Origin: a virus
Length of the DNA: 35,234 bases
Reading direction: 5' to 3' (one strand)
IMG/VR virus record: IMGVR_UViG_3300017767_000050
Coordinates: 1-35,234 of that record
The notes beneath the pieces were generated by a model. It saw only the letters and a list, made by a program, of their open reading frames with translations. It did not search any database and had not been told where the DNA came from. Of the stretch, positions 1 through 35,234 are shown piece by piece. The translations under genes were made by a program, and so were the position numbers. Position 1 is the stretch's first letter. Each line of letters starts with the position of its first letter.

Positions 1-185
1 CTGTAACGATAAAGACCTGCATCGTACCCAGTACTTGCAGTCCGAACCAACACAACATCACCAGTAGATGGACTACCAGGCAAAGCAGCGTAGTTTGCTG
101 CCTCAGCCTTAAAGTTTGGCATAGTTTGTACATCAGTTATTGCCTGATCTACCTCTGTCCCCTGAAAATTTGATTCGTATGACAT
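1..185 (-). CDS. small virion-associated protein, N-terminal part (runs off left edge)
   Basis: The frame starts at 185 with MSYESNFQGTEVDQ and stays open to base 1. Its ATG overlaps the stop of the upstream gene as TAATG, typical of coupled phage genes. The visible part ends in a Gly/Ser/Tyr-rich stretch (SPSTGDVVLVRTASTGYDAG) of the kind found in small tail and capsid accessory proteins. No family recognised. If the two ends of the window are joined, the frame continues into base 35234 and stops after five more codons (WFATT), giving a protein of about 67 residues. That join is inferred. Confidence 0.6.
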   Translation of the reverse strand, partial: MSYESNFQGTEVDQAITDVQTMPNFKAEAANYAALPGSPSTGDVVLVRTASTGYDAGLYRY

Positions 186-373
186 TATGATTGCCTAACT
201 TTAAATATTAAGTGTCCCCCAGAGCCATCAGAAACAGTGTAGTTTTGAAAGCCACCAGCACCATTATTAACAGTATAGTTCTCAAATGCTGTTGGCCCAG
301 TTGTGCCTATCCTAGCTCCTACGCGACCCGCCCGTAAGAACTCAAGAATATTTTTAAGTCCTACGTTTCTCAT
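185..373 (-). CDS. small Gly-rich structural-type protein, 62 aa
   Basis: A short basic N-terminus (MRNVGLKNILEFLRAGRVGAR) is followed by a Gly/Asn/Tyr-rich beta-type segment containing two similar units (ENYTVNNGAGG and QNYTVSDGSGG). It lies 5 bases after the preceding gene and overlaps the next start by one base, so it belongs to the late operon. The family is unknown. The repeated beta motif suggests a virion surface or tail accessory role; that is inference only. Confidence 0.6.
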   Translation of the reverse strand: MRNVGLKNILEFLRAGRVGARIGTTGPTAFENYTVNNGAGGFQNYTVSDGSGGHLIFKVRQS

Positions 374-378
374 CAGGA

Positions 379-693
379 CTAATCTACGAACTCGGTGCTT
401 TGAATTACTGAAGCTCCACCAGATCCAAGAAACTTGGCTCCTTTAGCGGCGTTCTTACTTAGTACAATAAGTCCTTGTTCTTTTACAAGCAAATGACCAT
501 TGCTTGCTCCAGGAGCTGACCCATCAAATGTAACAATTACATTGTTGTCTTGGACATCAATTACTACATAATCAGTGTCAATGTGAAAAGCAGAAAAAGC
601 AACTCCTGATCCCGAGTTTGCTGCTGATAGGTTTTGTGGAGATCCATTAGGGTTTACGTTCCCAATGTATAAGTTGGATGTTCTTGAGTTCAT
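379..693 (-). CDS. probable small virion protein, 104 aa
   Basis: A beta-rich, low-Cys protein beginning MNSRTSNLYIGNVNPNG, with alternating hydrophobic and polar stretches (VVIDVQDNNVIVTFDGS) and Gly/Ser linkers. It directly abuts the stop of the adaptor gene (start at 693, previous stop at 694-696), indicating co-translation with the head-tail joining genes. Not recognised as a named family. A tail or capsid accessory role is inferred from context. Confidence 0.65.
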   Translation of the reverse strand: MNSRTSNLYIGNVNPNGSPQNLSAANSGSGVAFSAFHIDTDYVVIDVQDNNVIVTFDGSAPGASNGHLLVKEQGLIVLSKNAAKGAKFLGSGGASVIQSTEFVD

Positions 694-1617
694 TTATCGT
701 GACTGTCTGTTTAGATGTGTGTTAATTCTTGTGTTAAGTGCGTTAATGTTTGCTACCGACTCGGCTTTTTCTAATTCTGTATCTAAGTAAGATTTAGCTA
801 TTTTTTCTTCTGTCATGGCTTTTTCTAATTGCCCATCCATTCTCAAAAAATCTGCATATGTAGCATGTCCCATAAAATAAAAAAACTCAATTGGAACAAG
901 ATTAGTTCCCAAAGATCCGTCATAATCTAACGTAGTTAACTCGGTTAAAAGTTTTTTATATGTCACATATACAGTAGTAGTATCTGTGGGAACTAAGTTT
1001 TCAACATGAGCACCGTCTGCATCTGCAAAAAAATCAAATTCTATTGTTGAGTTTCGAAGAAATGGTTGAAGTCTGTGAATCCTAGTGAAATGAGCTATTT
1101 CCCCTAGGTCTCTTACGCTAGGAGCAGGGGAAGTTCCATTAGAAACTGTCCACCCAGTCTCGGATATTGTGGGAGATGCCGCAGTAGCAGTGTTGCCTGA
1201 ATCAGCGTTTGCGTATTGCACTGCACCCCCAGAGCTAGGAGCCCCAGCAATTATGTTCCAAGTAGTGCCTGAATTATAAATTATGCTGTATAAAGCAGTA
1301 GTTCCGTCAGTATCGTACAAAGTGTAGGCTCTAGCCGATGCTTGCGTGCCATTTGCCACATAAAGTCCATTTATTGCAGTTGTACCAGCGTTAAACACCC
1401 ACCGACTGTCCTCTGTATAAGAAATTACACTAGAGGTTATAGTTCGAGGTTCACCAACCGCCATGTACCTAGGCCAAATATCTGATGTTTGATATGCTTC
1501 GTAAAATCTACGATTAGCCATACTAAGCAAAAAATCACGCTCAGTAGATGTAAAATTGTCTGTTCCTGCTAGCGCAGAAATTAAATCGTATAAAGATTTA
1601 TTAGTCTTAAATTGCAT
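694..1617 (-). CDS. head-tail adaptor (gp11/tail-tubular-A-like) with an inserted beta domain
   Basis: Both ends resemble short-tail phage head-tail adaptors. Residues 1-60 form a helical region (ERDFLLSMANRRFYEAYQ, SDIWPRY). Residues 170-307 carry the FTRIHRLQPFLR segment, a YVTYKKL strand and a long C-terminal helix (MTEEKIAKSYLDTELEKAES). Residues about 75-168 are unlike the flanks: Gly/Ser/Thr/Tyr-rich beta strands that look like an inserted decoration or lectin-like domain. The gene overlaps the previous one by 11 bases and follows portal, scaffold and capsid, the usual place for adaptors. Function is inferred from position and pattern; the insert is seen directly. Confidence 0.65.
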   Translation of the reverse strand: MQFKTNKSLYDLISALAGTDNFTSTERDFLLSMANRRFYEAYQTSDIWPRYMAVGEPRTITSSVISYTEDSRWVFNAGTTAINGLYVANGTQASARAYTLYDTDGTTALYSIIYNSGTTWNIIAGAPSSGGAVQYANADSGNTATAASPTISETGWTVSNGTSPAPSVRDLGEIAHFTRIHRLQPFLRNSTIEFDFFADADGAHVENLVPTDTTTVYVTYKKLLTELTTLDYDGSLGTNLVPIEFFYFMGHATYADFLRMDGQLEKAMTEEKIAKSYLDTELEKAESVANINALNTRINTHLNRQSR

Positions 1618-1912
1618 TAGGAGAAAGATGCGGAAATCTTTTTTGGTAATCTTTTAAAAACTCCGTACTGTGTACTTCTTCGTGCCCGTATTTTTGTATT
1701 AACCGAAAAAATGTTCTAGAGTCAAAGCTAGCAATTGGGCGACCCAAAACAGGATGCTCAACTCCTACGTTTCCCTTTGCTTCTTTAGCAACAGCAGCTT
1801 CTCTAGCGTCTTCGGTTTCACGTTCTAGTTTAAATCCGTTTTTAATCTCACGCATAAATGCACGATTAACCTCACCGTCACTATACTTAGGTACTGATGT
1901 AATAATATTCAT
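1607..1912 (-). CDS. unknown late protein, 101 aa
   Basis: The start at 1912 (MNIITSVPKYSDGEVNRAF) is preferred over an in-frame upstream one because its ATG overlaps the previous stop as ATGA. The protein is hydrophilic and charged, with a helical centre (ERETEDAREAAVAKEAKG) and a C-terminus rich in Phe, Lys and His. It sits between the capsid group and the adaptor and overlaps the adaptor start. No family recognised; probably a small head-completion or accessory protein. Confidence 0.65.
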   Translation of the reverse strand: MNIITSVPKYSDGEVNRAFMREIKNGFKLERETEDAREAAVAKEAKGNVGVEHPVLGRPIASFDSRTFFRLIQKYGHEEVHSTEFLKDYQKRFPHLSPNAI

Positions 1913-2070
1913 TTCTTTTTTAAAAACAAACAACTTTTAAAAAACCTATGAAGATTTTTTGCTAAAAAAATAAACGATTTTTCTTCTGCATCGGATACCC
2001 CTAGGGGGTAATATCTACTGCAAGATAACTTGACGTCGCAGTTTAATCCTTGGCATTTAATAATATTCAT
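1909..2070 (-). CDS. small Cys-rich protein, 53 aa
   Basis: It begins MNIIKCQGLNCDVKLSCSRYY, giving a CxxxxC...C pattern that could bind a metal, then a positively charged C-terminus ending LFLKKK. The start at 2070 lies just after a terminator hairpin; a longer upstream start would have to read through that hairpin. Its stop overlaps the next ATG (ATGA), which supports translation. No Shine-Dalgarno is visible. Function unknown. Confidence 0.55.
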   Translation of the reverse strand: MNIIKCQGLNCDVKLSCSRYYPLGVSDAEEKSFIFLAKNLHRFFKSCLFLKKK

Positions 2071-2077
2071 AATAAGA

Positions 2078-2109
2078 AAGGGGAGGCCAGCATCGGCCAA
2101 CCTCCCCTT
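2078..2109 (-). terminator. intrinsic terminator after the capsid genes
   Basis: A perfect 9-bp stem (AAGGGGAGG with CCTCCCCTT) has a short inner CC/GG pairing. On the minus strand it is followed by TTTCTTATT. It lies 21 bases past the stop of the 155-aa virion gene. It probably attenuates transcription after the highly expressed capsid genes, with some readthrough to the adaptor genes. Confidence 0.75.
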
Positions 2110-2129
2110 GAATTAATGGTTTGATAAAC

Positions 2130-2597
2130 TTACACAAACTTGCTGGGATCTAATATCTTCAGACCAATGAAAAGCTTGCCAGCCGTGAGGCTAGCGTGAG
2201 TTCCATTGATTTCTGCAATGATATCAGTATCTGACTGAACAAGACTTATTGGAAGTGCGCCACCAGCAATGGTGGTGTTTCCAGCAGACTGAACAAAAGA
2301 TTCACCTGTGTTTGCAACTGGAGCAGACATGCCGTCTACATCAAGTGCATTGATGAATTCATCTGGATCGCCAGCGGTTGTTCCGACATCAAGAGTGATG
2401 TCAGTAGCACCCGTAAATGCTTCTGCCTCATAAGCAACAGCGTAAACTACTCCACCTCCAGCGGGGATGGTAGCAAGTTTTACTTGGTTTGCAGCTCCAA
2501 TAGTGGACAAAAATCCGCTCTTTTGGAGATCATTGTAGGTGATGGTTGCGTAATGAGTGAAATCACCATTAGCTTCATTTACTGTAGGAATAGCCAT
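2130..2597 (-). CDS. probable capsid decoration / minor head protein, 155 aa
   Basis: Located directly downstream of the major capsid gene and before a strong terminator, so co-expressed with capsid. The sequence is Ala/Gly/Thr-rich and beta-type (MAIPTVNEANGDFTHY..., then VKLATIPAGGGVVYAVAYEA and DITLDVGTTAG), typical of small head-decoration or cement proteins. A clear Shine-Dalgarno (AGGAGA, 2607-2612) lies 9 bases before the ATG, stronger than at most other starts here, consistent with high expression. No specific family is certain. Confidence 0.7.
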   Translation of the reverse strand: MAIPTVNEANGDFTHYATITYNDLQKSGFLSTIGAANQVKLATIPAGGGVVYAVAYEAEAFTGATDITLDVGTTAGDPDEFINALDVDGMSAPVANTGESFVQSAGNTTIAGGALPISLVQSDTDIIAEINGTHASLTAGKLFIGLKILDPSKFV

Positions 2598-2617
2598 AAT
2601 ATATTATCTCCTATGTT

Positions 2618-3610
2618 TTAGCTTAGAGCTGTAATTTTGCCAAAAGCACCTGGGTGCTTTACGCAAAGAGTGAGGGTTGCGTCAACTATTCCGCGTTCAC
2701 CACCGCCAAGATTTGGCAAGCGAGTAGAACCAGTTGGAATAAGCTCTGCAACGGACATGTACTCGGGTTGCATCAAGTATCCAGTATCCTTGTTGGTCGT
2801 ATCAGGAGCACAATCAGGATTCATGTTTACAATCGAAACAACTCCGTGATCTGACTGATAAAGCTCAACACTGAGTTTAATCTGGGCAGATTCGCCGCTG
2901 TAGTTTACGTTGCGGATAGAAGTTCCGGCAGCATCACCATCTGGATCAAGGCGAGCAAAATCGCTAATAACACGACGTAGAGCCGTATCGGCAACTAGCG
3001 TCAAGTTGTTTGATCCACCATTTACGCGGTAAATGGAAGTAATGAGGTTGTTAAGTACCGTTTCAGTAAACGTTCCAGCAGCGTGAATGGAAGCCGCAGG
3101 AGTGCGGAAATCAGCTGGAACGTCAGACGGTCCAGAAGAATCAATCCAGTCACCCAAGCCACGAAGCTTGTAAACTGTTCCAGCACCATCTTCGGCACTG
3201 CGGTCATTAGTAGAGCAAATAGTAGCTTCGATGTCTCTCTTAAGCTCTCGAAGTGCCTTTGCTTCTGCTTGAGCAGTCTTTGCTGGACCTACGGATTCAA
3301 CTGCGTCTTGAAGATCTGAGACCATGTAGTCTCTGCGAAACTTCTGAACGTAGTTGCCGAGGCGAGCACGACCACTAAATTTATCCGAAAATGCAGTAAC
3401 GTCAGCACCTTCAGCGGTTCCTGCCGTGCTAGGAGCGTCGAGTGAATCAACGGTCCATTCTACAAATGTTGCGTTTGCCTGCGATTTAGAAGCAGACGAA
3501 AGGACTGGAGTTTCTTCGGGGGCCAAGATAGTCAAAATATCTGATAGGTCCTCACGATTAGAAACCGCCGCTCCTGGGTTTGTTGTATCGTATGTTGGTG
3601 AAAAAGCCAT
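2618..3610 (-). CDS. major capsid protein, SU10/DUF5309 type
   Basis: The 330-aa protein has the layout of the SU10-like (DUF5309) capsid family. An N-terminal block (NREDLSDILTILAPEETPVLSS) is followed by the E-W-x-x-D block (ATFVEWTVDSLDAP) and a YVQKFRRDYMVSD region. Near the C-terminus is the family's K-H-P-G/K-A-F/H-G-K-I ending (LCVKHPGAFGKI). It assembles the icosahedral head on the scaffold encoded immediately upstream. Neighbours (scaffold before, decoration protein after) agree. Confidence 0.9.
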   Translation of the reverse strand: MAFSPTYDTTNPGAAVSNREDLSDILTILAPEETPVLSSASKSQANATFVEWTVDSLDAPSTAGTAEGADVTAFSDKFSGRARLGNYVQKFRRDYMVSDLQDAVESVGPAKTAQAEAKALRELKRDIEATICSTNDRSAEDGAGTVYKLRGLGDWIDSSGPSDVPADFRTPAASIHAAGTFTETVLNNLITSIYRVNGGSNNLTLVADTALRRVISDFARLDPDGDAAGTSIRNVNYSGESAQIKLSVELYQSDHGVVSIVNMNPDCAPDTTNKDTGYLMQPEYMSVAELIPTGSTRLPNLGGGERGIVDATLTLCVKHPGAFGKITALS

Positions 3611-3633
3611 TATATTGTTTAGCTAAGTTTAAG

Positions 3634-4671
3634 TTATGCTAGCCTTGATGCTAGCTGTTTGGTTCTCATTTGAATAAAATCATCATTAGTTCCGCTAGAT
3701 TTGAATCTCGCTCCTAGGTCTTTTATGGCCTTAGAGGATCTGCTCTCTTGTTTTTCAGACTTGGCTAAAGTGGTTAGTGGACTAGGAGGATTGATCTTTG
3801 CTTTTTTAACAGGATCTTTTATTACCTTCCTATTGTACATGCTGTCTGCGGCATGAGCTAGAATGTATGGCATTCGAGCGCCGATCTTTGGTGAGCTTTT
3901 ATAAAACTTTTGAAGATCTGGGTGCCCAGCAATTTCCATAAAACGCTTTCTCATTGTTTCATCACCTCCATCTTTAAGCCAATCAAACTCTTCAATTGCT
4001 TTGCGACCAAAGTCTGATTTAACTTTAGACGCATGTTCTAGCGTTTGAATTTTTTTTAATTGGCTAGGAAGAAATGAATCTCTAGACTTGCGAGCATTTT
4101 TTAAAGCCGAGCGAACCTCAGCCTTTGTCATGCTTTTGCCTTCTACCTCTGCTACTTCTGCATTGGGTCCATAGTCGTCGGACTCAAAAAGGATGTCTTC
4201 GGCCCACTCGATAACTTCATTTATCTCATTTGCCTTTTCCTGTAATGTATTAATATCGTTGATGTCGCTAAAAGGATTGTTTTTAACATCCTCTTTGGGA
4301 CTTAACGGATTATTCTTAAGGGAATCCTCTAATTGTGCAAGTCGCTCTTCAGCTCCCTTGGCTCGCTTAGTCAGTTCGCCAAAACGGTCTACTGCTCTGC
4401 TACCAAGTGCCTTAGATAACTCCTTGATTTCGTCCTCGGACATTTCATCCAAGTTGAACTGTGAAAGAACATCTGGTGTTTCAGCTGCGGGAGCCTCTTC
4501 ACCTGATTCTGGAATTTCCTCAGACTCTTCCTCTTCCGCCGGTTCTACGACTTCTGAATCTACCCGAGATTGTTCCAAGCGTTGGATTGCAAAATCCTCT
4601 GCTGATATATTAGTTTTTTCCGCAAGATTTGGTTCAGCCTCTGCTGGGGCTTCGATGATTTCTTCTGACAT
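3634..4671 (-). CDS. capsid scaffolding protein
   Basis: A 345-aa, strongly charged, helix-rich protein. Its acidic N-terminus contains Glu-rich runs (EPAEEEESEEIPESGEEAP), the middle is coiled-coil-like (ELTKRAKGAEERLAQLEDSLK), and the C-terminus is basic (KKAKINPPSPL... SSKAIKDLGARF), as in scaffolding proteins whose basic end binds capsid subunits. It lies between portal and capsid genes. The start at 4671 (MSEEIIEAP) is preferred over 4686 because a GGAG sits 7 bases upstream of it. Confidence 0.8.
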   Translation of the reverse strand: MSEEIIEAPAEAEPNLAEKTNISAEDFAIQRLEQSRVDSEVVEPAEEEESEEIPESGEEAPAAETPDVLSQFNLDEMSEDEIKELSKALGSRAVDRFGELTKRAKGAEERLAQLEDSLKNNPLSPKEDVKNNPFSDINDINTLQEKANEINEVIEWAEDILFESDDYGPNAEVAEVEGKSMTKAEVRSALKNARKSRDSFLPSQLKKIQTLEHASKVKSDFGRKAIEEFDWLKDGGDETMRKRFMEIAGHPDLQKFYKSSPKIGARMPYILAHAADSMYNRKVIKDPVKKAKINPPSPLTTLAKSEKQESRSSKAIKDLGARFKSSGTNDDFIQMRTKQLASRLA

Positions 4672-4727
4672 AATTACTCCACTCATTTACGCCGAGCGAC
4701 GGCTGAGTTGAAGTATAGCACATGTTT

Positions 4728-4949
4728 TTATTGAAGTATTTCTTTCCAGCGAAATCTTACTGATTCCCAGTTTCCTAGGTCTAGAGCATCATCTATTGCT
4801 ATAATTTGACCACTAATTTGCTGAAGTCTTTCAGTTCCGGAATTACGCATTTCTTGTATGCAATCTTCTTTAATCAAATTTAATTGATTCAGATACAGGG
4901 CAAAGTGTTCGTTATGGCCCAGTATTTCTATTTCTTTGTCAGCAAGCAT
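4728..4949 (-). CDS. small protein between portal and scaffold, 73 aa
   Basis: Mostly alpha-helical and polar (MLADKEIEILGHNEHFALYL... ERLQQISGQIIAIDDALD). Its start overlaps the portal stop as TAATG, so it is translationally coupled to the portal. A small head-assembly or scaffold helper is plausible from position, but the family is not recognised. Confidence 0.65.
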   Translation of the reverse strand: MLADKEIEILGHNEHFALYLNQLNLIKEDCIQEMRNSGTERLQQISGQIIAIDDALDLGNWESVRFRWKEILQ

Positions 4950-7021
4950 TATCGCATTCCTTGGGTTTGGGCTCCACCCATTGTAGCTGGAGGAGTACCA
5001 ATTTTTCCTATTTGGGCATTTTGAGCTTGCTGCATCGCAAACTGATATTGACCAGCATATTTTTGAAGCCTTTCAGCAAACTTTTGATCTTGCTGTAAAC
5101 GTTGAGCAACATCTTCCTGAGATGCGTATTGCTGGATAATTTGCATAGCTGCTTGAGCACCATTAGGACGTGCTGGCACTTCAATGCCTGCATAAATTTT
5201 CGATAAATCATCAGTAATATTTTTTAGAAGTTTTTCTTGAGATTGTTGAGCTGGCTCCATAACCGAGTCAGACAAAACTGGATCAATGCTATTGGCAATT
5301 ACACCAAGAAGCTTATCCATATTAATCCTACCGTTTCGATCAAGTGACACCAAAGAAACTAATCTTTCTAGCTTTTTTTCTTGGGCTTCTGCATCTGAAT
5401 TCATTACGTCGTAGCTAATGGTTACGTCGTAATTTTCGTCAGGATCTCCTTTTTCAAAAGATTGAGGGTCTGGAATTCCAGTAGCTTGAAAAAATATTTT
5501 GTCTGGTCCAAATCTTTGAAAACAACGATAACACAACGCCATTACTTCTCCTGCATGTTGCAAAAATTTGTTTACTAAAAACTGTCTTCTGATTTGAGAA
5601 GAACTAGATGCTTCGTCTAAGCCAACTAATCTGTCAGCTTGCTGCATCATGGTGTTTTCCATTTCTAGTGAGCCATTGTCAAACCTTGGTACTGGACCAA
5701 ACTCAATGTCACCTGGTCGCCTTCTAGCCACCTTACGTCCTGGTCCCCAGTCCGTAGGTGCTTGCCCTACTGGATGAATTAACGGCGGAAGAGTGGCTAG
5801 AGAGTTGCGATCAATTCTAGAGTCTCTTTCAATTTTTATTTGATTTTGAATCCCCCTAAGCAAATCAGGAATTGTTAAAGTGTCGTACAACCTTTTACTG
5901 TCTTCAGACAGTTTAGATACTACGACTGGATAATTTTCGTAACCATTTAAAAGTTCAAATTTTGCATATCCAGGAGCACTCTCGTCTCCGCTAAACTCTC
6001 TGTGAAATACAGTGCAATAAATACCTTCAGATCCATCATCTGGATCAATAAGGCGTTGATAGCCATAAACAATTTCTACTAGCTCTTCAGCTTCATAGTT
6101 CATGTCTGTTAAAGAAATTGTTCGACGACCCTCTTGCTCCCTTTCTATGGAGTCAATGTTTACCCCACTATATTTTTCTATTACATAATCTACAAAGTCT
6201 TCGTCCCAGCCATCAGTTTTAACCTTAAGCCTAAGGTCTTGAGCTGACAGATAAGTGCGGTAAAACCCATAAGGGGCACGTTGAGGATCTGTTACATACG
6301 CTGGAAAAACCCAATCGCCGTCTGGTGCTAATGTTTTAACATCTGGAGCGTCAACTTGCCGTCGAACAATAGGAAGTTCTGCAAATCCGGTATCTCTTAG
6401 GCTTTTCATTGCCTTTCGAGCCCTTTTTTCGCTTACGTCTGAAAATGCTTGTTGCAATAAAGCTATAGCTGCTTCGTCGGACCCATTAGCAATTTGTTGT
6501 CCTAGCTGTGGGTTTAGGCGTGTTATTTCGTCAAGACCAAGACGTTGTAAAAAACTTCGATCTTCTCTCCTCCAGCCAACATAGGTTATAAGTATTCCTC
6601 GCTCCAACAAGTAATTAGCACCTAGCTCCATTTCTTTCATGAAACGAGGGATATACCCGCTGCTAACCATCCATTTTAAAAAATTAGAAACAATCTTTGA
6701 TTTTCCAATATCATTAACTTCGGTAGGAAACGCAACTATGTTTGAGGCCTGTAAGGCACTCATAAACATACTAACCAATCTAGTAATTCTCTCGTCAATT
6801 ACATGGCTTTCCATGTCGCTAGCCCCTTCCCAAGGAAAGGCGTCTGCTCCATGCTTTCTTAAATCCCTAGATTTTCCTGGCCACCAATTTCGCCTATCAT
6901 CGTATGCGTTGCGGCATAATTGGAAATAGGACTCTAGCTCTAGCGTAGATTGATCGTAGGCCTTTGCTAGAGCCCCAATGTCGGGTTTTTCCCCAACGTA
7001 TGTTAATGAATCATTGTGCAT
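4949..7021 (-). CDS. portal (head-tail connector) protein
   Basis: The 690-aa protein fits podovirus portals. An N-terminal region with FPWEGASDMESHVIDERI precedes a long alpha/beta wing with acidic strands, the central PLIHPVG...ARRRPGDIEFGP block, a helix rich in Met and Gln (NTMMQQADRLVGLDE), and a C-terminal Gln/Ala-rich barrel-like tail (KYAGQYQFAMQQAQNAQ). It would form the dodecameric ring through which DNA is packaged and ejected. The order TerS, TerL, two small genes, portal, scaffold, capsid is classic. Confidence 0.88.
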   Translation of the reverse strand: MHNDSLTYVGEKPDIGALAKAYDQSTLELESYFQLCRNAYDDRRNWWPGKSRDLRKHGADAFPWEGASDMESHVIDERITRLVSMFMSALQASNIVAFPTEVNDIGKSKIVSNFLKWMVSSGYIPRFMKEMELGANYLLERGILITYVGWRREDRSFLQRLGLDEITRLNPQLGQQIANGSDEAAIALLQQAFSDVSEKRARKAMKSLRDTGFAELPIVRRQVDAPDVKTLAPDGDWVFPAYVTDPQRAPYGFYRTYLSAQDLRLKVKTDGWDEDFVDYVIEKYSGVNIDSIEREQEGRRTISLTDMNYEAEELVEIVYGYQRLIDPDDGSEGIYCTVFHREFSGDESAPGYAKFELLNGYENYPVVVSKLSEDSKRLYDTLTIPDLLRGIQNQIKIERDSRIDRNSLATLPPLIHPVGQAPTDWGPGRKVARRRPGDIEFGPVPRFDNGSLEMENTMMQQADRLVGLDEASSSSQIRRQFLVNKFLQHAGEVMALCYRCFQRFGPDKIFFQATGIPDPQSFEKGDPDENYDVTISYDVMNSDAEAQEKKLERLVSLVSLDRNGRINMDKLLGVIANSIDPVLSDSVMEPAQQSQEKLLKNITDDLSKIYAGIEVPARPNGAQAAMQIIQQYASQEDVAQRLQQDQKFAERLQKYAGQYQFAMQQAQNAQIGKIGTPPATMGGAQTQGMR

Positions 7022-7250
7022 CTATTTTTTTTCTTTGTTTGATTTGCTGTATGAGGTCATACACATACTCCTTGTTAACGCCTATTCTATCACACAAATC
7101 AAGAGGAGCCATAGGAAGCATTTCTTTTCCCTTTGCTATTCTAATAAATATTTCCCAAGCAACAAATCTATCTATTTGTTCTTGAATCCAAATTTTGTTA
7201 TTGGTTATATCTGCCTGAGGGGACGTATCTAAAGCTTGATCCATTGACAT
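7011..7250 (-). CDS. small HTH-like protein upstream of portal, 79 aa
   Basis: Helical with a possible helix-turn-helix near the C-terminus (APLDLCDRIGVNKEYVYDLIQQIKQRKK). It overlaps the end of the preceding gene by about 50 bases and the portal start by 11 bases. The long overlap makes the exact start (7250 or 7244) uncertain. Its place inside the packaging cluster suggests a late role, perhaps packaging or regulation; function unknown. Confidence 0.55.
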   Translation of the reverse strand: MSMDQALDTSPQADITNNKIWIQEQIDRFVAWEIFIRIAKGKEMLPMAPLDLCDRIGVNKEYVYDLIQQIKQRKKIDAQ

Positions 7251-7584
7251 CTTTTATTTCTTCTATTGTTACTTTTTTACCCCTCATTTTATTGTAAAAT
7301 TTTCTTGGGACCGCAGTAGCAACTTTTCTAGCAGGATTAGGTATTATTACATACATATAATTAGGGTTGCGGCAATGACTGTGGACAACTCCTCTATGAT
7401 GCTTTGGAACCGCCTCAGGGACATCCATAGAGTCAATCAGTATTGCTTGTCCTTCTTCGTCGATCCAAGTGTTTTTACCCTTTCCTTTAGCCATGTCGCT
7501 ACAGAGCTTTTCCTCTTTTAGCTTCATTGCCTCTTCAAATGATATGTTTAATTTTTTTGCAATTTCAGTTAATCTAATTTTCAC
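7198..7584 (-). CDS. unknown packaging-cluster protein with IF2_N-like N-terminus, 128 aa
   Basis: The first 30 residues (MKIRLTEIAKKLNISFEEAMK) resemble the small helical domain at the N-terminus of translation factor IF-2 or a degenerate HTH. The rest contains VVHSHCRNPNYMYVIIP and a basic patch (MRGKKVTIEEIK). It follows TerL with no gap (stop of TerL at 7585-7587). A DNA- or RNA-contacting role is possible but not shown. Confidence 0.6.
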   Translation of the reverse strand: MKIRLTEIAKKLNISFEEAMKLKEEKLCSDMAKGKGKNTWIDEEGQAILIDSMDVPEAVPKHHRGVVHSHCRNPNYMYVIIPNPARKVATAVPRKFYNKMRGKKVTIEEIKDVNGSSFRYVPSGRYNQ

Positions 7585-9243
7585 TCAATATCCTCCTGCT
7601 TTCATTTTAATTGTTTCTAAACTTTTATTTGTTACGTGATCTGGGCCTTCTCCTCCGTTCGCCATTCGCAAATAACGAATTAAATCAAAGAAGTCCTTTA
7701 AAGCCTCGTCGCCTCTACCCATAGCACCATAATGGACCAAAGAATCAATTAAGTTGCCGCAACTTTCGTGAATAAAACATCTAGGCCTATTGGCTTTATC
7801 AATTTCAACATTAGGGTTGTAGCTAAACCATTCGTCTAAAGCCGTAATCCCAATTTCTTCGCTTCGGCCATCACTTGGGTAAAAGATCATTCCTTCTTCA
7901 TCAAACGAAGTAAACAAATCGTCGTTGTTTTCGTTTTCCCTAGCAAAATAACGACAATCTCCTATTCTTTCAAAAACTTCGATCCCCATTTCCTCTTCGA
8001 TTTCGTTAAATAAATCGACATAACCCTTTACGTCGTAGCCTTCTTTCTTGGCAGCTGGGCCAACTTTCCATTTAGGGTCACCAAACACCGCCCACTCGCC
8101 GTAGGTGTCCCTGTCTGGCCACTCTCGCCCAATGTAAACGTTTCCTGACTTGTCAACGCTAGCCCATATGGCTGTGTAGTTTCTAGCACCGGCGGGGTCA
8201 ACCACTTGGTAATGAGTAAAGTTTTTATTGTTACTAATATCTGGGAACTTCATCCCATATTTATTAGTTTTGTCCGATAGTACATTTACTTCAGGGCTAA
8301 ACAAAGGCAACAAGGTTGTCATAGACCTAACGGGCATTCCATAGGCTCTAACCAATATTTCTTCTTCTGGACGATTTGCTAAATCTTTTGCCAGTCTAGG
8401 GTAGCCCCCAAAAGGGTTTTCGATTGAATGCAAATACGTTACCGCAGCGTCTCTGTTTGGACTGTACTGTTTAACGGGTAGCTCCCTGTCGTCTAATAAC
8501 TTGGCAGGCTTTGTTTCAAGGGTTTGAGCCCCTTTTAAATAATCAGAAATAAACGGGGTATACCCGTCAATTGGCGTAAAGCCAATAATCATTTTGCTGT
8601 CTCTGGTAGCTAGCCTAAAACGCAATGTATCAACCAATGTAGAATCACCTAAATACTCATCTAACCAAACGCCTATGTTAAGACCCTTAGGGTTTTTAAA
8701 ACCAAACTGAAAACCTTCTACAATTGTTTGGTTGTTTGAAAACTGAGTGTAAGTCTTAAAGTCAACTCTAGTCCTGGTATCTGGATAAATAAAACTACTA
8801 CCAGTAAAACCGTTCTTCATTGAAAAGTTAATGTAACCCTCAATCCCCTTGGTTTTTTTCTTAAACTCTTTGGGCATCATTTCCCAAACCGCAGCCTGTT
8901 GAATTTTTACGCTAGTATCAGCATTTTGACTAAAACATACGATGTGCCCATCCGTGCTTTCAGTCGCTGCTTCCATAACCATTTTGGCACAGCCGGTTGT
9001 TTTTCCGCTACGATTTCCCCCAAGCGTTAAACATTCCCCATAATTTGCTAAACCCCAACGCATCCTTTCCCAACCTTCTAGCCCAAAACCAAAACGCAAT
9101 GGATCACGGTTAGCACTAGCTATCCTCCCTTCGTGGGCCTCGTGCAAAGCCTTCAAAGCAGCAGAATCAGTCTGACCAAGAAAAATTATTTCTTCATCAG
9201 TTGGACTCCTTAGCATTGGGTGCTTGGTAAACTTTAAATTCAT
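7585..9243 (-). CDS. terL: terminase large subunit (packaging ATPase/nuclease)
   Basis: The 552-aa motor protein cuts concatemeric DNA and pumps it through the portal. The Walker A is GGNRSGKT at residues 75-82. A Walker B-like strand NIGVWLDEYLG lies at about 189-199 with D195/E196, followed by the coupling motif GFTP at 221-224. The C-terminal RNase-H-like nuclease shows VVDPAG (D349), a central RIGDCR (D429), and DFFDLIRYL (D517/D520) as metal ligand candidates. The start at 9243 overlaps the previous stop by one base. Length and motif order match tailed-phage TerL. Confidence 0.95.
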   Translation of the reverse strand: MNLKFTKHPMLRSPTDEEIIFLGQTDSAALKALHEAHEGRIASANRDPLRFGFGLEGWERMRWGLANYGECLTLGGNRSGKTTGCAKMVMEAATESTDGHIVCFSQNADTSVKIQQAAVWEMMPKEFKKKTKGIEGYINFSMKNGFTGSSFIYPDTRTRVDFKTYTQFSNNQTIVEGFQFGFKNPKGLNIGVWLDEYLGDSTLVDTLRFRLATRDSKMIIGFTPIDGYTPFISDYLKGAQTLETKPAKLLDDRELPVKQYSPNRDAAVTYLHSIENPFGGYPRLAKDLANRPEEEILVRAYGMPVRSMTTLLPLFSPEVNVLSDKTNKYGMKFPDISNNKNFTHYQVVDPAGARNYTAIWASVDKSGNVYIGREWPDRDTYGEWAVFGDPKWKVGPAAKKEGYDVKGYVDLFNEIEEEMGIEVFERIGDCRYFARENENNDDLFTSFDEEGMIFYPSDGRSEEIGITALDEWFSYNPNVEIDKANRPRCFIHESCGNLIDSLVHYGAMGRGDEALKDFFDLIRYLRMANGGEGPDHVTNKSLETIKMKAGGY

Positions 9244-9446
9244 TAACCTCCTAGGTCTTCAAGAGCAGCGTAAAACGCATCAAACAATCGCTCTGGAGAC
9301 GAACCAACAATCATTAGCTCTCCATTATTAACAGCAATAACCCAAGATTCTTCAAAATGTAACTTTGACAATTCTTCAAGAATAGGAATTAAACCCTCAT
9401 GTATTTTTTTATTTGAGTCTTCGTCTTCATCAGCAAATCTATACAT
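9243..9446 (-). CDS. small acidic protein between terminase subunits, 67 aa
   Basis: Begins MYRFADEDEDSNKKIHEG and continues with two short amphipathic helices around a beta segment (SWVIAVNNGELMIVGSS). It overlaps TerS by 8 bases and TerL by one, so is coupled to both. Unknown family; a terminase accessory role is possible from position. Confidence 0.65.
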   Translation of the reverse strand: MYRFADEDEDSNKKIHEGLIPILEELSKLHFEESWVIAVNNGELMIVGSSPERLFDAFYAALEDLGG

Positions 9447-10008
9447 CTGTTACCTCCTCTACTTTAGCTTTTTTCATTTGTTTTAACTTTTCTTCCGCAT
9501 CCTTTGCAGCTTTTTCATAATCTTCTTGGGTATACACTACCCTTTCTTCATTTATGTTACTTGCTTCACCACGAGCAGTTAATGCTTCTCTACTTGCGTT
9601 TGCTTTGGCTATGCTTAGCTCCTTTAAGTCTTTAAAGCCAACTTGCAAGTCCCCGCTTTCTAGCTTGGCGGAAACCTTGTCTATTAATTGATTTTCTAAA
9701 TCAGCAAACCTTAGGTAAACCCTAGCAGCCAACTTTCCGCCTAGCTCACGCCAGTTTCCAACAAAATCAGCATACTCTACAATTATTGTGCTTACGCTGT
9801 AGGGATCTGCCTTGAGCTTTTTGCAAATCTTTGTTTGACTCCAGCCTTGGCTCCACAAAAACAAAATTTCAGTAACCCGATCAGGATTCGACATTGTCAT
9901 GTCGCTCCTTGCAAAAAATTCACTCATTTCCTTTGAGTGTTTTTTTTCAATGACCCTAGCCCTTATGTCTGAGTACAAATCTAATTCTAAATCTTTACCT
10001 TCTGACAT
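9439..10008 (-). CDS. terS: terminase small subunit
   Basis: The 189-aa protein directly precedes TerL (with one small gene between). A helix-turn-helix lies at about residues 45-80 (ILFLWSQGWSQTKICKKL, then SVSTIIVEY), expected for recognising packaging DNA. A central helical oligomerisation region (RVYLRFADLENQLIDKV) and a charged C-terminal tail (EEKLKQMKKAKVEEV) follow. The ATG at 10008 (MSEGKDLELD) is chosen over an in-frame TTG three codons upstream. Confidence 0.8.
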   Translation of the reverse strand: MSEGKDLELDLYSDIRARVIEKKHSKEMSEFFARSDMTMSNPDRVTEILFLWSQGWSQTKICKKLKADPYSVSTIIVEYADFVGNWRELGGKLAARVYLRFADLENQLIDKVSAKLESGDLQVGFKDLKELSIAKANASREALTARGEASNINEERVVYTQEDYEKAAKDAEEKLKQMKKAKVEEVTDV

Positions 10009-10009
10009 A

Positions 10010-10240
10010 TTAAACAATTATACGCCTTATGTCGTGGCGGATAGGAGGGCTTTTAAAGGGTTGGGTTTCAATGGTGGAGGAAGTGGGAGTTGCACCCACG
10101 TCCGAAGGTGGTGACTCTGTGACAGGTGACACTGTGACACCTACTTTCGTCGAATCTAATTTTCCCCCCCTAAATCTACTTTCATACTCTTTTATGTCCG
10201 TGTAAAAAGGTTCTTTAGGTTTAAATACGGTGTTGTTCAT
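10010..10240 (-). CDS. doubtful ORF overlapping a tmRNA-like element, 76 aa
   Basis: The N-terminal half (MNNTVFKPKEPFYTDIKEY) looks coding-like and overlaps the endolysin end by 20 bases. The C-terminal half is Pro/Ser/Thr/Val-rich (VTVSPVTESPPSDVGATPTS) and is exactly the part that overlays the tRNA-like element at 10072-10168. Either a short gene was extended into a structured RNA or the whole frame is fortuitous. The stop lies just before the TerS start. Confidence 0.35.
   Translation of the reverse strand: MNNTVFKPKEPFYTDIKEYESRFRGGKLDSTKVGVTVSPVTESPPSDVGATPTSSTIETQPFKSPPIRHDIRRIIV
10072..10168 (-). ncRNA. tmRNA tRNA-like-domain element (partial/minimal ssrA-like)
   Basis: On the minus strand the element starts GGGGGAA, followed five bases later by GATTCGACG, the hallmark of tmRNA 5' ends. 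It finishes with TTCGGAC, a T-arm (GTGGG, loop TGCAACT, CCCAC), TTCCTCC and ACCA. GGGGGAA pairs with TTCCTCC (one G-T wobble) as a 7-bp acceptor stem, with A and CCA following. The 3' end closely resembles the E. coli tmRNA 3' end as I remember it. The inner 45 bases can form a partial GAA/GGTG with CACC/TTC stem and contain four TCAC repeats. No mRNA-like domain or tag frame fits in 97 nt. It may be a relic, an attP-type copy of host ssrA, or a functional mini-RNA. The T-loop has G in place of the usual second T. Confidence 0.45.
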
Positions 10241-10673
10241 GCAGTTTTTTGCATTTTTCCCAATATGAAATTGTTGATTTCTTTGTGTAGCCCAGCGGGC
10301 CACCGTGGTGAATCCTCGAAACAAATTCTTCATAACTCATATTGTTGGGTTTGCACTCTATCTTAGCATACCGATTCATGTATGCTAAAAAAATATCTGT
10401 CGCCTTTAGCGGGTTTAGTGCATCAACGTGATCCCAATCAGCATTAGCGTGTTTTGCGGCGTCAACAACATATCCCTTGTGCATTTGCAAAATACCCAAA
10501 GCTTCCCCGCCATCCCCTACAGCATTTACAGGATCAGGATGTCCACCGGTTTCTACCGCAATTAAAATAGCTATAATTTGAAGTAAGCTCATATATGAAG
10601 ACAAATAACAGCACATTATTGCTGTCAAGACAATAATTAGAATTATTCTAAATAAGAACATAGCATGGCCCAT
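10221..10673 (-). CDS. membrane-anchored lysozyme/transglycosylase-like endolysin
   Basis: The 150-aa protein has a hydrophobic N-terminus (residues 5-39, FRIILIIVLTAIM) without an evident cleavage site, suggesting a signal-anchor-release type endolysin. The catalytic part begins with AVETGG (E41 the likely catalytic acid) and continues AVGDGGEALGILQMH (about 51-65), the pattern of SLT/lysozyme-like phage muramidases. It is the first gene of the leftward late transcription unit. The start may be 10673 or 10661. It would degrade peptidoglycan at lysis or entry; substrate bond not determinable. Confidence 0.7.
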   Translation of the reverse strand: MGHAMFLFRIILIIVLTAIMCCYLSSYMSLLQIIAILIAVETGGHPDPVNAVGDGGEALGILQMHKGYVVDAAKHANADWDHVDALNPLKATDIFLAYMNRYAKIECKPNNMSYEEFVSRIHHGGPLGYTKKSTISYWEKCKKLHEQHRI

Positions 10674-10709
10674 GAGTAAATTATTTTTAAAATAGAGAGT
10701 TAATGAATT

Positions 10710-10740
10710 TTTTGACCCAAGTCGGAAAAAGTTTTGACCC
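10710..10740 (-). promoter_or_regulatory. tandem operator upstream of the late genes
   Basis: On the minus strand GGGTCAAAA occurs twice, at 10732-10740 and 10710-10718, with a 22-bp period (about two helical turns). It lies 37 bases upstream of the endolysin start. A/T-rich sequence with a possible -10 (TATTTT) follows at about 10683-10700. The spacing is typical of an activator binding on one DNA face. Its role as the late promoter is inferred. Confidence 0.45.
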
Positions 10741-10917
10741 CCTCCCCCCCTATGCAGTCATCGGCTGCTCTGTTTTGGGCCGAGCGCAGCGAGGCCAACC
10801 CGACCAAAGGGAGGACTACGCGAGCATGGCGAGCATCCACTGCAACGACCGACAGTGCCGCGAGGCACCGAGGATAGGAAGGTCCCTCAACGCTTGCGAG
10901 TATGGCGAGCTCTGTTT
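10741..10917. other. GC-rich noncoding block with short repeats
   Basis: The base composition is clearly richer in G+C than the flanks. GCGAGCATG-GCGAGCATC and TGCGAGTATGGCGAGCTC are related repeats about 75 bases apart, and GAGCGCAGCGAGG lies nearby. I see no convincing coding frame; a 145-aa plus-strand frame here is compositionally odd and overlaps the 97-aa minus gene. It may be a structured RNA or decayed DNA. Confidence 0.4.
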
Positions 10918-10933
10918 AAAAAGGCCGAAGCCC
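10918..10933 (-). terminator. short UUCG-loop terminator
   Basis: On the minus strand GGC-TTCG-GCC is followed by TTTTT immediately after the stop of the 97-aa gene. The stem is short but has the very stable C(UUCG)G loop. It would separate that gene from the late promoter region. Confidence 0.55.
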
Positions 10934-10936
10934 GTG

Positions 10937-11230
10937 TTACTCTCGTGTGAGAGCTTCTACTATCCAGTTACGCCTGAGCTTGGCTATGATGTTTTGTGCT
11001 TGGGTCACACTGTCATCGTCGAGTATAGACTGGAGTGTGTCCCAGGTCTCGTTCTTACGCAATGCCTCTGCGTGGTCCCTATCGAAACAGAGCTGGTGGT
11101 ATTCCTCTGCTATCTGGTGCCCCATCATGTCCTTAGCTAGGTTTTCGTAACCTATGGGGGTTGGGCTTATCATATCTTGTTGGTCGCGTACCCACTGTCT
11201 GCGTTCTTCTGTATGTGTATCGTTATTCAT
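10937..11230 (-). CDS. unknown hydrophilic protein, 97 aa
   Basis: Begins MNNDTHTEERRQWVRDQQDM and is helical and charged, with several His and Trp residues, ending NIIAKLRRNWIVEALTRE. The start is preceded by an A-rich leader (ACTAAGAAAT). It stands alone between noncoding stretches, followed by a terminator. Its G+C content and T/G-rich plus strand match the amidoligase cassette more than the virion genes. Function unknown; possibly an early host-takeover or accessory protein. Confidence 0.6.
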   Translation of the reverse strand: MNNDTHTEERRQWVRDQQDMISPTPIGYENLAKDMMGHQIAEEYHQLCFDRDHAEALRKNETWDTLQSILDDDSVTQAQNIIAKLRRNWIVEALTRE

Positions 11231-11604
11231 ATTTCTTAGTATTTACTGTTACTGAGCCTGACATCGTGTCTACTCAACTGAACTCATCGGTCACGGCAAG
11301 TCAGGGTGGAGATCGCGTAGCGATACTACCTTGAATGACGTGATAAGATTAGAGAAGTTGAGAGAGAGAGAGAGATCGTTCTTTCTTGCCTCCATGAATG
11401 TAACCATCGGTTACGCTGTTTAACCCGTTGTTTGTCATGCACATAAAAAAAGATGAAAATAATTGTAACCAAACGTGCTTTTCAAACGTTCGTGTTAAGA
11501 AACACTGCAAATAACTGTGTGCTTTGTATGACATCCTGAGTATTACTATTTGTTTTGTTACGGATATGGATTCCCTCGAATTATAGGGTTTGTTTGTCAC
11601 CAAC
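11231..11604. other. intergenic stretch without a recognisable gene
   Basis: It contains a GA dinucleotide run at about 11358-11374, a perfect hairpin GTAACC-ATC-GGTTAC at 11400-11414 and another, ATCGC-GTA-GCGAT, at 11312-11324. A 92-aa minus frame here begins inside the terminator at 11605-11649 and is not convincing. Promoters for the 97-aa gene are expected near 11240-11290, but no strong pair of boxes is seen. Confidence 0.5.
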
Positions 11605-11649
11605 AAAAAAAAGGCAACCACACCCAATACTTGACTGGATGTGGCTGCC
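11605..11649 (-). terminator. strong intrinsic terminator ending the amidoligase cassette
   Basis: On the minus strand a 37-base hairpin (GGCAGCCACATCC with GGGTGTGGTTGCC, two mismatches) is followed by eight T residues. It lies just after the membrane-helix frame at 11655-11759 and about 100 bases after the amidotransferase gene, marking the end of the leftward cassette transcript. Confidence 0.85.
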
Positions 11650-11654
11650 CTGTG

Positions 11655-11759
11655 TTATCCTGAGAGTATGATCGAAGCTAAGCTAACTAGCGTTATCAAC
11701 AGCAGAAGTATGGTGATGATACCTTCTTCGATGAACTGCCAGATCCTTATCCCTGTATG
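11655..11759 (-). CDS. start-less transmembrane-helix frame after the amidotransferase
   Basis: The open frame of 34 codons encodes HTGIRIWQFIEEG, then a strongly hydrophobic helix (IITILLLLITLVSLASIIL) and stop. It has no ATG, GTG or TTG before the helix and overlaps the last codons of the upstream gene in the -1 frame. It could be a C-terminal membrane anchor added by frameshifting, a gene with an unusual start, or chance. The clean single-helix composition between gene and terminator argues against chance. Confidence 0.4.
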   Translation of the reverse strand, partial: HTGIRIWQFIEEGIITILLLLITLVSLASIILSG

Positions 11760-12796
11760 TCATATGTTTCCATGTCGTATGTCTCCTTTCTGTATTCTGC
11801 GAAGTGTTGGGCATACTCTGATGGTTTTACTGAGTAACCAAAGTACAGCCAACAAGAGTGTGTGTTGCCTTCTAGGTCTATACAGTCGATGATCTCGCGT
11901 CTGTATGTGTATGGATGTCCTTCGAGAGAGTCTATTGCTTCTCTGACTGATGGACTGTTTGCTTCGTAGATCTCTACCGCGATCTGTGATCCCTTGATGT
12001 TTTGGTCCTTGAAGACCATTGGGCATCCCATTACTTCCATCTTGTATTCTTCGTTGGTGAATCCTGATCCGATGAAATCTGAGTCTCCCAATAGCCTGTG
12101 ATTGTTGTGACTTGCTTTGAGTGTGCCGTAGACTGCAACCTTGTGATTGCCGTTCCATCCGAATGCTGGGAATGGTTCAGTTGTTCTGTAGGCGTAATGA
12201 TTTGAGTAGGCATCCCACTCGAACTCGTCATAGTCATCCTCTAGACTCTTGCTTGTGTACGACTTTGACGTCCCATTCCACAGGTAGCCTGTTGGCGTTT
12301 GCTTTGCAAAGCAGTTGGACTTGGAGTACCACACGCCTTCTTTCTTGTGCCAAGTGCCGTAGCGTTTGACTGATGGCTTTTGCGAAACACTCCTGTTTAC
12401 GATTGCGAATCTAGTCTCTGTCATGGACAGTATCTTTTCTACAACCTCTGGGCATTCACCCTCAAGGAGCTCTGCTACGCACTCTGTGTCTGTCTTGTTC
12501 TTTGATCCTAGTGGAACTGTACCATTAGAGAATAGTACGTCGTCCGAATTAGGTATTGGGAACGGGTGACAGTTGGCTTTGTTGACCTTGCCTACAGTGG
12601 CGAAGCGGTAGTGTGCTAGGTATGGTCGTTTCATTGCCATTAGCTTTCGTGCTTTGTCGTAGTCTGTGGTCTTGACCAACTCTCCGTCGTCAAGGAAGAC
12701 AATACCGAATCCATCTGGATTGATTTGCTCGGCGTTGTCGATGATTAGCTCTGGTATTCGCGTCTTTGCGCGTTCTTTATGTATTATGATGCACAT
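11747..12796 (-). CDS. glutamine amidotransferase (class II) fused to gamma-glutamylcyclotransferase
   Basis: The 349-aa two-domain protein starts MCIIIHK, placing Cys2 where the class-II (Ntn) glutaminase nucleophile sits. Matching motifs are NPDGFGI (26-32), AHYRFATVG (61-69), NCHPFP (75-80) and SNGTV (90-94). The C-terminal half is a GGCT/AIG2-like domain: VAVYGTLK (220-227) and DSLEGHPYTYRREI (289-302), where the conserved acid E292 and Tyr/Arg cluster lie. The N-domain would release ammonia from glutamine; the C-domain would cleave or cyclise gamma-glutamyl amides. It follows the amidoligase by 7 bases, so the two very likely act together. The physiological substrate is unknown. Confidence 0.85.
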   Translation of the reverse strand: MCIIIHKERAKTRIPELIIDNAEQINPDGFGIVFLDDGELVKTTDYDKARKLMAMKRPYLAHYRFATVGKVNKANCHPFPIPNSDDVLFSNGTVPLGSKNKTDTECVAELLEGECPEVVEKILSMTETRFAIVNRSVSQKPSVKRYGTWHKKEGVWYSKSNCFAKQTPTGYLWNGTSKSYTSKSLEDDYDEFEWDAYSNHYAYRTTEPFPAFGWNGNHKVAVYGTLKASHNNHRLLGDSDFIGSGFTNEEYKMEVMGCPMVFKDQNIKGSQIAVEIYEANSPSVREAIDSLEGHPYTYRREIIDCIDLEGNTHSCWLYFGYSVKPSEYAQHFAEYRKETYDMETYDIQG

Positions 12797-12803
12797 GGTA
12801 TGA

Positions 12804-14324
12804 TTAGATGAACTCTGAGATGTCGGAGCTTATTACTCCATTGTTTAGGTAGTTTTCGAAGGATTTGGCTAGTGCTAGGATCTTGTCCTTTTTCTCTAGT
12901 CCGTAGACCTCGTCAAGTAGCGAAGATGTGTTTCTAAGGTAGTCGTCGAATGACCTGGACTCCTTCATTGCACGTATTGTACAGTGAAAGAGTTTGTATC
13001 GCCAGATCAACTGTTTTTTGCTTTTGACCCTGGATGGTAGTCTGAACTCCAAGAAGTTTCTGCCTCTAACTCTGATGACGTCATATCTGTCTTGGTATGC
13101 TGCTTCGTCGAGTTTTTTGTTTTTGGAACAATACTCTGACCTTAGGCGGAACCGCCATAGGGCATATATTAGACCTGCGTATGGTCTTATTTCAGCTAGA
13201 CCAAATGAGCGTGTGTACTCATTGCACCTTACTGATACGTGACCTCCAGCTCTTGTTGTTTCTACTGGGGCGTCGATATAGTCTGACATTCTTATGTCCT
13301 GTCTGATGTCTTTTGATTGAAACAGATCGTAAGCGTTCGACACGCCTTCGATTCCGCAAGACGAATCGGTTTCCCACTTCCAGAAGAATGGTTGATCTTC
13401 TATTTCATCACCCTCGCTTCTTACCGTTTGTCCAGTGTCCTCGTTATATACGAATTCTTTTTCTATTTCGAATCCAATGGTCCACTTGGCTCCTGCGGGT
13501 TCCTTGATTTCTTTGTGTGTGCTGGAGTGGTATGCCAGGACCCTGTTTTCTGTTGGTACAGATCGGTATTCGTCTGTGAATTCACAGTAGAAGCATTCGT
13601 CTGCGTGAAGCCACTCCTCAATGTCAGTGGCGAATTTGTATTCCTCTGTTCGCATTGGATTTATCCACTGGTTCAGAGATTCTGACCACTCCAAGCTGCC
13701 TTTTAGGTCGTACTCTTGTAGCTCTTCGACCCACTTGCAGTCTGTTGCTAGTAGGTGCAGGTCCTTATACTCGTTGTACACTGTATGGTCGATGTGTGTT
13801 ATCCTCCATCCGTAGGCGCTGATTTGCGTGTTGTTTACGTGTGCAATCACTATGTCCTCGTTTTTGTGGACAATGTTTCTCCAGTTTGCACATTTCCATG
13901 TTGGATATTTTATTGGGTTGAACAATGACTCTACTAAGATGTTTTCTATCTCTTCGAGTGTGTTGCCTTCGTCCCACACGAACTTGCCGATGTTCCATTT
14001 GTGGATCAAATCGTCGTTGTTGTACGTGCGAATAATCCTTCCGAGTCTAGAGTGATTCATCCTCCAGTCATTTTTTATGATTGCGGATGCCAGTAGACCC
14101 GGTTGTTTTTCCAACTCCTCTAGGGATATTTCGTGTATTATCTCTCTTGCAGTTGCTGAGTCTTGTGTGTAGTCTCGCAACAGGAGGTTGTGTATTGGGA
14201 GGTTGGCCCCGATTGTTGGGTGTATGTGACACTCTTGTCCTTCTCCTTGGAAGAACACTAGGTTGTAGTTCAATGGTGTTTCGATCTCTACTGGATCGTC
14301 TACGCTGGGTGTTGGTATGTACAT
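12804..14324 (-). CDS. glutamine-synthetase-like amidoligase with large N-terminal extension
   Basis: The C-terminal 230 residues of this 506-aa protein match the amidoligase (COOH-NH2 ligase) pattern. KWTIGFEIEKEF (280-291) carries the E-x-E strand, WETDSSCGIEG (317-327) the D-x-S...G-x-E motif, AGGHVSV (359-365) the GG/H motif, and RNFLEFRLPS (422-431) the terminal E-F-R. These residues would bind ATP-Mg and activate a carboxylate for amide formation. Residues 1-278 are not recognised and include a C-x-x-C pair (244-247) and many Trp/His residues, perhaps a substrate-recognition region. The gene lies in an operon with a 76-aa protein and the GATase-GGCT fusion. Confidence 0.82.
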   Translation of the reverse strand: MYIPTPSVDDPVEIETPLNYNLVFFQGEGQECHIHPTIGANLPIHNLLLRDYTQDSATAREIIHEISLEELEKQPGLLASAIIKNDWRMNHSRLGRIIRTYNNDDLIHKWNIGKFVWDEGNTLEEIENILVESLFNPIKYPTWKCANWRNIVHKNEDIVIAHVNNTQISAYGWRITHIDHTVYNEYKDLHLLATDCKWVEELQEYDLKGSLEWSESLNQWINPMRTEEYKFATDIEEWLHADECFYCEFTDEYRSVPTENRVLAYHSSTHKEIKEPAGAKWTIGFEIEKEFVYNEDTGQTVRSEGDEIEDQPFFWKWETDSSCGIEGVSNAYDLFQSKDIRQDIRMSDYIDAPVETTRAGGHVSVRCNEYTRSFGLAEIRPYAGLIYALWRFRLRSEYCSKNKKLDEAAYQDRYDVIRVRGRNFLEFRLPSRVKSKKQLIWRYKLFHCTIRAMKESRSFDDYLRNTSSLLDEVYGLEKKDKILALAKSFENYLNNGVISSDISEFI

Positions 14325-14555
14325 TTATTTTTTGGTTTTGATTTTTTCTATTGATTTTGCCCAGATCAGATCAACTAGATCCGGTGCGTATTGATACAAC
14401 ATTTCGGCGATTTGCTCACCGTTTGCCGTTATGTCTATTGACCGAATGTCCAGATCTTCATCTATCCATTCTGTCTCTAGGTCCCCAGTTTGCCCAGGGA
14501 TGTAGTCTGCTTCGACCGTAATCTTGCAGTTGTTTATGTTTGTTTTTATTATCAT
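14325..14555 (-). CDS. small acidic protein, first gene of the amidoligase cassette, 76 aa
   Basis: Begins MIIKTNINNCKITVEADY, has an acidic middle (LETEWIDEDLDIRSIDI) and a basic tail (IEKIKTKK). The stop abuts the amidoligase start. ATG at 14555 is preferred because the -10 box candidate at 14568-14575 would make longer starts leaderless. No family recognised; it might be the acceptor or a partner of the amidoligase, but nothing shows this. Confidence 0.6.
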   Translation of the reverse strand: MIIKTNINNCKITVEADYIPGQTGDLETEWIDEDLDIRSIDITANGEQIAEMLYQYAPDLVDLIWAKSIEKIKTKK

Positions 14556-14567
14556 ATTATTACATTT

Positions 14568-14597
14568 TATATATAACTTAATCGTCATATATCTCAA
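14568..14597 (-). promoter_or_regulatory. leftward promoter of the amidoligase cassette
   Basis: On the minus strand TTGAGA (14592-14597) is followed after 16-18 bases by TATATA/TATAAA (14568-14575), a sigma-70-like arrangement just upstream of the 76-aa gene. The resulting leader would be very short, about 10 bases. Confidence 0.5.
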
Positions 14598-14655
14598 AAT
14601 AATAGTAACCACAAGGGTACCCTGGGACATAGAGACTTCAAGATCAAATGCCCTC

Positions 14656-14688
14656 CCAAAATCATGGGGCACCACATGATTGTTTTGG
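14656..14688. repeat. imperfect inverted repeat over a rightward promoter
   Basis: CCAAAA-TCATG is complementary to CATGA-TTG-TTTTGG with a 3-base bulge and an 8-base loop. It overlaps the -35 of the rightward promoter at 14685-14714, so it could be an operator or an RNA hairpin. Confidence 0.45.
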
Positions 14689-14714
14689 CGGTTTTTTGTA
14701 AAAAGTTGTATAAT
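14685..14714 (+). promoter_or_regulatory. rightward sigma-70-like promoter
   Basis: TTGGCG (14685-14690), an 18-base spacer and a perfect TATAAT (14709-14714). It points towards the replication genes about 650 bases away, through the noncoding control region, so its first product may be a leader or small RNA. Confidence 0.6.
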
Positions 14715-15063
14715 GCAACAACAGATCGACTGCATTTACCACTTTTTACCGAAGGCTTGCAAACAAACCGACACAAACTAGCATTTTCTCTTGAAGCTAG
14801 CGAGAGGATCGAGACTTGCTATTCGTTCGCTCATATGATTGCACGTTAGTGCCCTCAAGATTAGAACTAATAGTCTATATGGTTTAGGGTCAGCGAGGAG
14901 AGAAAAAAATAAATCACAGACAAATCAAGCAAAACAACACTGCCCTCAGCTTTTAAGCGGGTAGTTTGTTTTGTGAAGATCCTATTGTTGTTGCGCTTGC
15001 GCATCTAAAACTAACAGTCGGTGGTTTAATTTTTTTTCGGACGGGTTGTGGTACTATTATGGC

Positions 15064-15242
15064 TCTAGGTAAAATAATTTATTTGGATCTAGGGCTTTGT
15101 CCCGACGATCTATCAAACAAATTGATTATTGTCTCTAGAGGCTGACGGAGGGAAAAGTGCAGGTGCTCCGTCACCGCTGGGCGAAGCCCACAACTTTTCA
15201 GACGAACACTGCGGGAGCGTGAGGCGTCCTCGCTGATTTTTT
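15064..15242 (+). ncRNA. candidate small RNA with H-type pseudoknot
   Basis: An extended -10 (TGGTACTAT, 15049-15057) precedes it and an intrinsic terminator ends it. In between, TGACGGAG (15143-15150) pairs perfectly with CTCCGTCA (15166-15173). The loop sequence GAAAAGT (15152-15158) pairs perfectly with ACTTTTC (15193-15199) beyond that stem, forming an H-type pseudoknot. A third hairpin TGGGC-GAA-GCCCA (15178-15190) lies in the connecting loop. It does not match any riboswitch or ribozyme consensus I could recall (checked: glutamine, HDV-like, pistol). Transcription start is a guess. Confidence 0.5.
15216..15242 (+). terminator. intrinsic terminator after the pseudoknot
   Basis: AGCG(TG)AGG-CGT-CCTCGCT forms a 7-bp stem with a 2-base bulge, followed by GA and TTTTTT (15237-15242). 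It would end a transcript upstream of the first early gene. Confidence 0.55.
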
Positions 15243-15278
15243 CTTTGTTTGTGTCAGAGGAAAGCGCGCGCCGGACAT

Positions 15279-15316
15279 GCTGAAGTTGTTTTGGAAAACA
15301 AGCTGAAGTTGTTTTG
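15279..15316. repeat. 15-bp direct repeats with internal palindrome before the early genes
   Basis: GCTGAAGTTGTTTTG occurs at 15279-15293 and 15302-15316 (period 23). The first copy and its spacer form the palindrome TTGTTTT-GG-AAAACAA (15286-15301). TTGAGA at 15314-15319 followed by TTTAGA could be the early promoter, so a regulator bound here would control it. Confidence 0.55.
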
Positions 15317-15359
15317 AGAAAAAACTGGACTTTTTTGTTTAGATTTTTAAAGTAAAGAT

Positions 15360-15659
15360 ATGATGAATATAAAACAAAAATGGGATTGGATTGTTGCGAC
15401 TGATTATAAAATAATATCTACGCACAGAACTAGAGCAAACGCAGTTAGGTTCCTCTCTGCAAAAAGGAAAATTCACGGGAAGTGTGATGTGCATTTGAAG
15501 TCTGACTGGAAAAAGAAAGAGATTGAGTCCGTTGACCCAAACTTTATTGGTGTGGACATGAAGAAGGTTATTAGTTTTGTTGATAAAAAAGAACGAATTG
15601 ACAAATTTAACAACGCTGAACAATTAAATAGAGATTTATTGAGGATAGCGTCAAAATAA
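15360..15659 (+). CDS. unknown early protein, 99 aa
   Basis: First gene of the rightward early region, starting MMNIKQKWDWIVATDYKI (ATG at 15360 or 15363). Very basic and helical, with RTRANAVRFLSAKRKIHG, ending LNRDLLRIASK; it could bind nucleic acid. No Shine-Dalgarno is seen; the leader is A/T-rich. Family unknown. Confidence 0.65.
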   Translation: MMNIKQKWDWIVATDYKIISTHRTRANAVRFLSAKRKIHGKCDVHLKSDWKKKEIESVDPNFIGVDMKKVISFVDKKERIDKFNNAEQLNRDLLRIASK

Positions 15660-15661
15660 AC

Positions 15662-15787
15662 ATGAAAACAAGGAGAGAACGAATGAGAGAGATTGAGAAA
15701 GAGAGAAGAATTGCATCAATTTGTGAAGTGGTTTTAGTTCTTTTTATTATTGTCTTGACAGCGTTTTTGATTGGAAGTATAATTTAA
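15662..15787 (+). CDS. single-span membrane protein, 41 aa
   Basis: A short frame, MKTRRERMREIEKERRIASI, followed by a hydrophobic helix (VVLVLFIIVLTAFLIG) and stop. The charged basic head then C-terminal helix suggests N-in topology in the inner membrane. It starts two bases after the preceding stop and ends six before the next start. A host-membrane or superinfection-type early function is possible but not shown. Confidence 0.6.
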   Translation: MKTRRERMREIEKERRIASICEVVLVLFIIVLTAFLIGSII

Positions 15788-15793
15788 TTTAAA

Positions 15794-16108
15794 ATGAAGA
15801 AACAAGAAGAGTTTTACAAAGAAAACAGGGACATCGACCCATTGGGTGACATAATTGGAAAGATATCATCGTTTGCCCCAGAGATAGGAAGTCAAAGGTT
15901 GGTTGGAAAGGTTATTAAAAAAGGTCCCACTCATTATGACCACGGGTACATGGTTCCAGATTGTTCTCTTACGGTAGAAGGTAGAAGTGGAAGAAGGATG
16001 TACTTAGAGTCTTACATATGTTCTCATGTTTATTTATTTGACTCTTACCTTGAGGCCGATAAGTTTAATAAAAATGGGTGGAAGTTGTCTAGAACACTGA
16101 TAAAGTAA
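15794..16108 (+). CDS. unknown early protein, 104 aa
   Basis: Begins MKKQEEFYKENRDIDPLGDI, with a beta-rich middle (LVGKVIKKGPTHYDHGYMV) and aromatic segments (LESYICSHVYLFDSYLEAD). No motif recognised. It lies between the small membrane protein and the primase-helicase in the early transcript. Confidence 0.65.
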   Translation: MKKQEEFYKENRDIDPLGDIIGKISSFAPEIGSQRLVGKVIKKGPTHYDHGYMVPDCSLTVEGRSGRRMYLESYICSHVYLFDSYLEADKFNKNGWKLSRTLIK

Positions 16109-16128
16109 CGATTATCTGCCCTTAACAA

Positions 16129-16156
16129 TAAAACCAAATAAAACCAAATAAAAACA
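16129..16156 (+). promoter_or_regulatory. A-rich repeated translation leader before the primase
   Basis: AAATAAAACC is repeated between 16129 and 16152, just before the ATG, with no GGAG-like site. The similar ACCAAATAAAA (20129-20138) and ACCAAAATAAAA (17956-17967) lie in front of two other early genes. It may aid start selection by an A-rich unstructured leader. Confidence 0.4.
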
Positions 16157-17956
16157 ATGGCTACTCCTGAAGAGTTAAACAGAGAATTATCGTCCAACAT
16201 AGAGCTTGTTATGAGGAATTATTTTCCTTTGGCTAAAAAGCGTGGAGCTGCTTACAGCATGGGGGACCTAGATGGTTCCGAGGGTAGCTCAACCGGAGTG
16301 TATCGCGGTTCTGGCGGGGTGTACTTGGCTAAGGATAATGCAACCGGAGAATGCACGAACATTCTCAACTTAATGAGTCGCAAGTTTTCCTCTTGGGCCG
16401 AGACACACGACGAGTGTAGGAAACTTTGTGGCATTGTAGACGTTAAACCCATAATGGTGTCTGAGAAGCCACAGGAGCCCTCTCAGGATCATTTGGGTGC
16501 AATCAGGGGTACAGACACCTTTAGGTACCTAAACGCCTTCAGGGGGCTCTCAGAGTCCACATTGATGAAATACGAAGTTCGGACTCATAAACGCAATAGC
16601 CGACACAACGAAAACTTTTGGGCTGCTAAGTTTTACGATCCCAGTGGTGACTTAGTCATGATAAAGAGCACTGGAATAAACAAAACAGACAGGGACAAAA
16701 AGGACATTTGGTCTACCGCTGCTTACTCTACTCTTTGGAACTGGAACATTTGTGACGCAAACACAAGGAGCATTGCGATTTGCGAAGGCGAGATTGACGC
16801 CATGTCCTTCTATGAATTGGGTGCAACGGTTCCTTGTTTGTCGGTACCTAGCGGTTGCTCCAACTTGGGATGGATAGAGAATGATTTTGAGGCCTTAGAA
16901 AGGTTTGAGAATATTTACTTGGCATTTGACAATGATACCGCTGGAGAAAAGGCAAGTAGAGAGGTGGCCAAAAGGCTAGGAATAACTAGATGCAAGAGAA
17001 TCGAGATACCAGCTCAGTTCAATGACATTAACGAAATGCTTGTCGCCCAACATAATGTTGATGTTGACAAATTGTTTGAGAGTGCATCGACATACGACCC
17101 CAAACAACTTCGTTCGGTAGACGACATGGAGTTCGACATCTCTATGGAGATTGATCGACACGAGACCGAAGAGGAAAGTAATCCATTTCTTTGGCCCGAG
17201 CTTAAGTACCGTCATCGCCACGGGGAGCTGACCGTTGTGGGAGGTTACCCAGGTCACGGCAAAAGCCAGTGGGTGTATCAAAGTACCTTAAACGAGATTA
17301 TGAACAATCATAGAAAGGCTTGCATAGCTTCGTTTGAGATTCCTGCAAAGAGTATGTTGTTTAACATGATGTGGATGAACTCAGGCAGAAGGCCCACGAT
17401 GGAAACATTCAGGCATCAAATGAAGGACTTTGTTGGCAGCACTTGGTTTATTGAGGGACAAGAAGGAAGCACTACAACGTGGAACTCACTTAAAGATGAC
17501 TTTCTTTACGCCCACAAGCGTTATGGTTGCGACTTTTTCGTGGTTGATGCGTTAATGCACATATCCAACAAGGATGATTACAGCGGCCAAGAAAAGATAG
17601 CAAAGCAAGCGGCTAAGTTTTGCGTCGATCATGACGTAACAATATTGATGATTTGCCACTGCGATGCCAAAAAGGCTGGTAGCGGTCACGTTCCAGAACT
17701 AGAGGATATTCTGGGGGGACAAGGTATTGGTGCAGCTTGTCATGCAGCGGTTATGCTTTGGCGTAACAAAGAAAAGGAAAAGAAAATAGAGTCTGGAGAA
17801 GACTTGGAAAAGTGGGAGGATGCTCCAGATGGAAAATTCTATGTACCCAAACAGCGAGCCAACGGCATTACGATTTATCGTGACATTTGGTTTGACAAGA
17901 GGACGAGAAGGTTTAGCGTAGAACAAATGACTTATCCCGAAGTAATGGGATTTTAA
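16157..17956 (+). CDS. DNA primase-helicase (T7 gp4-type)
   Basis: The 599-aa replicative enzyme combines a TOPRIM primase and a RecA-fold DnaB-type helicase. TOPRIM motifs are ICEGEIDAMS (208-217, catalytic Glu) and AFDNDTAGE (256-264). The helicase shows GYPGHGKS (Walker A, 363-370), FFVVDALMHI (Walker B, 460-469), ICHCDAK (499-505) and GGQGIGAACHA (520-530). The N-terminal 100 residues have the position of the T7 gp4 zinc module but lack paired Cys motifs. It would unwind the fork and lay primers. The leader repeats AAATAAAACC rather than a Shine-Dalgarno. Confidence 0.92.
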   Translation: MATPEELNRELSSNIELVMRNYFPLAKKRGAAYSMGDLDGSEGSSTGVYRGSGGVYLAKDNATGECTNILNLMSRKFSSWAETHDECRKLCGIVDVKPIMVSEKPQEPSQDHLGAIRGTDTFRYLNAFRGLSESTLMKYEVRTHKRNSRHNENFWAAKFYDPSGDLVMIKSTGINKTDRDKKDIWSTAAYSTLWNWNICDANTRSIAICEGEIDAMSFYELGATVPCLSVPSGCSNLGWIENDFEALERFENIYLAFDNDTAGEKASREVAKRLGITRCKRIEIPAQFNDINEMLVAQHNVDVDKLFESASTYDPKQLRSVDDMEFDISMEIDRHETEEESNPFLWPELKYRHRHGELTVVGGYPGHGKSQWVYQSTLNEIMNNHRKACIASFEIPAKSMLFNMMWMNSGRRPTMETFRHQMKDFVGSTWFIEGQEGSTTTWNSLKDDFLYAHKRYGCDFFVVDALMHISNKDDYSGQEKIAKQAAKFCVDHDVTILMICHCDAKKAGSGHVPELEDILGGQGIGAACHAAVMLWRNKEKEKKIESGEDLEKWEDAPDGKFYVPKQRANGITIYRDIWFDKRTRRFSVEQMTYPEVMGF

Positions 17957-17969
17957 CCAAAATAAAATA

Positions 17970-18689
17970 ATGACAGACACAAAGTATTACGAGAAGAAGC
18001 AGGACGGCGTCCTCTTCGCAAGAGCATCAAAGGATATTGAAAATCCTGCATCACACGGGGCGATAGAGCGTCAGTGGAACTTCAAGGGTAAATCGGGTTC
18101 AACTTGGGGTTGGGCTGCACGCGGCATAGAGGGGCTAATAGAAAGTGCGTTTGTTTCCGACTTTGGGGATGACGTTTACTTCAACGTTGGCCTACAGCAA
18201 CCCAATGGAGCAGTAGCTGTCTTTAAGAACAAACTATACACTGATACCTTTCAGTTGGTGCAGGCCTTTAGAAATATTGACCTAGACAAGCCCTTGAGGG
18301 TAGAAGCGTTTGTGAACTCAAGAGGTGCCTACACTAACAAGGATGGCATTTCAGTTGTTCCTGCCGCAATCAAACTATTGCAAGAAGGCAAACAAGTTCC
18401 TTGGGTGTTCAATAGGAACAAGGAGGAAAAGCGTTGGTGTGGTCCAGACGGCGTTGATGACATGCCAGAGATTCAACGCAAGAGCAGCATGGGCCGTGTC
18501 AAGTATGACAAAAGCGAGCAGCAAGATTTCATGGAAAAGGAAATCGAGGTTTTTATCGACCGAGTTAGCGAGATAGAGTGGGAAAGAAAGGAGAATCGCC
18601 CTAAGACTGCTAATGAAATAGCAGCCAGTCACCGAATCGAGGTTGCGATTGATACTGACATTTCAGAGGTAAACGGAGAGCCTTTTTAA
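17970..18689 (+). CDS. probable single-stranded DNA-binding protein
   Basis: 239-aa protein directly after the primase-helicase (13-base gap). It has a beta-rich core with aromatic strands (RQWNFKGKSGSTWGWAARG, YFNVGLQQPNG), a Lys/Arg-rich middle and an acidic C-terminal tail ending EVNGEPF. This resembles the acidic tail ending in Phe that phage gp2.5-type and bacterial SSBs use to recruit partners. DUF2815/gp2.5-like identity is inferred from these traits and from position between helicase and nuclease; the family match is not certain. Confidence 0.6.
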   Translation: MTDTKYYEKKQDGVLFARASKDIENPASHGAIERQWNFKGKSGSTWGWAARGIEGLIESAFVSDFGDDVYFNVGLQQPNGAVAVFKNKLYTDTFQLVQAFRNIDLDKPLRVEAFVNSRGAYTNKDGISVVPAAIKLLQEGKQVPWVFNRNKEEKRWCGPDGVDDMPEIQRKSSMGRVKYDKSEQQDFMEKEIEVFIDRVSEIEWERKENRPKTANEIAASHRIEVAIDTDISEVNGEPF

Positions 18690-18690
18690 G

Positions 18691-19431
18691 GTGAGTCATT
18701 TCTACAAGATTAATGAAGACGACACTGTTGAGTTAAGCAGTGTCGTCTCTACTCCTGCTAAAGCAAGGAAAGCCACTGGCAAACACGTAGCTTCGATTAC
18801 TACTAAGCTAGAGGTAATGCCTTCGTTTCTTGATGAATGGAAAATCATGAAGATGCACGAGATCGTCAGCGAAAACCAAGGCATATCTCTTGGTGACGCT
18901 AAAGAGGCTATGTGGGGGAAAAGACTTAGCCCTAGCGGGGAATTATTATCTTCCTCTGAGTTTGGTACAAGGTGCCACAAGGCTCTTGAAGACGCATTGA
19001 ACGGAAGCGACTTTGACCCTAATTGGACTGATTATGTTTTTCCGTTTTTGTCGTACATAGACGGTAAAAACATTAAAACATTGTCCACCGAGCTTGTAGT
19101 TGCTGATGACGCACTCAATACTGCTGGAACAATTGACTTAGTTGTGGAACTCCCAGACGGTAAGATCGCGATCATGGACTTCAAGACAAGGGAGGGGAAA
19201 GGCGATCTAAAGTCCAAGGCATATCCTAAGGATGCAGCCCAGCTTTCAGCTTGTTCTGCAATTTACAGCCGAAAACACGATTTGGGGTATCAGCCAAAAA
19301 TTTACAGTGCATTGATTGATGCCGTAACCGCAGAGCTATTCGTTAAGGAGTGGACTCATGAAGCCCAACTCAAGGGGTTATCTAACTTTGTGGCATGTAG
19401 TAATTTTTACGACGCAATTAACGGGTTATAA
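18691..19431 (+). CDS. PD-(D/E)XK exonuclease (RecB/Cas4-like)
   Basis: The 246-aa nuclease has the RecB-family motif set: FGTRCHKALEDAL (91-103, His96), TAGTIDLVVELP (144-155, D149), the catalytic IMDFKTR (161-167, D163/K165) and QLSACSAIY (184-192, the motif-IV Gln). This is the T7 gp6/RecB-type role in primer removal, recombination or host DNA breakdown. Translation apparently starts at GTG (18691), one base after the SSB stop, with AAGGTGAG context; the first internal ATG (residue 43) would leave the motifs intact but shorten the N-terminus. Confidence 0.85.
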   Translation: MSHFYKINEDDTVELSSVVSTPAKARKATGKHVASITTKLEVMPSFLDEWKIMKMHEIVSENQGISLGDAKEAMWGKRLSPSGELLSSSEFGTRCHKALEDALNGSDFDPNWTDYVFPFLSYIDGKNIKTLSTELVVADDALNTAGTIDLVVELPDGKIAIMDFKTREGKGDLKSKAYPKDAAQLSACSAIYSRKHDLGYQPKIYSALIDAVTAELFVKEWTHEAQLKGLSNFVACSNFYDAINGL

Positions 19432-19437
19432 TAATGT

Positions 19438-19635
19438 ATGATTGTTGTATCCGCAAAGATTAGTCTTCCAGATTCCTTGGCATACAAGCTAACCAAATCA
19501 GACCTTAGGAGAAGAGATGTTAATTTAATTTCACTAGATTGGTCAGACACTAGAAGAATGGAAAAGGGCGACACACCTATACTTGATGACAAGAGGGGTT
19601 GCTACGTTAGGGAAACCTACGGGAACGATAAGTAG
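19438..19635 (+). CDS. unknown replication-region protein, 65 aa
   Basis: Begins MIVVSAKISLPDSLAYKLTK and is beta-rich with a basic middle (SDLRRRDVNLISLDWSD). It is separated from the exonuclease by 6 bases and from endonuclease VII by 2. Probably a small early protein; no family known to me. Confidence 0.6.
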   Translation: MIVVSAKISLPDSLAYKLTKSDLRRRDVNLISLDWSDTRRMEKGDTPILDDKRGCYVRETYGNDK

Positions 19636-19637
19636 TC

Positions 19638-20135
19638 ATGAGAAAGCTAAAACAGTCAGAAATAAAAGCATATCGAGAAGAAATGCTTGAAGAGCAAAAT
19701 GGTAAGTGTGCGTTTTGCGGAGAAGACTGTGAGAAGCCTTGTCTTGACCACGCTCACCTACCGCCTTGGAAAGACAAAGTTCGTGGGGTTATTTGTAATT
19801 GGTGCAACATCGCCATAGGCAAACTAGAAAACGCTAGAGTCAGGACAGGCACCAGTTGGGAAATGTTTGAGAAATCTTTTCCTGATGTCCATCATTACAT
19901 TTGGCACTATAGCGAGGAACGACCTTGGTCAGAGATGGGGTACGAAGACGCTGACTGGCACCCTTCTAAAAGAAAGTCAGAGGTGACTGCATTTAGCAAA
20001 TTGCATGCAGGCGAACAACTGGACGTGCTAAAACAAATGGGTGCTGATTTGAAGTTTGCCTTGGATCATGAAATTGCTTCAAACAAAGACTTTAGGATCA
20101 AACTTTTTAAAAAACTTAACAACAAAACCAAATAA
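19638..20135 (+). CDS. recombination endonuclease VII (HNH-type)
   Basis: 165-aa nuclease with the endonuclease VII core: GKCAFCGED (C24, C27), CLDHAHLPP (D37, H38, H40), KVRGVICNWCNIAIG (C53, C56, N57). The four Cys bind zinc, and the D-H-x-H and the N form the beta-beta-alpha metal active site. It would cut branched DNA (junctions, heteroduplex loops) before packaging. The C-terminal third is helical, as in the T4 protein. Confidence 0.88.
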   Translation: MRKLKQSEIKAYREEMLEEQNGKCAFCGEDCEKPCLDHAHLPPWKDKVRGVICNWCNIAIGKLENARVRTGTSWEMFEKSFPDVHHYIWHYSEERPWSEMGYEDADWHPSKRKSEVTAFSKLHAGEQLDVLKQMGADLKFALDHEIASNKDFRIKLFKKLNNKTK

Positions 20136-20163
20136 AAACTTAATCCCCAAACCCATATTTAAC

Positions 20164-20835
20164 ATGAGAGTTTTAGTCATTGGAGATACCCATGCACCCG
20201 CCATGCACCCCAAATACATCTCATTTTTAAAAAAAATAGAACGAAAATACAACTGCAATCGAGTTGTTCACATTGGGGATTTAGTAGACTGGAGTGCAAT
20301 TAGCTTTCACGAGAAAGACCCATCAATGCCAGGAGCCGTGGAGGAGTACAAAACAGCTCGTAAGCAAGTGAGTAAAATCCACAAAGCGTTTCCCAAGGTT
20401 GATTACATGATTGGGAACCACAGTGATCTTCCAGCCCGAAAGGCAGCTTTAGTTGGTTTACCTACCGAAGTTATGATTCCCTTTAAGAAACTATGGGGAC
20501 TAGATGGATGGAAAATACATGAACGGTTTTCGGATCTAAGACTAGACAACGTAATTTATCGTCATGGAGACAAGGGGAAGGGTGGTCAACGTCTAGCTGC
20601 ACTTTCAAACGCTAAGGACGAACATTGCTCTTTGGTACAAGGACATTATCATAGTCAGTTTGGAATAGAGTTTGCAGCTAATCACGATAGGGCCATATGG
20701 GGTATGCAAGTGGGTTGCGGAGTTTCCCCGAACCATCCATCTATGAGATATTCTAGGGTTTATTCTCAACGTCCACTTCTGGGATGCGGAGTAGTAATAA
20801 ACGGAGAACCATGTACAGAAAGAATGTTCTTATGA
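20164..20835 (+). CDS. calcineurin-like metallophosphoesterase
   Basis: 223-aa enzyme with all metal-binding motifs in order: IGDTHA (6-11), GDLVDW (38-43), IGNHSD (83-88), YRHGDKG (132-138) and GHYHS (160-164). They bind two metal ions and hydrolyse phosphomono- or diesters. The start at 20164 (MRVLVIGDTH) is chosen because an upstream in-frame ATG would overlap endonuclease VII by 80 bases. Placement in the replication block suggests action on nucleotides or DNA ends; substrate unknown. Confidence 0.88.
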   Translation: MRVLVIGDTHAPAMHPKYISFLKKIERKYNCNRVVHIGDLVDWSAISFHEKDPSMPGAVEEYKTARKQVSKIHKAFPKVDYMIGNHSDLPARKAALVGLPTEVMIPFKKLWGLDGWKIHERFSDLRLDNVIYRHGDKGKGGQRLAALSNAKDEHCSLVQGHYHSQFGIEFAANHDRAIWGMQVGCGVSPNHPSMRYSRVYSQRPLLGCGVVINGEPCTERMFL

Positions 20836-21131
20836 TCAACCTACCGAAAGACGCTCAAGAGAGAAAAGCTTGTCCTGTTTGGAGTGGCTTTATGAAATAC
20901 TTTCCCAACGCCATGATTGCCGTTTCTAGGTTGTCTAAAATGGGGAACGACCAACACCACCCAGGAACTCCGTTGCATTGGGACAAGGACAAAAGCAAGG
21001 ACGACATGGATGCCCTTATGCGTCACGCACTAGAAGGTCACCATGAGGCTGTAGCTTGGAGAGCAATGGCAAACCTAGAGAGAGAACTACTCAACGGATA
21101 CAAGGTAAAGTCATGGGAGAAGAAACCTTAA
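20832..21131 (+). CDS. dATP/dGTP diphosphohydrolase-like protein (DUF5664)
   Basis: 99-aa protein beginning MINLPKDAQERKACPVWSGF, with HHPGTPLHWDKDKSKDDMDALMRHALEG (from about residue 37). This resembles the phage domain called dATP/dGTP diphosphohydrolase N-terminal. The conserved His/Asp/Lys could coordinate metal for nucleotide hydrolysis. Start at 20832 overlaps the phosphoesterase stop as ATGA. It would remodel the dNTP pool during replication; activity is inferred from family name only. Confidence 0.7.
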   Translation: MINLPKDAQERKACPVWSGFMKYFPNAMIAVSRLSKMGNDQHHPGTPLHWDKDKSKDDMDALMRHALEGHHEAVAWRAMANLERELLNGYKVKSWEKKP

Positions 21132-21481
21132 TTAGGTTATCGGGTCACCTAGGATACGACATAGGGTCTATTCGAAGTCGAAATAGATCAGAACCCCTTG
21201 CTACCTGTCGCAAGGCGTTGATGTCTTACATGAGTCAGATTCACCACATATTTGACTTGGCCAAATTATTTGAAAGAACTAGGGGGAACATAAACAAACA
21301 TAAGAATTGCCACGAAGACAGCTATGAGTGTGATCTGATTTACAAAGAGTGTTACGACATCCTTGTTGAGAACGAGCTTCCAAATAAATATTATTGCAAA
21401 GAAGATAATGAAATCGACACAGGTGAAGTAGAAGAGTTGGCCTTGAGGATACTTAAGTTTTTAATTTCTAGGAAAAAATAA
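21113..21481 (+). CDS. DnaA domain-IV-like DNA-binding protein, 122 aa
   Basis: Starts MGEETLIRLSGHLGYD inside the preceding gene's end. Residues 18-66 resemble the DnaA C-terminal DNA-binding domain: SIRSRNRSEPLATCRKALMS aligns with the R-S-R-x-R...A-R-x-x-x-M helix, then a helix HIFDLAKLFERTRGNI, then NKHKNCH in place of the R-D-H-S-T-V-x-H signature. No AAA+ part is present. It could bind DnaA-box-like sites in the phage origin or control host initiation. Similarity is by eye and moderate. Confidence 0.5.
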   Translation: MGEETLIRLSGHLGYDIGSIRSRNRSEPLATCRKALMSYMSQIHHIFDLAKLFERTRGNINKHKNCHEDSYECDLIYKECYDILVENELPNKYYCKEDNEIDTGEVEELALRILKFLISRKK

Positions 21482-21598
21482 TTACTTGACCAAAGATAAT
21501 TTACCATCATGATTGGTTGTGGGTAAGCGAAACAGTAATGTTAGCAGGGGCTAGATTCGTCCTTTATTGAATCCCAATAGTATGATCAACATGTGTCG

Positions 21599-21630
21599 AA
21601 GGGGGACCCCCCATTGGGTCCCCCTTTTTT
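21599..21630 (+). terminator. strong intrinsic terminator of the early operon
   Basis: AAGGGGGACCC pairs perfectly over 11 bp with GGGTCCCCCTT around a CCCATT loop, followed by TTTTTT. It lies 118 bases after the last early gene. Confidence 0.9.
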
Positions 21631-21705
21631 GTGTCTAACTACCCCTCACAGCCCCTCTAGGGGTCCTTGGGGGTCATACCCATACCAAGGTATTAGTCCG
21701 AGCAC

Positions 21706-21726
21706 AAAAGCCCCTTCAGCGGGCTT
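21706..21726 (-). terminator. intrinsic terminator of the leftward virion operon
   Basis: On the minus strand AAGCCC-GCTGAAG-GGGCTT followed by TTTG lies just beyond the stop of the giant internal protein. It ends the long late transcript. Confidence 0.65.
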
Positions 21727-21731
21727 AGAAA

Positions 21732-24700
21732 TCAATAAGAGCCGCCACTGGCACGGTCAATTTCATTAGCACGGTCAATTTGATTAAGACCTATAGCAAT
21801 TGAGTAGGCCTTTCTTACATCTTTTGTTATTACGTCTTGTCCTAGTTCCAAACCTCTATTACCGTTTGGATCAATGCCCTTTTCTACCAAATAATTAACT
21901 CGTTGTTCAACGGACATTTCTTTTAAAATACTTATTTCGGCAGGTTCGCTGAGTGCTCCGGCAACCATTTCCTCAATTGTTCCTCTAGTTCTAGTTTTAA
22001 AGTCTTTAATATCTCCTGGCATTGTGGAAACAGAGTCCGCATTGGCTATGCTAGTAGCCCCTTGAGCAAATACTTCTGTTAATTCTCCACCGGTAAGCCT
22101 AGATGACTCAAAGTCAGTCAAGTAAAGGTTCATGTCCTTTTTGTTATACAGGGGTAATTCAAAGTTGCCGCTTCTTATGCCCTCAACAATTTTTAATTTA
22201 AATGGATTACTGGCTGAAGACATTTTGAGAGCCTCAACTAAGTATCGGTCGTCAACACCCAATTCTGGATTATCAAATATTTTAGCCGTAACAGTGTCAT
22301 CAATTAAAACAGACATTCTGTCTCTGATTAAATCAAATTTGCTGTTGTTGGCATTCAAATATGAATCTATAAATTCATCCCTAGTTGCATTCGCATTAGG
22401 TAATAGGTCTGGCTCATTGCCAATTCTTTCTTGATACAGAGATTTCATTTCTTGAAGAAGCTCTTTGTAATCCGTGTACTGCTCACGAACTTCTCTAGCA
22501 AAACTTTCATCAAGTCTAACCTTTGTTATTCTATAGCCTAATAATCTTTGTCCAAGCTCTGCTTGGGTTAGCCGAGTTCCTGAAGGGCTTATTTTTTGAG
22601 CAAGCCTAACTGTTTCAAGTTGGAATTCTTTTGGGTTTGCCAATATAAAATTAGCAGTATCCTTCATAGTCCCTGGCATCATTTCTCTTCCTAGGACGGA
22701 AAGTAAATCTTCGGCTTTCGAGCGAAACAATCCTTCTGCATCTGGACCTAATTGTTTTGGGTCCCCTTTAATAACCTCTGAAAGTACGCTAAACATGGGA
22801 TTTCCTTCTCCGATAAACAGGTCATAAATTCTTTCGGGAAGGTCTTTGACAAACCTAGCTGGGTCGTTTATTAGGTCTTTAAACAATCCAGAAAATGTGG
22901 TAGCCGGAAGAATGTATTCAGACTGGATAGCATTTACAGTCATGGGGTCTTCTTTTGTCCTCTCCCTTAAAAGATTGTCTTTGTTCTTCATCCAAAAAGG
23001 AACATAAGAACGACTCAGGGCTGTTTGCATTTCCCTGTCATATCCTTCCTCTTCGTTACGGCTTCGAATTGCCGAAGTTGCACCAAGTGAAATCGCGAGC
23101 AATGCTGATAGAATATGGAAGCCACGCTTCCTTGACTCTGTTGCGTTAAACCTTCCTCCTTTAATTCTGTATTTTTTTCTTAACCATTCTTCATTGGCCT
23201 GAAGCATCTTAGCACCACCTACAGCCTGGTTGATTAAAGTTCTGGCCATGTCTGCGTTAAAGGATACAAATTGATTTAAAACACCAATCCTTGAAAGTGT
23301 ACCTATCTTTTTGTTTAATCTTTCATACTTTTGAGAACCCGCCAAAGTCATTTCTGCTGCAACTCTTTTTAGTTCACCAACGTTGCCCTCTATGCCTGGA
23401 AACATTTTAGTAAGAACTCTTTGGTTATTAACAAATACAGCTACCCTAGCGGCATTATCAACAATGTTGTACGCTTTAGATACTGGAGAAAGACTGCCCT
23501 TTAGTGCTTTTTGTATTAAGTCCTGTGGGTTGCTTTTCATCATATCAGCTATGGTTATGTTGTCAGAAAAAATTCCTAGTGAGACTAGCTCTTTGTACTC
23601 TTCTACGGCTTGAGCCCTTTGTGCCGGTGTCATTTTTGCAGATGAGCGTTGGTCAAGCCATTCGTATTCGTTTAGCCCAATCCTTACACCGTTAGCCCAT
23701 GATTTAGCATTGCTAAATGTAGGCAAAATTCCGTTCATCGCCATGTTTCCAATAGACCCAATAAGATTAACAGGCCAACTAGCAAGGTTAAGTAAAGTTT
23801 TTGAACCCTTCCAAATGGTAGTGCCACCCATGACTACGTTTAGTGCCTTTTGAAGAGCAGGGATGTTTACAAGAACTTCATTGTCCTCATTGAGGAGCTT
23901 TGCAATCTGTCCATTAACCCAACTATCAACGTATATACCCCTGTCCAAAAGATTTGTTCTTTGAAGTAATTTTTGATAGTTAGGAGCACCCGCTGGTACT
24001 TCCGTTTGGTTAATAAATACTTTACCAAAGGGAGAGTTAGGGTCTCCAGCAGCTCGTATAAAGATTTCGTTTAAATCCCTGTCTAGCATCAACCCAGCCT
24101 CAAGTCTTGCTACGTTTTGTTGGGTTATATTAGCTGCTTCTAGCCCAATTCCTTTTTTGTCCCAATACGTTGATTCGGCTGGTCCCATTTTTCTTTGAGA
24201 CATTAAAACGTTGGCGGTTACTGCATCTAAGTCATCAAGTGCTTGTGGCAGGTTAACAAGTCCACGCTGTGCTGCCCTGCCGGCAAAAGACTGTGACTCT
24301 TTTTCTGCATGTTCTGCCCGAGAAAGCTGGTCGGCTTTTTCATAAATTAGTTGTAGTTCATTCTGGGTTAATTCAAGATTAACTTGAGAAATATTTTCTT
24401 GGGCTTTTTTATATTTTTCAAACTCTAGATCGTATGCCGCTTTATCAAATCGGTCTCCAGTTAGCTCTGCTACTTCTTTTTTCTTTGCAACATCTGCCAT
24501 CAACACATTTAACTCTCTGTTGCGTTGCTCTAGTATTGATTTTTTTTGTCCTGTCCAATCTGTTTGAAGTCCACGAGATTCTTGAGTTAGTAATTTTTTT
24601 TCAACACCTGCTGGCCTTCCGGCACCTCCCATTATTAAGTCTTGTTCTCGTTTAACTAGTTGTGGAAATATGGAATTACGTCTTTCCGCTACAGAAAGCT

Positions 24701-27077
24701 TCCTAACTTCAGAGGGTCGCTTCCAGTTCATGTCTGTGAAAACGCCATATATGTTTGTTACATGGTTTTGCTCTACAATACTTTTTTGTATTGTATCAAC
24801 AAGCTCTTTGCGGGTAAATTGATCGCCCATTACGGGATCTCCATCTGGACCAATGATGTTGGCTATGTTAGCCTGTGATTGGTTTTTTATATTTCTATAT
24901 CCAATCAAGTCATTGGTTATTGCCTTTATTGACTCAGGAGGTTTGTTTTCTTTTGCAGAGTACCCGTTAAGCCACTTGTTTACGTCTCTTTCAATTTCGC
25001 TTCCGCTAAACTTAGATTTGTTAAACTTAGAATTTCCCCACTCAATGTAAGCAGCTATAGCATTTAGGTGCTTTGTACCGGATGCCACAACTGCTTTTTT
25101 GTAATTTAAGGATCTTTCAACCGCCCTAGCAGTTTCGTTATTAAGAGCAAAGGAAGGAGCAATTAATCTGTTAGTGAAGTCAACGGTCTTCTTCCAAGAA
25201 GACCTTTCGTCTTTAACCGTTTCAGATTTATCAAATGCTGTAAATGAATCAGACGCATCTTCTTTTATTTGTTGGTTGGCTCCATCTTCCATCATGTCGC
25301 CGTAAGCCCTTTTAACTTCTTTTATTTTGCCAAAATCTAAATCGGGTTGATCGGTCGAGGGCTTTTCAGAAAGATCACCTGTCTTAACAGATGCTCCAGA
25401 CTTGGGGTCCGAAAATACATCGGGGACACTGTCAGTCTTTTTAGCCTTAGATGGAGTTTTAGATAATAAACTCCAATCTATTCCCATCAATCTAGCGGCT
25501 TCTTCATTTGCCTGACGCTCCAAAGCAATGGACCTTGGGTCCATTAAGTCTTTGGGGTGAGTAATATCTTTTTGAAGATTTTTGTGACCAATTTCATGAG
25601 CAAAAATAAATTTTGCATATGTATCAGCATCGCCTAGCTCAACTTTAAATTTATCAAGGTCAATATTTTCAAAGACTTTAGCCTTTTGTTTAGACACTGG
25701 AAGGTCGTTTGCTTCTCCTCTTAGATAGGCTAAGTCGTTGTCCCAATCTTCTAAAATCTTTTTTTCGTTGTACCTGATTTGACCAGTCTGTTTATTTATT
25801 GCAGCCAAAGAATCAAGGCTTGTGTCCTTAACTGGATTGGGTCCGAGTGCCTTATCTGGTTGCTCGCCCCTTGCCCAAAGATCAAACCTTTCGCTATTCC
25901 TTAGGTTTTGGGGAGTATTAATATCTTTCCTAGAAACAGGAGCAGCAGCCTTTATTGACTGAAGTGCAGATGTTTGCTTTTTTACACTTTTCTCTAACTT
26001 AGATATAGCCGCATCATCAATTAAAGAATTTACGCTTTTAGCTAAGTTGTCAGCGGTTTCAGGACTTTCGTAGGCTAATCTGTTTATTTGTTGTTCGGTT
26101 GTTTCTCCAACTGGTGCCTTCTTAGATCTTTTCGCTATTGCACCCATAAGTTTGTTGGCTGCTACATCAAGTCCTGCTCCAAATCCCGCCCCAATGGCCA
26201 CGCCCTTTACAGTTTCTAAAGGAGTAGCAAACCTCTTTGTTCCTTCTTCATCTCCACCAAGTCGCATATCCGCCTGAACAGATACTGCACCAATTCCACC
26301 ACCTCTAAGAGCAGCATCTGCAACTCGACTTGAAACTCTTCCTCCAGTAAGTTTCTTGGTTATCGGTGCGTCAGAAGCTTTAGACAATGCAGTTAGTGCT
26401 TTAACAGATGGCGTAACTCCCTTGGCAAATGCCTTACTTGACATCTTTCTCATCGCCGCAGGAGCAACTGCCTGAGTGGTCTTAAGTCCTCCTTTTATTG
26501 CTGCTCCAGATGGAAACAAATTAACTATACCGGCGGCAAACGCCCGACCAAGGTTTATGTCTTGTCCTTCTATCTTTTGAGCCGCCAAAGAACCCAAGAA
26601 CCCACCAGCAAGTGATCCAACTGTGTATCCAGCAAGGATGCCAACGGGTCCTCCAAAGGCTCCAATTGCTGTTCCTAGGGCTTGCCCAGATAGACCCGTG
26701 GCTATTTCTGTCCCAAGGCCACCACCAAACTTAGCAACTTTAATTGCGTTTTCGGTTGTTATTAGGTCTGGGTTTTCTTCTTCAGCGGAACTTCCTAATC
26801 TGACTGTGCCTGCCCTAGGAGTATCTTCCAGTACAAGTTTAGACAAATCCCTAAAGCCATCGTCTTCAACGTCACCTGAGGCATCTGGTGGCCCCTCAGG
26901 GGCCATCTCTACCTTGTCGGATGACTGAATAGGATAATCAACATCAGTAGCACCATACTTTTCTCCTATTTTTAGGAGATTAGCTTTAACTTCTGGACTT
27001 TCATCGAAAGAATCAACACCGGTAATATTAACTCTTTTATCTCCTTCGGGAGTTTGAAAAATTACTTCTACTGCCAT
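21732..27077 (-). CDS. giant internal virion/ejection protein with zinc-peptidase motif
   Basis: The 1781-aa protein fits the very large internal proteins of podoviruses ejected with the genome. Residues 115-165 form a Gly-zipper hydrophobic region (GTAIGAFGGPVGILAGYTVG) suited to membrane insertion, and more Gly-rich patches occur around 258-310. HEIGH at 494-498 and ERQANEEAARLMGID at 520-534 match the zinc metallopeptidase pattern (HExxH plus a downstream Glu) of the ImmA/IrrE type. A long coiled-coil region follows, then amphipathic stretches (WPVNLIGSIGNMAMNGI). The combination resembles DarB-like polyvalent proteins. It may process proteins in the cell after injection; that is inferred. 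Confidence 0.82.
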   Translation of the reverse strand: MAVEVIFQTPEGDKRVNITGVDSFDESPEVKANLLKIGEKYGATDVDYPIQSSDKVEMAPEGPPDASGDVEDDGFRDLSKLVLEDTPRAGTVRLGSSAEEENPDLITTENAIKVAKFGGGLGTEIATGLSGQALGTAIGAFGGPVGILAGYTVGSLAGGFLGSLAAQKIEGQDINLGRAFAAGIVNLFPSGAAIKGGLKTTQAVAPAAMRKMSSKAFAKGVTPSVKALTALSKASDAPITKKLTGGRVSSRVADAALRGGGIGAVSVQADMRLGGDEEGTKRFATPLETVKGVAIGAGFGAGLDVAANKLMGAIAKRSKKAPVGETTEQQINRLAYESPETADNLAKSVNSLIDDAAISKLEKSVKKQTSALQSIKAAAPVSRKDINTPQNLRNSERFDLWARGEQPDKALGPNPVKDTSLDSLAAINKQTGQIRYNEKKILEDWDNDLAYLRGEANDLPVSKQKAKVFENIDLDKFKVELGDADTYAKFIFAHEIGHKNLQKDITHPKDLMDPRSIALERQANEEAARLMGIDWSLLSKTPSKAKKTDSVPDVFSDPKSGASVKTGDLSEKPSTDQPDLDFGKIKEVKRAYGDMMEDGANQQIKEDASDSFTAFDKSETVKDERSSWKKTVDFTNRLIAPSFALNNETARAVERSLNYKKAVVASGTKHLNAIAAYIEWGNSKFNKSKFSGSEIERDVNKWLNGYSAKENKPPESIKAITNDLIGYRNIKNQSQANIANIIGPDGDPVMGDQFTRKELVDTIQKSIVEQNHVTNIYGVFTDMNWKRPSEVRKLSVAERRNSIFPQLVKREQDLIMGGAGRPAGVEKKLLTQESRGLQTDWTGQKKSILEQRNRELNVLMADVAKKKEVAELTGDRFDKAAYDLEFEKYKKAQENISQVNLELTQNELQLIYEKADQLSRAEHAEKESQSFAGRAAQRGLVNLPQALDDLDAVTANVLMSQRKMGPAESTYWDKKGIGLEAANITQQNVARLEAGLMLDRDLNEIFIRAAGDPNSPFGKVFINQTEVPAGAPNYQKLLQRTNLLDRGIYVDSWVNGQIAKLLNEDNEVLVNIPALQKALNVVMGGTTIWKGSKTLLNLASWPVNLIGSIGNMAMNGILPTFSNAKSWANGVRIGLNEYEWLDQRSSAKMTPAQRAQAVEEYKELVSLGIFSDNITIADMMKSNPQDLIQKALKGSLSPVSKAYNIVDNAARVAVFVNNQRVLTKMFPGIEGNVGELKRVAAEMTLAGSQKYERLNKKIGTLSRIGVLNQFVSFNADMARTLINQAVGGAKMLQANEEWLRKKYRIKGGRFNATESRKRGFHILSALLAISLGATSAIRSRNEEEGYDREMQTALSRSYVPFWMKNKDNLLRERTKEDPMTVNAIQSEYILPATTFSGLFKDLINDPARFVKDLPERIYDLFIGEGNPMFSVLSEVIKGDPKQLGPDAEGLFRSKAEDLLSVLGREMMPGTMKDTANFILANPKEFQLETVRLAQKISPSGTRLTQAELGQRLLGYRITKVRLDESFAREVREQYTDYKELLQEMKSLYQERIGNEPDLLPNANATRDEFIDSYLNANNSKFDLIRDRMSVLIDDTVTAKIFDNPELGVDDRYLVEALKMSSASNPFKLKIVEGIRSGNFELPLYNKKDMNLYLTDFESSRLTGGELTEVFAQGATSIANADSVSTMPGDIKDFKTRTRGTIEEMVAGALSEPAEISILKEMSVEQRVNYLVEKGIDPNGNRGLELGQDVITKDVRKAYSIAIGLNQIDRANEIDRASGGSY

Positions 27078-27102
27078 TGATCATTTTTTTAAAATTTTGG
27101 AT

Positions 27103-28098
27103 CTATTGTGTGCGGTATTCTTCGCTTGGAATACTTTCACCAAGTTTTCTCTTTAAAATTGGTTCTATAACCCTAGCAATCATCGCGTCAATAGGATCAC
27201 CTCCGCTTCCACCTTTAGAGGTTAGTGCGGCTGCAAACTCTTTTCGTTTTGCGTCCTTTTCTTCATCTGTAAACAAAGGCTCTCCTTTTGAGTCTTTCCC
27301 CTCCAGTAGACTGTCAAAGGATCGAAGTGCCGTACTGCGATCATCTTTATCAATCCTTTGACCATTTATAAATAAAACCGTTTTTTCATTTCCTTGATCG
27401 TCAGTATATTTTGCAGTATACCTTTTGGCTCCAGGAAATGTTGAGTAAAACTCTCCTGCAAATTCACTAGGCTTATTTCCGCCTTGCTTTTTATACTCAT
27501 CAAGAGCAGCACCAAGGGAAGGTGTCACACGATTTCCTTCTGCGTCTGTTATGTTCATGGCCTCAATCGAAGCACTAGTAGCTCTGTCGTGTTTCTTTCC
27601 AGCCTTAAATTCTTCCCTGTCGCGTCTTTCCCCAGCTCTTGCTCCCAATAGACTCTTTTTTGCATTCATTCTGGATGCGGCAGCTTGTTTCTTTGCTATT
27701 TCATTTCGGGCTTGTGCTATTTGGTTAGCCCTCTTCGCAGCCTTACGCATAGCTTCTTCTTGTGCTAATCTGCTTTTTTCTCGTTGCTCATATTGGGCCA
27801 AGTCTCTCAATATTTCTCCTTGCTGAAGAATAGTTTCAGCGTCTAAATTGCCGTAGATACCCTTAATATCATCATCAGTCATTTCGTTACCAGACATCTC
27901 TCCGTATTTACGAATAACCTTAAGAGCAGATTCTTTCTTTAGCTTGTCCTCTTTTTTCTTTTGAAAAGATTTGAATCCGTCGCTAATGACTCCACCTAAA
28001 TCAGCAAGAGTTTTTTGCTTAATAGCAGCTGCTCTTTCAATGCCTGTGTAATCGTTCCTAAGAGCCTGTGGGTTTATCGGTGCTGATCTTTTAAACAT
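27103..28098 (-). CDS. coiled-coil internal virion protein, 331 aa
   Basis: A charged, helical protein with a long basic coiled coil (EQREKSRLAQEEAMRKAAKR and KKQAAASRMNAKKSLLG), then a short beta region (AKRYTAKYTDDQGNEKTVLF) and an acidic-basic C-terminus. It lies between two large virion proteins and ends 25 bases before the giant protein, the usual setting for gp14/gp15-like internal proteins. Specific function unknown. Confidence 0.65.
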   Translation of the reverse strand: MFKRSAPINPQALRNDYTGIERAAAIKQKTLADLGGVISDGFKSFQKKKEDKLKKESALKVIRKYGEMSGNEMTDDDIKGIYGNLDAETILQQGEILRDLAQYEQREKSRLAQEEAMRKAAKRANQIAQARNEIAKKQAAASRMNAKKSLLGARAGERRDREEFKAGKKHDRATSASIEAMNITDAEGNRVTPSLGAALDEYKKQGGNKPSEFAGEFYSTFPGAKRYTAKYTDDQGNEKTVLFINGQRIDKDDRSTALRSFDSLLEGKDSKGEPLFTDEEKDAKRKEFAAALTSKGGSGGDPIDAMIARVIEPILKRKLGESIPSEEYRTQ

Positions 28099-28125
28099 AA
28101 TCTATTTTACCAGTTTAATTTTTTG

Positions 28126-29970
28126 TTAGACTCCTAAAGCAAATTTAAGAAGAGAGCTAGCTACATTTGACCCTAAAGATGATTGACCCGATTGCCTACT
28201 AGCATCAGCAACCATTTGGGCGGTTTCTAATCCTATAGCATTACCGATGTCTGCACCTGCAATGTTTACGCCTTGAGCTGGGTCAATTCCAACTTGTTGT
28301 CCGACTCCCAAAATGTCTTGCAGTCCTCTGCTTTGCATAGATGAAGCCGTACCGTATCCTGCGTATGATCCTCGTGAGGTTCTGTTAGCAAGGTCGAGAT
28401 CTTTTAAGTAATTTCTGTGAGACTCTGCTTGGGTTCTGTTCATAATGTCTGCCAATAATGCGTTATCATCCCTTCTTCCCCTTCCCACATTTGTAGCAGA
28501 TGCGTTCTCTCGCATTTGCATTTTTTCAAAATCAGTAAGCCTACCAGCATCCCTTCGAAGTCGGTCTGCGGTTTGTGCTTCGGCTGCAGCTTGCCCTAAA
28601 ACGCCTTCAAGCATAGCGTTGTTTCGATCACCCATGCCGGTACCCTCTTGGCCCGTTAGTGCACGATAGTCGGTACCCATCTGGCTGGTTTGCCTTGGGT
28701 TAAGAACAGACTCCATGTCCATTACTCCGCTAAGGTAATCTTGCATTCCTCCTGGCATTTGCTGCTGTCCAGTGGCAGTTGGAAGAATTTTTCCCATTTG
28801 GAAATCAGATGTATATTGATCTGGCATTAACTCAGTTAGATACGGCATTATGTCCCGAAAACTACTAGAGTCAAACGTCCCATCGGCACCGGCGTCACCC
28901 TGTATTCCTTGTTCTCCCTGTATTCCCTGAATGCCTTGAGCACCGGTTGCACCGGTGGCTCCTGTAGCACCGGCTTCTCCTTGAAGTCCTTGAGCTCCTG
29001 TAGCCCCCGTTGCTCCTGTTGCTCCTGTTGCCCCTGTAGCTCCTGTAGCTCCTGTTGCTCCTGTGTCTCCTTGAATACCTTGTATGCCTTGAATGCCTTG
29101 AATACCTTGTAGACCAGTTTGACCCATAAGCCCTTGTATCCCTTGAAGTCCAGTATCTCCTTGAATACCTTGTATCCCTTGAAGTCCAGTATCTCCTTGA
29201 ATACCTTGTATCCCTTGTTCTCCTTGAATTCCCTGAATGCCTTGAGCTCCAGCCTCACCCGTGAGCCCCTGTATGCCTTGTATTCCTTGTTCTCCCTGAA
29301 GCCCCTGTAGGCCAGTATCTCCTTGAATACCTTGTATGCCTTGCAATCCAGTTTCTCCTTGAAGTCCCTGTATTCCTTGCTCTCCCTGAAGCCCCATTTC
29401 TTCGAATAAAGCCTGTAATTCTTCTTCTGTCATGTTATCTCCAAATCCACCTGTGTTGTTTAAAATTGACCCCCCTAAAATAGATAATATTTGCTGAGGA
29501 AGGTTGCCGTACTGTTGATTAGCTGGGTCAAAAGGGGCGTTTCCACCACCAACGTTTCCACCACTAAGTCTTCCACCACCTCCTCCACCTCCTGGATCTC
29601 CGCCAGAAATGTCTCCTACATCCGTATTAGATCCTCCATAGGGACCAGATCCTTCTTCAGAACTAAGTCCAGTTTCATTAATTGAATAATCTGTAGAATC
29701 AGAAGAGGCAGAAGAGGCAGAAGCATCTCCAGTTTCGGGAGGAACGTAAGCATCATCACCTTTTTGAATATATTGTTCAGGAATCGCAAAATCATCTTCA
29801 GAAAGACCGAAGTCACCAAGAACCCTTCGAATGCTATCACTATCAAGCTGACCAGCAAGAGCAAGCTCATCAAACTTGTCAAAAATTTCTTGCTCTTCCT
29901 CCTCGCTATATAAATCGTATCTCTGCCGATCTTCTTCGCCTGGATCTTGGTCTGTATCTCCGTTAGACAT
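28126..29970 (-). CDS. virion protein with collagen-like rod, 614 aa
   Basis: An acidic N-terminus ([15 protein letters not shown]), Gly-rich linkers, then about 56 uninterrupted Gly-x-y triplets at residues 193-361 (GIQG, GLQG, GDTG, GATG units). The 250-residue C-terminus ([21 protein letters not shown] and similar) looks like internal ejection proteins more than a receptor-binding tip. Collagen-like stretches in phages usually form trimeric fibre rods. Position between fibre and internal protein genes leaves both roles open: fibre-like rod or internal protein. Repeats here could expand or contract by slippage. Confidence 0.75.
28888..29394 (-). repeat. collagen-coding 9-bp and 18-bp repeats
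   Basis: DNA repeats encode Gly-x-y units, including seven consecutive GAT (Gly-Ala-Thr) triplets at about 29008-29061 and [17 protein letters not shown] units elsewhere. Because the repeats are in register, a second reading frame (28848-29258) is also open; it is a by-product. A substrate for length variation. Confidence 0.85.
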
Positions 29971-29988
29971 ATTTATAATAGTATTTTT

Positions 29989-31431
29989 CTAGTGCAGTGC
30001 TACCCAAGCTCCGCTAGCGTAACCGTAAAACTTGTTTGCAGTTGTGTTGTAGATCATTTCTCCATTAGCAGGAGAAGATATTGCATTCATCTGCGTGGTA
30101 GTCATGCGAGGCATGAGGACACCACCTGTTGTAGATGTTACGGTTAGTGGAGCAGTAGGAGCAGTTTCTCCAATACCTACATTGCCGTTAGCTTTTATTT
30201 TTAAAGCAATTTTATCTACCGTTCCATCAAGGTTTGCATCAGTGGCTACAAAAAAACCATCATCGGCATCATTAGCAGGAACCTCTACACCAATATGACC
30301 AGAAGCACTTCCAGTTCCGTTCGTAGTAATGATAGCTCCACTTACAGATCCTCCTGGAGCAACGGCAGCAGGTTCTGATCCTTTTAAAATAAGGTCATCA
30401 TTTACCGATCCACCATCTCCAAATCTAGCTTCACCTACAACATGAAATTTATGAGTTGGAGTAGCAGTCCCAATACCTACATTGCCAGAGGAATCAATAC
30501 GCATTCTTTCAACCTCTCCTACGTGATGATTGTAAACCCCAATAGCTTGTCCTGCTGAACCAGTCCTAAATGCTATACCCGAAGGCATTGTTGAAGAGTT
30601 ACTAAATGTTCCTTCAGCAATTCCAGCTATAGATGCCGTTCCTAGTATATTTGACTCAGATCCTGATGTGTGGTTTGCACCAAAGTAAACTGATCCTAAG
30701 TGTTCATCAACAACAGTTGCTCCAGATGTGTTCCAGCTTTCTAGGGACATGCCTCCAGCCGCTGCAGGAGAAGTGTTGGCGTCTGATCTTTGGCCTCTAA
30801 CTGTAGCAATTCCTGCTTCTTGGTTTGCATCACTGTTGCGTACTAAAAGACCTACGCCATTAGCACTAACTTCTAATTCCTCAGATGGAGATGCAGTACC
30901 AATACCTACTCGGTTGTTAGATGAATCAACCTTAAGGGTAGTAGTATCAAACGTGACATCTCCAGAAGCTGCCAGCGTAGTAAACGATCCAGCCCCTGTA
31001 CCATCTACCTTTGAATCAGCGTAAGCCTTTATGCTCTGCTGTGTAGCTAATGACGTAGCAGAGTTAGAGGCCATGTTGTCCTCATCCAATATTGCCACCT
31101 CAGCAGGTGCAGCAGCACTGCCAGAAACATTACCAAGAGCCTTCATGTTGGCTAAGTTTTCTATCTTGGCTTTTGTAACATTACTGTCTGCAATCTTAGC
31201 CGTTGTTACATTACTGTCTGTAATTTTAGCAGTTATTACAGAGTTTGTTGCAAGCTTGGCATCAGTAATGCCAGCATCTTTTACAATTATTGCACCCGAG
31301 CTTATTTCTGTTGTAGCGTCGTCTACTGCACCAGTATTAAACGTTGCCGAGTTTATTAATGCGTTTAATTTAGCTGCTGTTACTTGATCGCCTGTGCTAA
31401 ATGAGTTACCTGTAGTAAATTTGTTTGCCAT
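29989..31431 (-). CDS. tail fibre / tail appendage protein, 480 aa
   Basis: The N-terminus (FTTGNSFSTGDQVTAAKLNAL) resembles phage fibre attachment regions. Residues 50-90 are repeats of AKITDSNVTTAKIADSNVT type. The body has the recurring NRVGIGTASPSEELEV / NVGIGTATPTHKFHV / NVGIGETAPTAPLTV units of beta-helical fibres. The C-terminus has VLMPRMTTTQMNAI and a Tyr/Asn-rich tip. It starts at the stop of the tail protein gene. Probably contacts the host receptor. Confidence 0.75.
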   Translation of the reverse strand: MANKFTTGNSFSTGDQVTAAKLNALINSATFNTGAVDDATTEISSGAIIVKDAGITDAKLATNSVITAKITDSNVTTAKIADSNVTKAKIENLANMKALGNVSGSAAAPAEVAILDEDNMASNSATSLATQQSIKAYADSKVDGTGAGSFTTLAASGDVTFDTTTLKVDSSNNRVGIGTASPSEELEVSANGVGLLVRNSDANQEAGIATVRGQRSDANTSPAAAGGMSLESWNTSGATVVDEHLGSVYFGANHTSGSESNILGTASIAGIAEGTFSNSSTMPSGIAFRTGSAGQAIGVYNHHVGEVERMRIDSSGNVGIGTATPTHKFHVVGEARFGDGGSVNDDLILKGSEPAAVAPGGSVSGAIITTNGTGSASGHIGVEVPANDADDGFFVATDANLDGTVDKIALKIKANGNVGIGETAPTAPLTVTSTTGGVLMPRMTTTQMNAISSPANGEMIYNTTANKFYGYASGAWVALH

Positions 31432-33605
31432 TATACTGCTTCGTTTGTGCTTCTAAAAGTTTTGTTTCCACTAATCTTAACTGCTCTTATTTTTGGTCGG
31501 CCTTGTGTGCTTTCAAATTTAAATTGGATGCTGTATGCTCTATTAGGACCAAACCTTCCTCTAATTGAAATGTCCTCACCGCTAGCAAGAACTCCTTTAT
31601 GAAAAGATTCTATAGATCCTAATGCTATTGTATCATCAATGTTCTCTGTAATCGCAGATAGTGTAGCATTTGAGTTTGAGTTAGTGCTAGATTCAACGTG
31701 TAAATCCCAAAGTTTCCATTTTTTTCGGTCTAAATCATTTCCGTTTATGGCTCTAGTTGTAGCGACTCCATTAATTGAAGGAGAACTTGTAACTCCACCA
31801 ATTTGAGAAATTATATTGTCATTTCCAGAATCCAAAGAATCTAGTCTGTGTACTCCCCCATTTTGGTTTACCGCATAGACCCCTCGGGTGTCTCCGTCTC
31901 CAGCAACAATAAGGTACCTGTAATCCCAATTAGGATCATCTACAGTGTCTATGCTTTCCCATTCTCTGTTTAAAAAATTAAATATAAAAACAGCATTGTT
32001 TACACTAGATCCATCAATTGGAGCAGCCATGTAATATCTGTTGTCAAAGTAAACTGATTGCACATTTTCAACGGCGTTTTGATTAATTCTGTTTATAGAA
32101 GAATTAATTGATTCACTAAGTGGAACATCTTGACCTCTTAAATTGTAAAGATCTTTAAAGTCTAGTGCGTATACGCCATTGTCTGATAAAAACATCAACT
32201 TGTCAGCGACTTGTTGTATTGAAGACCTAGCTATACAGCCTAAGTCGCTACTTAGTAAAGTTGTTTGGGCTTCCTTTAGATCCAAGGAATTGCTTACCAC
32301 ATAAATGCTTTCTCTGTTTAAGACTACAAGTTGATCGTCTGAAAAACTATGAACGCCAACTAAATAATCCGACTTTCGAGACATGAACTTAAATTGTCCA
32401 TAAATGTAATCAAATACGTCAGAGTCGCTAACTAAAGAAAACAATAATTCGTCTCTAACTTTCCTGTCAGTTATAGTTGGACTGCCTGAAGAACCAGTCA
32501 TTGTGTAATTAAACGGAACAACCAATCTTTTTTGATGAACAATTGCAAATGGAGGAGCAGGACTGTGGGTAAATCCCATTCCTTGAGATATGGCTTGAGT
32601 CCATTTTGTGTCACTAATGCTAGTTAAATTTGGAGACGTAACATTAAAGAAAAATATACTGCTAGATCCAATTTCTGAAACAGAAAACTCATCATTTTTT
32701 GTCAAACCGCTAGATCCAACACTCGTTAAAACAACTTTATCTCCAACACTTAATCCGTGAGTAGACGGAGTTGACACCGTTACTTTCCCAACGTTATTAG
32801 TTATTTCAAAAGCAGTTACTGAAAATGACACGGGTTGGGTAAAATCTCCATTAGGAACATTTGTAAATGCGGGCGACCCAGTAAAATCACCATCCCATTC
32901 CATTGCTGTAAAACCATCTCGATGGATGTACACCTTGTTGTCAAACTGGATCATGTCAACGTCTTGAAATACGCTTACTCCAGTAGGGTATGGGATGTTG
33001 GTTGTTACGTTTGTAGTTAGATTAAACGCAGTAACGGCAACATTTCCAGCAATTAAAATATATGAAGAATTATAATTTGCGTCATCGTAAAAAGGCATAC
33101 AGCCGTACACCCCAACAATGTCGTTATCATTCAAGTCCCCAGATCCAACCGTAGCAGTTCCACCGGCTGTTCCAGTTGCTCCAGTTTCAGAAATAGTTAA
33201 AGCCGTTGCACTGGTTACGGTTGCGATTTTATTGCCGTTGGGATCGGGGGTTACACCAGTGATTCCGCTTACATTAACTAAAGTTTGATCTACAATTCCG
33301 TGTGCGGATGAAAAATTGATAGTAATAACGCCAGTAGATGGGCCAGCAAGACTGCTGCTAGTTACGTTAGCATAAAGAGTAAAAGGAAGGACAAAACTAG
33401 GAGATGTAAATGGTGCCAACCTAGATTGAATTCCTTTTCTGGTTTGCCAATCTCCGCCTATATCACATCTTCCATTAAGTGATTCTTCAAGCACCCCAGT
33501 AGGAAGCTGGTCTGGCCTAAGGCGGTTGTTAAACCCTTTAAAGCCAGATTCTAAATCCTTTATTGGACGATCATCCAATCTTCCGTATTGTTCGTACCTA
33601 TCCAT
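31431..33605 (-). CDS. tail hub/tubular-type structural protein, 724 aa
   Basis: Large beta-rich protein. Its N-terminus (DDRPIKDLESGFKGFNNRL, ESLNGRCDIGGDWQTRKG) resembles phage tail tubular B-type proteins. Multiple Asp/Gly/Tyr-rich blades follow (YILIAGNVAVTAFNL, VYGCMPFYDDANYNSSY), suggesting a beta-propeller as in podovirus tail or DNA-stabilisation proteins. Located just before the fibre gene. The exact family is not certain. Confidence 0.65.
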   Translation of the reverse strand: MDRYEQYGRLDDRPIKDLESGFKGFNNRLRPDQLPTGVLEESLNGRCDIGGDWQTRKGIQSRLAPFTSPSFVLPFTLYANVTSSSLAGPSTGVITINFSSAHGIVDQTLVNVSGITGVTPDPNGNKIATVTSATALTISETGATGTAGGTATVGSGDLNDNDIVGVYGCMPFYDDANYNSSYILIAGNVAVTAFNLTTNVTTNIPYPTGVSVFQDVDMIQFDNKVYIHRDGFTAMEWDGDFTGSPAFTNVPNGDFTQPVSFSVTAFEITNNVGKVTVSTPSTHGLSVGDKVVLTSVGSSGLTKNDEFSVSEIGSSSIFFFNVTSPNLTSISDTKWTQAISQGMGFTHSPAPPFAIVHQKRLVVPFNYTMTGSSGSPTITDRKVRDELLFSLVSDSDVFDYIYGQFKFMSRKSDYLVGVHSFSDDQLVVLNRESIYVVSNSLDLKEAQTTLLSSDLGCIARSSIQQVADKLMFLSDNGVYALDFKDLYNLRGQDVPLSESINSSINRINQNAVENVQSVYFDNRYYMAAPIDGSSVNNAVFIFNFLNREWESIDTVDDPNWDYRYLIVAGDGDTRGVYAVNQNGGVHRLDSLDSGNDNIISQIGGVTSSPSINGVATTRAINGNDLDRKKWKLWDLHVESSTNSNSNATLSAITENIDDTIALGSIESFHKGVLASGEDISIRGRFGPNRAYSIQFKFESTQGRPKIRAVKISGNKTFRSTNEAV

Positions 33606-33833
33606 TTAACAATTCCAAGCTCTCCTGCTCCAATAGTTTGCGGAAAGCTTATTGCTTTTACCCTTGATGCCACCAGATCTAGCACAATAACTTTTTTTAC
33701 GTGCTGGGCTACTTTTTTTAATGCTCATATTAGCATCCCCGAAGCGTATTATCTTTTCTTTCCCACCTTGGCAGGCTTTTACAACAGACTTTTTCCCACC
33801 AAGGACTTGCCTTCGCGGAACGTTACACTTCAT
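33606..33833 (-). CDS. small basic Cys-containing protein, 75 aa
   Basis: Starts MKCNVPRRQVLGGKKSVVKA; Lys/Arg-rich with C-x-x-R-type Cys and a C-terminal SANYWSRRAWNC. A GTG start eight codons upstream (33857) would overlap the previous gene, so ATG 33833 is used. Similar little cationic proteins sit next to DUF5872-like genes in some viruses (recollection). It could be a DNA-condensing virion component; no proof. Confidence 0.6.
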   Translation of the reverse strand: MKCNVPRRQVLGGKKSVVKACQGGKEKIIRFGDANMSIKKSSPARKKSYCARSGGIKGKSNKLSANYWSRRAWNC

Positions 33834-33840
33834 GTTTTTC

Positions 33841-34122
33841 TTATTTATTTTTGCCACGTCTTACCGCCTTTACTCTTCTTGGTTTACCTGCTGGTTGCCC
33901 TAGTTTCTTTTTTTGAGCTACCCTTGATCTTTTTTGTGAAGCAGTCATTTCTCCTTTGGTTACAGGAGTCTTGCCACTTACACGCTTAGATGGACGACAG
34001 TATGGGGTGCCGCGTTTCTCTCCTTTACGGCGTCCACAAGGCTTTCCAGTGCGTACATCTACCCACTTTTCCTTGAACCACCGCTTAAGATCAGCACCTT
34101 TCTTTGTCTTCCGTACAGCCAT
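33841..34122 (-). CDS. DUF5872-like basic protein, 93 aa
   Basis: The sequence MAVRKTKKGADLKRWFKEKW, with GKPCGRRKGEKRGTPYCRPSKRVSGKTP, resembles DUF5872, a short cationic domain that I recall from phages and giant viruses. More than a third of the residues are Lys/Arg. The start at 34122 is chosen because it overlaps the preceding stop by one base. Likely virion-associated or nucleic-acid-binding; function unknown. Confidence 0.75.
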   Translation of the reverse strand: MAVRKTKKGADLKRWFKEKWVDVRTGKPCGRRKGEKRGTPYCRPSKRVSGKTPVTKGEMTASQKRSRVAQKKKLGQPAGKPRRVKAVRRGKNK

Positions 34123-34256
34123 TATTTTGCCTTCTTGCGTTTTCCCCAATTAGCAGCACCTACCTTACGGCACTTGGCTATAGCCCCACTTGCATACGCA
34201 GATGGAAACACTTTGTACCGTGCTTTAACTTTTCTGTAACAAGCGTCCTTTGGCAT
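34122..34256 (-). CDS. small basic Cys protein, 44 aa
   Basis: MPKDACYRKVKARYKVFPSA followed by YASGAIAKCRKVGAANWG and a Lys-rich tail. This pattern (D-A-C-Y...K-C-R-K-V-G-A) is a recurrent tiny viral protein family next to DUF5872 genes as I recall it. Its stop overlaps the start of the 93-aa gene. Probably binds nucleic acid; no experimental role known to me. Confidence 0.65.
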   Translation of the reverse strand: MPKDACYRKVKARYKVFPSAYASGAIAKCRKVGAANWGKRKKAK

Positions 34257-34258
34257 AA

Positions 34259-34330
34259 CTAATAACTTTTTCTTTTACCCTTAGATTTGCGTTTGCCCAT
34301 TGGGCATGATTTGCGTTTTCCAGTTTTCAT
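34259..34330 (-). CDS. tiny Lys/Arg-rich peptide, 23 aa
   Basis: Twenty-three codons, MKTGKRKSCPMGKRKSKGKR then KSY, with an AAAGGAT-type sequence just upstream of the ATG. It contains the SCPMGKRK stretch and fits the basic theme of its neighbours. Two bases separate it from the next start, so it appears to be a real coupled frame. Confidence 0.45.
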   Translation of the reverse strand: MKTGKRKSCPMGKRKSKGKRKSY

Positions 34331-34341
34331 ATCTATCCTTT

Positions 34342-34752
34342 CTATTTAACTTGTGAACTTCCAAAATAGAAACCTAGTAGAGCCAGCATCCCTTGCCGAA
34401 CTTCTGGCAACAATACAAACCCCTCTAGATTTTTCCATTTATCTGCTCCTATTCCTAAAAATTTAAACACTCCCATTTTTTGTGCCTCAATGGTTACTGG
34501 TATGTCAAAGAAGGCCATGATGAAGGGAGCAAATACGACCGAAAATAGTATGCACATAGCGATGAGTTTGCGTACCCACGCTCCGCTTTCTCCTGATCTT
34601 TGTGCTGCTCTATCTGCTGAATCATCTACTATTCCCTGTTTCTTAATCATGGACTGAATGGCGTTTGCTTGAATATTCATCTGTGCTGAAATTAGTTTCA
34701 TCACAAACCCCGTGACTCCGCCCCCAAGCATTGCCACTAGCTCACCGTTCAT
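34342..34752 (-). CDS. holin-like membrane protein, 136 aa
   Basis: Hydrophobic segments at about 5-22, 62-82 (KLIAMCILFSVVFAPFIMAFF) and 117-131. The W-V-R-K before the second helix resembles three-helix holins of the GTA type. Positively charged N-terminal half, cytoplasmic. Its start overlaps the previous small membrane gene (ATGA), a pairing seen in lysis cassettes. Holin function is inferred. Confidence 0.6.
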   Translation of the reverse strand: MNGELVAMLGGGVTGFVMKLISAQMNIQANAIQSMIKKQGIVDDSADRAAQRSGESGAWVRKLIAMCILFSVVFAPFIMAFFDIPVTIEAQKMGVFKFLGIGADKWKNLEGFVLLPEVRQGMLALLGFYFGSSQVK

Positions 34753-34907
34753 TTCTTGTCTCTTATCTCCTTTAATATTTTTAAAATAGAAAGACTCATG
34801 AAGACCACAGTGAATGCCGATGCCACCACAGATAACACTTGGTCTGTTCCCGCTAGGGCTAGACCTGCTCCTGATCCTAGCACACCTATAACTGATCTTT
34901 CTACCAT
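34749..34907 (-). CDS. small membrane protein, 52 aa
   Basis: MVERSVIGVLGSGAGLALAG followed by a hydrophobic stretch (VLSVVASAFTVVFMSLSIL) and a basic tail (EIRDKK). Probably one or two membrane helices. Translationally coupled to the holin-like gene by a 4-base overlap. Possible lysis helper or antiholin; not determinable. Confidence 0.6.
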   Translation of the reverse strand: MVERSVIGVLGSGAGLALAGTDQVLSVVASAFTVVFMSLSILKILKEIRDKK

Positions 34908-34912
34908 GTCTT

Positions 34913-35158
34913 TCACGTTTTGTAATTTAGAGCGTACTCATTAAGCTTACTAATGGACAGCTTCCTGCATTCCAAGTCATGCTTAAGGGTTTGCCTGTTA
35001 TCTATATTAAAACATTCTTTATCAAAAAATATGTAGTCCCGAAAGGTTCCGTACTCCCAGCCGTTCTCTTCACAAATAGAACCCAAGACCCGTTCGTAGT
35101 CACTAAAATCCAAGAACCTGTCTCCGTTGGAGCCACCTATCCTAGTTACAGTCCTCAT
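34913..35158 (-). CDS. unknown small protein, 81 aa
   Basis: Begins MRTVTRIGGSNGDRFLDFSD, an acidic-basic mix with two Cys (ICEENGWEYG, FFDKECFNIDN). Its ATG overlaps the stop of the frame entering from the right edge (ATGA). It directly precedes the small membrane genes. Family unknown. Confidence 0.55.
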   Translation of the reverse strand: MRTVTRIGGSNGDRFLDFSDYERVLGSICEENGWEYGTFRDYIFFDKECFNIDNRQTLKHDLECRKLSISKLNEYALNYKT

Positions 35159-35234
35159 GATCTGTCTATAACCAGCCTCCCGTGCTGATCTCTGTAGGTT
35201 CTCACCGAAACAGTTCTACGTGGTGGCGAACCAA
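35155..35234 (-). CDS. C-terminal part of a small frame entering from the right edge
   Basis: The last 26 codons read GSPPRRTVSVRTYRDQHGRL VIDRS then TGA, which overlaps the next ATG. If joined to base 1, the frame has an ATG at base 22, giving a 33-aa basic protein (MQVFIVTVGSPPRR...). It would overlap the gene at 1-185 near its end. Reality depends on the ends being adjacent. Confidence 0.4.
   Translation of the reverse strand, partial: GSPPRRTVSVRTYRDQHGRLVIDRS

Follow-up and report, generated by a model that had tools for sequence, protein, structure and literature searches.

Phage amidoligase cassettes

Iyer et al. are said to have described glutamine synthetase (GS)-like amidoligases in 2009 and to have predicted phage cassettes built around them. 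A multi-gene toolkit of amidoligase, glutaminase, and cyclotransferase has since been described in podoviruses (PMC5498523, PMC3890496, PMC10580990), including the "peptidoglycan modification" modules of LUZ24-like phages, phiEco32, RIO-1/PSA-HP1, and CW02 (PMC5498523, PMC3890496, PMC11945000). In tf and CW02, the module consists of five separate genes for a GAT, a COOH-NH2 ligase, an amidoligase, an ATP-grasp enzyme, and a GGCT. A simpler arrangement is found in the OM43 phages MEP401 and MEP402, in which amidoligase and class-II glutaminase genes are adjacent (PMC10580990). Host-envelope targets have been proposed for related cassettes (PMC5498523, PMC11945000), and PMC10580990 cites Iyer et al. 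2009 for this proposal in phiEco32. The literature searched contained neither experimental proof that the podovirus modules act on peptidoglycan nor a demonstrated substrate for any phage amidoligase cassette.

The locus described here is a compact variant of these podovirus cassettes. It likewise combines an amidoligase, a class-II glutaminase, and a gamma-glutamyl cyclotransferase near replication genes, but it lacks a COOH-NH2 ligase and carries the glutaminase and cyclotransferase, two activities that other phages encode separately, in one protein. The COOH-NH2 ligase family (PF14395) was matched in none of 45 records, the window included, and a further scan in which the controls CW02 and tf were positive again gave no match in the window. 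No RimK-like ATP-grasp enzyme was detected among the window ORFs scanned, although tf's own ATP-grasp enzyme also falls below the Pfam cut-off. New here are an unrecognised ligase branch, the glutaminase-cyclotransferase fusion, the swapping of ligases, and an exchanged N-terminal module.

Organization of the locus

The window, the whole 35,234-bp stretch analysed, is an IMG/VR record of a virus of bacteria. On the minus strand, genes for proteins of 76, 506, and 349 aa form one unit from 14555 to 11747 with a strong terminator at its end. The three reading frames and the 7-nt gap between ligase and fusion genes (exactly 12797-12803) are as first described. The features are as follows.

14325-14555, minus strand: gene for the 76-aa acidic protein, which opens the cassette and whose stop codon abuts the ligase start
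12804-14324, minus strand: 506-aa ligase gene, a divergent GS-fold amidoligase (fold model, structure matches, profile alignment)
13857-14324, minus strand: ligase residues 1-156, variable and probably exchanged by recombination (low-confidence model; drop in DNA identity)
13491-13856, minus strand: ligase residues 157-278, zinc-knuckle/LIM-like beta-hairpin repeats (pLDDT; CxxC pairs in relatives; BFVD)
12807-13490, minus strand: ligase residues 279-506, predicted GS-like amidoligase catalytic domain (fold, invariant residues)
11747-12796, minus strand: 349-aa fusion protein, glutaminase plus GGACT
12302-12796, minus strand: fusion residues 1-165, class-II (Ntn) glutaminase (fold matches; invariant Cys2, R64, N91-G92, D103)
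12149-12301, minus strand: fusion residues 166-216, low-confidence linker (pLDDT <50 for 171-203 and 205-211)
11822-12148, minus strand: fusion residues 217-325, GGACT domain (Pfam and structure matches; YGTL 223-226, E292, Y298)
11611-11651, minus strand: intrinsic-terminator-like hairpin of 18 pairs followed by a T run, lying 95 nt beyond the stop codon of the fusion
14556-15359, no strand: long intergenic stretch, divergent, with the cassette on one side and the replication genes on the other

The divergent replication genes are set apart from the cassette by roughly 800 bp without a convincing gene, and the cassettes of C75C1, MW202828, and MEP40x also lie near replication genes. The gene order of the window is repeated in two close records (72% and 92% identity), and the ligase and fusion genes are associated in dozens more. 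Values of dN/dS are 0.04-0.24 across the cassette domains, with dS saturated for ligase residues 1-156; the exception is the last 24 residues of the fusion, which are poorly conserved. Because the gene order and the ligase-fusion pairing recur with low dN/dS, the cassette is not a chance find.

The 76-aa protein was initially counted among the novel parts. A neighbourhood survey limits it to the closest relatives: its homologues are confined to the two closest records, at 88-92% identity and a dN/dS of about 0.1, and with three genomes in all it was rejected as a conserved core component. Comparison with similarly placed small proteins of two other loci, L077 and L088, was unsuccessful. In phages of about 60 kb, other genes lie between ligase and fusion, including a zinc-ribbon-like family and one uncharacterised family of 134-213 aa that recurs at 31 loci; no enzyme was identified among these intervening genes.

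A divergent branch of GS-like amidoligases

Standard annotation misses the ligase. Pfam, NCBIfam, and PHROG scans assign the 506-aa protein to no family, none of the 56 aligned family members reaches the Pfam cut-off for Amidoligase_2 (PF12224), and neither of two tested members of the branch matches NCBIfam. Across the family, PHROG returns two or three weak matches that include "amidoligase enzyme" families. Comparing the ligase profile with PDB sequences gave no match, and a genome scan with one peptide pattern found no bacterial relative.

Structure prediction nevertheless assigns residues 279-506 to a GS-fold amidoligase domain. The AlphaFold (AF2) model has pLDDT of about 90+ over residues 180-506, and the solved structures it matches best in the PDB are those of glutamine synthetase (9n4x, E=4e-4), GmaS (7cql) in second place, and YbdK (1r8g). 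In BFVD it matches many phage "Amidoligase enzyme" entries, with values as low as 3.5e-11, and most of the viral matches that carry a name are phage amidoligases. Over the full length, TM-scores to GS stay low, at 0.2-0.3, since the alignments are loose and nothing matches the N-terminal half. The window ligase shares its catalytic fold and order of metal-site motifs with GmaS, glutamine synthetase, and YbdK, but it differs from them in having no sequence-level match, a smaller catalytic domain, and an extra N-terminal module.

Conservation points to the same site. G284, E286, E288, K289, D320, E326, R393, E426, R428, and R442 are invariant in all 56 ligase sequences, while S322 and H362 are each kept in 55; we take the invariant residues to map to the metal ligands of GS from established knowledge of that fold. 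The motif positions given in the preliminary description hold for D320/S321, G361/H362, and E426-F-R428, but its E-x-E at 285-287 is actually E286-x-E288. The GS-type fold is common to the window ligase and the Amidoligase_2 enzymes, including those of C75C1, MEP402, tf, and CW02, as is the motif sequence GxExE / D..S / E / GxH / ExR in identical order. Zinc-knuckle N-terminal extensions occur in some Amidoligase_2 members too, and both kinds of ligase adjoin a class-II glutaminase. The window branch differs in scoring below the Pfam model, in never co-occurring with Amidoligase_2 in a record, and in its second motif His: it retains GxExE, D..S, E, and ExR, but not both His of GxHxH, the second (S364 in the window) being replaced by T, N, S, or C.

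Comparison by hhalign of a profile of 74 catalytic domains with canonical Amidoligase_2 taken from related cassettes gave a colinear alignment (probability 73, score 42.7) in which D..S, E, and ExR coincide. Thirty column shuffles reached at most probability 0.6 and score 18.7, and an unrelated family gave 0.1. With a profile score above the shuffles and the structural matches, the ligase belongs to the GS-like amidoligase superfamily in the broad sense, as was first suggested, and forms a widespread, previously unrecognised branch of it. The branch is not described in the literature searched, of which coverage was incomplete.

The replaced second His and the score below the Pfam threshold might suggest a catalytically dead GS-fold scaffold or a regulator of the glutaminase. 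That reading is extremely improbable: the metal/ATP-type acidic residues and the arginines are invariant across 56 diverse members, and the catalytic domain is under strong purifying selection (dN/dS 0.07-0.09).

A glutaminase-GGACT fusion

In the 349-aa protein, a class-II glutaminase is joined to a gamma-glutamylamine cyclotransferase (GGACT). Its N-terminal part has the Ntn glutaminase fold, matching the GlmS structures 3ooj and 1xff (E about 4e-6) as well as PurF 1ao0. C2, R64, N91-G92, and D103 are invariant in 54 of 54 fusion relatives, with Cys2 as the nucleophile. Pfam GATase_6 and GATase_4 remain below threshold (GATase_6 at 20 bits versus 27), a cut-off that is a library threshold rather than a defining property of the Ntn fold.

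The C-terminal part matches the mouse and human GGACT structures 1vkb, 3jub, and 3juc. It scores E=4e-13 and 50.3 bits against a Pfam cut-off of 22.8, and with its equivalents of YGTL, Glu82, and Tyr88 it is a member of the GGACT / AIG2-like family (PF06094). Y223-G-T-L226, E292, and Y298 are likewise invariant in all 54 fusion relatives. E292 aligns with Glu82 of mouse and human GGACT, a catalytic-site residue (PMC2954230). The domain thus shares fold and catalytic set with stand-alone GGACT (3jub, 1vkb); it differs in being joined to a class-II glutaminase, and its physiological substrate may differ too.

The preliminary description had proposed a class-II glutaminase with Cys2 joined to a gamma-glutamylcyclotransferase. 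Structure matches bear this out, with the refinement that both sequence and structure point to the gamma-glutamylamine type rather than to the glutathione-type GGCT. In the profile scans, GGACT was matched above cut-off, the glutaminase profiles stayed sub-threshold, and Amidoligase_2 gave no match. The features whose loss would have spoken against its reading, namely the amidoligase fold, the metal/ATP residues of the ligase, and the Ntn fold of the fusion, are all present. The literature searched, again with incomplete coverage, contains no description of such a fusion.

A probably exchanged N-terminal module in the ligase

The 278 N-terminal residues of the ligase were at first considered unrecognisable. 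This no longer applies to residues 157-260, which form degenerate zinc-knuckle hairpins, and the half is dispensable: it is absent in about half of the family, in members of 285-345 aa. Residues 1-156 are modelled mostly at pLDDT <50, whereas the N-terminal half reaches 80-95 from residue 180. Most zinc-knuckle cysteines have been lost from residues 157-278, leaving C195 and C244/C247, but longer relatives carry beta-hairpin repeats with CxxC pairs at various stages of loss, and the hairpin region matches a "LIM domain containing protein" in BFVD.

The divergence of this half is sharply bounded. From residue ~20 to ~276, the DNA of the window is about 0.6 identical to that of the two closest relatives (0.56-0.66 for residues 1-156), compared with about 0.85 in the flanks and catalytic domain, while the two relatives are about 0.8-0.9 identical to each other throughout. 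Synonymous divergence is raised as well: dS is saturated for residues 1-156 and about 2 for 157-278, versus 0.75-0.95 for the catalytic domain and 0.4 for the flanking 76-aa gene. Relaxed constraint alone is insufficient to account for this pattern, because it would not raise dS, and the divergence is best read, from sequence comparison, as recombinational exchange of a module at a domain boundary. As it can be absent, resembles zinc knuckles, and is swapped between phages without the catalytic domain, the module is likely the target-recognition part of the ligase.

An optional zinc-knuckle-like module and exchange at its boundary are also what host-specific selection would be expected to produce in a host-takeover or counter-defence factor, in which the ligase would amidate, glutamylate, or cross-link a host or defence protein chosen by the module. 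We regard this as quite unlikely, given that short ligases exist without the module and that neither a PADLOC match nor a direct link to a defence system was found.

Two ligases, one slot

The ligase and fusion are strict partners. The fusion is present in 44 of 50 whole ligase records, and in the six others the contig breaks off no more than about 2.5 kb past the end of the ligase gene. Loci gathered from the ligase alone and from the fusion alone converge on the same pairing. No ligase record (0 of 46) has an Amidoligase_2 match over the cut-off, with three control records positive; conversely, the window-type ligase is found in none of 31 other records, almost all of which carry the fusion. 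At 26 fusion loci, an Amidoligase_2-type ligase stands in place of the window type. In C75C1, a sister phage with 71.7% terminase identity to the window, a canonical Amidoligase_2 ligase lies upstream of the fusion gene in the corresponding region beside the terminase cluster. The two ligase families are mutually exclusive and both accompany the fusion, C75C1 included; therefore one functional slot is filled by two unlike ligases.

The cyclotransferase is less constant. Four loci (L008, L010, L034, and L087) keep the ligase and glutaminase without GGACT. MEP401 and MEP402, unlike the window, pair a Pfam-type amidoligase (a weak match) with a glutaminase that has no GGACT domain, and therefore ligase plus glutaminase is the core and GGACT an addition.

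A glutaminase beside GS-fold chemistry could in principle serve auxiliary nitrogen metabolism, shifting only the glutamine and glutamate pools for phage replication. This is very unlikely, as the strict ligase-glutaminase link and the replaceability of the ligase by another amidoligase imply a dedicated product.

Possible function

The preliminary description envisaged a loop in which one activity makes an amide, one feeds it ammonia, and one cleaves gamma-glutamyl amides, with peptidoglycan side chains, a host protein tail, or a gamma-glutamyl metabolite as possible targets. We give an even chance that the two proteins form an ATP-dependent amidation system that probably works early in infection; the position of the cassette on the same strand as the late genes counts against this reading. 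With its complete catalytic set, the glutaminase domain would hydrolyse L-glutamine at Cys2 to release ammonia, which may be handed to the ligase. The GS-fold ligase would then activate a carboxylate with ATP and condense it with ammonia or another amine, on a target presumably picked by the N-terminal module. The GGACT domain would strip gamma-glutamyl groups from amines as 5-oxoproline, and might edit or trim the product or clear a blocking group.

By analogy with the podovirus modules, the leading though tentative candidate for the target is an envelope peptide of the host that bears carboxyl groups, for instance a peptidoglycan stem or its precursor. Altering the envelope would keep out superinfecting phages or shield the infected cell, an effect already suggested for the larger LUZ24, phiEco32, and RIO-1 cassettes. 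The absence of the COOH-NH2 ligase of known wall-modification modules counts against this target. For GGACT to act, the alpha-amine of the gamma-glutamyl group must be free. The enzyme is a poor fit in a wall-amidation scheme because D-Glu inside the peptidoglycan stem has no free alpha-amine.

The chemistry of GGACT, an enzyme of gamma-glutamylamines, raises another reading, in which the ligase would join the gamma-carboxyl of glutamate to a small amine or metabolite, the glutaminase would provide glutamate or ammonia, and GGACT would later free the amine. GmaS and PuuA are gamma-glutamyl-amine ligases, and in butirosin biosynthesis BtrJ and BtrG follow a protecting-group logic. Among solved structures, GmaS is the second-best match of the ligase, and the homologous gene of phage tf is annotated as BtrG-like. 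We nonetheless consider both the GmaS/PuuA-like ligation and the BtrJ/BtrG-like release unlikely: no biosynthetic partner genes were found among the window ORFs scanned, deprotection is not obligatory because the four loci named above lack GGACT, and a large, recognition-like N-terminal module better suits a macromolecular substrate. DNA hypermodification was also considered and dropped, no nucleobase-synthesis or base-modifying partner having been found among the same ORFs.

Returning to amidation of a larger target, a broader generalisation is possible but rather doubtful: in phage-restricted GS-fold ligases partnered with the fusion, an exchangeable N-terminal adaptor may retarget amide chemistry to host envelope or protein substrates, within an interchangeable ligase slot. 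The variant is compact, with two enzymes of which one is a fusion, and it is widespread in metagenomic phages, where standard annotation overlooks it. Together with the exchangeable module, the fusion and the mutually exclusive ligases make up a minimal set open to expression and assay, and since natural ligase swaps can be compared, the question of what these cassettes act on becomes directly testable.

tmRNA-like element

The window contains a short element that matches the Rfam tmRNA model at 47.8 bits:
10072-10168 (-), tmRNA-like element

Both ends of the tRNA-like domain are present, separated by approximately 22 nt without the tag-coding part, where a tmRNA carries approximately 300 nt. 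A pattern scan recovers tag-less elements of the same kind in 20 viral contigs. Among the sequences inspected, G3-U70, the alanine identity determinant, is kept while the acceptor stem differs in several ways, and most elements encode the 3' CCA. The element is a candidate phage-encoded, alanine-accepting tmRNA mimic. Such an element is also found at the loci L244-L263, L015, and L016.

L003, a close relative, carries a tRNA-Thr(TGT) gene (L003:4896-4971) in the region between lysozyme-like and small-terminase-like genes. Two further features were observed in the window:
15275-15320, two 23-nt repeats in tandem, located upstream of the replication genes within the long intergenic region
28126-29970 (-), a 614-aa protein of the structural region whose sequence includes a long run of collagen-like G-X-Y triplets (GLQGIQGEQ...)

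Gene organization around the ligase and fusion

In phages of approximately 60 kb (e.g. the loci L050, L069, and L159), a family of uncharacterized proteins, 134-213 aa long, recurs at 31 loci between the amidoligase and the glutaminase-GGACT fusion, a position also occupied by a zinc-ribbon-like family. At L018 and L019, two copies of the new ligase lie on either side of a 525-aa fusion, in the order ligase-fusion-ligase; L087 likewise has two ligase copies.

On a Campylobacteraceae MAG contig, a glutaminase-GGACT fusion (L173:6001-6822) adjoins a uracil-DNA-glycosylase-like gene, and no amidoligase was seen among the large ORFs nearby. This gene is possibly a cellular version of the fusion.
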